Source: Hymenobacter sp. GOD-10R (GTDB taxonomy: Bacteria; Bacteroidota; Bacteroidia; Cytophagales; Hymenobacteraceae). Taken from it: a stretch of DNA of 64,000 bases. The stretch is taken from positions 5,773,001-5,837,000 of the forward strand of contig NZ_CP141184.1 of NCBI RefSeq assembly GCF_035609205.1, given 5' to 3'. Each line of letters starts with the position of its first letter. The stretch's first letter is position 1. The translations under genes and the position numbers were made by a program. Positions 1 through 64,000 of this stretch are shown one piece after another. The notes below the pieces were generated by a model that saw nothing but the letters and a program-made list of their open reading frames with translations, was not told the origin of the DNA and ran no database searches.

Positions 1-81
1 TGCGGACCTAGGTCGTTCAAGAAAATCGTTTTAAGGTAAACAACGACTTCAACCACCCCAGCGTCAGCTAAAGCTGCCGCG

Positions 82-105
82 TCCCCTCCTCTAATGAGGA
101 GGGGA
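82..105. terminator. Hairpin downstream of the tubulin-like gene
   Basis: Ten-base arms (82-91 and 96-105) pair perfectly around a TAAT loop, beginning about 10 bases beyond the stop codon of the leftward tubulin-like gene. No T-run follows on the minus strand, so it may be a U-less terminator or an mRNA-stabilising hairpin. The 81 bases to its left hold no recognisable gene. Confidence 0.5.
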
Positions 106-115
106 GCTGTTGTTC

Positions 116-1564
116 TTACACCACTTTCACCTTCTCCTCAAACGCCTTATCTGTCACATCATAGAACAGCTCGACGAGCTTCTTGAAGTTGTCGGGCTCG
201 GCGATGGTCTTCTCGGTTTTGTTGAGAGAGTCGAGGAAGTAGTTGTGGTTGATGCCTTTGTTAAAGAAATCAGTCCATTTCTTTTCGACGGGCTTGCCAG
301 CAATCATGGCGTTAAAGTCTTCGGTAGCTAGGTCGAAGGGACGGAAAGCGCGGCGATTTTGGCCTAGCTCTTTCAGCCACTCATCCACACCAAACTCGGG
401 GCTGTGCAAGATATTTTGCAGCTCCCTGAAGATAGGCTCGTTGCGCAGTGCATAGTCGAGCTTCAAGTTGTCGTGGTACGGCGCCTTGTCAGTTGCGAGG
501 AACTGCCGGTGGTAGCGCGTGAAGTAGAGCAGCTGCGTGAGGTGCTTGGCCATCAACTCGCGTGATTCGTCGGGCAGGTGGTTGAACTGCACCTCGGGCG
601 CATCGGTGGCAAGGCCATACTCGTGGAAGTGCGGACCACCCGTGCGGAGTTCGGCCGCCGAGTACTTCATGAAATCTACGATACTCAGGGCCGCGAGCAG
701 TTCGATGAGGTGGGCCTTGTTGCGCTGCTGGGTGCCGCCAGGCTGGTTTTCGTAAGGCGTATCGGGCGTATCGGCTAGGTAGTATAAGGCGTTCAGGCCT
801 TGCAAATTGTGCTCGTAGTAGCTGAGCGCCGCTTTGGTTTTCGTGAGGAAGCTGTTGGAGTCAATAACCGAGTTATCCTCCGATTGCAGGGCGAAGTACG
901 GCATCACCGTCACGGCGCCGGTGGGCGCGTCGCGCAGGTAACGGGCGTTGCTCAGGCGCGTGTTGGTGTCCTTCAGGTTTTTGAGCATGAGCGGGAAGCC
1001 CGCCGCACCCGTCCCGCCGAAGATGCTCGACACGAAAAACACCCGGTCGCCTTCCTGGAAGTTATCAGCGAAAAAGCGGATTTCGGGCGATTCCACCAGC
1101 TTGTTCAGCACGATGCTGCCCACATTGGGCGACCCGCGAAAACCAATCGTCAACGGACTTTCGAGGTTATCTTGCGTGAACAGTAAATCCACCAAACCCT
1201 TAGAGTCAACCGACAAACCATCGTAACTGAGGTACTGCCGGAAGCTCTGGTTGATGCCGCCGAAGTCGAAGATGAAGGTGTCCTTCACCGAGCCGTTCAC
1301 ATCCTGGCTAATGCCGCTGAGCGTGCTGATGTCGGTTTTGAAGAAGCCTTCTTCGCGCGGACCTAGCTTTTTGTAAATCTGCTGGTAGCTCTGCAACAGG
1401 GCTACCGTACGGTTCATGTCGCCGTTGTGGGCGTCGGGGTCAATGATGATGGGCACCACCCGGTCGCAGTTAGGCAGTTCCACGCCCGCCGCCAGCAGCA
1501 TCGTGAGCGAGCGAATAACGCGGGAACCTGTGCCGCCGATACCGAATAAAAAGAGTTTAGCCAT
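116..1564 (-). CDS. Tubulin/FtsZ-like GTPase family protein
   Basis: A 482-residue protein with the hallmarks of a tubulin/FtsZ-superfamily nucleotide-binding domain. A glycine-rich first loop, GIGGTGSR, lies at residues 8-15, and the tubulin signature GGTGAAG lies near residues 183-189 after a hydrophobic strand (VFFVSSIF). No signal peptide or membrane segment is visible, so it should be cytoplasmic and may polymerise with GTP. It is too long and too divergent to be the division protein FtsZ and resembles the 'tubulin-like' families found outside the cell-division cluster. It is the last of four leftward genes, after an AT-rich unknown, a three-pass membrane protein and a vWA-like lipoprotein. 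Published comparative genomics has linked non-FtsZ tubulin relatives with vWA proteins in a proposed membrane-remodelling system. The fold call is fairly sure; the function is inferred. Confidence 0.78.
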   Translation of the reverse strand: MAKLFLFGIGGTGSRVIRSLTMLLAAGVELPNCDRVVPIIIDPDAHNGDMNRTVALLQSYQQIYKKLGPREEGFFKTDISTLSGISQDVNGSVKDTFIFDFGGINQSFRQYLSYDGLSVDSKGLVDLLFTQDNLESPLTIGFRGSPNVGSIVLNKLVESPEIRFFADNFQEGDRVFFVSSIFGGTGAAGFPLMLKNLKDTNTRLSNARYLRDAPTGAVTVMPYFALQSEDNSVIDSNSFLTKTKAALSYYEHNLQGLNALYYLADTPDTPYENQPGGTQQRNKAHLIELLAALSIVDFMKYSAAELRTGGPHFHEYGLATDAPEVQFNHLPDESRELMAKHLTQLLYFTRYHRQFLATDKAPYHDNLKLDYALRNEPIFRELQNILHSPEFGVDEWLKELGQNRRAFRPFDLATEDFNAMIAGKPVEKKWTDFFNKGINHNYFLDSLNKTEKTIAEPDNFKKLVELFYDVTDKAFEEKVKVV

Positions 1565-1595
1565 GTGGGTTGGGCTTGAAATTCTGATTTACAAC

Positions 1596-2051
1596 TCAGC
1601 CTATGAGTGAGTCGTCGTACTCACAATTGTATATGGCATTTTGTAAAACCATATAGATGTCTTCAAAATGTCGTGACTGCTTGATCAATGTTATTAAGTG
1701 ATCTGCCTCGATGAACTGAGTCAAAACATCATCGTCGGCTTCAACACATCGTACGACCCAATCCTTAAGATCATCAAGCGTATACTCTCCTACCTGGTAC
1801 CATATGCTTTCTACTGGAACTTTGTCCCAATAAACATAGGAGAGTAGCTTTTGCCACTTGCCGAAGCTACGTTTCAAATGGAGCCTCCGTCTAAACAGTC
1901 TACCAGAAGCATCAAAATACAATTCTGGTTTTCGTTGTGATTCATAATAGCTATACAAGTTACAATACCCAAGCTCCTGCAAATCGTCTACGAAGTAGCA
2001 GTAAGGATTATCTTCCTCGTGTGCACAAAGCAGAGGAAAGATCGGGGTCAT
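1596..2051 (-). CDS. Hypothetical protein in tubulin-like cassette, AT-rich
   Basis: A 151-residue acidic, aromatic-rich protein that I do not recognise. It has no signal peptide or membrane span. The C-terminal half reads as alpha-helical, with many Asp, Glu and Tyr residues. It begins 11 bases after the stop of the upstream membrane-protein gene and ends 31 bases before the tubulin-like gene, so it is probably co-transcribed with both. Its DNA is clearly richer in A and T than either neighbour, and it largely lacks the GC-rich codons they use. That suggests a later insertion into the cassette or a gene under different selection. It may be a partner or regulator of the tubulin-like protein, or unrelated cargo. 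Confidence 0.65.
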   Translation of the reverse strand: MTPIFPLLCAHEEDNPYCYFVDDLQELGYCNLYSYYESQRKPELYFDASGRLFRRRLHLKRSFGKWQKLLSYVYWDKVPVESIWYQVGEYTLDDLKDWVVRCVEADDDVLTQFIEADHLITLIKQSRHFEDIYMVLQNAIYNCEYDDSLIG

Positions 2052-2062
2052 ACTCGCTCAAA

Positions 2063-2455
2063 CTAAAACGGCGTCGTACTCGCGTTGGTCGAGCCTTTGC
2101 GCAGAATGACGGAAAACAGGAAGTAGAACAAGAGGCCGTACACCGCGTTCAGCGTGGCCAGCCAGTAGATGTAGCTGTGGTCGGTTACTTGCTGCGCTTT
2201 AGCCTGCCACACCACCACGATAAATGCAAGCAGGGCATTCAGCACCAAGAACAGCGTCCAGTGGCGGAGCTTGTTGAAGGTGGCCACACCCATCGCGCGA
2301 TTGATGAGGTAATAGAAAATAATGACCAGCGCCAGCGAGATACCTAGGTTCAGCAGGCCGATATTGGGGAATACAATCTGGCGGTACACGGGCGTGTCGG
2401 CCGGGGGCTGGGGTGTGCCGATGAGTTCGTAGAGGAAGCGGAAGAAGCTTTGCAT
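2063..2455 (-). CDS. Three-pass inner-membrane protein of the tubulin-like cassette
   Basis: A 130-residue protein with three predicted membrane helices, near residues 30-50, 66-84 and 95-116, separated by short basic loops (for example RHW near 64). It has no recognisable catalytic motif. It sits between the vWA-like lipoprotein gene (97 bases upstream) and the AT-rich unknown gene (11 bases downstream), all leftward. The plausible role is a membrane anchor or coupling piece between the periplasmic lipoprotein and the cytoplasmic tubulin-like protein. This is inferred from topology and order only. Confidence 0.7.
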   Translation of the reverse strand: MQSFFRFLYELIGTPQPPADTPVYRQIVFPNIGLLNLGISLALVIIFYYLINRAMGVATFNKLRHWTLFLVLNALLAFIVVVWQAKAQQVTDHSYIYWLATLNAVYGLLFYFLFSVILRKGSTNASTTPF

Positions 2456-2551
2456 AGAAGGAGAGGAAACGCCAACGTTAGCTGGGAGAGCGGTACACGA
2501 TATGCGTCGGAATAAGAATACTGCGAAGAAGGTGCCAGCTAAAAGCTAGCG

Positions 2552-3934
2552 TTAGTCGGCGGGTTGCAGCGTGAGCGGAATCTGAAAGATAGGCGCTTGG
2601 TTTTGCTCATCTGTCGTGACGGCCGCTACGCCATCTACCAGACTACTTAAGGCGAAAGTTTTGGCGCCGACTTGATTGATGTTGCTGTCATTCTTAGTTG
2701 TCCACTGAGTTATCCACATTGGGCGCTTATCCTGGAGGATAACTTGGAGTGGCCGGGCGGCTTTGCCCATCTTGGTAACGCGAATTTTGACAAAATGCGT
2801 GTATTGTGCTTCTGGTCCGCTGCTGGCGCGCGTTTGATCAGTGGCGCTAAACACACTCACGATCTTTGCATCCGTGTCTTGCCCAGTTAGTTGCAGGTTT
2901 GCTTTCAGGTGACCTAGGTCTTGGTACAAAGCGGGCAGCGTTTGCAAATTCATCCCGAGTACAAACTCCACAGGCTGTTGCGCTGATACTTCGCTTACGG
3001 CTATGGTGTGGTAGCTAGCTCCCGCTGCGCGCTTGCTAGCATCTTTCTCGCCGTAGTACCAAGCACCTTGGTTCTGAAACTTATTCAGCAAGGAAGAAGC
3101 TGGCACCTGGTACTTCACGCCAAAGTGCGCTTGCTCACTAGGAGCTTTTTTCAACAAGGCTGCATCGAAGCGACGCACGGCATCGGCCGGACCAATCACC
3201 CACATATAATACGGTATATCCGTATCACAGCACCGATTGATGCGCTTGGCTGCTGTTTTCATGGCCGGATAGAAAGCGCCTTTGAAATCAGACGTGTGGC
3301 CGTAAACCGACACGGCTAGGTCGGAACGACCAGCAGCATTGAGGGCGTCGATGATATCCGTTTTAATGTACGGCACGGCTCCAGCGTTACGCGGCGCGTA
3401 GATAAAGTCCGAAATCAGCACGCTGACCGCGTTGGGCTGGTAGTAGTGGCTCACTAACGTATCCAGAATGGCCGGAATACTCGTGCTGCTGGCCGGCTCC
3501 CGAATGCCTTCGCGCACTGTCGTTTCCAACTGCTGGTATGAATCGCGGTACGGCTTCTCTTTGATGCGGTAGAACGTTTTACGCTGAACGCTGGCGCTCC
3601 GGTTTACATCGGAAAGAAACTGTGCTACGTGCTGCTGAAAACGTGTGTTTTGGGCATCAGCGCCGGTTTTGGGCATGAAGCCTTCCATCGAACCGGACAC
3701 CTCCAAGAACACGTTCACTTGCTTGAGCGGACCAGTTGTGGCCGCAACGGAGCTAGCTTCGACTTCCGGCGAGGAAGCAGCAGCGGGCGTTTTATCTACA
3801 GAAGCTTCTGTAGTTTCGGCAGCTTTCGTGTTGCCCGCATCTGACTTGAGGTCGTCGCGGGAGTAGCAGCCAGGAAGTAGCAAAGCCACTGCCAATAGCC
3901 CTGGCAGTAGTTGAGAGAAGTGAGGACGTTGCAT
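2552..3934 (-). CDS. Lipoprotein with degenerate von Willebrand A domain
   Basis: A 460-residue exported lipoprotein. The N-terminus has a hydrophobic stretch and a lipobox ending LLPGC (Cys23), then a low-complexity Ala/Thr/Ser linker to about residue 70. The next segment matches the start of a vWA domain, but the metal-site motif DxSxS reads EVSGS at residues 78-82. A later strand, SVLISDF (Asp176), fits the MIDAS aspartate loop. The rest looks like beta-sandwich sequence without a known family. It is the first gene of the leftward cassette that ends in the tubulin-like protein. Neighbouring vWA and tubulin-like genes have been proposed to act together in membrane remodelling. The lipoprotein call is firm; the vWA call is moderately sure, and the Asp-to-Glu change may alter metal binding. 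Confidence 0.7.
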   Translation of the reverse strand: MQRPHFSQLLPGLLAVALLLPGCYSRDDLKSDAGNTKAAETTEASVDKTPAAASSPEVEASSVAATTGPLKQVNVFLEVSGSMEGFMPKTGADAQNTRFQQHVAQFLSDVNRSASVQRKTFYRIKEKPYRDSYQQLETTVREGIREPASSTSIPAILDTLVSHYYQPNAVSVLISDFIYAPRNAGAVPYIKTDIIDALNAAGRSDLAVSVYGHTSDFKGAFYPAMKTAAKRINRCCDTDIPYYMWVIGPADAVRRFDAALLKKAPSEQAHFGVKYQVPASSLLNKFQNQGAWYYGEKDASKRAAGASYHTIAVSEVSAQQPVEFVLGMNLQTLPALYQDLGHLKANLQLTGQDTDAKIVSVFSATDQTRASSGPEAQYTHFVKIRVTKMGKAARPLQVILQDKRPMWITQWTTKNDSNINQVGAKTFALSSLVDGVAAVTTDEQNQAPIFQIPLTLQPAD

Positions 3935-4053
3935 CGAACCAATGTACAGGTTGACGGCTGAAGCCGCAACCTTACCTACTGCCGGGGTGCCCAGCAGGTT
4001 GTGTAGGAACGATATATAAGAAAGAATATTTTATAACTAGGCTTGCCGCTGAC

Positions 4054-5055
4054 CTAGCTATAGTCAATCTCCGTATTGTCGCCGATGTTCAGGCTGTGGT
4101 TCAGACCACGGAACGAAGCGTCGGAGCCGACAATGCAATCGTGGAGCACGGCTTGGCGCAACTCGCTGTAGGAGCCAATAATCGAATCCGCCAATATGGT
4201 GTTCTCCACAATCGTTCTGTCGCCGATGGCAACGTTAGGGCCGATGATCGAGCAGGAAATCTGGCAGTTCTTGCCAATGCTCACCGGCGGAATAATAATG
4301 GTGTTCGGAAACTCAGGCAGCGACTCCGTCCGCATAAACTCGGGCCGGTTCAGCAAGCGGGCGTTGGCTTCAAGCAACGTCTCTTTGCGGCCACAGTCAA
4401 ACCAGTTATCCACCGAAACGGTCGTCATCTCCTCCCCTTCCTGAATCAGCGTCATCAGTGCATCCGTTAGCTGAAACTCGCCGTGCGTGCGGTGCTCCTG
4501 CTCAATCAACTGCCCCAAGGCGTCAACTAACCGTTCAGGATGAGCAATTTTGTACAGCCCAACCATGGCATAGTTGGACTTCGGAATTTTCGGCTTTTCT
4601 ATCACTTTCGTGACGCGACCACCGGGTCCGGTTTCCACCAAACCGAAAAGGGTTGGGGTTTTAACTTCTCTTACCCCGAGCACGGTGCCTGGCATTTGCA
4701 GCACGGCACCTAGGTCGACATCAACAATGGTATCACCCAGTAAAATGAGGATGCCTTCTGCGTTGTAGCGAAATTCTTCACGGGCAATCCACAAAGCATG
4801 ACCAATGCCTTCGCGAGGCTCCTGCACCACGAAGGTGGATTTTATCTGTGGATATTGGCGGCGCACATAACTCTCTACCTTTTCACCTAGGTAGCCAATG
4901 ATAAATACAAAGTCCTGAACGCCAGCGCCCAGAAGCCGGTCGATGATATGCCCCAGGATGGTATTACCAGCAACGGGCACCAGCGACTTGGGCTGAGTAT
5001 GCGTATGCGGACGTAGGCGAGAGCCGATGCCGGCAACGGGAATGACAGCTTTCAT
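4054..5055 (-). CDS. Sugar-phosphate nucleotidyltransferase with beta-helix tail
   Basis: This 333-residue enzyme belongs to the RmlA/GlmU nucleotidyltransferase superfamily, which makes NDP-sugars from NTP and a sugar 1-phosphate. The N-terminus carries the signature GxGxRLRPxT followed by PKSLVPVAG. The last roughly 90 residues show hexapeptide-like Ile/Val spacing (ISCSIIGPNVAIGDRTIV), typical of a left-handed beta-helix. I start at 5055 (MKAVIPVAG), because the family begins at this strand; an ATG 24 bases upstream adds eight residues that look unrelated. It diverges from lemA across about 190 bases. Glucose-1-phosphate thymidylyl- or uridylyltransferase is most likely, but the exact sugar cannot be read from the sequence. 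Confidence 0.85.
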   Translation of the reverse strand: MKAVIPVAGIGSRLRPHTHTQPKSLVPVAGNTILGHIIDRLLGAGVQDFVFIIGYLGEKVESYVRRQYPQIKSTFVVQEPREGIGHALWIAREEFRYNAEGILILLGDTIVDVDLGAVLQMPGTVLGVREVKTPTLFGLVETGPGGRVTKVIEKPKIPKSNYAMVGLYKIAHPERLVDALGQLIEQEHRTHGEFQLTDALMTLIQEGEEMTTVSVDNWFDCGRKETLLEANARLLNRPEFMRTESLPEFPNTIIIPPVSIGKNCQISCSIIGPNVAIGDRTIVENTILADSIIGSYSELRQAVLHDCIVGSDASFRGLNHSLNIGDNTEIDYS

Positions 5056-5243
5056 GAACAAAAGACGTGGCGTAAGCACGCAAAATAGTGAATCGGCGCC
5101 GGAGCACTGAGGGCCAGCACAACCGCCAGCGCCTTAATTCGTACTTTTCAGCGCACCAGCGCCTGCCGACGCTAACCACGTTGGCCCGCTTCAGGTTTCG
5201 AATGTCTTTCTCTCTCTTCCACTTTTTTAATTTCTCTCTCCCT

Positions 5244-5822
5244 ATGAAACGTTTTGTTCTGTATTTCTTTGGCTTAGTAATTCTGCTCACGCAGTCGTCT
5301 TGTGGCTACAATGGCATGGTCGAGCGCGACCAGGCGGTAAAAGGCCAATGGGCCAAAGTGCAAAGCAGCTACCAGCGTCGTAACGACCTTATTCCGAACC
5401 TAGTAAACACCGTAAAAGGTGCTGCCAACTTCGAAAAAGGTACCTTGACAGACGTTATCAACGCCCGCGCCAAGGCTACCAGCGTGCAGCTTTCAAGCGA
5501 TGATCTGACCCCCGAAAACATTAAGCGCTTTCAAGAAGCACAAAGCCAAGTTAGCTCAGGCCTAGGTCGATTGCTGGCTGTATCAGAAAACTACCCTGAC
5601 CTGAAAGCCAACGCCAACTTCCAGGAGTTGCAAGCCCAAATTGAAGGCACCGAAAACCGCATCAACGTAGAGCGCAACCGCTTCAACGACGTCACGAACG
5701 ACTACAACGGCTACGTAAAGTCGTTCCCGAACAACATTTTTGCGGGCATGTTCGGCTTTAAAGAGAAGCCCTACTTCGAAGCCGACGCTAGTGCTCAGAA
5801 AGCACCTACCGTTCAGTTCTAA
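5244..5822 (+). CDS. lemA: LemA family lipoprotein
   Basis: A 192-residue LemA-family protein. It opens with a hydrophobic signal ending in the lipobox-like QSSCG (Cys21), followed by the characteristic helical bundle with RRNDLIPNLVNTVKG and a later NVERNRFNDVTNDYN segment. I take the ATG at 5244, since it places the signal peptide at the N-terminus; an in-frame upstream extension lacks sense. It precedes two TPM-domain genes, a neighbourhood common for LemA across bacteria. The molecular role of LemA is unknown; it is anchored in an envelope membrane. The gap to the next gene is filled by a long inverted repeat. Confidence 0.92.
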   Translation: MKRFVLYFFGLVILLTQSSCGYNGMVERDQAVKGQWAKVQSSYQRRNDLIPNLVNTVKGAANFEKGTLTDVINARAKATSVQLSSDDLTPENIKRFQEAQSQVSSGLGRLLAVSENYPDLKANANFQELQAQIEGTENRINVERNRFNDVTNDYNGYVKSFPNNIFAGMFGFKEKPYFEADASAQKAPTVQF

Positions 5823-5832
5823 TTTTTTAGTG

Positions 5833-5991
5833 CGTAGTGCCTAGTGCTTGGTGCTTAGTTTATGCAGAAGAAAATAAGGGCGGTTGGCCACGAGTAGCAA
5901 AGAGATTTGCGTTACTACTCAGGCCATTGCCTTATCATCTAGCATCAAGCACACCCACCCAAGCACTAGGCACCAAGCACTAAGCACTACG
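5833..5991. repeat. Inverted repeat built of AGTGCTT-like heptads
   Basis: Arms of 27 bases (5833-5859 and 5965-5991) are inverted copies with two mismatches. Each is made of near-tandem 7-base units such as AGTGCTT, GGTGCTT and AGTGCCT. About 105 bases separate them. The right arm ends two bases before the ATG of the TPM gene, so an RNA hairpin could affect its translation. Confidence 0.8.
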
Positions 5992-5993
5992 TC

Positions 5994-6449
5994 ATGAAAA
6001 GCCCTCTTACGCCGGAACAAGAGGCTGCGCTTGTGGCCGCAATCCGGCAGGCCGAAATCACTACTTCCGGCGAAATCCGGGTTCACCTAGAAGATACCTG
6101 CCCTACGCCCGAGCCACTCGACCGCGCCGCGCAGGTGTTTGCCGAGCTAGGTATGCATCGCACCGCTCAGCGCAACGGAGTCTTGTTCTACCTAGCCTGG
6201 CAAACGCGCCAGTTTGCCGTCATCGGCGACTCAGGCATCAACTCTGCCGTGCCCGACGATTTTTGGGAAGTGACGAAAGAAGCCGTGCTCAACTATTTCC
6301 GAACTAACGATTACGTGAACGGTTTGGACAAAGGCATCCGGCTAGTCGGGGAGCAGCTCCGACGCTATTTCCCATATGACGCGGCCACCGACCGCAATGA
6401 ACTCGACGATTCCATCTCGTTTGGCGACTCCACGCCGCCACATGCATGA
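5994..6449 (+). CDS. TPM-domain protein, short cytoplasmic form
   Basis: A 151-residue protein that is almost entirely one TPM (TLP18.3/Psb32/MOLO-1) domain. It runs from an N-terminal helix with TTSGEIRVHLE, through GVLFYLAW and FAVIGDSGI, to a long amphipathic helix ending RRYFP. No signal peptide or membrane segment is seen, in contrast to the next gene. The two overlap by four bases (ATGA at 6446-6449), so they are translationally coupled. The LemA-TPM-TPM order is widespread and suggests a shared envelope function, but the biochemical activity is not established. A tail of acidic and Ser residues follows the domain. Confidence 0.85.
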   Translation: MKSPLTPEQEAALVAAIRQAEITTSGEIRVHLEDTCPTPEPLDRAAQVFAELGMHRTAQRNGVLFYLAWQTRQFAVIGDSGINSAVPDDFWEVTKEAVLNYFRTNDYVNGLDKGIRLVGEQLRRYFPYDAATDRNELDDSISFGDSTPPHA

Positions 6450-7288
6450 GCAGCACATCCTCTCTCCCTATTTCCGCGAACCGCTGGTTTGGGCCGCTGC
6501 TAGCTATTCTGTTGCTCGTCGCTGGCCTCTTGCCATCGGCGGTAGCGCAAAATGTGCCGCCCCGTCCTTCGCCCCCACGCCTCGTCAATGACCTAGCCAA
6601 CATGCTCCGCCCCGATGAAGTGGAGGCGCTGGAGCGTAAGTTGGTCGCTTACAATGATTCCACTTCCTCGCAGATTGCCGTCGTGACGGTGCCAACACTG
6701 GGCGACGACGAAATTGCGGACTATGCCCAGCGCATTTACAAAACTTGGGGCATTGGGCAGAAAGGCAAGGATAACGGTGTCCTAGTTCTGGTTGCGAAGC
6801 AAGAGCGTGCCGCCCGCATTCAGACCGGCTATGGCCTCGAAGGGGCCGTGCCCGATGCGCTGGCAAAGCGTATTATCTCTAGCACCATCGTGCCGGCCTT
6901 CCGCGAGCAACGCTACTACGATGGTCTCAACACGGCTACCGACGAGCTAATTGCCCTGGCAAAAGGCGAGTACAAAGCGCCGCCGCAAGCCCAGGGCTCC
7001 GCTGACAACGGCGATACCAGCGGCTCGGGCTGGACGTTCTGGTTGATCATCGGCATGCTGATCCTCTTCGTGCTGCTTCGCTCCCGAGGCGGTGGCGGCG
7101 GTGGGGGCGGCGGACGACGCAGCCGGGGCTTCGGCGGTACGTTCATTCCGCCCATCATCTTCGGCGACTTTAGCGGCGGCCGCGGCGTGTTTGGCGGCGG
7201 GGGCGGCTTTGGTGGTGGAGGCGGTGGAGGTTTTGGCGGCTTTGGTGGAGGCAACTCTGGCGGCGGCGGCGCTAGCGGCAACTGGTAG
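6446..7288 (+). CDS. YgcG-type TPM-domain membrane protein with Gly-rich tail
   Basis: A 280-residue protein with a signal peptide or anchor (about residues 14-34, ending SAVAQ) and an extracytoplasmic TPM domain (about 45-175, containing DSTSSQIAVVTVPTLG and KDNGVLVLVA). A transmembrane helix (about 195-213, WTFWLIIGMLILFVLL) follows. The basic, extremely Gly-rich tail (GGGGGG RRSRGFGG, then FGGGG repeats) is the hallmark of YgcG-like proteins. The start overlaps the stop of the preceding gene. A long, imperfect hairpin downstream at 7344-7408 probably ends the transcript. The function of the family is unproved; ties to envelope integrity or quality control have been suggested for TPM proteins. 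Confidence 0.88.
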   Translation: MSSTSSLPISANRWFGPLLAILLLVAGLLPSAVAQNVPPRPSPPRLVNDLANMLRPDEVEALERKLVAYNDSTSSQIAVVTVPTLGDDEIADYAQRIYKTWGIGQKGKDNGVLVLVAKQERAARIQTGYGLEGAVPDALAKRIISSTIVPAFREQRYYDGLNTATDELIALAKGEYKAPPQAQGSADNGDTSGSGWTFWLIIGMLILFVLLRSRGGGGGGGGGRRSRGFGGTFIPPIIFGDFSGGRGVFGGGGGFGGGGGGGFGGFGGGNSGGGGASGNW

Positions 7289-7343
7289 CTAGCTTCTCAG
7301 TTAGCTTGCTAAAAAAACCCCAATAACATCGTTCCCATAATAG

Positions 7344-7408
7344 AAAGCACCTGATGTGCTGTAATGCTTCCTAGCAATGGAGGTCCTACAATACATGAGG
7401 TGCTTTTT
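7344..7408 (+). terminator. Terminator-like hairpin after the LemA/TPM group
   Basis: AAAGCACCTGATGT and ACATGAGGTGCTTT pair with one mismatch across a roughly 37-base loop and run into a T-tract. The loop is long for a classical terminator. Confidence 0.5.
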
Positions 7409-7500
7409 GGCGTTAGTACGTTGTTCTACACGCCACATACACTTATGGCTTAGCAGCGAGAGAAGTAACTACTTTGGCGGGCTAAGCGCGTAAGAGGAAT

Positions 7501-7617
7501 ATGCTTAGAAACTCCGACAAACCAGAACTACCCGCGTGGGTCTTTCTCCTGCTTCGCTTCGCGGGTATTGCTTTCGTAGCTATTCTGTTCTGGGTTGTCA
7601 CCAGGTGCGGACGCTAA
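7501..7617 (+). CDS. Small single-pass membrane peptide (38 residues)
   Basis: An ATG-to-TAA frame of 38 codons. The N-terminus is polar (MLRNSDKPELP), followed by one strongly hydrophobic helix (about residues 13-33, WVFLLLRFAGIAFVAILFWV) and a basic end (TRCGR). It sits alone between the TPM-group terminator and the convergent DUF72 gene, with its stop 20 bases from the end of that gene. No Shine-Dalgarno site is seen, which is normal in this phylum. The clean charge pattern (mostly outside-neutral, Arg/Lys at both ends) makes it more believable than a random frame. Function unknown. Confidence 0.5.
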   Translation: MLRNSDKPELPAWVFLLLRFAGIAFVAILFWVVTRCGR

Positions 7618-7636
7618 GCTTCTCCTAGCTGCCTAG

Positions 7637-8386
7637 CTACAATAGTATGTCAGCGCTAGAGCCCAACAGCTTCTGCATCTGACGAGCATTCTCTACACCA
7701 GCCCCACCAATGCCGTTGTTGAAATACAAATAGACTTCCTTCACCTGAGGAGCAGCGCGTACCTCATCAGCTACGCGCTGCAAGAACTCGGGCGTATAGG
7801 GCGTGGTGTACAGTTCCGGCACGCCATGGAAGCGGTAGTAAAGCACCTCCGTATTGGCCACCACTTCGTCGGGCAATGGCTGCGGATGGCTCTGGCTCAC
7901 GAATGTTACATGGTAGCGAGCTAACTCGCGGTATACCTCACCTTCCCACCAGCTTGGGTGCCGAAACTCTACCACGTTTGTAAAGGCTGGGTCGAGGCTA
8001 TCGAGGATGCGCTGAAGTAGTTCGTCGGTGTAAGCAGCTTTGGGTGGCAGTTGGAACAACACTGGACCTAGCTTTTCGCGCAATCCCTCCTGCACCATGC
8101 CGTAGAAGTCGGCTAAGATCGGCTGAGCTTCCGCATTGAACTTCTTGTAATGCGTGACTTGGCGCGGCGCCTTTACCGCAAAATGGTAATCAGCTGGGCT
8201 CTTGACGTACCAATCTTCAAACACTTTCAACTCCGGCATGCGGTAGAAAGTAACATTCACCTCCAGCGTGTTGAAGTGCTGGGTGTAGTACTCAAACCAC
8301 TTGCGCGGGGGCAAGCCTTCTGGGTACAGGATGCCTTTCCAGTCGCGATAAGAAAAGCCAGAGCAGCCGATATAGTAGGTGGGCAT
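7637..8386 (-). CDS. DUF72 domain protein (YecE-like)
   Basis: A 249-residue DUF72-family protein, a TIM-barrel-like fold of unknown activity. The opening YYIGCSGFSYRDWKG, the internal TLEVNVTFYRMP, FAVKAPRQVTH, VLFQLPP and VVEFRHPSWW are all typical of the family and full length is present. It is cytoplasmic, with no signal. It converges with the small membrane peptide and is followed upstream, after about 85 bases, by the end of a beta-barrel gene in the same direction. Some reports tie the family to nucleic-acid or tRNA-like substrates, but no reaction is established. Confidence 0.92.
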   Translation of the reverse strand: MPTYYIGCSGFSYRDWKGILYPEGLPPRKWFEYYTQHFNTLEVNVTFYRMPELKVFEDWYVKSPADYHFAVKAPRQVTHYKKFNAEAQPILADFYGMVQEGLREKLGPVLFQLPPKAAYTDELLQRILDSLDPAFTNVVEFRHPSWWEGEVYRELARYHVTFVSQSHPQPLPDEVVANTEVLYYRFHGVPELYTTPYTPEFLQRVADEVRAAPQVKEVYLYFNNGIGGAGVENARQMQKLLGSSADILL

Positions 8387-8472
8387 AGCAGGAGTGCGCA
8401 GCAGTATGATGTACGGTTTCTACGCGTCTAGCTTCCCTTCTGATCTAAGCGGAAAAGAATCTGCTAGCTTCC

Positions 8473-9192
8473 TTAAAACCGAATAGCCGTTGCGACCTGC
8501 ACCATTTGGTGCTTAAATTCTTGTACATCCGACCGTTGCCCGATACCAATGTGGTTTAAACCCTGCATGTACCGAGCTTGCAGGCTGAAGCCGTTGGTGA
8601 TATAAAACTCCAGCCCAGCCGTAGCACCAAAGCTGCGCTCCTCGGTATCGTGCGTGATGGTTGTGGTCGTACCATTGGTGCGCTCTTTTGCCTGGAGAAG
8701 CAAGTCAAACTGGGGCCCAACTACGAAAGCTAGCTTTGATAGTGGCTTGTACTGCAAAAGCAGAGGCAACGACAGATAACGCAATTGGTACGTGGTGCCC
8801 GTACTTTTCTCGGCGCCACCCATTTGCGAAAACAGGTACTCCTGCTGAAGAAACAGGTTTTTGCGCAGCGGAATCTGCCAAAAGAAACCCGCCATTACGC
8901 CCGCCTTCCAAGTCGTTTCGACAGATACTACTGGTTTTGGAAAGCCTTGGTTGAAATTCGTATTGGTGATGTTCGCGCCTAGTCTGGCGCCAAATCGCAC
9001 GGCTGCTTTCTCCCCTGGTGGTTCATCGGCAACAAATTGCTTAACACGCTGAGCACTCTCTGTTTCAGGCATAGCTTGTAGCATCTGGGGTGGTTGGGCC
9101 ACGACGAAAAACGGCCAACTGAGAAAGATAAAACTTAGTTTAAGCTTCGTTTTACTTACAGAGCTTCCACCAAAACGTAGCGCATTTTTCAT
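8473..9192 (-). CDS. Outer-membrane beta-barrel (porin-like) protein
   Basis: This 239-residue protein has an N-terminal signal (KLKLSFIFLSWPFFVVAQ) and alternating hydrophobic and polar strands. Typical motifs for small Bacteroidota barrels are ARLGANITNTNF, GVMAGFFWQIPLRKNLFLQQEYLFSQMG and a final strand ending in aromatic Phe (AIRF). I choose the start at 9192, because upstream ATGs at 9225 and 9282 put the signal sequence far from the N-terminus. It diverges from the prolyl oligopeptidase gene over about 175 bases. The PorT/outer-membrane barrel class is likely; the transported or bound partner is unknown. Confidence 0.8.
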   Translation of the reverse strand: MKNALRFGGSSVSKTKLKLSFIFLSWPFFVVAQPPQMLQAMPETESAQRVKQFVADEPPGEKAAVRFGARLGANITNTNFNQGFPKPVVSVETTWKAGVMAGFFWQIPLRKNLFLQQEYLFSQMGGAEKSTGTTYQLRYLSLPLLLQYKPLSKLAFVVGPQFDLLLQAKERTNGTTTTITHDTEERSFGATAGLEFYITNGFSLQARYMQGLNHIGIGQRSDVQEFKHQMVQVATAIRF

Positions 9193-9366
9193 TACTTCAA
9201 ACCTAGGTTGTGTATATACAGCCATGCAGGGGCGTTGTGGGTAAAGATAGTGTATATTAAATACATACGATATTATTCTCAACTAACCCGCTTCCTGCTA
9301 CGGCCTGCCGCGTGCAACTCCGCGGCTCTACCCCAGACTTTAGCTACAACTACTTCTTCCAAGCAC

Positions 9367-11502
9367 ATGAAAAAACGCTTTATTGCCCTTGCTGCGCTGT
9401 CGTTAAGCAGCCAAGCGTATGCCCAATACACCCAAACGGCCATCAAGACGCTGCCTTACCCGCAAGCCAAGAAGGTAGACACCGTCAACACGTACTTCGG
9501 CACGAAGGTACCCGACCCCTACCGCTGGCTCGAGAACGACCAGGCCGCCGACACCAAAGCGTGGGTGCAGGCCGAAAACAAAGTCACCCAGGGCTACCTA
9601 GCTCAAATTCCGTATCGTGACGCCATTCGCAAGCGTCTCGAAACGCTGTGGAACTACGAGAAGTTTGGGGCTCCTTTCAAAGAGGGCAAGTACACCTACT
9701 TCACCAAGAATACGGGCTTACAAAGCCAATCAGCGGTATATCGCCAAGTGGGCAATGGCGCACCGGAGCTGTTTCTTGACCCTAATACGTTCTCGAAAGA
9801 CGGCACCACCTCCCTGGCCGGCATCGACTTCACCAAGGATGGCAGCATGGCCGCGTACCTGATTTCGGAAGGCGGCTCCGACTGGCGCAAAGTGATTGTG
9901 CTGAAAGCGGCTGATAAAGCAATAGTCGGCGACACGCTTACCGACGTGAAGTTCTCGGGCATTGCCTGGAAAGGTAACGACGGCTTCTACTACAGCAGCT
10001 ACGACAAGCCCAAAGTAGGCAGCCAACTAGCCGGCATGACGCAACACCACAAGCTTTATTACCATAAGCTAGGTACGCCGCAAAGCACTGATAAGTTGAT
10101 CTTCGGCGGCGAGCAAACGCCTCGGCGTTATATTAATGCTAGCCTCACGGAAGACCAGCGCTTCTTGGTTATCACGGCCGCTAACACCACAACCGGCAAC
10201 GAGTTGTACGTGCAAGACCTAAGCAAGCCGGGTAGCGCCATCACGCAGGTCGTAGATAATTTCGAGAGCGAAGCCGACGTAATTGACAATGTGGGTAGCA
10301 AGCTCTACATCTTCACCAACCTGCAAGCGCCTAATTTCCGCGTGGTGACCGTAGACGCAGCCAACCCTAAGCCTGCTAACTGGAAAGATTTGATTCCGGA
10401 GACGAAGAATGTGCTGAGCGTGTCGACAGTGGGCGGAAAAATCTTTGCCAAGTACCTGAAAGACGCTACCTCTTTGGTAGAGCAGTACGACATGACGGGC
10501 AAAAAGGAACGCACCATTCAGCTGCCTTCTGTCGGCTCGGCGAGCGGCTTCGGTGGCAAGAAAGAGGAGAAGGAGACGTACTACACGTTCACGTCGTACA
10601 TCTACCCGCCCACCATCTTCAAGTACGACCTAGCTACTGGCAAGTCGACGGTATTCAAGAAGCCCACCGTGCAGTTCGACCCCACTAAGTTTGAGTCGAA
10701 GCAAGTATTCTACACTTCGAAGGACGGCACCAAGGTTCCGATGATCATCACCTACAAGAAAGGGGTGGCGATGAACGGCAAGAACCCCACGCTGCTCTAC
10801 GCCTATGGTGGCTTCGGTGTGAGCGTGACGCCTAGCTTCAGCACCTCCAATATTGTGCTACTAGAAAACGGTGGCATCTACGCGGTACCCAACTTGCGTG
10901 GCGGCGGCGAATACGGCGAAAATTGGCACCTAGCTGGCACCAAGCTCAAGAAGCAAAATGTATTCGACGACTACATTGCCGCCGCTGAGTACTTGGTGAA
11001 AAACAACTACACCTCTAAGGACTACCTAGCTATTTCGGGCGGTTCGAATGGCGGCCTGCTGGTAGGCGCCACCATGACCCAGCACCCCGAGATGTTCAAA
11101 GTAGCCTTCCCGGCCGTGGGCGTGATGGACATGCTACGCTACAACAAGTTCACGGCCGGTGCGGGCTGGGCCTACGACTACGGCACCGCCGAGGACTCGA
11201 AGGAGATGTTTGAGTATCTCTACAAGTATTCGCCTTACCATGCCATCAAGCCAGCCTCCTACCCTGCCACGCTCGTTACCACCGCCGACCACGACGACCG
11301 GGTAGTACCCGCGCACTCCTTCAAGTTCGGTCAGCGTTTACAAGAAAGCCAACAAGGCACTGCACCTATTCTAATTCGCATCGAAACCAAAGCCGGCCAC
11401 GGCGCAGGTCGCTCTACCGCCCAGGTTATCAGCGAACAGACCGACAAGTGGGCCTTCATGTTCCACAATATGGGCGTGAAGTACCCAGCCGCCACTAATT
11501 AA
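9367..11502 (+). CDS. Prolyl oligopeptidase, S9A family, exported
   Basis: A 711-residue serine peptidase that cleaves short peptides after proline. A signal peptide (FIALAALSLSSQAYAQ) sends it to the periplasm or outside. Residues about 30-80 form the N-terminal part (VPDPYRWLEND is a family marker), then a seven-bladed propeller, then an alpha/beta-hydrolase domain. The catalytic serine is in GGSNGG (Ser560), the aspartate in DHDDRVVP (about 642), and the histidine in KAGHGAG (His678), so the triad is complete. The start at 9367 puts the signal first. A strong palindromic terminator follows at once. Normal length for the family. Confidence 0.95.
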   Translation: MKKRFIALAALSLSSQAYAQYTQTAIKTLPYPQAKKVDTVNTYFGTKVPDPYRWLENDQAADTKAWVQAENKVTQGYLAQIPYRDAIRKRLETLWNYEKFGAPFKEGKYTYFTKNTGLQSQSAVYRQVGNGAPELFLDPNTFSKDGTTSLAGIDFTKDGSMAAYLISEGGSDWRKVIVLKAADKAIVGDTLTDVKFSGIAWKGNDGFYYSSYDKPKVGSQLAGMTQHHKLYYHKLGTPQSTDKLIFGGEQTPRRYINASLTEDQRFLVITAANTTTGNELYVQDLSKPGSAITQVVDNFESEADVIDNVGSKLYIFTNLQAPNFRVVTVDAANPKPANWKDLIPETKNVLSVSTVGGKIFAKYLKDATSLVEQYDMTGKKERTIQLPSVGSASGFGGKKEEKETYYTFTSYIYPPTIFKYDLATGKSTVFKKPTVQFDPTKFESKQVFYTSKDGTKVPMIITYKKGVAMNGKNPTLLYAYGGFGVSVTPSFSTSNIVLLENGGIYAVPNLRGGGEYGENWHLAGTKLKKQNVFDDYIAAAEYLVKNNYTSKDYLAISGGSNGGLLVGATMTQHPEMFKVAFPAVGVMDMLRYNKFTAGAGWAYDYGTAEDSKEMFEYLYKYSPYHAIKPASYPATLVTTADHDDRVVPAHSFKFGQRLQESQQGTAPILIRIETKAGHGAGRSTAQVISEQTDKWAFMFHNMGVKYPAATN

Positions 11503-11531
11503 ATACCGTTTTCAGTTACCATGCATGCTAC

Positions 11532-11566
11532 AACGAGCCGGCTCCTAGGAGCCGGCTCGTTTTTTT
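11532..11566 (+). terminator. Intrinsic terminator after prolyl oligopeptidase
   Basis: A perfect palindrome at 11534-11559 (11-bp stem, CTAG loop, CCTAGG centre) is followed by seven T. Confidence 0.95.
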
Positions 11567-11695
11567 GACCTCGCTGGTAGTACTTCGCTCCACACCTAAG
11601 TCGCTAACCTTGCGTTGAGCTTTAACTTTGTGTAACCAGCATCAATGCGCTGTGGTAAGATGCCACGTGTGTATGCTGACAACTATTGCTTTTTT

Positions 11696-12142
11696 ATGTT
11701 TCGCTCCTCGCCTGTCCGCAAAGCCCGTCGTCAGTTCGTTCATCGTCGCCTGCGGTTGCGGTTGCGCATGTTTGCTCTGGTTTTCACGCTGATGCTGTCC
11801 ATCGTGATGTACGACTTAATAAAGCTTGACACGCAGGTTCCGCCCGCCATTGGCGCTGCCATGGGTGGCTTTGTGGTTGGAATGCTATTAGCGCGCATTG
11901 CCAACATAAGATGGCACGAAGAAGCTAGCCAAGTAGTGGCTAAAATGGACAAGTTGGGCATCGTGGTCTTGGTGTGCTACGTAGCTTTTGCCTTTTCCCG
12001 GCGCTGGATCTTCGGCCATTGGTTTGCGGGTACGGAGTTGTCGGTGGTAGCCATGAGCTTTACGGCGGGCGTGATGCTAGCACGACTGCTATTTATGCGG
12101 CGCGAAATCATTCGCATTTTAAAAAGCCAGGAAAAGTACTAA
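11696..12142 (+). CDS. Hypothetical four-helix membrane protein
   Basis: A 148-residue protein with a very basic N-terminus (RKARRQFVHRRLRLRLR) and four likely membrane helices. They lie near residues 25-41, 50-66 (a glycine-rich helix, AIGAAMGGFVVGMLLA), 85-101 and 113-131. It ends in a short basic cytoplasmic tail. I prefer the ATG at 11696; one 51 bases earlier is possible. It stands alone between two terminator-bounded genes. I do not recognise the family and assign no function. Confidence 0.65.
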   Translation: MFRSSPVRKARRQFVHRRLRLRLRMFALVFTLMLSIVMYDLIKLDTQVPPAIGAAMGGFVVGMLLARIANIRWHEEASQVVAKMDKLGIVVLVCYVAFAFSRRWIFGHWFAGTELSVVAMSFTAGVMLARLLFMRREIIRILKSQEKY

Positions 12143-12392
12143 ACAGCATAGCTAGCTGTGTGTAAAACGCCGCTTAAATTCAATTCAACCACGAACAGCT
12201 ATATAGCATCTTATTATATTGAATTTCAAGTATTAAATTATCTGTATTTTCTTTCCATAACTGGCCCAAAGAGGTAATAGAACCAACAAACTTTGCTCTT
12301 CATACAAAATTCATAAATCTGCTAAATCCAGTTGATACCTCAGCGTCGTAGCTCCTGTGTAACTAAGTTTTTTCACATTAAAACAATATTAA

Positions 12393-13898
12393 ATGAAAAA
12401 CCTTTTCAGCTTACGGAAGCTAGCTTTTGTGGGGGCACTGTTCTTTGCTCTAACTAGCTGCGACGATGACGGTGAATTTCCAGGCTACAATGGCACGCTT
12501 GATGTACCCTTTTATGCGCTAGAAGACGGCGTGCGCCTCACAGCCTTTTCCGCTGGCAATCCGCAGACTCCCGCCAGCGCGGCTCCCATCACAGGTTTGC
12601 AAACCGGCGAAACCATCCTTGGCATCGACTTCCGCCCGGCAACGGGCCAGTTATATGGCCTAGGTAGCACCAGCCGCCTGTACGTTATCAATCCGGCCAC
12701 AGGCGCAGCACGCCAAATTGGTGCGGGCCCCTTCACACCGGCCCTAAGCGGTTCCATCGCCGGCTTCGATTTCAACCCTACCGTTGACCGAATCCGCTTG
12801 GTGACCAGCAATGGTCAGAACCTACGCTTGAACCCAGAGACTGGTACCGTAGCTGCCACCGATGGCAACATCAACGGCGCCGCCGGAGCTAGCATTGCGG
12901 CCGTGGCTTACACCGGTAACACTGCGGGTGCTACTTCTACCACCCTCTACGATATTGACGTAACCTCCCAAAAGCTTTACAAGCAGCTGCCGCCCAACGA
13001 CGGTACGCTGGTAGAAGTTGGCTCTTTGAACCTTGCCATCTCCGGCGAAGGAGGCTTTGATATCGCACCCGAAACCGACAAAGCGTTAGGCCTCTTTAAA
13101 GTGGGTGGCAAAGCGACGCTCTTCTCCGTTGATCTAGCTACAGGCAAGGCTACCGTTGTTACGGTGTACAACAAGTCGTACACCGGCATTGCTATTCCGA
13201 CGCAGCCAGTGGCCTACGCGGTTAATGCTAGCAATAGCCTCCTGATTTTCAACCCTGACAAACCGACCACCAGCATTGCCAAGCCCATTACGGGTCTAGC
13301 TAATGGTGAGTCGATTGTGGGCATTGACTTCCGACCTGTAAATGGCCAGCTGTATGCAGTAAGCAGCAATAGCCGGGTACTGACCCTGAATACCTCGTCA
13401 GGAGCCGCCGCCGTGGTGGCAACTCTAAGCACTCCGCTCGTAGGCAATTCCTTCGGTGTCGATTTCAACCCGACCGTTGACCGCATCCGCATCGTGAGCA
13501 ACACCGGTCAGAACCTACGCGTGAACCCCGCCGATGGTGTGGCGATTGTGGACGGCGCCCTAAACCCCGGCACACCTGCCGTAACCGGTGCGGCCTACAC
13601 CAACAACTTCGCCGGCGCTACTACCACGATGCTGTATGACATCGACGTGAACACAGACAAACTCTACCTCCAGAACCCGCCAAACAACGGCACGCTAGTA
13701 GAGGTAGGCAGCCTAGGAGTGAACGTGGAAGCCGCTAACGGCTTCGACATCGGCGGCACCAGCAACACGCCCTACGCCCTGCTCACCTCGGGTGGCAGCA
13801 CTAAGCTCTACCGCATCAATCCGAACACCGGTGCCGCCACGGCCACCGGCGACTTCAACGGCTCGGCCACTGGCTTCGCACTGGGCCTAGGTTTCTAA
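12393..13898 (+). CDS. Lipoprotein with two DUF4394 repeats
   Basis: A 501-residue exported lipoprotein (signal ending LTSCD, Cys about 23). Two copies of the DUF4394 domain lie at roughly residues 40-265 and 275-500. Each has GETILGIDFRP / GESIVGIDFRP, GQLYGL / GQLYAV, DFNPTVDRIR, NGQNLR / TGQNLR, a TLYDIDV / MLYDIDV strand and PPNDGTLVEVGSL / PPNNGTLVEVGSL. The duplication is internal and in frame. The repeats look like propeller blades. About 250 bases of AT-rich sequence precede it, and a clear terminator follows. The family has no known activity; surface or periplasmic location is inferred from the lipobox. Confidence 0.9.
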   Translation: MKNLFSLRKLAFVGALFFALTSCDDDGEFPGYNGTLDVPFYALEDGVRLTAFSAGNPQTPASAAPITGLQTGETILGIDFRPATGQLYGLGSTSRLYVINPATGAARQIGAGPFTPALSGSIAGFDFNPTVDRIRLVTSNGQNLRLNPETGTVAATDGNINGAAGASIAAVAYTGNTAGATSTTLYDIDVTSQKLYKQLPPNDGTLVEVGSLNLAISGEGGFDIAPETDKALGLFKVGGKATLFSVDLATGKATVVTVYNKSYTGIAIPTQPVAYAVNASNSLLIFNPDKPTTSIAKPITGLANGESIVGIDFRPVNGQLYAVSSNSRVLTLNTSSGAAAVVATLSTPLVGNSFGVDFNPTVDRIRIVSNTGQNLRVNPADGVAIVDGALNPGTPAVTGAAYTNNFAGATTTMLYDIDVNTDKLYLQNPPNNGTLVEVGSLGVNVEAANGFDIGGTSNTPYALLTSGGSTKLYRINPNTGAATATGDFNGSATGFALGLGF

Positions 13899-13923
13899 TT
13901 AATACGCAGCCGCATACAACACG

Positions 13924-13957
13924 AAAGCGCCGTAGCTACTTAGCTGCGGCGCTTTTT
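13924..13957 (+). terminator. Terminator after the DUF4394 gene
   Basis: Stem arms AAGCGCCG and CGGCGCTT with an inner AGCT pairing, followed by a T-run. It lies between convergent genes and could serve the leftward gene as well. Confidence 0.85.
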
Positions 13958-14003
13958 CATGTACTGCACTTAGGGTTTTACCGAGAGCTGGCTACTGTTG
14001 AAT

Positions 14004-14438
14004 CTAGGCTTCCACCGGTAGCTCCGTGGTAATAGCAATACGGTTCCAGGCGTTAATGACCACAATGGCCATGATGGCCTGCGCCAGCGTGTGCTCATCA
14101 AACAGCGCAGCTGCTTGCTGATAGGTAGCATCCGACACATGGGCCTGACCAATAAGGGTCACCTCTTCTGTGAGAGCTAGCAATGCTCGTTCTTCGGGCG
14201 TAAACAAAGTAGTTTCGCGCCAGGCCGAGAGCAGGTACAAGCGCTGCTCAGTTTCGCCAATTTTGCGAGCGTCGCGCGCGTGCATGTTGAGGCAAAAGGC
14301 GCAACCATTGATCTGGGAAGCCCGCATTTTGATGAGCTCTTTCTGAATGGCGGTGAGCTTGCTCGTACTCAGGTATTTCTCCAGAGCAAACATGGCTTTG
14401 TAGGCCTCCGGCTCGATTTGCTGCATGTTGAGTCGCAT
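14004..14438 (-). CDS. AhpD-like carboxymuconolactone decarboxylase family protein
   Basis: A 144-residue all-helical protein of the CMD/AhpD family. The redox motif CAFCLNMH (CxxC followed by His, about residues 52-59) is present within the usual RASQINGCAFCLNMHARDARK stretch. AhpD-type members give alkylhydroperoxidase or related disulfide chemistry; short members of this group are often annotated only by fold. It follows a Crp/Fnr-like regulator gene in the same direction across about 90 bases, an arrangement in which the regulator often controls the enzyme. Cytoplasmic. The substrate is not known. Confidence 0.9.
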   Translation of the reverse strand: MRLNMQQIEPEAYKAMFALEKYLSTSKLTAIQKELIKMRASQINGCAFCLNMHARDARKIGETEQRLYLLSAWRETTLFTPEERALLALTEEVTLIGQAHVSDATYQQAAALFDEHTLAQAIMAIVVINAWNRIAITTELPVEA

Positions 14439-14526
14439 AGTCGTGGTATTTTTAGGGTTGATGATGCGACAAAGTTCCGCCCCGCCAAGCAGGAAAAACT
14501 TAATCTAGTTCAAGAAAGAAGCAGAC

Positions 14527-15111
14527 CTAGGTATGCCCCACTTTCGCCCGGATCTTACTCAGAAACTCGGGCGTGAAGTTCAGATAAGAAGCTAGCATAT
14601 ACTGCGGCACGCGCTGTACAAACCCAGGAAACGCATTGTTGAAGTGGTGATACCTAGCCTCTCCCGACAAACTGAACAAGAACTTGATCCGAAACAGCGC
14701 GGCGGCCGCCGACTTCTGAAGAATGATGCGAAAGTACCGCTCTAGCTTCGGCACTTGGCTGAATACTTCTTCTTGCACGCGCTTCTCAAACACAACCACT
14801 TCCGTGTTTTCGACGGCCTGAATAAAGAACTGAGAAGGCGCGTGATTGTCGAGGCTGGCGTAGTCGGTGAGCCACCAATTTTCGATGCCAAACTGAATGG
14901 TTTGCTCACCGCCCTTTTCGTTCAGCAGATACGTGCGCAGGCAGCCCCGCAGCACAAAGTAATTGGCTAGGCACACCTGACCTTCTGTTACTACATACTC
15001 TTTGCGAGCGACAGTCTGCGGTTTTAGATACGAGAGCAGCGTGTTGGCCTCAGCTTCCGTCAGCGTGACGTAGCGGGCAATGTGGGCGAGCAGGGGCGCG
15101 TACATGAGCAA
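14527..15111 (-). CDS. Crp/Fnr family transcriptional regulator
   Basis: A 194-residue regulator. The N-terminal two thirds is a cyclic-nucleotide-binding beta-barrel (KEYVVTEGQVCLANYFVLRGCLRTYLL, then QTIQFGIENWWLTD), followed by the long linker helix and a short helix-turn-helix around YMLASYLNFTPEFLSKIR. This is the compact Bacteroidota form. The barrel lacks the Arg-Ser pair used for cAMP binding, so another effector or redox state may be sensed. It precedes the AhpD-like gene (88 bases) and follows the barstar-like gene, all leftward. The neighbour is its likely target, by inference. Confidence 0.88.
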   Translation of the reverse strand: MLMYAPLLAHIARYVTLTEAEANTLLSYLKPQTVARKEYVVTEGQVCLANYFVLRGCLRTYLLNEKGGEQTIQFGIENWWLTDYASLDNHAPSQFFIQAVENTEVVVFEKRVQEEVFSQVPKLERYFRIILQKSAAAALFRIKFLFSLSGEARYHHFNNAFPGFVQRVPQYMLASYLNFTPEFLSKIRAKVGHT

Positions 15112-15166
15112 GCTAGGTTTAGCAGGTAGACAACTTTGGTAAGGTACACCGCTGCACGGCTTGTCA

Positions 15167-15439
15167 TCAAGCTAGGCTCATGCGGTAAGCTGGCCGGTAC
15201 TCTTCGTAGTCCTTTATCACTTGCCGCAAGATGCCCATGTCCTTGGGGCACGTCTCCGCAAATTCCTCCCAGTTGATGAACGTCAGCTGCTGCGGCATTT
15301 GCACCACCGCCACAATGCAGTCCCAGAAGGCATCCCAACTTGCCCACCCAACTCCATACCACTCCGGAAAACCTAGCTCGCGCTTAACTAGCTCGTGAAA
15401 GGCTGGTTTGCTGCTGATGCCGCGCAGATCAATGGTCAT
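15167..15439 (-). CDS. Barstar-like ribonuclease inhibitor protein
   Basis: A 90-residue barstar-family protein. The opening TIDLRGISSKPAFHELVKRELG, then FPEWYGVGWASWDAFWDCI, matches the barstar barnase-contact region (FPxYYGxNWDALWDCL). Barstar inhibits barnase-type secreted ribonucleases. No ribonuclease gene is visible next to it, so it is an orphan, possibly an immunity relic or an antitoxin for an enzyme elsewhere. It is upstream of and parallel to the Crp/Fnr-like gene with a 55-base gap. The family call is strong; the target is unknown. Confidence 0.88.
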   Translation of the reverse strand: MTIDLRGISSKPAFHELVKRELGFPEWYGVGWASWDAFWDCIVAVVQMPQQLTFINWEEFAETCPKDMGILRQVIKDYEEYRPAYRMSLA

Positions 15440-15631
15440 AGCTTGATTGATGCAAGTGAGAATATGTACTCAACGTTCGGCCGAGCCCGGCTAGGTTTGC
15501 AATTCATGAGTTGGCCTAGCAACTCATGTAGAACCGCGCTATCTTGCTTCTGTTAGCAATAGACTCACAACGCCCGGATTATAAATCAGGCCGACCACAC
15601 AAGTATATCACTGCTTTTAAGGATCTAATCT

Positions 15632-17407
15632 ATGAGCAAGCCATTCACCCCTCATGCTAAAGGGATTGCAGAACTATTTACCAAAAGTGAAAGAAAAAGG
15701 CTTGTCGTACCGGCATTTCAACGCGGCTTTAGTTGGGAAAAACAACAAATAGGTGCTTTTTGGGAAGATACAATTGCTTTCGGGAAAGAGTATCAGCAAG
15801 CTCCTACAGCAGCAACATATTTTTTAGGTTCTATAGTTGTTACTAGTGGAGAAGAAGATATTAAAATACTTGATGGCCAACAGAGACTTGCTACTATAAC
15901 AATGCTTTTGTGTGCAATAAGGAATAAAGCAAGATCATTACAGAATGACAAGGGCCATAACCTTGCAAGAGATATCCATAGAGACTATATAACTAAGGAG
16001 AATGAGGACGAGAATGAAGAAAATATAATATATAGCTTAACGTTAGGGGAGCTCGATGGCGAATACTTTAGAAGAACAATACAATCTGATCCACCTCTTC
16101 ATGTAGAAGTACAACTAAAATCACACAAATTAATTCATGATGGCAATAAACTAATAAATGACTATGTAGGACAACTAATCGATAGCTTGACTAAAGAAGA
16201 GGCCATAAAGAAGTTATCATCATTAAAGAATTGGTGCACAAAGGGCATGCAAATGGTATCGATAGAAGTCAGCAACGACGAAGACGCATATCACATTTTT
16301 GAGACACTCAATGATAGAGGCATGAGTTTATCTACTGTAGATCTGCTCATAAACTTACTATTGCAAAAAGCCAACTCTGCGCAGAGACCTCACATTAGAC
16401 AAAGCTGGAACGAGATTATAGAGAATTTTGGAAGAAAAGACATAAACAGGTTTCTTAGACATGTATGGATATCAGAATTTGGTGATCTAAAGAATAAGAC
16501 ATTATACAAAGCATTAAAATTGTACATAGAAGAGAATAAAGTATCTAGTCAAGAGTTCAGTGATAGATGCCTTAGCGATTCCACAACCTATATAAATCTT
16601 TTAGATCAAAAAGATATACCAGAAGGATCAATATCGAATGTATATGGAATAACAAAGGCGTTAGGTATGGGATATACTTTACCTATTCTTTTGTCTGCCA
16701 AGAGACATCTTTCTGATAAGAATTTTATTAAAATAACAAATACTTTATCAACAATATGCACGAGAACTTATATTATTAACTATAATCCCACTATTGTTGA
16801 AGAAATTCTTTATGAATCCGCAAAAAAGCTAACAACACTTGGTAGAGAAGGCAAGAATGAAAGCCAAATTTTGTCTCAGGTCAATGACTATCTTTCTGCA
16901 TTGAATATCAGCGATGATGCAGTATTATCTTCTTTACAAAATGAGAGCTCAATCAGCGTCAACAATACTGCTGCGCTTTGGATATTAAAGAATATTATAA
17001 ATAAACAACAATCTATCACAGGTGAATTTGCAGTCAGCAATAGTAATGTAGAACATATTTTCCCACAGAAACCTACTGTAGATTCATGGAATAATATATC
17101 GGAGCTAAAGCCTTACACTTATCACTTTGGCAATCTAACTGTTTTACAGGCTAAGCTCAATGATGCCGCTGCTAACTCAAGTTTTAAGAACAAGAGAGAC
17201 AATTATTACAAAAAATCAGAAATCATTATTAGTAAGAGCATAGTTAATTATACAGAATGGACAAAAGATGCTATTCTACAACGTGCCCAAGAACTAGGAC
17301 AGCTATTAAACTCTACTTTCAATAATTCAGCAAAATCAATAAAACAAATGGTCAAAAAGTCAGATATAACAAAGACAGAAAAGCTAAAAACAGCCAAAAC
17401 GTCATAA
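15632..17407 (+). CDS. DUF262/DUF1524 GmrSD-like putative defence nuclease
   Basis: A 591-residue protein with an N-terminal DUF262 domain (PAFQRGFSW at 27-35, DGQQR at 81-85, a ParB/Srx-like NTPase-type core) and a C-terminal DUF1524 HNH-like nuclease domain (EHIFPQKP at 474-481, then HFGNLTVLQAKLNDAAANSSF). This is the single-chain form of the GmrSD family, in which type IV restriction enzymes cut modified phage DNA. The gene is much richer in A and T than clpB and the barstar gene around it and uses AT-ending codons. An AAGGA sequence lies eight bases before the ATG, unusual for this phylum. It is likely horizontally acquired. No partner genes, integrase or attachment repeats are seen. Confidence 0.85.
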   Translation: MSKPFTPHAKGIAELFTKSERKRLVVPAFQRGFSWEKQQIGAFWEDTIAFGKEYQQAPTAATYFLGSIVVTSGEEDIKILDGQQRLATITMLLCAIRNKARSLQNDKGHNLARDIHRDYITKENEDENEENIIYSLTLGELDGEYFRRTIQSDPPLHVEVQLKSHKLIHDGNKLINDYVGQLIDSLTKEEAIKKLSSLKNWCTKGMQMVSIEVSNDEDAYHIFETLNDRGMSLSTVDLLINLLLQKANSAQRPHIRQSWNEIIENFGRKDINRFLRHVWISEFGDLKNKTLYKALKLYIEENKVSSQEFSDRCLSDSTTYINLLDQKDIPEGSISNVYGITKALGMGYTLPILLSAKRHLSDKNFIKITNTLSTICTRTYIINYNPTIVEEILYESAKKLTTLGREGKNESQILSQVNDYLSALNISDDAVLSSLQNESSISVNNTAALWILKNIINKQQSITGEFAVSNSNVEHIFPQKPTVDSWNNISELKPYTYHFGNLTVLQAKLNDAAANSSFKNKRDNYYKKSEIIISKSIVNYTEWTKDAILQRAQELGQLLNSTFNNSAKSIKQMVKKSDITKTEKLKTAKTS

Positions 17408-17484
17408 AAACACGTTTTGCACCCCGTTTGCTATGTCCCCCGTAGAACTTCTTAACCCGAGGTATCTACCAACGACGAAGCAAA

Positions 17485-20100
17485 ATGAACTTTAATAACT
17501 ATACCATCAAGGCGCAGGAGGCTGTGCAGAAGGCCACCGAAATTGCCGGCGCCAACCAGCAGCAGGCCATCGAGACGGGCCACCTGTTGAAGGGAATTCT
17601 GCAATCGGACGAGAACGTAGTTAGCTTCCTCACCAAGAAGCTAGGTGCGAACCAGAACCTGCTAAATACCCGCCTGGATGCCGTAGTAAACGGTTATCCG
17701 AAGGTGAGCGGTGGGTCGCCGTACCTGTCGAACGAAGCCAACTCGGCTTTGCAGCGGGCTACGAACTACCTAAAAGAATTTGACGATGAACTTGTGTCGG
17801 TGGAACACCTGCTGCTAGGTCTGCTCAGCGGTAAGGATAGCACCGCTACGCTAATGAAGGATGCGGGCTTCTCGGAAAAAGAGCTGAAAGCCGCCATCAA
17901 AGAGCTACGCGGGGGCCGCAAAGTGACCAGCCAAACCGCCGAAGACCAGTACCAGAGCCTGAACCGCTATGCTCGTAACTTGAACGAGCAAGTGAAAACC
18001 GGCAAAATGGACCCGGTAATCGGCCGCGATGAAGAGATTCGTCGGGTGCTGCAAATCTTGTCGCGCCGCACCAAGAACAACCCGGTGCTACTCGGTGAGC
18101 CCGGCGTTGGTAAGACCGCCATTGTGGAAGGCCTCGCCCAGCGCATCGTGGCCGGCGACGTGCCTGAAAACCTGAAAGACAAGGTGATCATGAGCCTAGA
18201 TATGGGCTTGCTGATTGCCGGTGCTAAATACAAAGGCGAGTTTGAGGAACGCCTCAAATCCGTCATCAAAGAAGTAACGGACTCGGAAGGCCAGATCATT
18301 CTGTTCATCGACGAGATGCACACCCTGATTGGGGCTGGTGCGGGCGGCGAGGGCGCTATGGACGCGGCCAACCTGCTCAAGCCTGCCTTAGCCCGCGGCG
18401 AGTTGCACTCCATTGGTGCGACCACGCTGAAGGAGTATCAGAAGTACATCGAGAAGGACAAGGCGCTGGAGCGTCGTTTCCAGGCCGTGATGGTAGATGA
18501 GCCGACCATTGAGGACGCCATCAGCATCATGCGCGGTATCAAGGAGAAGTACGAGCTGCACCACGGCGTGCGTATTACGGATGATGCCGTAATTGCCGCC
18601 GTTGAACTCAGCTCGCGCTATATCACCGACCGCTTCCTGCCCGACAAAGCCATCGACTTGATGGACGAGGCGGCAGCAAAACTGCGCATCGAACTGAACT
18701 CCATGCCCGTGGAGCTCGACGAAGTGCAGCGCCGCATTATGCAGCTGGAGATTGAGCGCGAAGCCATCCGCCGCGAAGATAATCGCGACCGGGAAGCCGT
18801 GCTCAGCAAGGAAATTGCGGAGCTAGCTACCAAGCGCGACGACTTGAAAGCTAGGTGGCAGGGCGAAAAGGACGTGCTGACCAACATCCAGACGGTAAAG
18901 GAAAGCATTGACCGCTTCAAGGTGGAAGCCGAGCAAGCCGAACGCCAAGGCGACTATGGCCGCGTGGCTGAGCTGCGCTACGGCAAGATCCAAGAAGCCG
19001 AAGCCAAGCTGAAGGAGCTGCAAACTCAAGCCAGCGAAAACAAAGACGGTGGCTCGATGCTGCAAGAGGTGGTGACCCAAGAGGACATTGCCGAAGTGGT
19101 AGCCAAGTGGACTGGCATTCCCGTGAGCAAGATGCTCGCCAGCGACCGGGAGAAACTCCTGAACCTAGAAGGTGAGCTAGGTAAGCGCGTAGCCGGTCAG
19201 TCGGAAGCCATTGCGGCTATTTCGGATGCTGTGCGTCGTTCGCGGGCCGGTCTGCAAGACCCACGTCGCCCGATTGGTTCGTTCATCTTCCTCGGCACCA
19301 CTGGGGTTGGTAAGACGGAGCTAGCTAAGGCCCTGGCTGAGTACTTGTTCAACGACGAAAACGCCATGGTGCGCATCGACATGAGTGAGTACCAGGAGCG
19401 TCATGCCGTATCGCGCCTCATCGGGGCACCTCCCGGATACGTGGGCTACGACGAAGGTGGTCAGCTAACGGAAGCCGTGCGCCGCAAGCCATACTCGGTG
19501 ATCTTACTCGACGAGATTGAGAAAGCGCACCCTGATGTGTTCAACATCCTGCTCCAAGTGCTGGATGATGGTCGCCTCACCGACAACAAAGGCCGGGTGG
19601 CGAACTTCAAGAACACCATCATCATCATGACCTCTAACACCGGAGCCGACATCATTCAGAAGAATTTTAAAGAGCTGAATGAATATAACCATGATGAAGT
19701 AGTGGACCGGACCCGCGAGGAGGTAATCGACCGCCTCAAGCAGCATATGCGCCCTGAGTTCCTGAACCGGATTGATGAAATCATCATGTTCCAGCCGCTC
19801 AAGCGCAAGGAAATCCGCCGCATCGTGGATATCCAGTTCCGCCAGATTCAGCAGCGCCTGGAAGAAGCCGGCATCCGCTTGGAAGCCACCGACGAGGTGC
19901 TCGACTACCTAGGTGAGCAAGGCTTCGATCCGCAGTTCGGTGCTCGTCCGCTGAAGCGCGTGTTGCAGCGCGTGATTCTGAACGAGTTGTCAAAAGACAT
20001 TCTCTCAGGTCGCGTGAGCAAGGATGCGGTGGTAGAAGCCGTGCTGCAAGATGGCCAGGTACGCTTCGAGAACGTGGACGTGCAGATTCCAGGATTGTAA
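17485..20100 (+). CDS. clpB: ATP-dependent chaperone ClpB
   Basis: An 871-residue disaggregase of normal length. It has the N-domain (1-145), AAA-1 with Walker A GEPGVGKT (about 204-211) and Walker [11 protein letters not shown] (about 270), a long coiled-coil M-domain (about 410-530), and AAA-2 with Walker A GTTGVGKT (about 603), Walker [12 protein letters not shown] (about 672) and sensor GARPL (about 818). It works with DnaK to rescue aggregated protein in the cytosol. It starts 77 bases after the AT-rich DUF262 gene and ends in a clear CCTAGG-centred terminator. No CIRCE-type operator was recognised upstream. Confidence 0.98.
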
Positions 20101-20133
20101 GAGCTACGTTTTTTGTAGTTGATTGGTAAATGT

Positions 20134-20167
20134 AAAAGCCCCGCTGACCTAGGTCGGCGGGGCTTTT
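20134..20167. terminator. Bidirectional terminator between clpB and the first small paralogue
   Basis: AAAAGCCCCGC and the matching GGCGGGGCTTTT flank an ACCTAGGT centre. It ends clpB from the left, and lies five bases after the restored stop of the convergent frameshifted gene. Confidence 0.92.
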
Positions 20168-20171
20168 CTAT

Positions 20172-20647
20172 CTATGGCTTAGGCCAAGGGCGAAAGTACT
20201 TGGGCCGTAATCGTCGCCGAATTTTGGGAGCTAATGGCTCACCTGCTTCGTACCGGCGAATGAGCGCTTCTTCTTTCGACTGAACCTACTTAGCTTTTCA
20301 ATTCCGACGACCAGTAGCGGCAATGTTTCTACCGTAAGAATGATCACAACTTGCCGTTTGTTGGCTGCGGTGTAGGGTAGCCAAGTAGTAGCGGATTCGG
20401 TTACTGGCTGCGCCGCTGCATAGCTTATTCCTCCTACGCCTAGCCCACTGTATACCGCAAAGAACCTACCGCCTCGCCGGCGGTTCTGAAACAGACGACG
20501 AATTGCTTGTGTCGTATCTGCTTTTTGTATTTGAACAGCAGGGAATAAATCAGTTGCATTACTGTTGCCTGTTGGGGTGATATTCTGCGCGGAAAGCGAC
20601 GCAGCAAGTAGTAGCAGAGCTAATAGTAAATTGATTTTCATCGTCAC
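20172..20647 (-). pseudogene. Frameshifted member A of a small tandem membrane-protein family
   Basis: The open frame runs leftward from 20647 to 20231 (138 residues) with a signal peptide, the family core DTTQAIRRLFQNRRRGG and two membrane segments. After FSR it turns into unrelated sequence. Restoring one A in the AAA of 'CGAAAG' (near 20277) continues the reading to a stop at 20172-20174 and yields the family C-terminus EEALIRRYEAGEPLAP followed by RRRLRPKYF. This tail matches those of three neighbours, and the terminator lies directly after the restored stop. So the gene is one base short of the family form: a pseudogene, a slippage site or a sequencing error. Confidence 0.75.
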
Positions 20648-20873
20648 TCACTTTCATAGATTGTTAGAGCAAAGGACAAGTTCAGTTCTCCAATAAAAAA
20701 ACAACGACTTCACAGCCAAAAGTCTAATTTACAAACAACGAATACAGCAGTTCTACGTCTCAGCAGCACTTTTAGAAGCAGAACGAGACGACAAAATCAT
20801 AGTTACAGATGTCCTCCGTAAGCGCTTTTTTATTCAGCTTGACTTACCATCTTATGGGTCAGCACTAAAATCA

Positions 20874-20907
20874 AACAGCCTCACTAACCTAGGTTAGCGA
20901 GGCTGTT
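20874..20907 (-). terminator. Terminator of paralogue B
   Basis: AACAGCCTCACTAACC pairs with GGTTAGCGAGGCTGTT around a CCTAGG centre (one mismatch), followed on the minus strand by T-rich sequence 20 bases past the gene's stop. Confidence 0.85.
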
Positions 20908-20927
20908 CTGTTTCGAGCTAAAACTTA

Positions 20928-21393
20928 TCAATTGGCCTTACTACTTAACAACTTCTTCTCATTACGCTTACCGAGCAAGGGTAGCCAATTGCGCACAAAC
21001 TCTGATAATGGCTCCCCTCGTTCTAAGGCAACTAGTACCTCCCGCTCGTGACGGCGGTTAAATTGAATCATGTTTGCCACACTGAAAGAAGCTGCGCTAG
21101 CGCCCATCGTAAGATCCACTCCGGTCGTCCAGTCGCTGCGCCCACCTATGATGTAGCCTAAAGCTGCTGCCGAACACAGTTGCGCCAGCAACAGCTCCTA
21201 CGGTACTATACAGGCGGCCCCGTTTGAATATCTTGTGCACCACCTGCCGCATGCTATCCGATAACGGTTTGGTGGACGCTAGCACCGTAGTGGAGCTCAC
21301 CGCTAGCGTGGGCATAGTAGCGGTTGCCGGCTGTGCAAAGCTGGCGCTGCTAGCCGTGAACAACATAACTGCAAACAAACTAACATTCTTCAT
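20928..21393 (-). pseudogene. Frameshifted member B of a small tandem membrane-protein family
   Basis: Two overlapping leftward frames hold one protein. The first (from 21393) has the signal peptide (LFAVMLFTASSASFAQ) and the core SDSMRQVVHKIFKRGRLYSTVG. The second, read to 20928, has the rest, ending EVLVALERGEPLSEFVRNW. Removing one G from GGC near 21173-21175 fuses them as ATVFAAALGYIIGG, aligned with its paralogues. So this copy carries a one-base insertion relative to the family. The remaining sequence is undamaged and conserved, which suggests a recent change, phase variation or a sequencing error. Confidence 0.72.
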
Positions 21394-21493
21394 AAGGGTA
21401 TAATTTGTAAGGTTTTACCAATACTCAACTTATACAGAACGCACTTATTGTATCAAAGATCTAGCTTAGCTGATCACCGCACTCAATATATGG

Positions 21494-21550
21494 AAGGCGC
21501 ACAAAAAAGCTCCCTTAGCAATACGCTAGGAGAGCTTTTTTGTGCGCCTT
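21494..21550 (-). terminator. Long hairpin terminator of paralogue C
   Basis: The arms of a long stem (AAGGCGCACAAAAAAGCTC and its complement) flank a TTAGC/GCTA inner pair. It lies 24 bases after the stop of the leftward gene and carries T-runs on both strands. Confidence 0.9.
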
Positions 21551-21573
21551 CATGGCAGCTAGTTACCTACAAA

Positions 21574-22143
21574 TTACTTAGAGGTATTGCTCGTTTGTAA
21601 CTGCTCACGCTGCATTTGCTGGCGTAGCGCCTCTCGTAGGTAGGCGGCTTCCGCGAAGTGCTGTTGCTTTAAGCCGCGCCGATACTTGGCCGGAATTGGT
21701 TTACCCGCTGCGTAGGCGTGGTCCACGGCAAGCAAGTGTTTTTTGTTGTAGGTATTGGCATGCACAATAAATCCGGCGAACGTACCTGCTAGCACCGCAA
21801 TACCTAGGGGCGGCGATATAGCCTCCGACGCAACCGTGGTCCGGCCGTAGCTATCGGTCGAGGAGATGGGCAATGCGAGCGACATACCCACGATAAAGGG
21901 AATCGTGAAGGCATAGCCAGCCACTCGGCGGCGACGAAACATCGAGAGCAGCGCACCCGTTGTGTCGGCTTCCGCAGCTTTGGGTTGGTAGCGCGGCAAA
22001 TACCAACCGTTGAACAACAGCACTGCTCCAGAGTCGGCAGATGCTGTGGGTGGCGCTGCGGGCAAGCTAGCATTAGTAGACTGAGCAAGGAGTGTAGTCC
22101 CAAACAGCACTAGCACCAATAGCAAGCAAAAAGACTTACGCAT
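21574..22143 (-). CDS. Intact member C of the small tandem membrane-protein family
   Basis: A 189-residue protein with a signal peptide (LLLVLVLFGTTLLAQ). Then come a linker, the family core DTTGALLSMFRRRRVAG (about residues 61-77) and two hydrophobic segments (YAFTIPFIVGMSLAL and LGIAVLAGTFAGFIV). The conserved C-terminal motif AAGKPIPAKYRRGLKQQHF is followed by a charged Gln-rich tail. It starts 15 bases after member D, so they share a transcript. It has no similarity that I know. The Arg-rich segment next to the first helix suggests cytoplasmic or periplasmic-face binding, but no function is assigned. Confidence 0.75.
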   Translation of the reverse strand: MRKSFCLLLVLVLFGTTLLAQSTNASLPAAPPTASADSGAVLLFNGWYLPRYQPKAAEADTTGALLSMFRRRRVAGYAFTIPFIVGMSLALPISSTDSYGRTTVASEAISPPLGIAVLAGTFAGFIVHANTYNKKHLLAVDHAYAAGKPIPAKYRRGLKQQHFAEAAYLREALRQQMQREQLQTSNTSK

Positions 22144-22158
22144 AAATACTAGAGCTAT

Positions 22159-22653
22159 TTACTTAGCAGGCTTATAGTCAACTGATTTATATTGAATGAT
22201 CGGTTGGGTAAAAAACCGGCGCTTCAGCTTTCGGCGCGTGCTACGTGCCAAGGGATGACCAGCAGCATAGGTCGTGAGCGTCTTTTCTAGGTTACCGTTG
22301 CTGTAGTGCAGCATCTTGCCTAGGCCGTAGGCAGCAAACGGAACCAGCACCAAGGCGGCAGCTGCACCGTTGCTGCTGTTGTCTTGCACTACATACGCGT
22401 TGTTGACTGTCGTGCTATTGGAAGCAGTGGCCACTCGGGCCGCAACCAACGCCGACGAAAAGATCCAGCTGGCACCACCCGCCTGCCGCCGGCTATACAA
22501 ATTAATAATAGCCTGCGCAGTATCATTATTCAGATATTGAGCACGTAGATGCTGCTTGAAGGTCTCGGACTTCAGATTACCAGAAGTAGTTTGGCCTAGT
22601 GCAGTACCAACACCCATGCTTAGCAAGCCACCGATAAGTAGTGCTTTTATCAT
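22159..22653 (-). CDS. Intact member D of the small tandem membrane-protein family
   Basis: A 164-residue protein that starts the leftward set. Signal peptide (LLIGGLLSMGVGTALGQ), family core NDTAQAIINLYSRRQAGG (about 47-64), a hydrophobic segment at SWIFSSALVAARVA, a second at AAAALVLVPFAAYGLG, then the family motif TTYAAGHPLARSTRRKLKRRFF. Length and order are as in member C, which follows 15 bases downstream. The start at 22653 gives a normal signal peptide. Unknown function; see the comments on the family in the findings. Confidence 0.75.
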   Translation of the reverse strand: MIKALLIGGLLSMGVGTALGQTTSGNLKSETFKQHLRAQYLNNDTAQAIINLYSRRQAGGASWIFSSALVAARVATASNSTTVNNAYVVQDNSSNGAAAALVLVPFAAYGLGKMLHYSNGNLEKTLTTYAAGHPLARSTRRKLKRRFFTQPIIQYKSVDYKPAK

Positions 22654-22911
22654 ATGATAGGAGTAGAAAAAGAATATTTATAGCAAAAAATGATGGCTCT
22701 GTAGCAATAATTCGTCCCAAGTTTAGCTTGCATGTTCTTGTGTCTTGCTCTTGCAGCCACGGGACAACTTCCTTGGGGAAAGCTGTTCAGCTTACCTAGC
22801 TTTTTCTAACTGCGTATATAATTGTGTCTCAAGCGGATCGTACCTTGCTCGGGTTCGTATAGTAAAATTGCATTCTAGTTCTCCAACCACTACACCTTCA
22901 TCCTACCCAGT

Positions 22912-23916
22912 ATGCCCAACCTCTTCTTTCCTCGACAATCCACCCGGATTGCTTTTCGCCGTTTCTTCTCACTAGCCGCGCTGGCGATTGGCACGTCTTC
23001 TTTCCTGGCTTCTTGCTCGGAAGACGGCACGCTGCCTAACCCATTTACCCCCGATAAAGTCACTGTTGCGCAACCTGGCGTCTTTCCGGAGGGTGTACAA
23101 TACGACGAGTTGAACCAGCACTTTTTGGTGAGTTCACGCCGCCTGGGCCGGATAGGAGCCGTGGAAGACGACGGCACCTACACCGTGTTCGGCGACGACT
23201 CACGGCTGATTTCCACCATCGGCTTGAACATCGACCCTGTTCGGCATCGCTTGCTAGCTGCCGTGTCTGATAACGGGTCTAACGCAACGCGTACGTCGCC
23301 TGCCACCCTGAATAAGCTAGCCGCCTTAGCGATTTTCAACTCGAACAATGGCAACTTGGTTAGTTACGTTAACCTAAGTGCGCTCCGGCCCGATCAGCGC
23401 CATTTCGCGAATGACATAGCCGTAGACATTGAAGGCAACGCTTACGTAACTGATAGCTTCTCACCGATCATTTACAAAGTTGATACGCAAGGCAACGCCT
23501 CTATCTTTCTGGAAGATGCGCAGCTAGGTGCTGCTACTGGTTTTGGACTTAATGGCATCGTCTACCATCCCGATGGCTACCTGATTGCAGCCAAAACAAC
23601 GGAAGGCGTGTTGTTCAAAATACCCATCAATGCTCCTAAAAACTTCACGCGTGTGACGAGCAACCAGAGCGTTGTAGGCGCCGACGGCCTCTTGCTCCTG
23701 AATGCGAAGACGTTGCTACTAGTATCTGGTTCGCAGAGCACCGTGCTCCGCTTATCCAGCAACGACTCGTGGGCTACGGCTAATGCCACGGGCAGCTTTG
23801 CGACGGGCGCAACTAGCCCCACCACCATTACCCGCCGTAGCATTTCGGACGCGTACGTGCTTTACCCTTACCAAAGCACTGCCACGCAGTTCGATATCGT
23901 AAAGACCAAGTTCTAA
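22912..23916 (+). CDS. SMP-30/gluconolactonase-like propeller lipoprotein
   Basis: A 334-residue exported lipoprotein (signal ending FLASCSED) with a six-bladed-propeller pattern. Markers are GVFPEGVQYDELNQHFLVSS, IGLNIDPVRHRLLAAVSD, FANDIAVDIEGNAYVTDSF and GLNGIVYHPDGYLIAAK, where recurrent D/N-xxGNxYVTD positions would bind the metal of the SMP-30 family. Lactonase or sugar-binding activity is possible; the family is broad, so the reaction is unknown. It is followed by a clear terminator. About 255 bases upstream contain no gene. The gene is transcribed opposite to the small paralogue set. Confidence 0.8.
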   Translation: MPNLFFPRQSTRIAFRRFFSLAALAIGTSSFLASCSEDGTLPNPFTPDKVTVAQPGVFPEGVQYDELNQHFLVSSRRLGRIGAVEDDGTYTVFGDDSRLISTIGLNIDPVRHRLLAAVSDNGSNATRTSPATLNKLAALAIFNSNNGNLVSYVNLSALRPDQRHFANDIAVDIEGNAYVTDSFSPIIYKVDTQGNASIFLEDAQLGAATGFGLNGIVYHPDGYLIAAKTTEGVLFKIPINAPKNFTRVTSNQSVVGADGLLLLNAKTLLLVSGSQSTVLRLSSNDSWATANATGSFATGATSPTTITRRSISDAYVLYPYQSTATQFDIVKTKF

Positions 23917-23951
23917 GCTAGGCTTTGCTCCTAGCGCTTATCCCACACTGC

Positions 23952-23991
23952 AAAAAAGCCCCACTGTCATTCATTGGCAGTGGGGCTTTTT
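23952..23991 (+). terminator. Terminator after the propeller lipoprotein
   Basis: AAAAAGCCCCACTG pairs with CAGTGGGGCTTTTT around a short loop, giving a strong intrinsic terminator. Confidence 0.95.
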
Positions 23992-24064
23992 GTAAGAAGT
24001 ATATAGCAGAATTACAGCTAAATACCTGAAGCATGAACTAGCAAGAAGAACGTAAATAGACGCT

Positions 24065-24090
24065 TGCAATCGTTCCCGGCAACGATTGCA
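24065..24090. promoter_or_regulatory. Inverted repeat operator-like dyad upstream of pectinesterase
   Basis: Arms TGCAATCGTT (24065-24074) and AACGATTGCA (24081-24090) are perfect inverted copies around CCCGGC, 87 bases before the pectinesterase ATG. The TGCAATCG half-sites resemble the TGCAANCGNTTGCA sites at 39898, 40157 and 51031, so a LacI-type sugar regulator may bind here. Confidence 0.55.
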
Positions 24091-24176
24091 CAAATTATCT
24101 AGTCAGCAGGCGTCTTATCAGCTACAAACCCCGTTAATATGCCTTTCCAACCTCAATCCCACCAAAACCAAACACT

Positions 24177-26792
24177 ATGGTTCCACATTCTACTTACCGT
24201 GCGGCCCTGCCCACCAACAAGCGTTGGTTTCTCCTTGTCTTGTTGCTGCTTGGCTCAGCGTTCTACTCGCCGCTTTTCGCCTACGACTTAGTGGTGGCGA
24301 AAGACGGAAGCGGCAACTACAAAACGGTGCAGGCCGCCATTGATGCTGTACCCACCGGCCGCACATCGGTCTATACCATCTTTATCAAGAATGGTATTTA
24401 CCAGGAGAAGGTGACGGTGCCAGCTAATAAGCCTTTCGTGCAACTGATCGGTGAAAGTGTGGCCAATACCATCCTTACCTGGAACGACAACGCCAACACC
24501 CCGAACGGCTCCGGTGGCACCCTAGGTACTGGCGGCTCAGGCAGCGTGACGGTGAATGCCACCGACTTTTCGGCGCTGAATATCACGTTCGTTAACTCCT
24601 TCGGCGACGGTTCGCAGGCAGTAGCAGTGAGCTTGTACGCTGATCGGGCCGCTTTTAAGAATTGCCGGTTCCAGGGCAACCAAGACACGCTGCTCAACTA
24701 CGGCAACGGTCGGCAGTACTTCAAGGATTGCTACATCGACGGCAACGTGGACTTTATATTCGGCAACGCTATTGCGCTGTTCGACAACTGCGTGATTTAT
24801 GCGAAGACGCGCACGACAGCGGGCAGCTCCTTTATCACGGCCGCGAATACCCCGCCCGGTCAGACCTACGGGTATGTATTTCGGAACACCAAAATTCCGT
24901 CGAACACTGGTGGCACGCAGTACTACCTAGGTCGGCCCTGGCAAAATTCCACTGGCTCATCACCACTAGCCGAAAACAAAGTTGTGTTCCTGAAGACGAC
25001 CATCGGCGCCAATCAGATTCTACCAGCCGGCTGGGTCACCTGGGATGCTGGCACCGATGTAACGAAGATCACCTACGCCGAGTACCAGACGCGCTACTTC
25101 AATGGCAAACTGGTACCCGTGAACCAGCGCGTGACTTGGTCGAAGCAACTGACGAGTGCTGATACAGCTCAGTACGTGAAGGCCAAGCTGTTTGGTACTT
25201 GGGACCCGTGCACGGTAGTCGCAGGCTTCTGCACTACCCTGAACACGCCCGACATTGCGGTATCGAACTTCCGGGCTACCAAAGGCGCTACGCAGGCTAC
25301 GCTCGACTGGAATATTAGCTGGGCCATGAGTCAGATCAAGTATGAGCTGTTTCGCTCGACGGATAATGTGACCTTCAATAAAATATACGAAGCCACAGCC
25401 CAGAATGACTCGACCTACAACTTCCAGGCAACCGATGCGCTACCTGCCGCTGGTAATATCTACTACTATTACTTGCGTGCTTCCAAAGCGGGCCTAGCTA
25501 CGCACACTACTCCCACTATTGAGGTATCGAGTGTGCCGACCATCAACATTACAGGTGGCACTATTACCTTTGCGCAGTACAGCAACGGGCCTTCCGCCCC
25601 GCAGACGTACGTGCTGGCGGGCGTAAACCTCCTAGGCAGCGTGACCATTACGCCACCGCCTAGCTATGAAGTGTCGGCGAACGGCGGCACAACGTGGTAT
25701 AACTCGGCCACTCCGCTCGTCCTCTCCCAAGCGAACAATACCCTAGCTAGCACCACTATTAGCGTACGCCTGAATGCCTCGGCGGCGGGCACGTACGGCG
25801 GCAACATCGTGCACACGAGCACGGGGGCTGCTCCCGTCAATGTAGCCGTGAATGGCACGAAGGTGAATACGCCACAGCCCGTATCAGTGCCCTTGCAATG
25901 GTGGCCTCTGAAAGTGAATAACCAAGATAGCGCAGCTGTCCGCAGCACAAGTGTAATTGCGAGCAGCTCCACGTTGCGTAATTTTTACGTTTCGAATGGC
26001 ACGACGGTACCAGCAATCAAGGCTTACTCGAAGGCATTTGGTCAGGCGCTGGGCGCGTCGGCAAACGGTGATGGCACGTGGGTACCGAACCCTAGCAGCA
26101 ACCCTAACCGCCGGTATTATGAGGAGTTCACCTTGACTACTTCGCCCAACAGCACCTCTATCCGAGTCGATTCATTGGTGTTCACGGCTGGTTTTTACGG
26201 TACAGCCAACGGTCGCTTGGCCGTCCTAGTTTCGCGCAGTGGCTTCGTCTCCGATTCTACAGAGCTGACAGGCGGCCGAGGGCCGGTTGGCAGCCTCAAT
26301 AGCAGTACCGGACTAGGCACCTTTGCTAGTCCGTTGGTGCTGGCCAACCAAACCAATGGCGTGACCACTACCTTTCGCTACCCATTGAACAGCACTACTG
26401 GGCTCACCATTAGCACAGGCCAGAAGCTCACGGTACGGCTCTATTTCTCGGCGGGCACGACCAGCGCCGGCCGTTACTCCTTGCTCAAGGACGTGCATTT
26501 TAAGGGAGAGCGGCTTAACGTGACGGCGGCAAACAAGCCGCTTGCTGGCACCTCGTTCCACGTTTATCCGAACCCTACCCACGAGGGCAACTTAACCGTG
26601 GAGCTAGGTGGTTACGCCCAAGACGTAACTCTAACCTTGTGCAATGCCTTGGGCCAGCAGATCTTCTCAACAAAAGTTAAAGCTGGTCAAACGCAAAAAG
26701 TGCTGCCGCTGGGCAAGCTAGCTTCGGGCGTGTACATGCTGCGGGCACAAAGCCAAGGCGGCACCGATGTCCGCCGGATTGTGCGGGAATAA
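24177..26792 (+). CDS. Secreted pectinesterase with T9SS C-terminal sorting domain
   Basis: An 871-residue enzyme that removes methyl esters from pectin. After a signal peptide (to about residue 40, LLLLGSAFYSPLFA), a beta-helix pectinesterase domain (about 40-330) carries the family active-site elements: QDT at about 169-171, GNVDFIFG with Asp near 192, and GRPW near 252. The middle holds a fibronectin-like segment (about 360-450) and Bacteroidota Ig-like regions. The last 75 residues (FHVYPNP... GVYMLRAQ... RRIVRE) form a type A C-terminal domain for export by the type IX secretion system. A dyad operator lies 87 bases before the start and a strong hairpin follows. Confidence 0.93.
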   Translation: MVPHSTYRAALPTNKRWFLLVLLLLGSAFYSPLFAYDLVVAKDGSGNYKTVQAAIDAVPTGRTSVYTIFIKNGIYQEKVTVPANKPFVQLIGESVANTILTWNDNANTPNGSGGTLGTGGSGSVTVNATDFSALNITFVNSFGDGSQAVAVSLYADRAAFKNCRFQGNQDTLLNYGNGRQYFKDCYIDGNVDFIFGNAIALFDNCVIYAKTRTTAGSSFITAANTPPGQTYGYVFRNTKIPSNTGGTQYYLGRPWQNSTGSSPLAENKVVFLKTTIGANQILPAGWVTWDAGTDVTKITYAEYQTRYFNGKLVPVNQRVTWSKQLTSADTAQYVKAKLFGTWDPCTVVAGFCTTLNTPDIAVSNFRATKGATQATLDWNISWAMSQIKYELFRSTDNVTFNKIYEATAQNDSTYNFQATDALPAAGNIYYYYLRASKAGLATHTTPTIEVSSVPTINITGGTITFAQYSNGPSAPQTYVLAGVNLLGSVTITPPPSYEVSANGGTTWYNSATPLVLSQANNTLASTTISVRLNASAAGTYGGNIVHTSTGAAPVNVAVNGTKVNTPQPVSVPLQWWPLKVNNQDSAAVRSTSVIASSSTLRNFYVSNGTTVPAIKAYSKAFGQALGASANGDGTWVPNPSSNPNRRYYEEFTLTTSPNSTSIRVDSLVFTAGFYGTANGRLAVLVSRSGFVSDSTELTGGRGPVGSLNSSTGLGTFASPLVLANQTNGVTTTFRYPLNSTTGLTISTGQKLTVRLYFSAGTTSAGRYSLLKDVHFKGERLNVTAANKPLAGTSFHVYPNPTHEGNLTVELGGYAQDVTLTLCNALGQQIFSTKVKAGQTQKVLPLGKLASGVYMLRAQSQGGTDVRRIVRE

Positions 26793-26812
26793 ATTTGGGT
26801 TGATGGAACAGA

Positions 26813-26849
26813 CAAACGGGCCGCTGGTAAGTAACCAGCGGCCCGTTTG
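26813..26849 (+). terminator. Hairpin after pectinesterase
   Basis: CAAACGGGCCGCTGGT and ACCAGCGGCCCGTTTG are complementary across a 5-base loop. The T-run is short (TTT), so terminator is likely but not certain. Confidence 0.75.
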
Positions 26850-26964
26850 CTATCATATTATGGCTACTTCTGAGCGAAATACTCCGTCTTCGTTCTTACT
26901 CACCGGTTCTCTTGGGATAGTCGAGCTTCGAAAGGAAGTTTGCAGAGATGCCTAGCTTTAGGGC

Positions 26965-27576
26965 ATGGCTTCCGTTTTTCAGACTTACCTCAAACTCGGG
27001 TTTTTCCACATCTTCAACCTGCAGGCCTACGATCATCTCGTCTTCCTGCTGGCCCTTTGTGCGCCTTACGTGCTAACCGATTGGCGACGAGTGATAGCCC
27101 TGGTAACCAGCTTCACCGTGGGGCACAGCCTGACCCTAGCGCTGGCTACCCTAGGTTTTGTAAAGTACGATGTTCAGGTAATTGAAACCCTGATTCCGAT
27201 TACCATCCTGCTGACGTGCGTGCTGAACATGCGGCAGACTGGCCGCGAAGATTCCCGCCGCCTCGACCGCAGTTCCTGGCGTCAGGGGTCGGTTGTGTTG
27301 GCGCTGCCCAACTTGCTGGCCGCCGTCTTCGGACTGATTCATGGGCTAGGATTTTCGAGCTACCTACGCGAGCTGCTTGGCCGCCAGAGCCGCCCCGTAC
27401 TAGAGCTGTTGGCGTTCAACCTAGGGGTTGAATTTGGTCAGCTGCTTATTGTGCTGATCATTCTGCTGGTGGGGTTTACCATGTTACAAGTCTTCCGGGT
27501 AGCGCGCCGCGACTGGATCCTGGCGGTGAGCAGCGCGGCGGCGGGCATCGCTGTGGTGCTCTTGCTGGGTGTTTGA
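26965..27576 (+). CDS. HupE/UreJ-family membrane protein
   Basis: A 203-residue, six-helix membrane protein. The N-terminal helix pair holds the metal-site-like YDHLVFLLAL, followed by TSFTVGHSLTLALATLG, both typical of the HupE/UreJ family of putative nickel or other metal transporters. A later GLIHGLGFSSYLREL motif and the end helix agree. No hydrogenase or urease genes are near, so it is an orphan member; annotated relatives in Bacteroidota are often in such settings. Metal is not proved. The start is taken at the first ATG that keeps the MASVFQ N-terminus; it is 115 bases past the hairpin. Confidence 0.85.
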   Translation: MASVFQTYLKLGFFHIFNLQAYDHLVFLLALCAPYVLTDWRRVIALVTSFTVGHSLTLALATLGFVKYDVQVIETLIPITILLTCVLNMRQTGREDSRRLDRSSWRQGSVVLALPNLLAAVFGLIHGLGFSSYLRELLGRQSRPVLELLAFNLGVEFGQLLIVLIILLVGFTMLQVFRVARRDWILAVSSAAAGIAVVLLLGV

Positions 27577-27700
27577 TAAGGAAAGATGACGTGTCCTAGC
27601 TTCTTCGTGCAACTTGCCTTTTTAGGGCTTGTCTGTAAGCACGTTATGGAGCTGGCTTTTGTATATTTGTTTTTACGCTGTCTCGAAACATCTTCTTAAT

Positions 27701-30061
27701 ATGCTGAAACACTTACTTTTAGTGGCTGGCGCCCTCGGGCTGGCTACTATGCCGTTGCGGGCCCAAACCACCAACTCCGGCACGGATAAGTTTGCGCAGC
27801 TCGGCACGGAGTTGCCGACGCCCAACGAGTACCGCACAGCCAGCGGTGCCCCTGGTCACGCTTACTGGCAGCAGCGCGCCGACTACAACATCCGCGTGAA
27901 GCTCGACGACGAGAAGCAGGCCATTACTGGCTCGGAGGACATCACCTACACGAACCTCTCGCCCGATGTGCTGACGTATCTGTGGGTACAGCTCGATCAG
28001 AACATCCTGGATAAGAACTCCATGACCACCGCCACGCAGATCGCGCAGGTACAGGAGAAGATGTCGTTTCAGGCCATGGACTACCTGATGAAGTCGGACT
28101 TCGACGGCGGGTTCAAGATTGAATCGGTGAAGATGAAGGGTGGCAAAGACCTGCCGCACACCATCAACCACACCATGATGCGCATCGACCTGCCCACGCC
28201 TTTGCGGCCGAAGCAGTCGGTGACGTTCAGCGTAGCGTGGCACTACAACATCAACGACCAACTCAAAATCAGTGAGCGTTCGGGCTACGAATACTTCCCC
28301 GAGGACAAGAACTATCTCTACGAAATTGCGCAGTTCTACCCGCGCATGGCCGTGTACTCTGATAACCAGGGCTGGCAGCAGAAGCAGTTCCTAGGTCAGG
28401 GCGAGTTTACGCTGCCTTTCGGCGATTACCGTGTGAGCATTACTGCCCCCGCCGACCACGTGGTGGGTGCCACTGGCGTGTTGGTGAACCCCGATCAAGT
28501 ACTGTCGGCCGCGCAGCGCAAGCGTTTACAGCAAGCCAAAACGGCAACGAAGCCCGTGTTGGTTGTAGAGCAACCTGAGGCAGTGAAGGCCGAGGGAAGC
28601 CGCGCCAAAGGCACTAAAACCTGGACATTTGCGGCCGAAAATGTCCGCGACTTTGCGTGGTGCAGCTCGCGCAAGTTTATCTGGGATGCCCTCGGTGTCA
28701 AGCAGAACGGCAAAGACGTGATGTGCATGAGCTACTATCCCAAGGAGGGCAACCCACTGTGGGGTCAGTACTCGACGCAGGTAGTGGCTCACACCATTAA
28801 AACCTACTCGAAATTCACGATTCCTTACGAGTACCCGGTTGCCATTTCGGTGCACGGGCCCGTGGGCGGCATGGAGTACCCTATGATTTGCTTTAACGGT
28901 GGCCGCCCCGAGAAGGACGGCACCTATTCGGCGGAGCGGAAATACGGAATGATTTCGGTGATTATCCACGAAGTCGGCCACAACTTCTTCCCCATGATCA
29001 TCAACTCCGATGAGCGCCAGTGGACTTGGATGGATGAGGGCTTGAACAGCTTCGTGCAGTTTTTGACGGAGCAAGAATGGCAGCGCGACTATCCATCGCG
29101 CCGCGGCGAGCCGAAGAACATCGTGCCCTACATGAGCATGGATAAGAGCTTGCAGAACCCGATCATGACCAACTCGGAATCGGTGTTGCAGCTAGGCAAC
29201 AACGCCTACGGCAAACCTGCTACCGCGCTGAACGTGCTGCGCGAAACGGTGATGGGTCGTCAGCTGTTCGACTACGCCTTCAAAGAATACGCCCGCCGCT
29301 GGGCCTACAAGCACCCTGAGCCGGCTGACTTCTTCCGCACCATGGAAGATGCCTCGGGCGTGGACCTCGACTGGTTCTGGCGCGGCTGGTTCTACGGTAC
29401 CGACCACACTGACCTCAGCATCGAGGGCGTGAAGTGGTATACCGTGGATTCGAAAAACCCCGAGATTGAGAATGCCCGCAAGCGGGAGATGATCAACGCG
29501 GCGCCTAAAACCATTACCCAGCAGCGCAACCTCACCGATCTGCAGAAGACGCTGGTGGATGATAAGCCTGAGCTAAAGGACTTCTACAACACGTACGATC
29601 CTACTGCCACAACCGACGCCGACCGTGCTCGGTACCAGAAGTACATTCAGACGTTGAGCCCCGAGCAGCAGAAGCGTCTCAACAACGGCTTGCAATTCTA
29701 TGAAGTGAACCTGCGCAACCTAGGTGGCCTCCTAATGCCCGTCATCGTGCAGATGACCTACGAGGACGGCAAACAGGAGCTGGTGAACATTCCGGCCGAA
29801 ATTTGGCGCAAGAACAACGAAGTAGTAACGAAGGTCTTCATCACGGAAAAGCCCGTGGTGGCTTTCTCCCTCGACCCTTACCTGCAAACCGCTGATACCG
29901 ACGTGAGCAACAATAGCTTCCCCCGCAAACTAGCTCCGTCGCGCTTCGAGTTGTTTCAGCAGCAGCAGCAAGCGGTACCCAACCCGATGCAGATGCAGTC
30001 GAGCGCTGCCAATCCTGAGAAGAAGGCTAATGGTACCGGTACTACCGGCGGCACGAACTAA
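27701..30061 (+). CDS. M1-family zinc metallopeptidase, exported
   Basis: A 786-residue aminopeptidase-like enzyme. Signal peptide LLLVAGALGLATMPLRAQ. The M1 N-terminal beta domain is followed by the catalytic domain with the zinc site HEVGH at 423-427 and the third ligand Glu446 (HExxH-x18-E). The exopeptidase-like loop reads GGMEYP (about 388), in place of the GAMEN consensus, so it may not be a simple aminopeptidase. The C-terminal region, about residues 560-740, is helical, then a Gln- and Pro-rich tail. A good -7 box (TATATTTG at 27662-27669) lies 31 bases ahead of the ATG, without a convincing -33 box. A strong terminator follows. Confidence 0.92.
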   Translation: MLKHLLLVAGALGLATMPLRAQTTNSGTDKFAQLGTELPTPNEYRTASGAPGHAYWQQRADYNIRVKLDDEKQAITGSEDITYTNLSPDVLTYLWVQLDQNILDKNSMTTATQIAQVQEKMSFQAMDYLMKSDFDGGFKIESVKMKGGKDLPHTINHTMMRIDLPTPLRPKQSVTFSVAWHYNINDQLKISERSGYEYFPEDKNYLYEIAQFYPRMAVYSDNQGWQQKQFLGQGEFTLPFGDYRVSITAPADHVVGATGVLVNPDQVLSAAQRKRLQQAKTATKPVLVVEQPEAVKAEGSRAKGTKTWTFAAENVRDFAWCSSRKFIWDALGVKQNGKDVMCMSYYPKEGNPLWGQYSTQVVAHTIKTYSKFTIPYEYPVAISVHGPVGGMEYPMICFNGGRPEKDGTYSAERKYGMISVIIHEVGHNFFPMIINSDERQWTWMDEGLNSFVQFLTEQEWQRDYPSRRGEPKNIVPYMSMDKSLQNPIMTNSESVLQLGNNAYGKPATALNVLRETVMGRQLFDYAFKEYARRWAYKHPEPADFFRTMEDASGVDLDWFWRGWFYGTDHTDLSIEGVKWYTVDSKNPEIENARKREMINAAPKTITQQRNLTDLQKTLVDDKPELKDFYNTYDPTATTDADRARYQKYIQTLSPEQQKRLNNGLQFYEVNLRNLGGLLMPVIVQMTYEDGKQELVNIPAEIWRKNNEVVTKVFITEKPVVAFSLDPYLQTADTDVSNNSFPRKLAPSRFELFQQQQQAVPNPMQMQSSAANPEKKANGTGTTGGTN

Positions 30062-30080
30062 GCTCGTTACCGTTTCCCAT

Positions 30081-30114
30081 AAAAAAAGCCAGGCAGTACT
30101 GCCTGGCTTTTTTT
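30081..30114. terminator. Bidirectional terminator between M1 peptidase and nhaA
   Basis: A perfect palindrome of AAAAAAAGCCAGGCAGTA type with T-runs on both strands lies between the convergent genes. Confidence 0.95.
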
Positions 30115-30176
30115 ATATCAGCTTTCTTTAAGCTAGGTCACAGAGCAAGAATTTAACGCTGCACCTATTTCGTTAC

Positions 30177-31493
30177 TTACAACGGCGAAATAGTAGGAGC
30201 CTTGCGTAACAGCAAGTAGCCGACCACGCCCGATAACAGAGAAACTAGTAGAATGGCTAACTTAGCTACTGCTTCTCCTTCAGAATGTTCTCCTAGGGCT
30301 AACAGCGTAATAAACAGTGACATCGTAAAGCCAATGCCTCCCAAAATCCCGGCGCCCCACAAATGTCGCCACGACACACCGGGCGGCAATGCGGCCCAAC
30401 CGAGCCGCACACTGGCCCACGCAAACAGTCCAATTCCGAGCGGCTTGCCTAGCCCTAAGCCGGCCATAATACCTAGCCCCAACGGGGAAAGCAACTCCTT
30501 AAACACGGAGGATTCTAGTGCTAAGCTCGTGTTGGCGAAAGCAAACAGCGGAATGATACCAAAGCTGACCACGGAGTGCAGGCGCTCTTCCAGCTTCTGG
30601 GCCGGCGAGCTGATAACATTCACCAAATGCTCCATTTCTTCGCTGATAGTCCGTGGGTCAGCCTCGGAGTTATGTGCTTCATCACTTAGGTAGGTTAATC
30701 GGTCATTCAGCAGGCGCAACAACACGGGTCGCTCGTGGCTAATGCGAAACGGAATAGCCACCGCCAACAACACGCCGGCGAGCGTAGCATGTATCCCCGA
30801 TTCTAGCGTGAAGTACCACAGCAACACTCCCAAAGGAAGGTAGCACCACAAACTGCGCGCCCCTAGCCAGTTGAGCAGCAACAGCACCGCCCATGTGCCC
30901 ACGGCCAAGTAGAGAAAAGTCAGGTGCAGTTCGCGGGTGTAGAAGCCCGCAATAACGAGCACCGCCCCTAGGTCATCGACGATAGCCAAGGCCGTGAGAA
31001 ATACCTTCAACCCCAGGGGTACCCGCGAACCGAGCAGCTGCAGGGCGGCTAGGGCAAAAGCAATGTCGGTGGCCATGGGAATGCCCCAGCCACCCGCAGT
31101 GGGGGTGCCCCGGTTGAAGAGCGTAAACAGCAGAGCTGGTAGTAGCATCCCGCCTAGCGCCCCGGCAATTGGCAAGGCCGCTTGCCGCAACGAGGACAGT
31201 TCGCCCTCTAGCACTTCGCGCTTAATTTCTAGGCCTACTATCAGGAAAAAGATAGTCATTAGCCCATCATTGATCCAGTGCAGCAAGCTCTTGTCGAGCA
31301 CCCAGCCGTTGAAGGCAATGCGTAAGTGCTCATCCCACAGGGCCGGAAAGTAGCGCGCTACTCCCCAGCTGGTATTTGCCAGCAACAGCGCTAGGGCAGC
31401 ACTAAAAAAGAGAATAATACCACTGGCCGCCTCACGCCGAAAGAATTCTGCAAAGGGCCGCACCAGCGGTCGTACGAGTTGAGTAATAGCCAT
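30177..31493 (-). CDS. nhaA: Na+/H+ antiporter NhaA
   Basis: A 438-residue inner-membrane antiporter that exchanges Na+ or Li+ for protons to control pH and salt. Typical family sequences include FFLIVGLEIKREVLEGEL, GGWGIPMATDIAFALAAL and ALAIVDDLGAVLVIAGFY, in which the Asp pair of IVDDLG forms the cation site. Eleven to twelve helices are predicted. There is a longer hydrophilic loop before the last helices (RISHERP... DPRTISEEMEHLVN), common in NhaA from this group. It converges with the M1 gene. Single gene, with no regulator of the NhaR type nearby. Confidence 0.96.
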   Translation of the reverse strand: MAITQLVRPLVRPFAEFFRREAASGIILFFSAALALLLANTSWGVARYFPALWDEHLRIAFNGWVLDKSLLHWINDGLMTIFFLIVGLEIKREVLEGELSSLRQAALPIAGALGGMLLPALLFTLFNRGTPTAGGWGIPMATDIAFALAALQLLGSRVPLGLKVFLTALAIVDDLGAVLVIAGFYTRELHLTFLYLAVGTWAVLLLLNWLGARSLWCYLPLGVLLWYFTLESGIHATLAGVLLAVAIPFRISHERPVLLRLLNDRLTYLSDEAHNSEADPRTISEEMEHLVNVISSPAQKLEERLHSVVSFGIIPLFAFANTSLALESSVFKELLSPLGLGIMAGLGLGKPLGIGLFAWASVRLGWAALPPGVSWRHLWGAGILGGIGFTMSLFITLLALGEHSEGEAVAKLAILLVSLLSGVVGYLLLRKAPTISPL

Positions 31494-31790
31494 AGGCAGT
31501 AGAAAAGAAGTACGTGTATCCCACAGACCGTTTGGGTAGTCGATGATTCCGCGTAGATGCTAGAGAGTACGTACCAAAGTAAAATCTGCTGCAATAAGCG
31601 TCGAAAAACGTTGTACTAGCGTCGACCTATCCATAGGTGCTTTCGCTTTCCTATTCTTTGGCCGCTAAGCAAGTTTCAACGAACTTATGAGACATCGACC
31701 GGAGCTAGCTACCAGTTATTGACCTAGCTTCTTGGAAACAGGGGCAGCGCTATTACGTTACACTATCTTTCCGCTTGCTAATTGCCCGTG

Positions 31791-32198
31791 ATGCTTACCA
31801 CCCACCATTACTTCTCCAACGCGCTTGGGACCCTCGAGTACTTACCTGACTCCTACGTGTACTTGCGCTGGTCAGGAAAGGCACCTACCAGCTTAGAGTT
31901 GCGGGCGCTCTACATCCATGCGCGTAATCTCTTGGAGCGCACCAATCTCTGCTGCCTGCTCGTCGACCACCGTGCGCTGCCGGCAGCCTTCGACGCAGCG
32001 GACCAAGAATGGCTGCTCACGCGCTGGTTACCCGAAACGACAGCCCATACGCATTGTAATCGCTACGCTGTGCTACCGGCTCTGGAGCCAACTCACCGCC
32101 TGCACACCGACCCAGTAATCGCCAAGTTTCGGTGCTATTTTTCCGTTGCCCTCTTTGAAGATCTTAACCAAGCCACTGCTTGGCTGCAAACGACCTAG
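31791..32198 (+). CDS. Hypothetical STAS-like small protein
   Basis: A 135-residue soluble protein (start taken at ATG 31791). The pattern, with SYVYLRWSGKAPTSLELRALYIHARNLLERTNLCCLLVDHRALPAAF, resembles small Bacteroidota proteins with an STAS-like or SpoIIAA-like fold: an early strand, a helix, then a strand ending in VDHR. I know no function for them. It lies between the divergent nhaA and convergent ClC genes, alone. The family assignment is a guess based on the strand/helix order. Confidence 0.6.
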   Translation: MLTTHHYFSNALGTLEYLPDSYVYLRWSGKAPTSLELRALYIHARNLLERTNLCCLLVDHRALPAAFDAADQEWLLTRWLPETTAHTHCNRYAVLPALEPTHRLHTDPVIAKFRCYFSVALFEDLNQATAWLQTT

Positions 32199-32271
32199 CT
32201 ATCGTCTGCGCATGAACTTCTAGCTGCTACGCCATTTCTAGTGGCTCTTCTTAAGCACCGCCTTACAAGAA

Positions 32272-33684
32272 CTACTCCTGCGCCGGACGAGCGGCACGGG
32301 GTAGACGGGGTAGAACCGGCGGGGCTGGTTGGGCTAGCGCCTCCCGCAAGAAACTGGCTTTAAGATGCTCGTAGAAGGAGTGCGGATCGACTAGAGAAGC
32401 CACCGCTTGCGCCATCATGCCGCTGAGCAATAATTGAAAAATAGCTGAGTGACGGTCCGTCATTTCCAATACCAAAATAGCCGCCGTGAATGGGGAGCGT
32501 ACTACGCCCGTCAGGAAGCTGACCATACTCACTAGGATCAAGAGGTTACGGTCTTCTACAGGCACCATTCCTAGTCGGGCTAGGGCGTCGCCTAGAATGG
32601 CGCCTGCACTCAGGGAGGTCGCGAAGATGCCGCCCGCGCCCCCACCGCTGTAGCTCAGTGCCATTCCCACGTAACGTACGGGGAATAGGTACCAAGGCGT
32701 CTGGCTGTCATTCTGAAATAGAAGCCGGTTGATGATGGGTTTGCCGGTACCCACACCTTCCTGCCCTACTCCGTAGGCCAGGACTGCCATCAATAAGCCG
32801 CAGCCTATTACCCACATAGCTTGCTTCCCGAAGGTGTCGAAGCGGCGGCGATAGTGCCCGAGCCACAGAAGGGTCTTAGCAAATACAGCACCCGCCAAGC
32901 CGCAGATGATGGCAACCAGCACGACCGTAGCCAGGAACCACCCCGCGTGCGCTGTCACTTTCGGGAAACCTAGGTATAAGTAAGGGCCCAGAATTGCCTG
33001 CGCTGTGAGGCCCGCTACAATAACGGCCGAAAACACAGCCATACGGAAGCGTGCCAGGTGCATTTGCGTCAGCTCTTCCACTACGAACACAATGCCTCCT
33101 AGCGGCGTGTTGAAGGCGGCGGCTAGCCCAGCAGCACCACCTGTCACTAACGCAATCTGCCGAGAAAGCTTCGGCCAGCCTGCTGGCTGCAAGCGGTTGA
33201 TAGCCCGAAAAATAGCTGCCGACAGTTGAATAGTAGGTCCTTCGCGCCCGATTACGCCACCTCCTAGCAGCAATGCCACGCTACTCAGCACCTTGATGAA
33301 AACTACCCGCAAACTAAGCAGGTAGCCTGTACGGCGATAGTTGGCGGGGTTCGATAGCTCAATGCTAGCCATTACCTGCGGAATGCCACTGCCGCGAGCA
33401 GCGGGCGCAAAGCGCTGCACCAACACCCACGAGACAAAAAAAGCGAGCGGCGTAAGGACGAAAGCAAGCAGCGGTTGGTGTCGGAGCCAAGTGAAACTGG
33501 TGTGCTCGGCCCACTCAAATAGCCGCTCATAGCCCACAGCTACGATCCCCGTAATGATGGAGGCAAACCAAAAGGGAAAACTTTGCAGTACAAGCCGCCG
33601 CACCCGATCGGTGTAGAGCCGCTGAAGAAAATGCTGATCAAGCCAAGCGAGCAGCCTGGCATATCGAGTAGGAGAAGTAGGCAT
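32272..33684 (-). CDS. ClC-family chloride channel or Cl-/H+ antiporter
   Basis: A 470-residue integral membrane protein of the ClC family, with about ten or more helices. It has the signature GSGIPQ (98-103) and GREGPTIQ (145-152), whose Glu is the gating/proton glutamate. A later GGGAGGIFATSLSAGAILG stretch holds the third conserved chloride-binding loop. The C-terminus (about residues 440-470) is a short proline- and arginine-rich tail with no CBS domain. Cl-/H+ exchange for acid or osmotic homeostasis is expected. The gene stands alone, upstream of the APC permease but not operonic with it (about 275 bases between). Confidence 0.95.
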   Translation of the reverse strand: MPTSPTRYARLLAWLDQHFLQRLYTDRVRRLVLQSFPFWFASIITGIVAVGYERLFEWAEHTSFTWLRHQPLLAFVLTPLAFFVSWVLVQRFAPAARGSGIPQVMASIELSNPANYRRTGYLLSLRVVFIKVLSSVALLLGGGVIGREGPTIQLSAAIFRAINRLQPAGWPKLSRQIALVTGGAAGLAAAFNTPLGGIVFVVEELTQMHLARFRMAVFSAVIVAGLTAQAILGPYLYLGFPKVTAHAGWFLATVVLVAIICGLAGAVFAKTLLWLGHYRRRFDTFGKQAMWVIGCGLLMAVLAYGVGQEGVGTGKPIINRLLFQNDSQTPWYLFPVRYVGMALSYSGGGAGGIFATSLSAGAILGDALARLGMVPVEDRNLLILVSMVSFLTGVVRSPFTAAILVLEMTDRHSAIFQLLLSGMMAQAVASLVDPHSFYEHLKASFLREALAQPAPPVLPRLPRAARPAQE

Positions 33685-33960
33685 TCAGGCGAAGGTAGGC
33701 GTGCGTTTCTGTGGTACCGATGAACTAAGCCATTCAGCCATGTCGGCGCAAAGCGCCCTCAAACCATCTACAAACGGATACTATCCTCAGCCAACAAAGT
33801 TGCTCAGTGCGCTAAGTAAACTCGGTTTTAGATAAAACGCCGACGATTTGCTTCGTCACTTTCGAGGGAGCAGCTACTGCTTATTGGCTCCCAGTGGCTG
33901 AGTAGCTCATCTTCGAAACACCTCGAATCAATTGGTCAATTACATTTAATGGACTACTTC

Positions 33961-35697
33961 TTAAATAATCAGACGAACGCCACCTAGCTCGGAAATCTGG
34001 TAGGGAAAATGGTCGCCGGGGGAGCCAATGAACATGAAGTTCTTCGGGATTTGCCACTCTTTGCTCAGCCGGTCAATCAGCTCCGGCCCGAATGTGTCTC
34101 TCATGGTCACAAAATCCACCACGATTTCCTCGTAAGCTCGATCGAGCACCCGAATGTCCGTGATCAGCTCCTGCGGAAATACCTCGCCCTCCCGTAGTAC
34201 CGTCACGATTTTGAGGCGGTTTGTGGATTCATTCTCCACGACGTAAGCCATTACCTTGTTGAGGTTGGAGACGTTGTCGCCCTTCGTAAAGAATACAAAT
34301 TCCTGCCGGTGTAGCTCCCGCAACTGCCGACGGATGGTGATCTGAGTAAGGCGCGAGATACGGGGCGACTTACTAGCAAATGATTGAGCCGCTTGCAGTA
34401 CCAAGTTTAGGATCCCCTTGCGGTTGAGCATGGCCGTGACCAGCAACAAAGCCGGCAGAAAGTATTGCAGAAACACAATCAGGTAGTCGGGCCGGATGCG
34501 AATGTTGCCGTAAAGAGCTGTCAGCACACCCAGGAGGGCCAGCGACACCGTGCCTACACTCGCGTACACGGGCCGCGGAAGCTTGGGGCGCTTTCGCTTG
34601 AGCAGGAAGTTGCCAAGGGCAAAAAACGCCATTACCGACAAGAACGAGATGGTGTACACCCCGGCCAGCGGACCTAGCTGCCCGTTGGTGATCAGCAGCA
34701 CCGAAATGCACAGCAAGAAGAAGGTAATGAGAATGACGTAGTTGCTCTGGCGCTTATTCTCCTTCAGAAAGAACGGCGGCAAAATGCGGTCTAAGGTCAT
34801 GCGCTTCATCAGACCACTCACGCCTACAAACGACGTGAGTACCGCCCCACTCAGCACCGCAACGGCATCAACGGAAATAAGCGTGGCTAGCCAAGAACTA
34901 CCCGTCGTCTGCCCTAGATGAGAGAGCAACGTTTCGGTGTGCTCGCCCACTGCGGCTAGGGGTAGCGCAGCAATGGCCAGAAAGGCTAACAGTGGGTTGA
35001 ATACCGTCACGACTACCCACATGTTGCGCAAGGTCTTCTGGAACACGCCCCGTGCCTGTTCCTCCACGAAGTTGGCGGAGCTTTCGAAGCCCGAAATACC
35101 GAGCATGGCCGCACTAAACCCTAGAAACAAAGCACTCGGCAAACTGCCTTTCAGCGGCATATGCCAGTTGGTTGCTAGCGTGGCCGTACCATGCTGCATG
35201 AGGTACCAACCCGTGACGCCCACGAGCAGCGTCAGCGAAAACAAGTGGAGCAAGAAGATGCCTACCGCTACTACCGCCGATTCGGAAATACCGAGAATAG
35301 TGAGGAGCAGAAACAGGCCGAGCAACAGCACCGTCGCGAAAATGATAGGTAAGCCGTGCCACAGCGTATGCAGGTAATGCATGGCCTCGGAAGCAGAAAT
35401 AACCGCGGTGGCCATATAGGACAGAATCGTTAAACAGGCCGCCACAGCAGCATTGCGTTTGCTAGTGGTGTTGAGCAACACGTTGTAAGCCCCACCGTTG
35501 AGCGGTAAGGCACCTACTACTTCCCCGTAGATGCGGCGAAATAAATAGAGCACGGCTCCCACGACTAGCAACGCTACCCAGGCGTACTGGCCCGCATACG
35601 CAATAGCTAATGCCGATACGTAGAGACACGAAGAAGAAATATCATTACCACAGATAGCAGTAGCTTCCAGTTCGTTTAGCTTTCTTTCATGGCTCAT
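33961..35697 (-). CDS. APC-superfamily amino acid permease
   Basis: A 578-residue transporter with about twelve membrane helices in the first 430 residues, starting with a helix of ICGNDISSSCLYVSALAIAYAG type. The unwound substrate motif looks like GNDISSS, and LPLNGGAYNVLLNTTSKR and GFSAAMLGISGFESSANFVEE (about 195-215) follow APC family order. The C-terminal 150 residues are soluble (RLTQITIRRQLRELHRQEFVFFTKGDNVSNLNKVM... IPKNFMFIGSPGDHFPY), reminiscent of a regulatory domain and absent from simple APC carriers. Substrate unknown. The start is a clean ATG at 35697. Confidence 0.88.
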   Translation of the reverse strand: MSHERKLNELEATAICGNDISSSCLYVSALAIAYAGQYAWVALLVVGAVLYLFRRIYGEVVGALPLNGGAYNVLLNTTSKRNAAVAACLTILSYMATAVISASEAMHYLHTLWHGLPIIFATVLLLGLFLLLTILGISESAVVAVGIFLLHLFSLTLLVGVTGWYLMQHGTATLATNWHMPLKGSLPSALFLGFSAAMLGISGFESSANFVEEQARGVFQKTLRNMWVVVTVFNPLLAFLAIAALPLAAVGEHTETLLSHLGQTTGSSWLATLISVDAVAVLSGAVLTSFVGVSGLMKRMTLDRILPPFFLKENKRQSNYVILITFFLLCISVLLITNGQLGPLAGVYTISFLSVMAFFALGNFLLKRKRPKLPRPVYASVGTVSLALLGVLTALYGNIRIRPDYLIVFLQYFLPALLLVTAMLNRKGILNLVLQAAQSFASKSPRISRLTQITIRRQLRELHRQEFVFFTKGDNVSNLNKVMAYVVENESTNRLKIVTVLREGEVFPQELITDIRVLDRAYEEIVVDFVTMRDTFGPELIDRLSKEWQIPKNFMFIGSPGDHFPYQISELGGVRLII

Positions 35698-36066
35698 GGT
35701 AGGGTGGTTAGAGAGCGTGTGTACACCGTTGCTAGTTGCTGCTCGCTACCCTAGCTCAAAAAACTCGTCGATGATAACTAGCTGAGCACGGTAAAGCAAC
35801 GTCTTGAAGGAACACTTAGTCAGCGGGACTTCTTCTTTCATCCTACGCCTGCCAGAACAGTCCGTTGCCTTTGGATTGGCTGCTTACACTTTAGCTTCTA
35901 GCTCATCTTTGGGGCCCCAAGCTAGCTTTCACCAAATCAGGCCCACCACTCGGCTATAGTAGCCGGATGACGGGCCTGAAATGTTCTTATCTCGTGACCG
36001 AGACTGGTGATTTACTTACAGTGCCTAAACCCTATCGAGCTAGGTTATGGCTACTGGCCGAAGCAC
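35698..36066. other. Intergenic region without recognised gene
   Basis: About 370 bases between the APC permease start and the leftward glutaminase-like gene end. A hairpin (arms CAGGCCC/GGGCCTG with an inner CGGCT/AGCCG pair, around 35937-35983) could terminate the leftward gene but lies about 85 bases beyond its stop. No protein or RNA gene was recognised. Confidence 0.6.
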
Positions 36067-38553
36067 CTATTTCGGAACGGCGCCTTTGCCATTCAGTTGC
36101 TGATCCAGCATTTTCATGAAGTAGCCACCCACGACGGAGCGGGCCTGGAAACCTACTTGCTTAGCATCGGTGGTTTCGTGCCAGTCGTTGAGCGGTACCC
36201 GGCTGGGGGTCTCGTTAGCAAACTGCCACACGGGGGCCACCAGCGCTTGGAAATCGGCTTCGCTCTTGGCCATCGTGGCCGTCCACATAATCCAATCCGA
36301 CTTGGTATACGTGCGGCGGCTATCGAGCGGCAAGCCGTAGCGCTGCTGGTGCTTGAGGTAGAAAGCTAGCTCCTGCTGAGCCACTTCCGGCGGGAAAATA
36401 TTCAAGCTCAATACTTTGTCCCACACCAAGTTGTACTTCTGACTCCAGGAGCCGGCAGTTTTGTCGAAGGTGAGCGCATAATGGTCACCGTCTTTGGCCA
36501 TTTGCTGCCACTTGCCGGCTAGCTCGCGGGCCAGGGTAAAGTGTTCGGTGGCCGTTTTCTGGTCGCCGAGTTGCTGGGCCATTTGCGCGTAACAGGCAAT
36601 ACCCATAATGGCCTTCAGCGACAAGTTGGTATTGCGAGCTAGGTGCCCGGCAAAGTCGTCGGTGCAAAGCTGGTTAGCTGGGTCGAAACCGTCGCGCTTC
36701 AGGAAGCCCACCCACTTAGTGAGCGTAGGCCAATGCTCGCGGGCGAAGTCGGCTTTGCCATCCATACGCACCGCAGCCGCGGTCAAAATCAGCATGTTGC
36801 CAGCTTCTTCCACGGGCATATCTTCGCCGTAGGTTTGCCCATTAGCCAAGGGGTACGTTCCGACATCGTGAGCTGGGAAGTCCTTTTTCCACCGTCCCGA
36901 CTCCGAGTAATCGAAGATGAAGCGCAGCATACCCTTGGCTAGCTCGTTGTTGTAGAGCAAGAACATGGGCTCCGAGGGATAAGTTACGTCTACGGTACCA
37001 ATGGAACCGTTGGAGAAGTTTTCCTTTGAGAAGAAAAACAGCTCGCCTTTCGGGCCGGCCACGATGCTATGCGCCGCAATGGCCTGGCGATAAGCTAGCT
37101 GGCACAAGTCGGCGTACTTCTGGCCTCCAACGGCTTGCGCATCGGCATACAGCTTCTTATCAAAGTCAGTAGCTTTTTTGCGCAGGCGCGTATAATCAGC
37201 TTCGGCCGCTTGCAGTGCTTTCTCCATCGTCATGCTGGGGTCGCGGCGCCACCAGGGGCGCAGGTTCTGGCCGAAGTACTGCACGGCGTACTGCTCATCA
37301 TAGCCCATCAGCAAGTGCTTCTCAACGGGCTTGGTGGTTACGCTACCTAGGTCTAGCATTGCGACTTGGGCCACACGCTGGGCCTGACCAGGTTGGTTTT
37401 GGGCAGCAGGCAGGGTTCCTTTCTGAGCAAAGCTCGTTTTCAACGCTTGCGGATTGCCGGCGCTAAGTGTTCCGCCTGGCGCCGCCAAATATGCGTAGCC
37501 CCAATCAATGCGAATGTTGTCGCCGGCCTTCTTCAGCAAGGGTTGCGCTGTGGTACCCATCGACTGCCAACGCAGATTGCCAGATGAGCCCGCGCGCGTA
37601 GTAACCTCCTGGTACGGCGTGTTAGCGGCGAGTGTGCCAGCCTCCGTCAGCAGCACCTGAGTAGCGTGGCTTTTGCCATCGGTGGTGGTAGCGGTATAGG
37701 TCACGTAGCTCACCGGGCGGGCGACGGTTTCCAGCTCATCCAGCAGCAGCGGCGACAAGAAATTGACGGTCAACTGCACCGGTCCTGCGGCGAAGGTATA
37801 GGTGGTTTGGGTGGCGGTTACAGTTACGGCCGTTTGGCGAGCAGTGCCTATCTGCGTCTGCTCGGGCAAGGTTTCGTAGAGGCCCGCATCGAGGTACTCC
37901 CCACCTTGCGGGCTGTTGGCGTGCATGGCTAGCACGTTGTCGCCAGCGTGCAAGGCTTGCAAGCCCGCAGCCGGAATGGTGAAGAAGTCGTACTTGCTGT
38001 TGAAGCCGGTTTGCTTCGTGAGCATCACCCCATTCAGGTATACTTCCACGTCGTCGTCGTGCTCCATGAGCAGGCGCACTTGCCCCGCTGCACGTGGGTT
38101 GGCTACGCTCACCGTGCGGCGCACCCAAATATCACCCTCCGTCCAGGTAGTGCCATTCAGCCCCTTGTTATCGGTAAAGGGTGCCGCGCCTTCCTTCCAA
38201 TTGGTAGCCGCAAAGTTTGCCTTCTCCCAACCCGCAGCAGGCTGCGTGAACGTATAGCGGGCCTTATAGGGTTGCTCGCCCACTATCGGTATGATGGCAC
38301 GATACTGCGGGCTAGCTTTCCCCATAAACTGGTAGGCCTTCCCATCTACCCGCACCACTCCTTCCAGGCTTTGTGCCTCGCCGGTCCAGTGCCGCGTCGG
38401 AGCATCGGTCAGCACATCTTGAAAGGCCCATACGCTGAAGTATGGATCGTGTGTCACAAGTGGGTAAGCTGGTGGGCGCAGCGTTTGAGCCTGAAGCTGA
38501 TACCAGCTTATTCCGCTCGTGAGCAGTAGCAGGGTAGTCTTTTTGAGCAACAT
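36067..38553 (-). CDS. DUF4965/glutaminase-A-like exported protein
   Basis: An 828-residue exported protein (signal LLLLTSGISWYQLQAQ). The opening LRPPAYPLVTHDPYFSVWAF, and YKARYTFTQPAAGWEKANF, mark the DUF4964/DUF5127 N-terminal beta domains. The later DAVRAFFF-like GPKGELFFFSKENFSNGSIGTVDVTYPSEPMFL and AGNMLILTAAAVRMDG belong to the DUF4965/DUF1793 six-hairpin part related to fungal glutaminase A. A catalytic assignment is not proved in this class. It follows the aldose 1-epimerase gene on the same strand (107 bases), probably in one transcript under the operator at 39898. Sugar-linked function is inferred from the locus. Confidence 0.88.
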   Translation of the reverse strand: MLLKKTTLLLLTSGISWYQLQAQTLRPPAYPLVTHDPYFSVWAFQDVLTDAPTRHWTGEAQSLEGVVRVDGKAYQFMGKASPQYRAIIPIVGEQPYKARYTFTQPAAGWEKANFAATNWKEGAAPFTDNKGLNGTTWTEGDIWVRRTVSVANPRAAGQVRLLMEHDDDVEVYLNGVMLTKQTGFNSKYDFFTIPAAGLQALHAGDNVLAMHANSPQGGEYLDAGLYETLPEQTQIGTARQTAVTVTATQTTYTFAAGPVQLTVNFLSPLLLDELETVARPVSYVTYTATTTDGKSHATQVLLTEAGTLAANTPYQEVTTRAGSSGNLRWQSMGTTAQPLLKKAGDNIRIDWGYAYLAAPGGTLSAGNPQALKTSFAQKGTLPAAQNQPGQAQRVAQVAMLDLGSVTTKPVEKHLLMGYDEQYAVQYFGQNLRPWWRRDPSMTMEKALQAAEADYTRLRKKATDFDKKLYADAQAVGGQKYADLCQLAYRQAIAAHSIVAGPKGELFFFSKENFSNGSIGTVDVTYPSEPMFLLYNNELAKGMLRFIFDYSESGRWKKDFPAHDVGTYPLANGQTYGEDMPVEEAGNMLILTAAAVRMDGKADFAREHWPTLTKWVGFLKRDGFDPANQLCTDDFAGHLARNTNLSLKAIMGIACYAQMAQQLGDQKTATEHFTLARELAGKWQQMAKDGDHYALTFDKTAGSWSQKYNLVWDKVLSLNIFPPEVAQQELAFYLKHQQRYGLPLDSRRTYTKSDWIMWTATMAKSEADFQALVAPVWQFANETPSRVPLNDWHETTDAKQVGFQARSVVGGYFMKMLDQQLNGKGAVPK

Positions 38554-38660
38554 TTTTTCGTGAAAAAAAGGTGAAAGAACCGCTCGGCTCCGGCAGAAGC
38601 CTTTGGTCAGGGGAATTTTACAAGACGCTAGCAGCGTGAGAGTATTGGTGGGTGGTTCAG

Positions 38661-39848
38661 TTATTTGCGCACGCCAAAGTGGTATTCAGTTGTCGAGTGA
38701 AACGCCTGGCCGGGCCGTAGCACCGTGCTGGGAAAATTGGGTTGATTAGGTGAATCGGGGAAGTGTTGCGTTTCGAGAGCAAAGCCATAGTGCTGGCCGT
38801 ACGTTACGCCGCCTATACCCTTCAGATTGCCCTTCAAGAAGTTACCGGAGTAAAACTGCACGCCAGGCTGATCGGTGTACACCTCCATGATGCGCCCCGA
38901 CCTAGGCTCGTATACTGAGGCAGCTAGCTCCGGCACAGCCTGTAGCTTGTCGGCCAGCACCCAGTTGTGGTCGTAGCCACCCGGCACCTGCCCGATCCGC
39001 TCGCCGATGGTGTGCGGCTGCCGAAAGTCCATAGGGGTGCCGGCCACCGATTGTAGCTCACCGGTAGGAATCAGGGTTTTGTCAACCGGTGTGAAGCGGT
39101 CAGCCGCGAGCGTCAGTACATGCCCTAGGATATCCTGGCTTTGTCCGTACCCTAGGTTGAAGTAGCTGTGGTTGGTCAGGTTGAGCACCGTAGGCTGATC
39201 GGTGGTGGCCGTGTAGCGCAGGCGCAGGGTATTAGTATTCGTGAGCGTGTACACTATTTGCACCCGCAAGGTGCCAGGGTAGCCTTCTTCACCATCTTGG
39301 CTTACATAGTTGAGTGTCAGGCTGGGGCCCTCGGGTGCAGTGCTGGGCGTAGCGCTCCACACGCGCCGGTTGAAGCCCTGTTTACCGCCGTGTAATGCAT
39401 TAGGAGGATTGTTGATGGGAACTTGATAGGTTTTACCATCGAGGGTAAACTGCCCCTTCGCAAGGCGGTTGCCGTAGCGGCCGATGGTGCCACCGAAGTA
39501 CGGATTCGTGGCGCGGATATAAGCAGCCAGGCTGTCGAACCCGAGTACTACATTACCTAGCTTCCCGTCACGGTCTGGCACGAATAGCCCCGTGAGTGTT
39601 CCGCCGTAGTTAGTGATAGTCGCCGTGACGCCTTGGACATTGCGCAAGGTATAAAGCTCTACCGCCGTGCCCTCTAGTGTAGTGCCAAATGTAGCTTGTG
39701 TAACTGTAGTCTGGACTGGGTTATACCCTTTGTTTATTCCTATTATATTAGGCGCAAGCATCCGCTGATTACAGGCTACTATCACAAATAACAGCATAGT
39801 GTAGCAGCCGAAAAGATGGGATTTCAGAGCGGTTAGCGGCATTGACAT
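38661..39848 (-). CDS. galM: Aldose 1-epimerase, lipoprotein form
   Basis: A 395-residue mutarotase of the GalM fold. N-terminal signal with a lipobox-like VIVAC (LFVIVACNQ); I use the ATG at 39848, since the next 18 residues upstream do not look like part of it. The domain has ATITNYGGTLTGLFVPD, GRYGNRLAKGQFTLDG, the active histidine in LNLTNHSYFNLG, the second in GYDHNWVL and the Glu near FALETQHFPDSPNQP. It interconverts alpha and beta sugar anomers, here likely periplasmic. First gene of the leftward unit with the DUF4965 gene, with a perfect LacI-type palindrome about 50 bases before its start. Confidence 0.92.
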   Translation of the reverse strand: MSMPLTALKSHLFGCYTMLLFVIVACNQRMLAPNIIGINKGYNPVQTTVTQATFGTTLEGTAVELYTLRNVQGVTATITNYGGTLTGLFVPDRDGKLGNVVLGFDSLAAYIRATNPYFGGTIGRYGNRLAKGQFTLDGKTYQVPINNPPNALHGGKQGFNRRVWSATPSTAPEGPSLTLNYVSQDGEEGYPGTLRVQIVYTLTNTNTLRLRYTATTDQPTVLNLTNHSYFNLGYGQSQDILGHVLTLAADRFTPVDKTLIPTGELQSVAGTPMDFRQPHTIGERIGQVPGGYDHNWVLADKLQAVPELAASVYEPRSGRIMEVYTDQPGVQFYSGNFLKGNLKGIGGVTYGQHYGFALETQHFPDSPNQPNFPSTVLRPGQAFHSTTEYHFGVRK

Positions 39849-39897
39849 CCTAGCAGCGAGCGGGTTTGGTGGTAAATCTATAAAAGCCACCGCCAAG

Positions 39898-39911
39898 TGC
39901 AAACGTTTGCA
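39898..39911. promoter_or_regulatory. LacI-type operator upstream of galM
   Basis: Perfect palindrome TGCAAACGTTTGCA, 49 bases before the aldose epimerase ATG. It matches the TGCAANCGNTTGCA consensus of LacI-family sugar regulators. Similar sites precede the other two units of the locus. Confidence 0.75.
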
Positions 39912-40156
39912 AGAAAATTACCACTAACAGAAGCACTTGCTAGTCATGAAATTGCTTGCTATAGATAGCTGATACTACTTACTTATCCTCCTCTATTATT
40001 CACTAACTATCAATAATATACATCATAAAATCCTCCTCCTTATCATCATTGATGAAGAAATATTGAAGCCAAAATAATCTCGTGATACTTCCTTCAGTAC
40101 TGTTTGCAGTGCTGCTGCTGCTTGTATTAGAAAATGCAAAGAATATTTGTGATTAA

Positions 40157-40170
40157 AGCAATCGTTTGCA
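40157..40170. promoter_or_regulatory. LacI-type operator between the divergent units
   Basis: AGCAATCGTTTGCA fits TGCAANCGNTTGCA at 13 of 14 positions. It lies 347 bases before the sulfatase ATG, so its action on that gene would have to be at an upstream promoter or by looping with the site at 39898. Confidence 0.6.
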
Positions 40171-40415
40171 TATTTAGCCTACCGATTGATCTACAGGATT
40201 CTAAAGGCTTTCTGCACAGCATAAGCATACTTACCTATGCTGCACCTAGCTCACGCGGCAGTCACACTGTAGTCGCGCCACTTGCTACTTGCTTAAACGA
40301 ATTAGCAAAAGAGCGAGCTGCACAGAATACAGAGGTCTTCCTCCTACCAAGCACAGCTACTAGCTAGGGACCTGGGTAATGACTAGAATAACGAAGCGCT
40401 TAGTATGATACCATT

Positions 40416-40445
40416 TTTGTACAATTATAGCAGCCATTGAATTTG
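40416..40445 (+). promoter_or_regulatory. Possible Bacteroidota promoter ahead of the sulfatase-SusCD unit
   Basis: TTTG (40416-40419), 18 bases, then TGAATTTG (40438-40445), one base off the TAnnTTTG -7 consensus. The start of the sulfatase gene is 73 bases downstream. Confidence 0.35.
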
Positions 40446-40517
40446 CTTAAGTGGTTTGTACAAGACTGCTCACTGATGGTACCTCTTTTGAACTCCTTTA
40501 CTTCATTTCATTCCACC

Positions 40518-42239
40518 ATGCGAACAAAAACTACTAGCCGTTTTACGTTCCGGGCAGTAGCTGCTTTCCTTGGGCTCGTGGCTGTTGTCGGCACTAGCGC
40601 GCTCACTTGGGCTCCTCCGAAAGAAGCCAAACGCCCCAACATCATCGTCGTCGTCGCTGATGACCTAGGTTACTCCGACCTAGGTTGTTACGGCGGCGAA
40701 ATCAGCACGCCCAACCTAGATAAGCTGGCCCAGAGCGGACTCCGCTTCAACGCGTGTTATAACACGGGGCGCTGCTGCCCTACGCGGGCTTCGCTGCTCA
40801 CAGGGTTGTATCCGCACCAGGCGGGTATTGGCAAGATGACGTTCAACGAGGGCGCGCCCGGTTACGTGGGTTCGCTCAACGAACATACCGTGACCATTGC
40901 GGAGGCGCTGCGCTCGGCGGGCTATCAAACGGGCATGGTGGGCAAATGGCACATCTCCGAAACCATTGAGCGCAAGGACAAAGCGGAGCAGCTAAAGTGG
41001 CTAGCGCACCAAGTCGACTTCGGCGACTTCGCGGCTCTAAACACCTACCCAACGGCCCGCGGCTTTGACAAATACTACGGCACCATTTGGGGCGTAGTCG
41101 ATTACTTCGATCCGTTCAGCCTAGTGTACGGCAATAAGCCGGTAAAAACAGTTCCGAAGGATTTCTACTACACCAATGCGCTTGGCGACTCGGCTATTTC
41201 GTTCGTCGACCAGTTCACGAAGTCGGAGAAGCCGTTCTTCCTATACGTGGCCTACACGGCTCCCCACTGGCCCATCCAGGCCCTGCCCGAGGACATCAAG
41301 AAGTACGAGAACATGTATAAGGATGGGTGGCAGGCCCTACGCCAGAAGCGCTACAAGCGTCTCATAGACCAGAAGCTGTTTGACCAAGTAACCACGCCCC
41401 TACCCGAGTTTATGTTCCCCGATAAGGATTGGGCCACCAACCCGAACCGGGAGTGGGATGCGCACGCCATGGCCGTGCACGCCGCCATGGTCGACCGCAT
41501 GGACCAGAGCATAGGCCAGCTAATAGCCGATCTCAAGCGCAAGAAGCAGTTCGACAACACCGTCATTCTGTTCTTGGCTGATAACGGAGCTAGCTCGGAA
41601 GATCCGACAGAGTTCGGACCAGGCTTCGACCGGGCCGGCAGTACCCGCGATGGGCAGCCCGTTGCCTTTCCGAAGCAGAAGGAAGTTCTGCCCAACGGCG
41701 AACTTGTGCATGCTGGCATTGGCGAAGTGTGGGCGCACAGTCTCAACACGCCGTTTCGCTACTACAAGGCCAAGCAGCATGAAGGCGGCATTGCCACCCC
41801 TCTGATTGTGCACTGGCCGCAGGGCGTGCAGCAACCCGGTCGCGTTGTGCGTGAGCCCTTGCACGTGATTGACATGATGAGCACTTTCCTGGATCTGGCC
41901 AAAGCCTCTTACCCCAGCACGTTCCAAGGCCGCAGCATTACCCCTAGCCCCGGCAAGAGCTTCGTGTCGCTGCTGACTTCGGCTAAAGCGCCAGCGCAAC
42001 GTCTGCACCCGGAGTTGTTCTGGGAACACTTTGGCGCAGCCGCGCTCCGGCAGCAAGACTGGAAGATTGTGCGGCTAAATGCCCAAGCGCCTTGGGAGCT
42101 GTACGACCTCAAAAACAACCGGTCCGAAACCAAGGACCTAGCTTCCCAGCAGCCAGAGCGCGTGAAGGCCATGAGCCAGCGCTGGCAGCAGCTAGCCGAA
42201 GCGTATCAGGCCTTCCCCAAGCCCGCCACTCCGCAGTAA
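40518..42239 (+). CDS. Arylsulfatase, Cys-type, exported
   Basis: A 573-residue sulfatase of the alkaline-phosphatase fold. A signal peptide (FRAVAAFLGLVAVVGTSALT) is followed by IIVVVADDLGYSDLG, holding the calcium-binding Asp pair, and the formylglycine motif C-C-P-T-R (Cys86 to Arg90, RCCPTRASLLTG), so the Cys must be matured to formylglycine. GKWHIS and the later DNGASSEDP are also typical. It cleaves sulfate esters, here probably from a sulfated polysaccharide. The ATG at 40518 gives the signal; an earlier in-frame codon is unlikely. It is followed by susC after 31 bases and heads a three- to four-gene transcript. No sulfatase-maturing enzyme is seen in the window. Confidence 0.94.
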   Translation: MRTKTTSRFTFRAVAAFLGLVAVVGTSALTWAPPKEAKRPNIIVVVADDLGYSDLGCYGGEISTPNLDKLAQSGLRFNACYNTGRCCPTRASLLTGLYPHQAGIGKMTFNEGAPGYVGSLNEHTVTIAEALRSAGYQTGMVGKWHISETIERKDKAEQLKWLAHQVDFGDFAALNTYPTARGFDKYYGTIWGVVDYFDPFSLVYGNKPVKTVPKDFYYTNALGDSAISFVDQFTKSEKPFFLYVAYTAPHWPIQALPEDIKKYENMYKDGWQALRQKRYKRLIDQKLFDQVTTPLPEFMFPDKDWATNPNREWDAHAMAVHAAMVDRMDQSIGQLIADLKRKKQFDNTVILFLADNGASSEDPTEFGPGFDRAGSTRDGQPVAFPKQKEVLPNGELVHAGIGEVWAHSLNTPFRYYKAKQHEGGIATPLIVHWPQGVQQPGRVVREPLHVIDMMSTFLDLAKASYPSTFQGRSITPSPGKSFVSLLTSAKAPAQRLHPELFWEHFGAAALRQQDWKIVRLNAQAPWELYDLKNNRSETKDLASQQPERVKAMSQRWQQLAEAYQAFPKPATPQ

Positions 42240-42270
42240 TTGGCCTTTCCCCCACACCAACACAATTCCT

Positions 42271-45200
42271 ATGAAGACACCTTTATTGTTGAAACCAGTG
42301 CGGCAAAGTCTGCTGCTGGTTGTTGTGTTCCTTCTTAGTCTAGAAGCTAGCTTCGGACAAGCTATTAGCATCTCGGGCCGGGTTACGTCGAAGAATGGTG
42401 AAGGTATTCCGGCGGCCACAGTACTAGTAAAAGGTACGACGACCGGCACGGCGTCGGGGGCGGATGGCAGCTACACCCTCACCGTACAGGGCCCAAACAG
42501 TGTGCTGGTATTCAGCTCCGTGGGCTTTCTTACACAGGAAGCAACAGTGGGGCAGCGTACCACTATCAACGTTACGCTGGCCGACAACGTCAACGCCTTG
42601 AACGACGTGGTGGTGGTGGGCTACGGCACCGTAAAGAAGAGTGACGTGACCGGTTCCGTAGCTTCTATCAAGGAGAAAGACCTGACGCCGGGCGCCATCG
42701 TCAATGTGCAGCAGGCCATTCAGGGGCGCGTGGCGGGCGTGCAGGTGTACCAGAAAAGCGGGGAGCCAGGCAGCGCTATAAGCGTCAAAATACGGGGCGC
42801 TAGCTCCATCACAGCCGGCAACGATCCGCTGTATGTCATCGACGGCATGCCCATGAACAACGACGCGCCCATCACGGGCAACGGGGCGGGCTCGGTAGGC
42901 AACGTGAACCCACGCAACCCGCTTAACGCCCTTAACCCAGCCGATATTGAGAGCATTGAAGTACTGAAAGATGCCTCCGCAACAGCTATTTATGGCTCGC
43001 GGGGCTCCAACGGCGTTGTGATTATCACGACCAAGCGTGGCACCAGTGGCGCCATGCGGCTCAACTACAGCGCCCAATACGGTCGGCAGGAAGTGGCACA
43101 CTATCCGCGCATGCTCACCGGCCAGGAGTACCACGACGTGCTGAATGCCCTCGTAGATGCCGGCGCTGCCGACGCTACTCAGCGCGTGCCTGACAACTAC
43201 GTGAATACCAATTGGCAGAAAGAGCTGTATCGCACAGCACCTACTCAGACACACGACCTCTCGCTATCAGGCGGCGGCACCAACACAAAGTATTTCGCTT
43301 CCCTAGGCTACTTCGATCAGCAGGGTGTGGTGCTGAACTCCGCTACCAAGCGCTATTCGGCGCGCCTGAACCTAGAAAACCGTGTGGCGCAGAAGTACGC
43401 TTTTGGGGTAAGCCTGAGCACGTCGTACATCAAAGACAAGCTGAACTCGACGGGCGACCAGGGCATCAACGAAAACGCCAACGCCCTGTACTCGGCTATC
43501 AGCTACGATCCGACCGTGCCCATCTACAACCCCGATGGCTCCTACTTCCGCTCCACGGCCATGACCATCGACAACCCGGTAGCGCTCATCAATGGCCAAT
43601 ACGCCGTCAGCGATTCGTACCGTACGTTCGGCAACATCTACGGCGAGTACTACCTGTTGCCCTCGCTCTCGGTGCGGCTGCGGGTAGGCGGCGACGTGAA
43701 CGTGAGTCAGCGTAATGAGTGGCTCGACCCGATTACGCTGGCTGGGCAGCAGAACAGCGGCCTAGCGACCATCCTCTCCGGCAACCGCAACTACTATCTC
43801 ACGGAAGGCACGCTGAACTTCAACAAAGACCTAGGTAAGCACAGCATTAGCGCCGTGCTGGGGGCTACCTACGAGCACTTCGGCCTGAATACCTTCTCGG
43901 CCAGCGCCCGCGGCTTCACCCTCCCCGACCTGACGTACGACGCCATCGGCTACGGAAACAGCGCACTGAACCAAGTCGGCAGTGGTCGCAGCCAAACGCG
44001 GCTAGGTTCGCTGCTAGGCCGCGTCAATTACGTGTTTAACAATCGGTACCTAGCCACCGTGTCGATGCGGGCAGACGCTTCCTCGCGCTTTGGCCCCAAC
44101 AACCAAGTGGGCTATTTTCCTTCGCTAGCGCTGGCTTGGAAACTATCCGAAGAAGATTTCCTGAAAAGCTACAGCTGGCTCACCGAGCTGAAGCTGCGCG
44201 CGAGCTACGGCGCCATTGGTAACCAGAACATCGGCAACTTCCTCTATACTTCTACCTTCGCATATGGGGGCAACATTGTGCAGGGCGGCGTGCGCTACCC
44301 GGCTATTTTTCCCTCGCGCAGCCCCAATGCTGACCTGAAATGGGAAGCCGCCGTGCAAGCCGACCTAGGTATTGATTACGCGTTGTTCGATGGCCGCTTG
44401 CAGGGTTCGTTTGAGTACTACAACCGCAAAACTTCTGACTTGCTGCTCGCCGTGCCTCAGCCCTTGAGCACAGGTTACGCCAACCAAGTGCGCAACGTGG
44501 GCAGCGTGCGCAACTCCGGGTTCGAGTTTGCTCTAACGGGCGGGCTCATTCGCCAGAAAAACTTTTCTTGGAACGTGAATGCTAACCTGACCACGCTCAA
44601 GAACCGCATACTATCGCTGGGCGGCAGTGCCCCCATTTACCAAGGTAGCGGCGGCAACATTTCCAATGCTAGCATCATTCGGCCAGGCGAGTCGCTGGGC
44701 AACTTCTACGGCTACAAGGTGACGGGCGTGTGGCAGCAAAACGACGACCTGAGCAAGGCCCCTGCTGGCGTGAAGCCCGGCGACACGAAGTACCAAGACC
44801 AGAACGGCGACGGCCAAATCACCGACGCCGACCGCGTGGTGCTCGGCAAGTCACTCCCCGATTTCTACTATGGCCTCACCAACACGCTTCAGTTCAAAGG
44901 CTTGTCGCTCGACATCTTCCTGGAAGGTGCGCAGGGTGGCAGCATCCTGAACAACAATTTGGTCGATAGCTACTTCCCCTTCAGCTTCCGCCGCAACCGC
45001 GTGGCGGAGCCTTTGCTCAACCGCTGGACGCCCAATAATCCGACCAACGAGTATCCCTCGTTCGTCAATCCGGTATCGCAGGGCCAGCGCGTGGTGAACT
45101 CGACCACCGTGGATAAAGCCGACTACTTGCGCCTGCAATCGGTGCGCCTAGCCTACACCGTGCCTCTCCCCACGAACAAGTTTATCCACTCCCTTGGGGT

Positions 45201-45351
45201 GTTCGTGACGGGCCAGAACCTAGCTACCTGGACCAACTACTCGGGCACTGACCCCGCCGCCAACACCATCGGCAGCGACATCATCAAAATAGACTACGCT
45301 TCTTACCCCCGCACCCGCACCTATCTAGCCGGGGTGAACGTCCAATTTTAA
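42271..45351 (+). CDS. SusC/RagA-family TonB-linked outer-membrane transporter
   Basis: A 1026-residue glycan importer. Signal peptide to about residue 30. A carboxypeptidase-D-like N-terminal domain (ISGRVTSKNGEGIPAATVLVKGT to LNDVVVVGYGT), then the plug domain (VIDGMPMNNDAP, LKDASATAIYGSRGSNGVVIITTK), then a 22-strand barrel ending in a terminal Phe (VNVQF). It works with the SusD lipoprotein and TonB to take up oligosaccharides. The susD gene starts 13 bases downstream. The presence of sulfatases on both sides points to a sulfated substrate. Confidence 0.97.
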   Translation: MKTPLLLKPVRQSLLLVVVFLLSLEASFGQAISISGRVTSKNGEGIPAATVLVKGTTTGTASGADGSYTLTVQGPNSVLVFSSVGFLTQEATVGQRTTINVTLADNVNALNDVVVVGYGTVKKSDVTGSVASIKEKDLTPGAIVNVQQAIQGRVAGVQVYQKSGEPGSAISVKIRGASSITAGNDPLYVIDGMPMNNDAPITGNGAGSVGNVNPRNPLNALNPADIESIEVLKDASATAIYGSRGSNGVVIITTKRGTSGAMRLNYSAQYGRQEVAHYPRMLTGQEYHDVLNALVDAGAADATQRVPDNYVNTNWQKELYRTAPTQTHDLSLSGGGTNTKYFASLGYFDQQGVVLNSATKRYSARLNLENRVAQKYAFGVSLSTSYIKDKLNSTGDQGINENANALYSAISYDPTVPIYNPDGSYFRSTAMTIDNPVALINGQYAVSDSYRTFGNIYGEYYLLPSLSVRLRVGGDVNVSQRNEWLDPITLAGQQNSGLATILSGNRNYYLTEGTLNFNKDLGKHSISAVLGATYEHFGLNTFSASARGFTLPDLTYDAIGYGNSALNQVGSGRSQTRLGSLLGRVNYVFNNRYLATVSMRADASSRFGPNNQVGYFPSLALAWKLSEEDFLKSYSWLTELKLRASYGAIGNQNIGNFLYTSTFAYGGNIVQGGVRYPAIFPSRSPNADLKWEAAVQADLGIDYALFDGRLQGSFEYYNRKTSDLLLAVPQPLSTGYANQVRNVGSVRNSGFEFALTGGLIRQKNFSWNVNANLTTLKNRILSLGGSAPIYQGSGGNISNASIIRPGESLGNFYGYKVTGVWQQNDDLSKAPAGVKPGDTKYQDQNGDGQITDADRVVLGKSLPDFYYGLTNTLQFKGLSLDIFLEGAQGGSILNNNLVDSYFPFSFRRNRVAEPLLNRWTPNNPTNEYPSFVNPVSQGQRVVNSTTVDKADYLRLQSVRLAYTVPLPTNKFIHSLGVFVTGQNLATWTNYSGTDPAANTIGSDIIKIDYASYPRTRTYLAGVNVQF

Positions 45352-45363
45352 GCCGACTCTTCG

Positions 45364-46827
45364 ATGAAAATCCCTACCAAAATCGGCCTGAGCCTACTCG
45401 TGCTTCTGACGCTCGGCGGCTGCAAAGATCTTATTACCGTGGAGCCGCAGTCGGAGCTGGCGCCTTCCAACGTGCTCACGACTCAGAACGGGTTGCAAGC
45501 GGTACTATACTCAGCCTACGGCAACTTCCAAAACCAGGAGCCGACCCGCATCCGCATTAACATATCGGAGGTGACGACCGACATGGCCTACAACACCGGC
45601 GGCGGCGAAAACCTGTACCTGAGCCAGTTCATCAACTTCACTTGGGACCCTTCGGTCGCGAACTTCCTGGGCGACGTGTGGGCGCCTTACTACTACTGCA
45701 TCCGCGACGCCAACATCGTGCTCGATAACGTAGCCAACGTAACCGCGTCGGATGCCATTAAGCGGCAATTCACGGCGGAAGCTAGGTTTCTGCGCGCTTA
45801 CTCCTACTCCATTCTCTACAGCTGGTATGGCCCAGTGCCGCTGCGCACGTCCAGCACCACGGTGAAAGACCAAGCCCGCGCCACCGACGATGAGATGAAA
45901 GCTTTCATCGAGAAGGAGCTGACTGAGTGCGTAGCTGATCTACCGGACCCTGGCAAAGAACAGGCGTTCGGGCGCGCTACCAAGGGAGCCGCGTACGCCG
46001 CCTTAGCCAAGTTCCTGCTAAATACCAAGCAGTGGCAGAAAGCTGCCGATGTCAGCCAGTCAGTCATTGGGCTGAATTACTATAGCTTGTATCCTTCCTT
46101 CACGGGTTTGTTCCGCGTTGAAAACGAAGGCAATAAGGAGATGATTATAGTGTCGCCCTGCCTGAACGTGGCGGGTTACGGCAACTGGTTTATGGCGGGC
46201 GCATTGCCCCCAGCTTTCAAAACCACGCCCCAAATTCCGGGTTTCGTGTGGACGACGGCCATGGCAAATTTTGCGACGCAATACCGTCTGCGCTCGGCCT
46301 TCGTGAACACCATTGCCGCCAACGACCAACGCGGGCAACTGGTGGTAAAAACCTACGTGAATACGTCCGGCGCCACCGTCGACCTGATGACCACGCCCGA
46401 CAACGCCCGTAGCTTTAAATACTGGGACAACAGCACCCTCGGTAACAACAGCGCTACCGACGTGCCGCTGCTGCGCTACGCCGACATCCTGCTCACCCGC
46501 GCCGAGGCCCTCAACGAAGTAAGCGGCCCCACGGCCGCGGCCGTGGCCCTCGTGAACCAGGTGCGTACCCGCGCCGGCCTCGCCAACCTGCCCGCTGCCG
46601 ATATTGCGTCGGCCAGCAGCTTCCGTGATGCTATTCTGCGCGAGCGGGGCTGGGAGTTTATTTCGGAGGGCAAGCGCCGCGAGGATCTTATTCGACACGG
46701 CAAGTTTATTTCGCTGGCCCAGGCGCGCGGGGTTACAGTGGCGAATGCCAATAAGCACGTGCTTTTCCCCATTCCGCAGTCGGAGATTGATGCCAACCAG
46801 TTGGCCGTCCAGAACCCAGGGTATTAA
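45364..46827 (+). CDS. SusD/RagB-family glycan-binding lipoprotein
   Basis: A 487-residue surface lipoprotein with lipobox LTLGGC (Cys20) and the TPR-rich SusD fold. Typical segments are FTWDPSVANFLGDVWAPYYYCIRDANIVLDNV, FTAEARFLRAYSYSILYSWYGPVPL and the C-terminal YADILLTRAEALNE then RTRAGLANLP, ending with a RERGWEFISEGKRREDLIRHG region. It captures oligosaccharides at the mouth of the SusC barrel. Starts 13 bases after susC. A GC-rich hairpin follows before the second sulfatase gene. Confidence 0.97.
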   Translation: MKIPTKIGLSLLVLLTLGGCKDLITVEPQSELAPSNVLTTQNGLQAVLYSAYGNFQNQEPTRIRINISEVTTDMAYNTGGGENLYLSQFINFTWDPSVANFLGDVWAPYYYCIRDANIVLDNVANVTASDAIKRQFTAEARFLRAYSYSILYSWYGPVPLRTSSTTVKDQARATDDEMKAFIEKELTECVADLPDPGKEQAFGRATKGAAYAALAKFLLNTKQWQKAADVSQSVIGLNYYSLYPSFTGLFRVENEGNKEMIIVSPCLNVAGYGNWFMAGALPPAFKTTPQIPGFVWTTAMANFATQYRLRSAFVNTIAANDQRGQLVVKTYVNTSGATVDLMTTPDNARSFKYWDNSTLGNNSATDVPLLRYADILLTRAEALNEVSGPTAAAVALVNQVRTRAGLANLPAADIASASSFRDAILRERGWEFISEGKRREDLIRHGKFISLAQARGVTVANANKHVLFPIPQSEIDANQLAVQNPGY

Positions 46828-46846
46828 AGTTTACTTAAAAAAACGC

Positions 46847-46882
46847 GCCTTTCCCGAAGCTATCGGCGACTTCGGGAAAGGC
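46847..46882. terminator. Hairpin between susD and the second sulfatase gene
   Basis: GCCTTTCCCGAAG pairs with CTTCGGGAAAGGC across a 10-base loop. No T-run follows on the plus strand, so it may only reduce expression of the downstream sulfatase, or act as a processing hairpin. Confidence 0.55.
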
Positions 46883-46966
46883 AGCCTAGGTAGCATGCTC
46901 TCAGTCGTTTCTCCTTCTTCGAGCTTTCAAGAAATTGCCTGCTGCGATACGCCCTACTAGAACTTT

Positions 46967-48559
46967 GTGCCTGTGAATTGCCCGTTGACTGCTCGTATTT
47001 CTCTTCCTCGATTACTGTACGTAGTTATCAGTTCGTTTCTGGCTATGGCTACTACCAGTTGCCAGCAGCGTACAACCCATGAAACCGCCGCTACCACAAA
47101 GCCCAACGTCTTGATCATCTACGCTGATGACCTAGGCTACGGCGACGTGAGTGCAAACAACCAGGGCAAGATTGCGACGCTTAATATTGACAAGCTGGCT
47201 GCATCGGGCGTGCGATTCACCAATGGTTACGCTACCTCAGCTACCTGCACGCCAAGCCGCTTTGCCTTATTAACAGGCACTTACCCGTGGCGCAACAAAA
47301 ATGCTCAGATTCTGCCCGGCGACGCGCCTCTACTCATCGACACGGCGTCCATGACCATGGCCGACATGTTTCGGCAGCAAGGTTACGCCACCGGCGTAGT
47401 GGGCAAGTGGCATCTAGGGCTCGGCCGAGGCCACGTTGATTGGAACCAGCCCATCATGGAAACGCCCAACGACCTAGGTTTTGATTATTCCTACATCATG
47501 GCCGCCACCGCCGACCGGGTGCCCACGGTATACGTCGAGAACCGCCGTGTGGCGGGCTTACAGGCTAATGACCCGCTCTACGTGAGCTACGAAAAGAACT
47601 TTCCAAGCCAGCCCACCGCCCTTACGAACCCGGAGCTGATGACCAAGATGAAATGGCATCACGGGCACAACCAAAGCGTACACAACGGCATTCCGCGCAT
47701 CGGCTACATGAAAGGAGGAAAAGCAGCCCTTTGGGATGACGCAAGTATCGCTGCAGTGTTTCTGGAAAAGGCAAAAGCATTCGTCGATGCGCACCAGAAG
47801 CAGCCTTTTTTCCTGTATTACGCCTTGCATGAGCCGCACGTACCACGCGTGCCCGGAGCCCGCTTCGCGGGTAAATCGGGCCTAGGACCGCGCGGCGACG
47901 CAGTACTGGAGGCCGACTGGTGCGTGGGCGAAATCATGCGCAAGCTTCAGGAGGATGGCCTAGCGGATAACACGCTGGTCGTCTTCTCCAGCGACAATGG
48001 TCCGGTGCTGAATGATGGCTACTACGACGAGGCAGTGGAGAAAAACGGCGCGCACACACCCTGGGGACAGTTTCGGGGCGGCAAGTACAGCTTGCTGGAA
48101 GCTGGCACGCGTGTACCGTTCATCGTGAACTGGCCTGGGCATGTGCAGCAAGGCACATCTAATGCCGTGGTGAGCCAGGTTGATTTGCTAGCATCTTTAG
48201 CCGCTTTGGTTCATAGCTCCACGCAAGCACTGGATAGCCAAAACCTGCTTGCCACGTTCTTAGGCAAATCGACAAAAGGCCGCGCCAATCTGGTGCTGGA
48301 AGCCTCCGGACGCTTAGCCTTCCGCTCCGGTGACTGGCTACTTATTCCGCCTTATCGTGGCAAGCCGCTCAACGAAGAAGTGAACCTTGAGACGGGCCTC
48401 TCTCCCACTCCCCAACTCTACAACCTTGCTTCCGACCTAGGGCAACGCACTAACCTAGCTTCTATCCAACCAGCTAAGCTCACCGAACTACAACAACAGT
48501 TCAAACAAGTAGTAGGCCCCGATTTTCAGGCTAATACCGAGGAACTGCAACTGCACTAG
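46967..48559 (+). CDS. Second arylsulfatase, Cys-type lipoprotein
   Basis: A 530-residue sulfatase. The start is ambiguous: GTG at 46967 (or GTG at 46973), since the signal and lipobox (SSFLAMATTSC, Cys32) would be lost at the first ATG (47045). It has IIYADDLGYGD, the formylglycine motif C-T-P-S-R (Cys94 to Arg98) in TCTPSRFALLTGTYPWR, GKWHLG and the FSSDNGPVLNDG metal region. Compared with the first sulfatase it is anchored to a membrane by a lipid and shares about the same order of motifs, so probably has another regio-specificity. It follows susD, 140 bases after a hairpin, and is probably partly co-transcribed. Confidence 0.92.
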   Translation: MPVNCPLTARISLPRLLYVVISSFLAMATTSCQQRTTHETAATTKPNVLIIYADDLGYGDVSANNQGKIATLNIDKLAASGVRFTNGYATSATCTPSRFALLTGTYPWRNKNAQILPGDAPLLIDTASMTMADMFRQQGYATGVVGKWHLGLGRGHVDWNQPIMETPNDLGFDYSYIMAATADRVPTVYVENRRVAGLQANDPLYVSYEKNFPSQPTALTNPELMTKMKWHHGHNQSVHNGIPRIGYMKGGKAALWDDASIAAVFLEKAKAFVDAHQKQPFFLYYALHEPHVPRVPGARFAGKSGLGPRGDAVLEADWCVGEIMRKLQEDGLADNTLVVFSSDNGPVLNDGYYDEAVEKNGAHTPWGQFRGGKYSLLEAGTRVPFIVNWPGHVQQGTSNAVVSQVDLLASLAALVHSSTQALDSQNLLATFLGKSTKGRANLVLEASGRLAFRSGDWLLIPPYRGKPLNEEVNLETGLSPTPQLYNLASDLGQRTNLASIQPAKLTELQQQFKQVVGPDFQANTEELQLH

Positions 48560-48690
48560 CCTGCGTAATTGGCGGATACTGAGCTGGTCGAAGCATGACG
48601 TTCTATGTAGATAATAGCACAGAGCCCCTAGCTTACCATGCAACCAACTTGGCATGATGAGCTAGGAGCTCAGCGTTTAGTCTCAACTAC

Positions 48691-49812
48691 TTACTTGCGC
48701 GCCGCAGGCGGCTCCGGTAGTACCTGCCCGGTCTGCACGGGTGTGCCGAAGTCAGGCGTGCCGTCGGTGCGCCACGTGAAGGGCTGCATTCTCGGCGAGC
48801 GGAAACGGCCGCATCCTTGGCCAGGCTCATCGTTGGCGTGGTATAGGATCCAGTTCTGCTTGCCATCGGGTGAGGTAAAGAAGGAATTGTGGCCGGGGGC
48901 GTATACCTTGTTAGCAGCCGACTGCTGGAAAACCGGCGTTGCCGTTTTGGTCCAGGAAGCTGGGTTGAGCAGGTCGTCGTTTGCCGAAGCAGTCAACATG
49001 CCGAGGGCGTAGAAGTCAGTCCAGCAGCCACTGGCTGAATAAACCAGAAACAGCTTGTTGCCGTGCCGCAATACTTCGGGTCCCTCGTTCACGTCGACGT
49101 GAGCTGGGTCATTGGGACTGTTAAGATCACCGTTTCGCTCCCAATCGTACGTGGGGGTCGATACCAGTACCCGCGGTCCGGCCAAGGTCCACGGGTTTTT
49201 CATAGGAGCTAGGTAGATGCTCTGGCGCCCATTGGCGTCGCCTTCCCAACCCGACCAGATAAAATACAGCTTGTCTTTATTCTCAAATACCGACCCATCG
49301 ATAGCCCATTTGTCGTTGGCCGGATCCGCTATCTTCCCGCGGTCGATCCAAGTACCTTCGAGCGGATCGGGCGAGCTGTTTTCGAGCACCCATACGCGGT
49401 GCGTTTGGTTGGTACCAGCATCCGCCGAATAGTATAGGTACCATTTCCCTTGCAAGTAGTGCAGCTCGGGCGCCCAAATGTCACGGCTGTTAGGGCCAGT
49501 GTCAGGCGGCGTCCACACCACCTTTTTCTCCGCTGTTTTCAGCTCCGCGAGGCTTTTGGTCTTCCAGAGCGTAAGGTTACGGCCCGTGGTATGGGTGTAA
49601 TAGTAGTACCCATCGTGGTAAGTAGTCCACGGGTCAGCGCCGGATGGCAGCAGCGGGTTGGCAAATGTAGCAGCCGCTGAGGTAGAAGCCGCCGCTGATT
49701 GACTTTGCGGCCGGGCGCAGCCACCTAGCAGCAGGCTGATACTCAGTACTGCACCAAGAATCAGCGGCACAGGATGCTGACGAGGAGCTTGTCTATTTAC
49801 TAGAAACATCAC
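48691..49812 (-). CDS. GH43-family glycoside hydrolase lipoprotein
   Basis: A 373-residue exported lipoprotein (lipobox LLLGGC, Cys32) with a GH43 five-bladed propeller. Opening ANPLLPSGADPWTTYHDGYYY carries the catalytic-base Asp (Asp60). The DIWAPELHYLQGKWYLYYSAD strand, WAIDGSVF (transition-state Asp), and VNEGPEVL (general-acid Glu) follow the family order. This family removes arabinofuranose or xylose side groups. It follows the GH5-like gene in the same direction with only two bases between, so the two are one operon. Start is an ATG at 49812; the adjacent ATG two codons inside is also possible. Confidence 0.93.
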   Translation of the reverse strand: MMFLVNRQAPRQHPVPLILGAVLSISLLLGGCARPQSQSAAASTSAAATFANPLLPSGADPWTTYHDGYYYYTHTTGRNLTLWKTKSLAELKTAEKKVVWTPPDTGPNSRDIWAPELHYLQGKWYLYYSADAGTNQTHRVWVLENSSPDPLEGTWIDRGKIADPANDKWAIDGSVFENKDKLYFIWSGWEGDANGRQSIYLAPMKNPWTLAGPRVLVSTPTYDWERNGDLNSPNDPAHVDVNEGPEVLRHGNKLFLVYSASGCWTDFYALGMLTASANDDLLNPASWTKTATPVFQQSAANKVYAPGHNSFFTSPDGKQNWILYHANDEPGQGCGRFRSPRMQPFTWRTDGTPDFGTPVQTGQVLPEPPAARK

Positions 49813-49814
49813 CC

Positions 49815-50927
49815 CTATTTGCTATTCATTTTCTTGATGAAATCGGCTTCATCCTGGTGGTAGGCCGTGCCATCGGGACGGAATACCTCGTGAAACCACT
49901 CATTTGGTTCGCTACCGTCGGCAATGGGCACATCCCATTGGTACTTCGTATTGGTCTTGCCGGCTACTAGGCCCCAGTTGAGGGCAGCCACGTTGTATTT
50001 CTTCAACAAAGGCATCATATTGACGAAGCGCGAGTTGCGCGGCCGCGCCATGTACTCAGTGCAGAGCAGTGGCCGATTGTGCGTCGAGAGCAGCGAAATG
50101 ATACGTTCGTGTGCTGGCACATCATCGTAGCAGTGATAAGTCATCACATCGGAATGTGTCGCCTGAAACGCATTCAGTTCTTTAAAACCTGAGTCCCAGT
50201 TCCACAGACCAGCGCTCAGCGGCTGATCCGGGTTGGCAGCTTGGGCCCAAGCAAACACATTACGCAGCAGTGGCAACGAGGCCACGCCTTTGTTCCCGTT
50301 GCCGGGCTCATTATACAAGTCCCACAGCAGAATGCGCTTGTCGTGGGCAAAGCTGGTCAGCACATCGGTTACATACGGTTTCAACTGCACGAATGTAGCT
50401 GAGTCACGCGAAGCTGGGTCGCCGGGATCTTGCACCCAACCCGAGTTGTGTATACCCGGTTTTGGCGCCGGCTGCTTTCCCGGCTGGTAGGTCTTGTTCC
50501 AGCAGTCGTCGAAAAACACGAACATCGTTTGGATGTGGTGTTTGTCGGCCAAAGCTAGGTAGTCGTTCAGCCGCTTCTTGAAGCCCGCTGGGTCTTGCTT
50601 CCACGCTAAGCTGTGCAGAAACACACGCATGGTATTGAAGCCAATGCCTTCGGCCCACCCTAGCTCTTTGTCAATGGTTTGAGGGTCAAAACTATCGGCT
50701 TGCCACATTTCCAGCTGGTTGATGGCAGTGCTAGGAATAAAATTAGCGCCCGACATCCACTGCCGACCTTGGTACCACGCATTGGCTTTCTCAGTAGACC
50801 AGCGTGCCCCCTGAGTAGCGGACATAGCAGCGCTAGTCGCCTTGACCTTCGTTTTGACTTTTTGAGCCTGCACTGCTGGCGCACCGAGCAGCAGCAAACC
50901 AAGCAACAGAGCGGAAATTTTCCTCAT
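49815..50927 (-). CDS. GH5-like (clan A) glycoside hydrolase, exported
   Basis: A 370-residue exported enzyme (signal ALLLGLLLLGAPAVQA). It is a TIM-barrel glycoside hydrolase of the clan-A type: the general acid is Glu207 in LYNEPG and the nucleophile Glu291 in LLCTEYMAR. The start of the mature domain, KANAWYQGRQWMSGANFIPSTAINQLEMWQ, is found in a group often misannotated as xylanase. The exact linkage is unknown. It is the first gene of the leftward two-gene operon with GH43; a strong LacI-type palindrome lies 104 bases ahead of its start. An MSATQG linker separates the signal from the domain. Confidence 0.87.
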   Translation of the reverse strand: MRKISALLLGLLLLGAPAVQAQKVKTKVKATSAAMSATQGARWSTEKANAWYQGRQWMSGANFIPSTAINQLEMWQADSFDPQTIDKELGWAEGIGFNTMRVFLHSLAWKQDPAGFKKRLNDYLALADKHHIQTMFVFFDDCWNKTYQPGKQPAPKPGIHNSGWVQDPGDPASRDSATFVQLKPYVTDVLTSFAHDKRILLWDLYNEPGNGNKGVASLPLLRNVFAWAQAANPDQPLSAGLWNWDSGFKELNAFQATHSDVMTYHCYDDVPAHERIISLLSTHNRPLLCTEYMARPRNSRFVNMMPLLKKYNVAALNWGLVAGKTNTKYQWDVPIADGSEPNEWFHEVFRPDGTAYHQDEADFIKKMNSK

Positions 50928-51030
50928 GAAAAGAAAGAATAAGGTGGGGTTTGGAAAATGGAAGTGTGGTAAGCGTTAGTGCTTGATACAGGCATAGTTT
51001 TGCCCCTATCAAGTGCTCTAAAGTATGAAA

Positions 51031-51054
51031 GAATGTGCAATCGTTTGCACATTC
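51031..51054. promoter_or_regulatory. LacI-type operator upstream of the GH5/GH43 operon
   Basis: Ten-base arms GAATGTGCAA and TTGCACATTC are perfect inverted copies around TCGT and contain TGCAATCGTTTGCA. It lies 104 bases before the GH5-like start. A TACTTTAG motif on the minus strand, close to a -7 box, follows it, so a bound repressor would cover the -33 region. Confidence 0.75.
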
Positions 51055-51602
51055 TCGCGAATTCGCTTTGAACAGATCATCTACCAGAGAGAAAGTGCAT
51101 CCTAGCTTCTTCCCGAGACAGAAATTGTGTTACTCTATTGAGCTACAGAACAGGTCACCTTCCTCAATCCTAGAATGACTACGAACGGGCTAAGCTGCTT
51201 ACTAGCTACAATGTAGGTATACAGACATGGTCATAAGCCTAGTAGGCGATATGAACCGATCTATGCTAAGCTAAAAAGGCTAGAGTTTGTGCAAAGGATT
51301 GCATGAAACCTAGGTGTACTTATCGTTCAGCCCTGCAAGAGCACTAGCTAGCTTTTATTGCGCTTCACTTTCAGCGACGCCAGTAGGAAGGGGCAAGATG
51401 GAATTGCTTGCTATACTGAGGGCAAGTGACTCAAGCCGGTTCTGTCATTCAGCATCCTTTACAGCATTAGCAAATAACAGTATTTAATACTATCATTATG
51501 AACTCCATAACAGCGTTGCTACGGCATTTTTATTTGGCTATGCAACCAATTTATCCTTGTTAGAATCTTGTAAGCGCCCCAACTGCTATTCTTTTCCACC
51601 TC
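51055..51602. other. Intergenic region without a gene
   Basis: About 550 bases, AT-rich in its right half. A further imperfect dyad, TGCAAAGGATTGCA (51290-51303), has the outer arms of the operator but not the CG centre. No RNA or protein gene was recognised. The sequence just before the next gene has a TTTG/TATCCTTG pair but with a short 15-base spacing. Confidence 0.55.
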
Positions 51603-52034
51603 ATGAAAAAACTGGCTCTGTATTGCCTGAGTGCCCTATTGTTAACTAACCTTACTGCTTGTGATAAAGAAGCCGTTGCGCCTCAGTGTGTAAACGGCAT
51701 TGTGCTAGGTACTACTTGCGATGGGGCGTATCTTATTCAGCTAGATACTGATATGCCTTTAGGCAAAAGCCTCGTTTTTCAGGGTGACGGTGGTCCAGTG
51801 CTGCCTGGCCCAGAAAGTGTAGCAGGCACCACCTACGCAAACGTTGTAGAGACGTTCACGGCGCTCCCCAGCAGTATCAGCCGGGGTCAGCAGTTGTTTT
51901 TTGACGCTCGTCCGGCTACGGAGGAGGAACTTGTGCACAACTACTGCATGGCCAATCGGCCTTGGTACGAGGCCCCGCAAGTTGTGCTGACGAACATTTC
52001 CCAAACCGCTTGCGCTATGCGCGTGGAGGAGTAA
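51603..52034 (+). CDS. Hypothetical lipoprotein
   Basis: A 143-residue lipoprotein with a signal peptide and lipobox LTNLTAC (Cys20). The mature part is small and contains four or five cysteines (CVNGIVLGTTCDG, HNYCMANRP, TACAMRV), which could form disulfides in the periplasm. The middle looks like a small beta domain (YLIQLDTDMPLGKSLVFQGDGG). I do not recognise the family. It is followed by a PH-domain gene after 47 bases, with no functional link visible. Confidence 0.75.
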   Translation: MKKLALYCLSALLLTNLTACDKEAVAPQCVNGIVLGTTCDGAYLIQLDTDMPLGKSLVFQGDGGPVLPGPESVAGTTYANVVETFTALPSSISRGQQLFFDARPATEEELVHNYCMANRPWYEAPQVVLTNISQTACAMRVEE

Positions 52035-52081
52035 GCCTATTTCTCGTAGCTTGGTCATTCACCACACCAACCGCTCACCTT

Positions 52082-52456
52082 ATGGGAATTCTCGATAGCC
52101 TTCTCGGCAATGCATCCGAAAGCGATGCCCAATCGTTGCAGCAAGAGCTTACGCGCCTGTTAGGTGCCGGCGAGCAGATACAAAAAGCATACGCCATCTT
52201 CCGTGACCAGCTCATTTTTACCAACAAGCGCCTCATCTTGGCCAACAAGCAGGGCGTGACGGGCAAGAAAGTGGAATACTTGAGTATCCCTTACCGCAGC
52301 GTCGAGCGATTTTCAATGGAAACGACCGGCCATTTCGACCTCGAGTCGGAGTTAAAAATCTGGGTACGGGGGCAAGTAGAACCACTCGGTTTCACTTTCA
52401 GCAACGATACGAGCATCTACGACGTGTACCGCACCCTCGGGGAACATGCGCTGTAG
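52082..52456 (+). CDS. Bacterial PH-domain protein
   Basis: A 124-residue soluble protein of the bacterial pleckstrin-homology type. A short N-terminal helix (MGILDSLLGNASESDAQSLQQELTRLL) leads into strands QLIFTNKRLILANKQG, EYLSIPYRSVERFSMETTG and ESELKIWVRG, ending with a helix (IYDVYRTLGEHAL). These YvbH-like proteins have no proven role. The ATG at 52082 is chosen, as upstream in-frame sequence reads as unrelated. A hairpin follows, shared with the convergent NDH-2 gene. Confidence 0.85.
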   Translation: MGILDSLLGNASESDAQSLQQELTRLLGAGEQIQKAYAIFRDQLIFTNKRLILANKQGVTGKKVEYLSIPYRSVERFSMETTGHFDLESELKIWVRGQVEPLGFTFSNDTSIYDVYRTLGEHAL

Positions 52457-52480
52457 GCTTTCTATCAGAACTGTTAATTA

Positions 52481-52522
52481 AAAGAACATCATTTCTCCCG
52501 CTGGTCGAAATGATGTTCTTTC
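52481..52522. terminator. Terminator-like hairpin between PH and NDH-2 genes
   Basis: AAAGAACATCATTT and AAATGATGTTCTTT are perfectly complementary around a 14-base loop. AT-rich stem with T-runs on both sides; it suits the two convergent genes. Confidence 0.75.
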
Positions 52523-52532
52523 GCTAACAAAC

Positions 52533-53912
52533 CTAGGTTGTTACCGGCGTCTGAATAGCCGGCGGCGTGGGATTATATTGAGGAGTAGCATTCTGACGTT
52601 CAGCGGCTTTCTTACCTTTGTCGTCTTTCATGTCGAGGCGATTGAAAGGACGAATGATGAGGCGCAATGCCTGATCGGAGCTGAAATAACCAATAGCCCA
52701 ATCGGCAAAGGCTACTACCTTGTTGCGGAAGCCTACGAGCGTCATTAGGTGCACAAAGAGCCAGGTGAACCAGCCGAAGATACCATTGAAGTGAATGTCT
52801 CTGGGCAGATCAACAACCGCTTTGTTGCGGCTCACAATCGCCATGACTCCCTTGTTGTAGTACTTGAAATCGAGCGGCGCCTGGCCTTTCAGAATGCGCT
52901 TGAAGTTCTTGCCTAGGTGCGTGCCCTGCTGCTGCGCCACGGGCGCCAGCATCGGCAAGCCCTGCGGCATATCGTCGGTTATCATGTTCGCCACGTCGCC
53001 GATAGCGTAGATGTTCTCGAAGCCGTCGACTCGGTTCCAGCGGTTCACGTTGATGCGCTTGTTGCGCGCAATGGCCTCGGGTGGCAAGCCGGGGACTTCG
53101 GCCCCATTCACCCCGGCAGCCCAGATAAGGTTGTCCGTCGGAATATACTCGGTGTCAGAGTAATACACGCGACTATTTTCGTAACGCAATACTCTGGTAT
53201 TCAGGCGCACTTTCACCCCTAGGTCTTCTAAGTACCGCCGCGAATCGTCTTGTGACTTCTTCGACATCGGCTTCAACAGTGCCCCACCCGACTCGACTAG
53301 AAAGATCTGCATCTGCTCTAGGTCTAGCTCGGGGTAGTCTTTGGGCAATACGTGGCGGCGCATTTCGGCCAGCGAGCCGCTAATCTCCACGCCCGTGGCG
53401 CCGCCTCCAACCACCACGATATTCATGAGGGCCTGGTATTCCTCGGGGTTGTTGGTGAGCAGGGCTTTCTCGAAGTTCTGGAAGATAAAGCTGCGCAAAT
53501 TCAAGGCATTCGGGATGCTCTTGATCTGCATGCTATGCTTTTCGATGGCCTCATTGCCGAAGAAGTTGGTGAGGGAGCCGGTGGCTATCACCAAATGATC
53601 GTAGTGGATTTCTCCTACCGTCGTTACGATTACGCTACTCTTCGAGTCGATGCACTGCACATCGGCCATGCGATAGAAGAAGTTGCTCTGACCGGCAAAA
53701 ATTTTCCGGATGGGATAGGCAATGCTATCGGGTTCGAGAGCACCCGTAGCAACTTGGTAAAGCAGCGGCTGAAACTTGTGGTAGTTGTTACGGTCAATCA
53801 TGACGACCTGCACCGGAGCGTCACGTAACTCTTTCGCCAACCGCAGACCACCAAAACCACAGCCAACAATTACAACCCGCGGGTGAGCAGAAACCGGAAT
53901 ATTTGCATCCAT
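52533..53912 (-). CDS. Type II NADH dehydrogenase (NDH-2)
   Basis: A 459-residue FAD/NAD-binding oxidoreductase. Two Rossmann folds: VVIVGCGFGG (about 13-22) with FAD and VVVGGGATGVEISG (about 162-175) with NAD, and the NDH-2 segments HKFQPLLYQVATGAL and YAIGDVANM. The C-terminal part has an amphipathic or membrane region (NGIFGWFTWLFVHLMTLVGF) that attaches the enzyme to the inner membrane. It passes electrons from NADH to quinone without pumping protons. Complex I genes occur 7 kb away, so the strain has both. It is transcribed alone. The tail is proline-rich and likely disordered. Confidence 0.94.
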   Translation of the reverse strand: MDANIPVSAHPRVVIVGCGFGGLRLAKELRDAPVQVVMIDRNNYHKFQPLLYQVATGALEPDSIAYPIRKIFAGQSNFFYRMADVQCIDSKSSVIVTTVGEIHYDHLVIATGSLTNFFGNEAIEKHSMQIKSIPNALNLRSFIFQNFEKALLTNNPEEYQALMNIVVVGGGATGVEISGSLAEMRRHVLPKDYPELDLEQMQIFLVESGGALLKPMSKKSQDDSRRYLEDLGVKVRLNTRVLRYENSRVYYSDTEYIPTDNLIWAAGVNGAEVPGLPPEAIARNKRINVNRWNRVDGFENIYAIGDVANMITDDMPQGLPMLAPVAQQQGTHLGKNFKRILKGQAPLDFKYYNKGVMAIVSRNKAVVDLPRDIHFNGIFGWFTWLFVHLMTLVGFRNKVVAFADWAIGYFSSDQALRLIIRPFNRLDMKDDKGKKAAERQNATPQYNPTPPAIQTPVTT

Positions 53913-54069
53913 ACTTCTTCAACAGAAAGGTAGTGCGAGAGCACCAATCACCTTAACACCAAAAGGAGGTGGCTGGTTACGTAAATTTTGTCCGACCTAG
54001 CTTCTGGTTGCGCTTGCCCATCCAACTAACCTAGGGTTGTTTGAGGCTTACTACCATAACCTATTTCAA

Positions 54070-54096
54070 CAAAAACGCCCAACCGAGGCTGGGCGT
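54070..54096 (-). terminator. Terminator of the CarbopepD-like gene
   Basis: ACGCCCA and TGGGCGT pair around AACCGAGGC... and a T-run follows on the minus strand, 14 bases after the leftward stop. Confidence 0.8.
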
Positions 54097-54109
54097 TGTA
54101 GTGGTTGAC

Positions 54110-54796
54110 TTAGTCGTCGCTGTCTTTTTTCTTAAAATCCCCGTTTTTGATCTGGTTGATCAACTGTAGCCAACTGAATGGGTTTAGCAAGGGGTTGGAC
54201 GTGTACGGCGAAGGTGCCGTGCCCATGCGCCGGTTATAGTCGTTTTGTTGGAGCTGCATGGTTTGCCGGTAGTTGCCCATGCTCGTAACAGGAGCATTGT
54301 TGAAGATGCGCTGCATAATCTCGGGGCTGAGGTTTTCGGCGGCCCGCGAACCTCGTTGCTTGGGCAAGCGCAGGGCTAGGAAAGCTTGCTTAAACTCCTT
54401 TTCGGTAGCATAAGGGAAGATGCGCACTTCGGGCAGAATGGTAGCATCTTCCTTCAGCTGCACAATCACGGAGTAGCTCTGGCGCGTGTAGTCGGCGGGC
54501 ACTACCACGGTTTGGTTCCGGTAGCCCAGCGACCGAATGATGATACTATCGCCGGCTAACACTGGCAGCGAAAAGTATCCGTACTCGTTGGTAGCCGTAC
54601 CGCGACCAGCTTTCGGAACGAAGATGGAGGCGCCCGGCACCCCTAGCAAACTGTCGCCCGTGGCCACAATACCCGTGAACTGCACTACGGCCCTCTGCCC
54701 TTGCGCGCGTGCTGGCGCGGCCACGCCGACCAACACGATGATTAGAGCGAGAACTAAGCCCGCCGTAAGCAAACGAAATCGAACAAAACCAAACAT
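54110..54796 (-). CDS. Exported protein with carboxypeptidase-D-like domain
   Basis: A 228-residue exported protein. A signal peptide (LVLALIIVLVGVAAPARAQ) is followed by a carboxypeptidase regulatory-like beta sandwich (VVQFTGIVATGDSLLGVPGASIFVPKAGRGTATNEYGYFSLPVLAGDSIIIRSLGY). The remainder (about residues 135-228) is helical and polar with Asn and Lys repeats near the end. Such domains occur at the start of TonB receptors; here it is a stand-alone version. Role unknown; surface or periplasmic, by inference. Confidence 0.85.
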   Translation of the reverse strand: MFGFVRFRLLTAGLVLALIIVLVGVAAPARAQGQRAVVQFTGIVATGDSLLGVPGASIFVPKAGRGTATNEYGYFSLPVLAGDSIIIRSLGYRNQTVVVPADYTRQSYSVIVQLKEDATILPEVRIFPYATEKEFKQAFLALRLPKQRGSRAAENLSPEIMQRIFNNAPVTSMGNYRQTMQLQQNDYNRRMGTAPSPYTSNPLLNPFSWLQLINQIKNGDFKKKDSDD

Positions 54797-54904
54797 ACTG
54801 GGTAGGATAGACTACAATAATACGGCTCTTTCGGAGGGCACCGGCCGCTTTGCTGTAAATTTGTTGACACTCAAGCGGCACCTCCGCCTGCGTTTCGATA
54901 AAAG

Positions 54905-55300
54905 ATGCGCCTAAAACACTTTACCGTTGCATTCGGCCAGCAAGTATTTAAAGCATTCGGCGACGAGTCGCGGGTACGCATCCTGCATTTGCTGTGGCGT
55001 AATCAGGAAATGTGCATTTCTGACCTGGAACAAGTGCTCGACTTCACGCAAACGAAAACGTCGCGCCAACTCTTATACTTAAAAAACGCTGGGCTTGTAA
55101 GCTTCCGACGGCTTGACAACTGGGTATTCTATTTCCTGAAGGATGAAACGGCCGATCTAGTTCAACAACTACTCGCCTTCATGGAGCGCGACCCGCAGCT
55201 CATGCACGACCAACAGATCTATAAAACGTTGTGGTCGAACCGGGAGCTAGCCGCGTACAAACTACAGAACCGCCGCTGGACCGGCACCATCTCCGAATGA
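54905..55300 (+). CDS. ArsR/SmtB-type transcriptional regulator
   Basis: A 131-residue winged-helix regulator of the ArsR type. The DNA-binding core is AFGDESRVRILHLLW, then EMCISDLEQVLDFTQTKTSRQLLYLKNAGLVSFRRLDNWVFYFL. The usual ELCVCDL metal-site motif is reduced to MCISDL, so at most one cysteine of that site is kept. The C-terminus is extended (LMHDQQIYKTLWSNRELAAYKLQNRRW). It overlaps the next gene by four bases (ATGA at 55297), so the two are coupled. The effector could be a redox or sulfur signal, not proved. Confidence 0.87.
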   Translation: MRLKHFTVAFGQQVFKAFGDESRVRILHLLWRNQEMCISDLEQVLDFTQTKTSRQLLYLKNAGLVSFRRLDNWVFYFLKDETADLVQQLLAFMERDPQLMHDQQIYKTLWSNRELAAYKLQNRRWTGTISE

Positions 55301-55614
55301 AACTCGACCATCATCTTTTTGTCTGCACCAACCAGAAAAGCGGCGTGGGTGAAGACCTAGCCAAAGCCCTAAAGAAGGAACTGAAGAAGCAGCATCTCAA
55401 GTCCGTCTTTGCGGATGGAGAGAAATACAAGAACCGCGTGCAAACCTGCAACTGCTTGGATTTGTGTAAGCATTGCAAGAAAGGCGACGGCGCCGCTGTG
55501 GTTGTTTATCCCGAAGGCATCTTCTACGGCGACGTAGAACCTAGCGACGCTGCCGAAATCGTGCACGACCACCTAGGTGCGGGCCAAGTAGTTACGCGTT
55601 TACTACTTGACTGA
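55297..55614 (+). CDS. [2Fe-2S] thioredoxin-like ferredoxin
   Basis: A 105-residue ferredoxin with the thioredoxin-like fold of the type seen in cyanobacterial and Aquifex [2Fe-2S] proteins and the C-terminal domain of CbiX-like proteins. It starts KLDHHLFVCTNQKSG and holds the cysteine cluster CNCLDLCKHC, then VVVYPEGIFYGDV. It likely carries a [2Fe-2S] cluster in the cytosol. It overlaps the ArsR-type gene, so the regulator may sense or control the cluster status. The following 130 bases hold a REP-like inverted repeat. Confidence 0.86.
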   Translation: MKLDHHLFVCTNQKSGVGEDLAKALKKELKKQHLKSVFADGEKYKNRVQTCNCLDLCKHCKKGDGAAVVVYPEGIFYGDVEPSDAAEIVHDHLGAGQVVTRLLLD

Positions 55615-55632
55615 TTGTCGCGCCGAACCGTT

Positions 55633-55714
55633 TGTCATTCCGAACGCAGTGAGAAATCTGGGGTTGAGTGTTTGTGCGTCGCAACTCAGATTCCTCACTG
55701 CGTTCGGAATGACA
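55633..55714. repeat. REP-like inverted repeat (GTCATTCCGAACGCAGTGAG type)
   Basis: 28-base arms (55633-55660 and 55687-55714) are inverted copies with one mismatch. The sequence resembles the GTCATTCCGA...GCAGYGAGGAATCT repeats known from intergenic regions of many Hymenobacter and other bacterial genomes. It could act as a transcript-end hairpin for the ferredoxin operon. Confidence 0.8.
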
Positions 55715-55749
55715 GCCGCTATTGTTAACTATTAACTGATACCTGTTAC

Positions 55750-56445
55750 TTGAAAACCTACCGCCACCTCTTCTTCGACCTCGATCATACCCTCTGGGAT
55801 TTTGAAAAAAACGCAGATGAGACGCTCCGCACCCTATTCGAGCTCCACAACCTAGGTCGCTACGGCTTCTCCGTCGATACGTTTATTGCGCGTTATAGCG
55901 AAGTAAACCACGCGCTGTGGCGGCTCTATCAAGCCAATAAGATCGGCCAGAAGGAGTTGCGCAGTATCCGTTTTACACGCACCCTCACCAAGCTAGGGGT
56001 GCCCGAAGACGAAATACCAACGGATATCTCGGACCAGTTTACGGACATATTGCCGTACAAATCGGCGGTGTTCCCTTACACACACGAAGTGCTCGACTAC
56101 TTGCGCGACAAAGGCTACGTGATGCACTTGATTACGAATGGCTTCCAGGACATTCAGCATATCAAGCTAGCCTCTTCCCGCCTCACCGACTACTTCGTGG
56201 AAGTCGTTACCTCCGAGCACATTGGCTGCTTGAAGCCCGACCGCCGCATCTTCGACCATGCCCTGGAGCGCGCCGGCACCACGGCCGCTGAAAGTCTGAT
56301 GATCGGCGACAACCTAGAGTGCGACGTGCTGGGTGCCTACAATGCGGGTATCGACCAAGTGTATTTCAACCCCGAAAAGCGCCGTCACTCCGCCCAGATT
56401 ACTTACGAAATCAGCTGTTTGAGCGAATTGAAGAGAATTCTGTAG
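55750..56445 (+). CDS. YjjG-type HAD phosphatase (noncanonical nucleotidase)
   Basis: A 231-residue HAD-superfamily phosphatase. The nucleophile motif FFDLDHTLWDF lies at residues 8-18, motif II LITNGF near 136, and motif IV DNLECDVLGAYNAGID near 198. This pattern is that of the YjjG/YfnB group, which dephosphorylates dUMP, dTMP and noncanonical pyrimidine nucleotides. I use a TTG start at 55750, where the sequence begins KTYRHLFFDLDHT as in the family; no suitable ATG exists before motif I. It starts 36 bases after the REP-like repeat. Confidence 0.9.
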   Translation: MKTYRHLFFDLDHTLWDFEKNADETLRTLFELHNLGRYGFSVDTFIARYSEVNHALWRLYQANKIGQKELRSIRFTRTLTKLGVPEDEIPTDISDQFTDILPYKSAVFPYTHEVLDYLRDKGYVMHLITNGFQDIQHIKLASSRLTDYFVEVVTSEHIGCLKPDRRIFDHALERAGTTAAESLMIGDNLECDVLGAYNAGIDQVYFNPEKRRHSAQITYEISCLSELKRIL

Positions 56446-56450
56446 CAGCT

Positions 56451-56858
56451 ATGGACAAGTATTTTACAGAACAGATTTTACCGTTATTAGGCCTTTTGCT
56501 GCTACTAGTAGTTGGTGGTAAGGTTGTTTGGCGCTGGCGGGTACTACATGGAGACCAAGCTCCTGCTACAGTGTATCAATTATTAGGAAAGCAGGGCTCA
56601 GGCAGTAGTGGCGTATATGAGATGCGTGTACGCTATGAGCACCCACAACGCGGACTCGTAACTGCATTAGTGCAAACCTCGCACAGTCAGCATGATGCTA
56701 TGAACGTAGGAATGCCAATCGACATATCTTATATTTCTACTGCTCCATTTGAAGCTTTGCCTACTGCCGAAACATCTGTTACATGGCAGTATGGTATTGC
56801 GCTACTAGTCAGTCTTATGCTAATGGCACCTCTACTAAATACCTCTCGCCAGCAGTGA
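56451..56858 (+). CDS. DUF3592-like two-helix membrane protein
   Basis: A 135-residue protein with a membrane helix at about 10-26 (LLGLLLLLVVGGKVVW), an extracytoplasmic or cytoplasmic beta-rich domain (TVYQLLGKQGSGSSGVYEMRVRYEHPQRGLV) and a second helix at 111-128. The two-helix sandwich fits the DUF3592 group. It starts five bases after the HAD gene stop, probably in the same transcript. The DNA is AT-richer than the flanks. Function unknown; an in-frame extension upstream overlaps the HAD gene and is rejected as the start. Confidence 0.7.
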   Translation: MDKYFTEQILPLLGLLLLLVVGGKVVWRWRVLHGDQAPATVYQLLGKQGSGSSGVYEMRVRYEHPQRGLVTALVQTSHSQHDAMNVGMPIDISYISTAPFEALPTAETSVTWQYGIALLVSLMLMAPLLNTSRQQ

Positions 56859-56967
56859 TAAACAACAAGGCTCTTGTTGCTAGTAACTCGTATGCTATTG
56901 GGTTATCCTCAAAATCTACAGTCTACCTTTGCCCCACCCTCTCTTACATCAACCAACCCCGAAAATA

Positions 56968-58638
56968 ATGGCCAACGGCTTTTTTAACGTTCCCACCCCC
57001 ATCAACGAACCCGTTAAAAGCTATGCTCCCGGCACCAAAGAACGTGCGGAGCTACAGCAAGCGCTGAAGGAACTGAAGCAACAGCACCTCGACATTCCGA
57101 TGTATATCGGCGGACAAGAGGTGCGCACCGGCAACACCATCACCATTTCGCCACCCCACGACCACCAATACAAGCTAGGTCAGTTTCACGAAGGCGATGC
57201 TAGCCACGTAACCCAAGCCATTGAGGCGGCCCTCGCCGCTCGTGAGCAGTGGGCTTCGCTGCCGTGGGAGCACCGCGCCGGTATCTTCCTGAAAGCGGCC
57301 GAGCTGCTGGCCGGGCCGTACCGTGCCCGCCTAAATGCGGCTACGATGCTAGGTCAGAGCAAGAATGCATTCCAGGCGGAAATCGACGCAGCGTGCGAGT
57401 TGATTGACTTCTTCCGCTTCAACGCGCACTTCATGCAGGAAATATACAAGCAGCAGCCTGAGTCGGCGCCGGGCATGTGGAACCGCTTAGAGCACCGCCC
57501 GCTGGAAGGCTTCGTGTTTGCCCTTACGCCATTCAACTTCACTTCTATTGCTGGCAACCTACCTACGTCGGTAGCGATGATGGGCAACGTGGTAGTATGG
57601 AAGCCTGCTTATCCACAAGTGTACTCGGCTTACGTGCTCATGGAGCTGTTCCGCGAAGCGGGTTTGCCCGACGGCGTTATCAACCTAATCTATGTGGACG
57701 GCCCCGTTGCTGGTGACATCATCTTCAACCACCGCGACTTTGCCGGTATCCACTTCACCGGCTCGACGGGTGTGTTTCAGAACATCTGGGGCCTCATTGG
57801 CCAGAATATTCACAAGTATCGCTCGTACCCGCGCATCGTGGGCGAAACGGGCGGCAAGGACTTCATCATTGCGCACCCATCGGCGCATCCTCGTCAGGTA
57901 GCCACGGCTATTTCGCGCGGCGCCTTCGAGTTTCAAGGTCAGAAATGCTCGGCGGCTTCACGGGTGTACATCCCGCGCAGCATGTACGAAGCGGTGAAAG
58001 GCTACGTGCAAGAAGACCTAGCTTCGTTCAGAATGGGCGACGTAGAGGACTTCGGCAACTTCGTCAATGCTGTTATTACCGAAGGCTCATTCGATAAGCT
58101 AGCCCGCTACATCGATGCTGCTAAGGCTGATTCCAGCGTGGAAATCATTGCTGGCGGTGGTCACGACAAGTCGAAAGGCTACTTCATCGAGCCAACTGTC
58201 ATCGTGACTAAAGATCCGAAGTACGTGACAATGTGTGAGGAGCTCTTTGGCCCCGTGCTGACGATGTACGTGTACGAAGACGCCCAATTTGAGGAAACGC
58301 TCACCCTCATCGATACGACGTCGCCTTACGCCCTCACCGGCGCTATCTTCTCCCAAGACCGCTACGCCATCGACCTAGCTTCGAAGCGTCTCGTGCATGC
58401 GGCTGGCAACTTCTACATCAACGACAAGCCTACTGGTGCTGTAGTAGGTCAGCAGCCCTTCGGTGGCGCCCGCGCCAGTGGCACCAACGACAAGGCCGGC
58501 TCCATGCTGAACCTGCTTCGTTGGACTTCGGCACGCGCCATCAAGGAAACCTTCGTGCCGCCGGTCGATTATCGCTACCCCTTCATGGGCGTGGAAACTG
58601 GCGAAGACCTAAACGTGACTGGTCAGGGCGGGTTCTAG
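56968..58638 (+). CDS. pruA: L-glutamate gamma-semialdehyde dehydrogenase (P5C dehydrogenase)
   Basis: A 556-residue aldehyde dehydrogenase that oxidises pyrroline-5-carboxylate to glutamate with NAD in proline catabolism. Starts MANGFFNVPTPINEPVKSYAPGTKERAELQQAL, as in the pruA-type family in Bacteroidota. The NAD-binding loop is FTGSTGVFQNIW, the active Glu is in GETGGKD, and the nucleophile Cys is in GQKCSAASRVY. I use the ATG at 56968 rather than an upstream in-frame codon. Ends in a good terminator. No proline dehydrogenase is nearby. Confidence 0.96.
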   Translation: MANGFFNVPTPINEPVKSYAPGTKERAELQQALKELKQQHLDIPMYIGGQEVRTGNTITISPPHDHQYKLGQFHEGDASHVTQAIEAALAAREQWASLPWEHRAGIFLKAAELLAGPYRARLNAATMLGQSKNAFQAEIDAACELIDFFRFNAHFMQEIYKQQPESAPGMWNRLEHRPLEGFVFALTPFNFTSIAGNLPTSVAMMGNVVVWKPAYPQVYSAYVLMELFREAGLPDGVINLIYVDGPVAGDIIFNHRDFAGIHFTGSTGVFQNIWGLIGQNIHKYRSYPRIVGETGGKDFIIAHPSAHPRQVATAISRGAFEFQGQKCSAASRVYIPRSMYEAVKGYVQEDLASFRMGDVEDFGNFVNAVITEGSFDKLARYIDAAKADSSVEIIAGGGHDKSKGYFIEPTVIVTKDPKYVTMCEELFGPVLTMYVYEDAQFEETLTLIDTTSPYALTGAIFSQDRYAIDLASKRLVHAAGNFYINDKPTGAVVGQQPFGGARASGTNDKAGSMLNLLRWTSARAIKETFVPPVDYRYPFMGVETGEDLNVTGQGGF

Positions 58639-58655
58639 ACCTAGGTTCAGTTAAG

Positions 58656-58690
58656 AAAGCCGCTCCAGGGTGCTGGAGCGGCTTTTTATT
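58656..58690 (+). terminator. Terminator after pruA
   Basis: AAAGCCGCTCCAG pairs with CTGGAGCGGCTTT around a short loop, followed by a T-run. Its position also suits the convergent Uma2 gene. Confidence 0.95.
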
Positions 58691-58703
58691 TTGTTGTCTT
58701 TAA

Positions 58704-59306
58704 CTACCCTCCTGCCTTATCATCCGTCACGAGCGGAATGCGCAGGCTCGCATAAATATCTGCTAGCAACAGCCGCGCACCTAGCTCTGGAATCTCTATA
58801 GCTTCTTCTGGCTTCGTGAGCAATTCACGTTGCCACTCGCTGCTTTCATTGGTCTGGTAGTACCACTCCACTGCTTGATATTGTTGGGAAATAAGCAGAT
58901 AGTGTCGTAGGGAAGCCAAGCGTTGGTATCGAAACAGCTTCCATAACCAATCCCGGTCGGCGGTAAGAGGCGATATTACTTCAATAATTAGCACCGGGTA
59001 GCGCATGATCCGCTCGGCCGTCACGTCTTTATCGTGGCAGGTTACCATCACATCGGGGTAGGTGTAGTGAATACCTTCGGCTACTTCCAACTGCACGGTT
59101 TCGGTAAATACCCGGCAGCCTCGACGACGAACAGTCTGTCGTAATTCAGCAGCACAGTTCAAGACCAATTCATTATGATTGGCAGTGCCGCCCAACATCG
59201 CCATAATGTCACCGCGGTAAAACTCATGCCGTTCAGGCGAAGTTGCTTCGAAGGCCTGATATTCCTCAACGGTGTAAAGCCGCGCTGAAGGTTGCGTTTG
59301 TGCCAT
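58704..59306 (-). CDS. Uma2-family putative endonuclease (DUF820)
   Basis: A 200-residue PD-(D/E)xK-fold protein of the Uma2/DUF820 family. Residues YTVEEYQAFEATSPERHEFYRGDIMAMLGGT form the start; the active-site-like PDVMVTCHD then YPVLIIEVISPLTADRD (Asp, Glu and Lys near WLWKLFRYQRL) complete the nuclease-like core. The family is widespread in cyanobacteria and Bacteroidota as stand-alone genes, with no proven function. It converges with pruA and is divergent from nuoA, with 129 bases between the two starts. Confidence 0.9.
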   Translation of the reverse strand: MAQTQPSARLYTVEEYQAFEATSPERHEFYRGDIMAMLGGTANHNELVLNCAAELRQTVRRRGCRVFTETVQLEVAEGIHYTYPDVMVTCHDKDVTAERIMRYPVLIIEVISPLTADRDWLWKLFRYQRLASLRHYLLISQQYQAVEWYYQTNESSEWQRELLTKPEEAIEIPELGARLLLADIYASLRIPLVTDDKAGG

Positions 59307-59364
59307 AGACCTAGGTTATCAATTCTCCTAAATATAGCCTTTCTGCTGCCGCTGCCGCAAACCT

Positions 59365-59395
59365 TTGTTCCCAAGGACTGAACTGCTACATTTGC
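59365..59395 (+). promoter_or_regulatory. Promoter of the nuo operon
   Basis: TTTG at 59365-59368, a 19-base spacer, and TACATTTG at 59388-59395 match the Bacteroidota -33/-7 consensus (TTTG ... TAnnTTTG) fully. Transcription would start near 59400, about 35 bases before the nuoA ATG. Confidence 0.75.
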
Positions 59396-59435
59396 CTCTA
59401 TCCGTTTTTCATTTTTGTCTTTACTCGCAGTTCGT

Positions 59436-59834
59436 ATGTTACTTGTCGTTCCTGCTCCCCAATATCAACCTTCCGATTACCTTCCCATTTTAGCCCAGCT
59501 AGGCTTTGCACTAGCGTTTGTAGCCTTTGCGATGGTCGTATCGCACTTGGTAGGTCCTAAGCGCAAGAGCACAGTAAAGGATAGCTCCTTCGAGTGCGGC
59601 ATCGAATCGGTGGGCAATGCCCGTACGCCGATTTCGGTGAAGTACTTCCTGACCGCTATTCTGTTTGTGCTTTTCGACGTGGAGGTTATCTTTATGTATC
59701 CTTGGGCAGTCAACTTTCGTCAGCTAGGTACTGAAGGGTTTGTGCAGATGATTGTGTTCTTGGCTTTGCTGATGGCAGGCTTCGCTTACGTTATCAAAAA
59801 GGGTATCCTGAAGTGGACTGGCACTAATGCCTAA
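59436..59834 (+). CDS. nuoA: NADH-quinone oxidoreductase subunit A
   Basis: A 132-residue inner-membrane subunit of complex I with three helices. Marker sequence: KDSSFECGIESVGNARTPISVKYFLTAILFVLFDVEVIFMYPWAVNF. I use the ATG at 59436; an in-frame TTG 21 bases earlier would add seven residues. The operon order A, B, C, D, E, F is typical of complex I, and more subunits surely follow beyond the window. It helps form the quinone chamber with subunits H and J. Confidence 0.96.
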   Translation: MLLVVPAPQYQPSDYLPILAQLGFALAFVAFAMVVSHLVGPKRKSTVKDSSFECGIESVGNARTPISVKYFLTAILFVLFDVEVIFMYPWAVNFRQLGTEGFVQMIVFLALLMAGFAYVIKKGILKWTGTNA

Positions 59835-59909
59835 GTCTAACACTAGCAAACTTTTACTTTTCCGCTGGTGTTGGCTTTATAGGTTCTTACTTCCTACTCG
59901 ACTTCTCTC

Positions 59910-60467
59910 ATGAACGATATCCGAGTTCCCGAAATCAAAACAGTAGCCGCTCCCGACGGCATTGAAGGTGCTGGCTTTTTTGCCACTTCCATGGAGAAGG
60001 TAGTGGGCATGGCCCGCGCTAATTCCTTGTGGCCTTTGCCCTTTGCTACCTCGTGCTGCGGCATTGAGTTTATGGCCACCATGGGTGCCCACTACGACAT
60101 CTCGCGTTTCGGCTCCGAGCGCCCGTCGTTTTCGCCGCGCCAAGCTGACTTGCTGATGGTGATGGGCACTATCGCCAAGAAAATGGCACCGATTGTAAAG
60201 CAGGTGTACGAGCAAATGGCCGAGCCCCGCTGGGTGCTGGCGATGGGTGCCTGTGCTTGCTCAGGTGGCATTTTTGACAGCTACTCTGTGCTACAAGGCA
60301 TCGACCGCATCATCCCAGTCGACGTGTACGTGCCTGGCTGCCCACCTCGCCCAGAGCAGGTGTTGGACGGCTTGATGCGTGTGCAGGACCTAGCTAGAAA
60401 CGAATCGTTACGTCGCCGCAACTCACCTGAATATCAGGAGCTGTTGTCTTCCTATAATATCAAATAA
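59910..60467 (+). CDS. nuoB: NADH-quinone oxidoreductase subunit B
   Basis: A 185-residue peripheral-arm subunit that holds the N2 [4Fe-4S] cluster next to the quinone site. The cluster motif reads [15 protein letters not shown] (the neighbouring cysteines), then [16 protein letters not shown] and [16 protein letters not shown]. Normal length. A perfect 23-base-arm inverted repeat begins at the stop codon, before nuoC. Confidence 0.97.
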
Positions 60468-60532
60468 GTACTTGGTACTGGGTATTGAGTAATTAGGCTT
60501 TGCCTACATCTCAATACCCAGTACCAAGTACT
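60467..60532. repeat. Perfect palindrome between nuoB and nuoC
   Basis: Two arms of 23 bases (60467-60489 and 60510-60532) are perfect inverted copies around a 20-base loop. The arms look like heptad units (AGTACTTGG, TACTGGG, TATTGAG). It begins at the last base of the nuoB stop and leaves 11 bases before nuoC. A strong RNA hairpin is expected, able to set the ratio of nuoB to nuoC messages or to protect the upstream RNA. Confidence 0.9.
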
Positions 60533-60543
60533 CAATACTCCCA

Positions 60544-61113
60544 ATGGCTGAACCGAACGAAGAATCTGCTGCCGCTCAAGCTGCTGCTGTTGCCGAAGAA
60601 GATCCGGCCAAGCTCTCCAACAACCGTGTGTTGACCAACTTACACCAGATGTTTGGCGAAGATGCCTTCACTGATGTAGAGGAGCCTTACGGTTTGCTAA
60701 CGGCTACAACAACCCGCGAGCGGATTCATGAGATTATCGAGGCGCTGCAAGCCGAGCAGGAAATGCAGTTTCATTTTCTGACCACGATGTGCGGGATTCA
60801 CTACCCTGATCATGAAGGCAAGGAGCTAGGTATGATCTATCACCTGCATAGCCTCGTGAACAACGTGCGACTGCGGCTGAAGATCTTCTTTCCAATCAGT
60901 GACCCAGTGGTACCGACACTCACCGACCTCTATGCCACCGCCAATTGGATGGAGCGTGAGGCGTATGATTTTTTCGGTATCATCTTCCCTGGTCACCCCA
61001 ATCTTATCCGCATCCTGAATGTGGAAGACATGGACTATCACCCTATGCGGAAAGAATATCCGCTGGAAGATGGTACGCGTGAAGACAAAACAGACTTATT
61101 CTTCGGCCGTTAG
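60544..61113 (+). CDS. nuoC: NADH-quinone oxidoreductase subunit C
   Basis: A 189-residue 30-kDa-type subunit of the peripheral arm. The first 40 residues are acidic and Ala-rich, then EQEMQFHFLTTMCGIHYPDHEGKELGMIYHLHSL and the signature WMEREAYDFFGIIFPGHPNLIRIL, DYHPMRKEYPLED. It interacts with NuoD. It starts 11 bases after the palindrome and is followed by nuoD after 17 bases. The acidic N-terminus is longer than in many bacteria. Confidence 0.96.
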   Translation: MAEPNEESAAAQAAAVAEEDPAKLSNNRVLTNLHQMFGEDAFTDVEEPYGLLTATTTRERIHEIIEALQAEQEMQFHFLTTMCGIHYPDHEGKELGMIYHLHSLVNNVRLRLKIFFPISDPVVPTLTDLYATANWMEREAYDFFGIIFPGHPNLIRILNVEDMDYHPMRKEYPLEDGTREDKTDLFFGR

Positions 61114-61130
61114 GCCTCGACCTGATACTT

Positions 61131-62393
61131 ATGGCAGTCAACGACACGCTAGCAGGTACCCACAAAATTATTCAAGAAGCGCGCGAGCAGCAGCATAACC
61201 AGCTAGTTCCGACGGTCAACGACTTCAACCAGGAGCTGACCACGCTAAACCTAGGTCCGACCCACCCGGCTACGCACGGCATCTTCCAGAACATCCTGCA
61301 AATGGATGGCGAGCGGATTGTGTCGGGCGTGCCGACTATCGGCTACATTCACCGGGCGTTCGAAAAAATTGCCGAACGCCGGCCATTGTACCAAATTACG
61401 CCCCTCACCGATCGGATGAACTACTGTTCGTCGCCCATCAATAACATGGGCTGGCACATGACGGTAGAGAAGCTGCTTGGCATCACGGTTCCGAAACGCG
61501 CACAGTACATGCGCGTAATTATGATGGAACTAGCCCGTATCGTTGATCACCTAATCTGTAACTCCATATTGGGTGTTGACACAGGTGCTTTTACAGGCTT
61601 CCTATACGTGTTCCAGGAGCGCGAGAAGGTGTACGAGATTTATGAAGAAGTCTGCGGTGCTCGCCTGACGACCAACATGGGCCGTATCGGTGGCATGGAG
61701 CGCGACTTTTCACCGGTAGCGCTAGAGAAGTTGCGCAAGTGGGTAAAGGAATTTCCAGCCGTTATGCGGGAGTTCCAGAGTATGTTTGACCGCAACCGCA
61801 TCTTCATGGACCGCACCCAATACGTGGGTGGCATCACGGCAGAGAAGGCGCTGAACTACGGCTTCACAGGTCCTAACCTGCGCGCTGCCGGTGTCGACTA
61901 CGACGTGCGCGCAATGAACCCGTATTCTTCTTACGAAGACTTCGATTTTGAAATACCGGTGGGCACTAACGGCGACACGTATGACCGCTACCTAGTGCGC
62001 AACGAAGAGATCTGGCAGAGCTTACGCATTATTGAGCAAGCGCTGGAAAACCTTCCCGAAGGCCCTTACCACGCCGACGCTCCTCATTACTACCTGCCTC
62101 CCAAGCAGGCTGTGTACAAGAACATGGAGGCCCTGATTTATCACTTCAAGATCATCATGGGCGAGATTGAAGCGCCTGTGGGTGAGGTGTATCACTCCGT
62201 GGAAGGAGGAAACGGCGAGCTAGGTTTTTACCTAATCTCAGATGGTGGCCGCACGCCTTATCGCCTGCACTTCCGTCGCCCGTGCTTCATTTATTACCAA
62301 GCGTACTCGGAAATGGTAGTAGGCCAATCGCTCTCCGACGCCATCGTGACGCTGAGCTCCATGAACGTAATTGCCGGCGAACTGGACGCGTAG
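61131..62393 (+). CDS. nuoD: NADH-quinone oxidoreductase subunit D
   Basis: A 420-residue 49-kDa-type subunit that forms the quinone site with NuoB. Strong family sequences: LNLGPTHPATHGIFQNILQMDGERI, GYIHRAFEKIAERR, RIGGMERDF and EAPVGEVYHSVEGGNGELGFYLISDGG, LHFRRPCF. Full length and start. It follows nuoC at 17 bases and precedes nuoE at 21 bases. Confidence 0.98.
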   Translation: MAVNDTLAGTHKIIQEAREQQHNQLVPTVNDFNQELTTLNLGPTHPATHGIFQNILQMDGERIVSGVPTIGYIHRAFEKIAERRPLYQITPLTDRMNYCSSPINNMGWHMTVEKLLGITVPKRAQYMRVIMMELARIVDHLICNSILGVDTGAFTGFLYVFQEREKVYEIYEEVCGARLTTNMGRIGGMERDFSPVALEKLRKWVKEFPAVMREFQSMFDRNRIFMDRTQYVGGITAEKALNYGFTGPNLRAAGVDYDVRAMNPYSSYEDFDFEIPVGTNGDTYDRYLVRNEEIWQSLRIIEQALENLPEGPYHADAPHYYLPPKQAVYKNMEALIYHFKIIMGEIEAPVGEVYHSVEGGNGELGFYLISDGGRTPYRLHFRRPCFIYYQAYSEMVVGQSLSDAIVTLSSMNVIAGELDA

Positions 62394-62414
62394 TTTTTGC
62401 TGAACTTGACCCCT

Positions 62415-62990
62415 ATGGAATCCACAACCGCGCCCACCAAGCCTCAGTTTTCGCCTGCTGCCCAAGTCGAAATTAAACGCTTACTCACCCATTACCCCGA
62501 CGACCGCAAAAAGTCGGCCCTGTTGCCGGTGCTGCACATGGCACAAGCTGAGTTTGGCGGCTGGGTGAGCCCCGAAGTACAAGACTTAGTAGCTGATACG
62601 CTAGGTATCAAGCCGATTGAGGTGTATGAGGTAGCTACCTTCTACACCATGTTCAACCTGAAGCCCGTGGGCAAGCACGTACTGGAAATTTGCCGGACGG
62701 GCCCCTGCATGCTGCGTGGTTCTGATGAGCTAACTGCTCACCTAGAGCGCATCACGGGCGCCAAAGTGGGTGGACCCACCTCGGAGGATGGCTTGTTCAC
62801 GCTGAAAGAGGTAGAGTGCTTAGCAGCTTGCGGCTTTGCTCCTATTGTGCAGGTTCGGGAGAAGTACTACGAAAAGCTAGATACTCCTGAGGCGGTAGAC
62901 GCCATGCTTACTGAGCTTCGTAATCAGGTACACCGTCCTATTCTGCCTTGGGAAGAAGTAGGTTTGCCTAACTCATTGAAGAATAACTAA
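62415..62990 (+). CDS. nuoE: NADH-quinone oxidoreductase subunit E
   Basis: A 191-residue 24-kDa-type subunit with a [2Fe-2S] cluster. Ligands: CRTGPC (C-x4-C) and CLAAC (C-x3-C). Family markers are YPDDRKKSALLPVLHMAQAEFGGWVSPEV and VYEVATFYTMFNLKPVGKHVLEICRTGPCML. I prefer the ATG at 62415; an in-frame TTG at 62397 is less likely. Works with NuoF for NADH oxidation. Confidence 0.96.
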   Translation: MESTTAPTKPQFSPAAQVEIKRLLTHYPDDRKKSALLPVLHMAQAEFGGWVSPEVQDLVADTLGIKPIEVYEVATFYTMFNLKPVGKHVLEICRTGPCMLRGSDELTAHLERITGAKVGGPTSEDGLFTLKEVECLAACGFAPIVQVREKYYEKLDTPEAVDAMLTELRNQVHRPILPWEEVGLPNSLKNN

Positions 62991-63020
62991 CAGCTGGCCA
63001 TCAGCACAACGCTTATTACT

Positions 63021-64000
63021 ATGGGCCGCAAGCTATTAACTGAACATATCAACGTTGAAGGCATTGACACCTTTGAGGTGTACCGCAAACATGGCGGTTA
63101 CCGCTCGGTGGAAAAAGCCCTTAAAACGATGACACCTGACGAGGTGGTGGAAGAAGTGAAGAAGTCGGGGCTGCGCGGCCGCGGCGGTGCTGGCTTCCCT
63201 ACTGGCATGAAGTGGAGCTTCTTGGCAAAGCCAGAAGGTGTGCCACGTTACCTCGTCTGCAATGCCGACGAATCGGAGCCAGGAACCTTCAAGGACCGAC
63301 AGCTGATGTCGAAGTTACCTCATTTGCTTATCGAGGGAATGATTACGGGCTCTTATGCCCTTGGGGCTAACACCTCGTACATCTATATCCGCGGCGAGCT
63401 ATTGTACGTGCTGCGTATTCTAGAAAAGGCTATTGCTGAAGCGTATGCCAACGGTTTTCTAGGTAAAAACATCCTAGGTTCAGGCTACGACCTAGACCTA
63501 CACGTGCACCCCGGCGGCGGCGCTTACATCTGTGGCGAGGAAACAGCTTTGTTGGAATCACTGGAAGGCAAGCGTGGTAACCCGCGCAACAAGCCCCCTT
63601 TCCCTGCTGTGCAGGGCCTCTACGCCCGCCCAACGGTGGTAAACAATGTCGAGTCCATTGCCGCTGTGCCCATCATCGTCAACATGACGGGTGACGAGTA
63701 CGCGAAGATTGGCGTAGGTCGCAGCACGGGTACCAAGCTCATTTCTGCTTGTGGCCACCTGAATAAACCAGGCATTTACGAAATTGAGCTAGGTCTGCCC
63801 GTCGAGGAATTCATCTATTCCGATGAGTACTGCGGCGGCATCTGGAAGGGTCGGGAATTGAAGGCGGTGGTAGCCGGCGGTTCGTCAGTACCGATTTTAC
63901 CTAAAGAACTGATCTTAAAGACTGCTGCCGGTGAGAACCGTTTGATGACTTACGAGTCACTCTCCGACGGCGGCTTTGTGACGGGTACTATGCTAGGTTC
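63021..64000 (+). CDS. nuoF: NADH-quinone oxidoreductase subunit F, cut by the window edge
   Basis: The reading frame starts with ATG at 63021 (MGRKLLTEHINVEGI) and stays open to the right edge, about 326 residues so far of the expected 430 or more. It binds FMN and NADH. FMN-site sequence GLRGRGGAGFPTGMKWSF is near residues 54-71, the NADH-binding GGGAYICGEETALLESLEGKRGNPR near 170-190, and NKPPFPAVQGLYARPT follows. The [4Fe-4S] ligands at the C-terminus lie beyond the window. It follows nuoE by 30 bases. Confidence 0.96.
   Translation, partial: MGRKLLTEHINVEGIDTFEVYRKHGGYRSVEKALKTMTPDEVVEEVKKSGLRGRGGAGFPTGMKWSFLAKPEGVPRYLVCNADESEPGTFKDRQLMSKLPHLLIEGMITGSYALGANTSYIYIRGELLYVLRILEKAIAEAYANGFLGKNILGSGYDLDLHVHPGGGAYICGEETALLESLEGKRGNPRNKPPFPAVQGLYARPTVVNNVESIAAVPIIVNMTGDEYAKIGVGRSTGTKLISACGHLNKPGIYEIELGLPVEEFIYSDEYCGGIWKGRELKAVVAGGSSVPILPKELILKTAAGENRLMTYESLSDGGFVTGTMLG

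Follow-up and report, generated by a model that had tools for sequence, protein, structure and literature searches.

Proteins of the tubulin fold and of the actin fold make up the two great cytoskeletal families. The FtsZl1/vWA systems, described as membrane-remodelling systems, have been predicted to form a membrane-associated complex; their FtsZl1 proteins mostly carry a coiled coil and a helical C-terminus, and their operons often include genes for a P-loop GTPase or a kinase (Makarova and Koonin, 2010, PMC2875224). In Synechocystis, the operon sll0443-sll0449 encodes a Tubulin_2 protein (Sll0445), an FtsA-domain protein (Sll0446) and a DivIC-domain protein (Sll0447) (PMC9880817, PMC2633013, PMC4759255, PMC12313861). 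It is listed as a transcription unit with a putative CRP site, and sll0443-0445 show ratios of about 4-6 in an RNA-seq table of a lexA mutant (PMC2633013, PMC4759255, PMC12313861). Disruption of the tubulin/FtsA-domain pair is reported to impair phototaxis; an association with pilus proteins and effects on the photosystems are reported as well (PMC9880817). Tubulin, HSP70 and vWA genes are also listed among the components of the GTPase-centric GAP1-N2 conflict systems (Kaur et al., 2020, PMC7159879). According to PMC11890865, ion motors drive flagella, type 9 secretion, gliding, Ton and Zorya in bacteria.

Here we describe an operon of Hymenobacter in which tubulin-like and actin-like proteins are encoded with a vWA lipoprotein and a Zorya-like motor, suggesting a machine that couples the bacterial cytoskeleton to the cell wall. 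The window (the whole stretch of 64,000 nucleotides analysed) opens with an intergenic end (1..115), across which the operon runs on leftward past the window edge, followed by four close minus-strand genes, A to D, whose open reading frames were all recovered where the initial annotation had placed them. Five further genes of the operon, E to I, lie on the minus strand to the left of the window in locus L002 (L002 position = window position + 16000), giving nine genes in all; these five, which include an actin/Hsp70-fold partner (E) and an ion-motor pair (H-I), were beyond the view of that annotation. This operon architecture is well supported.

Gene D (116..1564, minus strand) encodes a protein of 482 aa, identified by its open reading frame, its predicted fold and its conserved motifs. 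The reported tubulin signature GGTGAAG begins at residue 183; residues 183-187 (GGTGA) are invariant in 59/59 aligned sequences, as are G10, G11, G13 and G183-G184-T185-G186, which a reading of the sequence assigns to loops T1 and T4. Since GGTGA is kept in all 59 and the fold predicted for D is the tubulin/FtsZ (GTPase-domain) fold, the motif is beyond chance. The relationship to tubulin/FtsZ proposed in the initial annotation stood at the level of predicted fold but not of profile scores, D alone falling below the Pfam cut-offs of both PF00091 (19.5 of 33 bits, single-sequence HMM) and the FtsZl1 profile PF13809 (15.5 of 27 bits). At E <= 0.01, these profiles matched 36 and 32 of the 59 aligned members, respectively, and PF13809 had no match in genome G000 at E <= 1e-3. 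Foldseek returned a best E of 1.1e-3 with TM 0.2-0.3 across the whole chain, and the D profile a best E of 0.43 (CetZ) against the PDB. Two candidate identities were rejected: a sequence-level link to FtsZ, for which hhalign gave E 0.16 and did not improve on controls, and a phage tubulin, since a search of 50,697 phage records with the limit at E 0.01 gave no relative. Among the acids checked for a catalytic role in the T7 loop, E288 and E315 are present in 59/59 and D297 in 40/59. A long C-terminal coiled coil with a helical domain, of the FtsZl1 type, was not found in the model, where the longest helix beyond residue 330 has 25 residues. These results support D as a non-FtsZ protein of tubulin fold that stands outside the standard FtsZl1 family by its score, its short length and its lack of a long coiled coil. 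In some relatives D and E are fused into one polypeptide.

The reported exported lipoprotein, gene A (2552..3934, minus strand, 460 aa), has a lipobox Cys that is invariant in 33/33 aligned relatives. Its likeness to vWA domains was also confirmed, with hhalign against 16 vWA proteins giving E 3e-6 (probability 88) compared with 0.1-0.39 for four controls. A MIDAS-like pattern, [DE]xSG[SG]M ... T ... SDF, could be read in the family; its first position is E in 25/33 and D in 8/33 (Glu in the window copy), and the MIDAS Asp176 is present in all 33 aligned. The window's A protein had no Pfam vWA match, and the A profile had no match against the PDB. Gene B (2063..2455, minus strand, 130 aa), present in 81/81 loci, has three hydrophobic helices and is thus the three-pass membrane protein that had been reported. 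Gene G (L002 10328-11875, minus strand, 515 aa) has one TM helix at 207-225, an N-terminus that appears signal-peptide-like by eye, a Pro-rich stretch and a C-terminal domain, and is a proposed adapter. The accessory genes C (1596..2051, minus strand, 151 aa; no match in Pfam, NCBIfam or PADLOC at E <= 1) and F (L002 11927-12334, minus strand, 135 aa) belong to families found in only 4 and 3 of 80 named loci, respectively. Small unrelated genes swap in and out of slots between the core genes in Hymenobacter and may be plain insertions; judged by eye, they seem to include genes of transposase, GIY-YIG or DUF559 type.

A relative of D was recovered from 61/61 genomes of the genus (in two only at 36% identity and in two as fragments), and the gene next upstream was the same across 33/33 loci (L015-L047), so the operon is a core locus and not a mobile island. 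Plasmid partition (TubZ/ParM-like) as the main reading was rejected because of this presence throughout the genus and because the partners of D are membrane or periplasmic. The neighbourhood proved to be conserved in related genomes, with first-round independent counts over 81 loci of 81 for A, B and D, 80 for E, 79 for H, 76 for I and 53 for G; G was present in 77/81 loci by iterated HMM compared with 53/81 by tblastn, the HMMs behind iterated locus counts including some sequences that they then find. A, B, D, E, G and H-I are, by sequence or predicted structure, a vWA lipoprotein, a three-pass protein, a tubulin-fold protein, an actin/Hsp70-fold protein, a single-pass protein and a ZorA/ZorB-like pair that are inherited together. 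Alignment A1 comprised the window protein with 58 relatives out of a list of 120, and alignment A2 59 out of 120 listed; alignments A3 and A4 comprised 28/33 and 27/33, and alignment A5 33/39 coordinates.

In the family, E was tallied in 96/120 genomes, from which the motif-only G515 and G526 were dropped, and the system is absent from 26/120; the resulting 94/26 match is a tally of genomes and not of losses that occurred independently. A class-wide scan for E tallied 136/396 genomes, just 18/396 of them at E < 1e-40, most rows being matches confined to a single motif (~30-70 residues) within proteins of ~300-550 aa. The motor pair was not found in 15/25 distant loci, cyanobacterial cassettes included and some loci cut by contig ends, which indicates that the core is independent of the motor. 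The cyanobacterial plasmid cassettes carry relatives of A, D and E, with order and strand kept in L105 and L106 and A divergent in L104, where the next gene has a sub-threshold DivIC match (PF04977, E 0.004). Individual loci vary: L107 has E and G without A, B or D; L099 has a broken D without E or G; H is split in two at L112 and E at L115; D or E is in pieces in G003, G005 and G475; L069 is without I despite enough DNA; L073, L081 and L082 are without G; and genes are missing at contig ends in L035, L076, L083 and L092.

Gene H (L002 8660-10129, minus strand, 489 aa) is MotA/ZorA-like, with three TM helices and a tail of ~290 residues. Gene I (L002 7726-8415, minus strand, 229 aa) is MotB/ZorB-like, with Asp20 in its TM helix and an OmpA-like periplasmic domain, and is the OmpA-like partner that the initial annotation had suggested to the left of the window; the GTPase partner also suggested there was not recovered among the nine genes by Pfam or NCBIfam at E <= 1. 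The pair is nearest to ZorA/ZorB, with a PADLOC ZorB1 match of 2.1e-13, values of 8.4e-13 and 6.1e-8 for I against the PDB in the ZorA/ZorB test, and ZorA at 5.6e-4 for H; several top PDB rows for H were designed or other coiled coils and were set aside as uninformative. The NCBIfam scores lie far under their cut-offs (ZorB1 24 of 400 bits, ZorA2 18.1 of 700), and the window genome's own I had no Pfam match at E <= 1. This likeness could point to a system of the Zorya-like or conflict kind (anti-phage, stress), in which the motor would sense wall damage and the tubulin/actin assembly would be the effector or a threshold switch. The occurrence of tubulin, HSP70 and vWA genes in GTPase-centred conflict systems (PMC7159879), the TerD-type genes beside two distant loci (at L101 one ORF tested and two by eye, at L117 by eye) and the turnover of slot genes in Hymenobacter are in line with such a role. 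However, no match to the Zorya effectors ZorC/ZorD/ZorE or to a nuclease was detected in the nine genes with PADLOC, Pfam or NCBIfam, the locus is a core one by its distribution in the genus and its constant upstream neighbour, and phage records hold no D relative at the threshold above. We consider a conflict role unlikely, while giving it real weight.

Gene E (L002 12446-15913, minus strand, 1,155 aa) has an actin/Hsp70 ATPase fold at residues 586-1037, preceded by a large N-terminal part. Its likeness to Hsp70 equals that to MreB, its scores against FtsA profiles are below cut-off (PF14450 20.8 of 31.8 bits, E 5.1e-4; TIGR01174 14.7 of 175.85 bits), and its profile gave a best E of 0.012 against the PDB (an actin-family protein). 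Membership of SrfB was rejected, the match being a single one of motif length at E 0.09. The equal likeness to Hsp70 would suit a membrane-attached chaperone or signalling complex with D and E as non-polymerising NTP switches and a motor powering export or lipoprotein handling, as would the FtsZ-type T7 acid that could not be placed in D and the naming of vWA domains as co-chaperones of MoxR ATPases (PMC7159879). Against this, no DnaJ gene was matched, and the only GrpE match, sub-threshold at 16 of 152 bits, fell in the coiled tail of gene H. Most members of the tubulin and actin/Hsp70 folds form polymers, which also argues against non-polymerising switches, and we regard this alternative as improbable. 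More improbable still is a second apparatus for division or shape, a duplicate of the FtsZ/FtsA kind whose motor would act in the manner of Tol-Pal at the constriction or outgrowth site, which the D-E fold pairing, the NCBI name 'cell division protein FtsA' on some E proteins and the FtsA Pfam match would favour, but which sits poorly with the standard FtsZ encoded elsewhere in the same genome, the family genomes without the system and the size of E with its N-terminal part.

We put forward, tentatively and as something short of probable, that the nine genes encode one envelope-spanning machine with an envelope or motility role. In this machine H and I would form a 5:2 channel, in which I would be anchored to peptidoglycan by its OmpA-like domain and ions flowing past its Asp20 would turn H. 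Through its long cytoplasmic tail, H may act on a D-E assembly that B and G would keep at the inner membrane; assembly and motor would be switched on or off through NTP binding by D and E, and the vWA lipoprotein could read or grip a periplasmic partner. Several observations speak against the proposal: the distant loci in which no motor was found, the photosystem effects reported for Synechocystis, the weak scores of D and E in tests on sequence alone, the missing Pfam match of I and the absence of I from L069. By analogy with the Synechocystis phototaxis pair, the machine would most likely exert force on the cell envelope or on an apparatus of surface motility or pili; lineages without H-I would couple this core to a different output module. 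A more far-reaching reading, which we consider unlikely, is a cytoskeleton driven by the ion motor itself: the cytoplasmic tail of a 5:2 rotary motor anchored to peptidoglycan would act directly on a mixed assembly of tubulin and actin type, in some cases produced as a single fused polypeptide, so as to turn, load or gate it. If the proposal is true, a conserved operon joining a tubulin fold, an actin fold and an ion motor would be a case of a cytoskeleton on which an ion motor acts. We know of no experiment on any Bacteroidota member of the system. The earlier statement that no experimental study was known needs qualifying, as disruption has been carried out on a Synechocystis gene pair to which these two domain types are ascribed (PMC9880817).

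Like the division pair FtsZ-FtsA, D and E combine a tubulin fold with an actin fold; they are distinguished from it by the separate FtsZ, the far larger E and the D-E fusions. The GAP1-N2 systems share tubulin with vWA, HSP70 in a separate theme and a membrane-proximal setting, but are built on TRAFAC GTPases with GAP1, and their tubulin theme is confined to Firmicutes and Actinobacteria (PMC7159879). No TRAFAC GTPase was matched by Pfam or NCBIfam in the nine genes here, the absence of GAP1 being less secure, and neither MotA nor ExbB occurs in the main text of PMC7159879. The FtsZl1/vWA systems likewise place a non-FtsZ tubulin-family protein by vWA, membrane and OmpA-like proteins (PMC2875224), and the vWA and OmpA-type neighbours expected of them are present here as A and I. 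In contrast to FtsZl1, D measures 482 aa, scores below the PF13809 cut-off and is accompanied by a partner of actin fold and a pair of MotA/MotB type. A P-loop GTPase, a frequent but not universal FtsZl1 neighbour, had no match in the nine genes (Pfam and NCBIfam, E <= 1), and the main text of PMC2875224 mentions neither an actin-like gene nor a MotA gene in FtsZl1 operons, families A1-A2 and B1-B9 of its supplement aside. The 2010 FtsZ-like/vWA prediction becomes testable in cultured Hymenobacter. The Synechocystis operon, likened here by its described domain types, shares adjoining tubulin-type and FtsA/actin-type genes and differs in that the account of the pair describes no motor (PMC9880817). 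Zorya ZorAB resembles H and I in its ZorA-type channel subunit, whose cytoplasmic tail is long, and in its ZorB-type axle, which carries a TM Asp and an OmpA-like domain (PMC11890865). Unlike Zorya, the motor here scores far under the NCBIfam ZorA/ZorB cut-offs, is without an effector match and has cytoskeletal-fold proteins and a vWA lipoprotein as its partners; if the proposed machine is real, it would tie the cyanobacterial phototaxis cluster and Zorya-type motors together.

The four genes that the initial annotation placed at 116-3934 on the minus strand of the window (C1:5773001-5837000 of its own genome) are present there: A, encoding a vWA lipoprotein, B, a three-TM membrane protein, C, a small accessory gene, and D, of tubulin/FtsZ fold. 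In the stretch to the left (L002, where position equals window position plus 16000), D is followed in the same direction by ORFs of 1,155, 135, 515, 489 and 229 aa, namely E (actin/Hsp70 fold), F (small accessory gene), G (single-TM protein), H (MotA/ZorA-like) and I (MotB/ZorB-like). About 180 bases beyond I lies a 738-aa ORF, prolyl oligopeptidase-like by eye. A nucleotidyltransferase-like gene (window 4054-5079, same strand as A, assigned by eye) lies about 120 bases upstream of A, is found upstream in all 33 loci L015-L047, and may share one transcript with the operon. Small unrelated genes of about 100-230 aa are gained and lost in these loci in the B/D, D/E, E/G and H/I slots; the window's C and F belong to this set. 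Between the window and H. cavernae (L015), identity is 77% for C and 99.6% for D.

The proposed vWA lipoprotein was borne out for A. The lipobox Cys and MIDAS Asp176 were invariant in 33/33 aligned relatives, and the alignment matched 16 Bacteroidota vWA proteins, chosen from a set of loci, at 3e-6 with MIDAS motifs in register, compared with 0.1-0.39 for four controls. The window's own A has Glu in place of Asp as the first MIDAS residue.

H has three hydrophobic helices followed by a tail of about 290 residues. Its channel part matched ZorA (8qyy, 5.6e-4) and TolQ (0.016), while the matches to the tail were coiled coils. PADLOC ZorA models reached 7.5e-10 in some of 28 H members (commonest model, 8/28), values that the coiled coil may inflate. 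I matched 8vvn_B (8.4e-13), 8qyd_F (6.1e-8) and 8vvi_A (2.8e-4), but MotB only at 0.22. The 8qyd sequence also occurs in 8qyy, where the partner carries the name ZorA. The database entry of 8vvn labels it MotB-related, and the 696-aa partner of 8vvn suggests that this is the structure from the Zorya study PMC11890865. The OmpA-like partner sought left of the window is I, with an OmpA match in 15/27 members, the window's own I being without one. Three residues were invariant in 27/27: Asp20, which lies within the membrane helix, Ser162 and Arg165. By eye, the Asp and Arg correspond to the transmembrane Asp and peptidoglycan-binding Arg residues reported as required in Zorya (PMC11890865). By analogy with the Zorya-type motor family, H and I would assemble as 5:2.

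A relative of D was found in 61/61 genomes of the genus (two at 36% identity only, two in pieces). Hymenobacteraceae and close relatives, among them Cesiribacter and Nafulsella, were represented by 81 loci (80 named plus the window's own). All 81 had A, B and D, and the remaining genes were present in 80 (E), 77 (G), 79 (H) and 76 (I), with gene order and strand shown by tblastn. All seven occurred together in 73/81, four of the eight exceptions being cut by contig ends; the neighbourhood is conserved in related genomes. Among 120 family genomes, E (E-value < 1e-200) and I (E-value <= 1e-15) were each found in 94, and comparison of the lists showed these to be the same 94; a genome with two copies of E also had two of I. 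One genome carries, besides its usual copy, a diverged second operon with motor (L118, G497:C1:417900-437300).

Few genomes beyond the family carry the system. D was found in 12/392 Bacteroidota, of which four belong to the window's genus and two matched at 1e-13 to 1e-14 only, and E (E-value < 1e-40) in 18/396 genomes of the class. Among 25 further loci (L095-L119), D and E were each present in 24, and H with I, by HMM, in nine, including one degraded locus and one second copy in a family genome. The iterated HMMs include some sequences they recover; first-round values were obtained separately. At a tenth locus, L102, the core is flanked by a gene with an OmpA domain (1.2e-16) and by one matching MotA_ExbB (1.1e-4, slightly below cut-off). 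Motor-less loci have other neighbours: WG-repeat genes (L095, L098), TM2 (L105) and TerD (L101, L117). The TerD-type genes (L101 1172-3063, one of three ORFs Pfam-tested at 4.3e-51 and the others by eye; L117 657-1841, by eye) lie directly downstream of tubulin/actin-fold cassettes that have diverged strongly, which may point to a connection with tellurite/stress (Ter) systems. The core was also found in Prevotella (L103) and on cyanobacterial plasmids (L104-L106), where first-round values were 4e-38 to 3e-47 for D, 7e-10 to 3e-19 for E and 2e-5 to 7e-9 for A (divergently placed in L104), and no HMM match to B was obtained in any of the three loci. This distribution suggests that the vWA/membrane/tubulin/actin core is conserved and that its output modules can be exchanged, the motor being the usual module in Hymenobacteraceae.

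Motor and actin-fold gene are gained or missing together, D and E can be fused, and gene order is fixed, all of which argues that the operon products form one machine. The H-I pair would give it ion energy and reach to the wall, B and G may tether cytoplasmic proteins, and A would face the periplasmic side. The genus-wide occurrence of D and the constant upstream neighbour argue for a probable housekeeping role within the genus; absence from 26/120 family genomes indicates that the system is not essential.

Surface motility or pilus function is favoured as the putative role by a Synechocystis interactome study (PMC9880817). There, pilus proteins and photosystems are reported as associates of Sll0445 (Tubulin_2), Sll0446 (FtsA domain) and Sll0447 (DivIC domain), and mutants of each are impaired in phototaxis. 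Other studies list a putative CRP site for the sll0443-sll0449 unit (PMC2633013), report deregulation of Sll0445 and Sll0446 in a comFB mutant (PMC12313861), and give sll0443-0445 ratios of about 4-6 in a lexA-mutant RNA-seq table (PMC4759255), apparently increases. However, no motor is described for the Synechocystis system. The motor's likeness to Zorya points to a possible role in defence. Among titles and abstract openings in a literature collection that includes few subscription papers, none placed a ZorAB/MotAB-type motor in one operon with a tubulin-type gene. Kaur et al. describe conflict systems centred on a GTPase, which is accompanied by tubulin plus vWA in some and by HSP70 in others (PMC7159879), and Makarova and Koonin predict a vWA/FtsZl1/OmpA complex for membrane remodelling (PMC2875224). 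Compared with what is apparently a standard FtsZl1 in another Bacteroidota genome (G123:C1:1033485-1034594, a frame of 1,215 aa that matches PF13809 strongly, at 1e-52), members of the D family are short.
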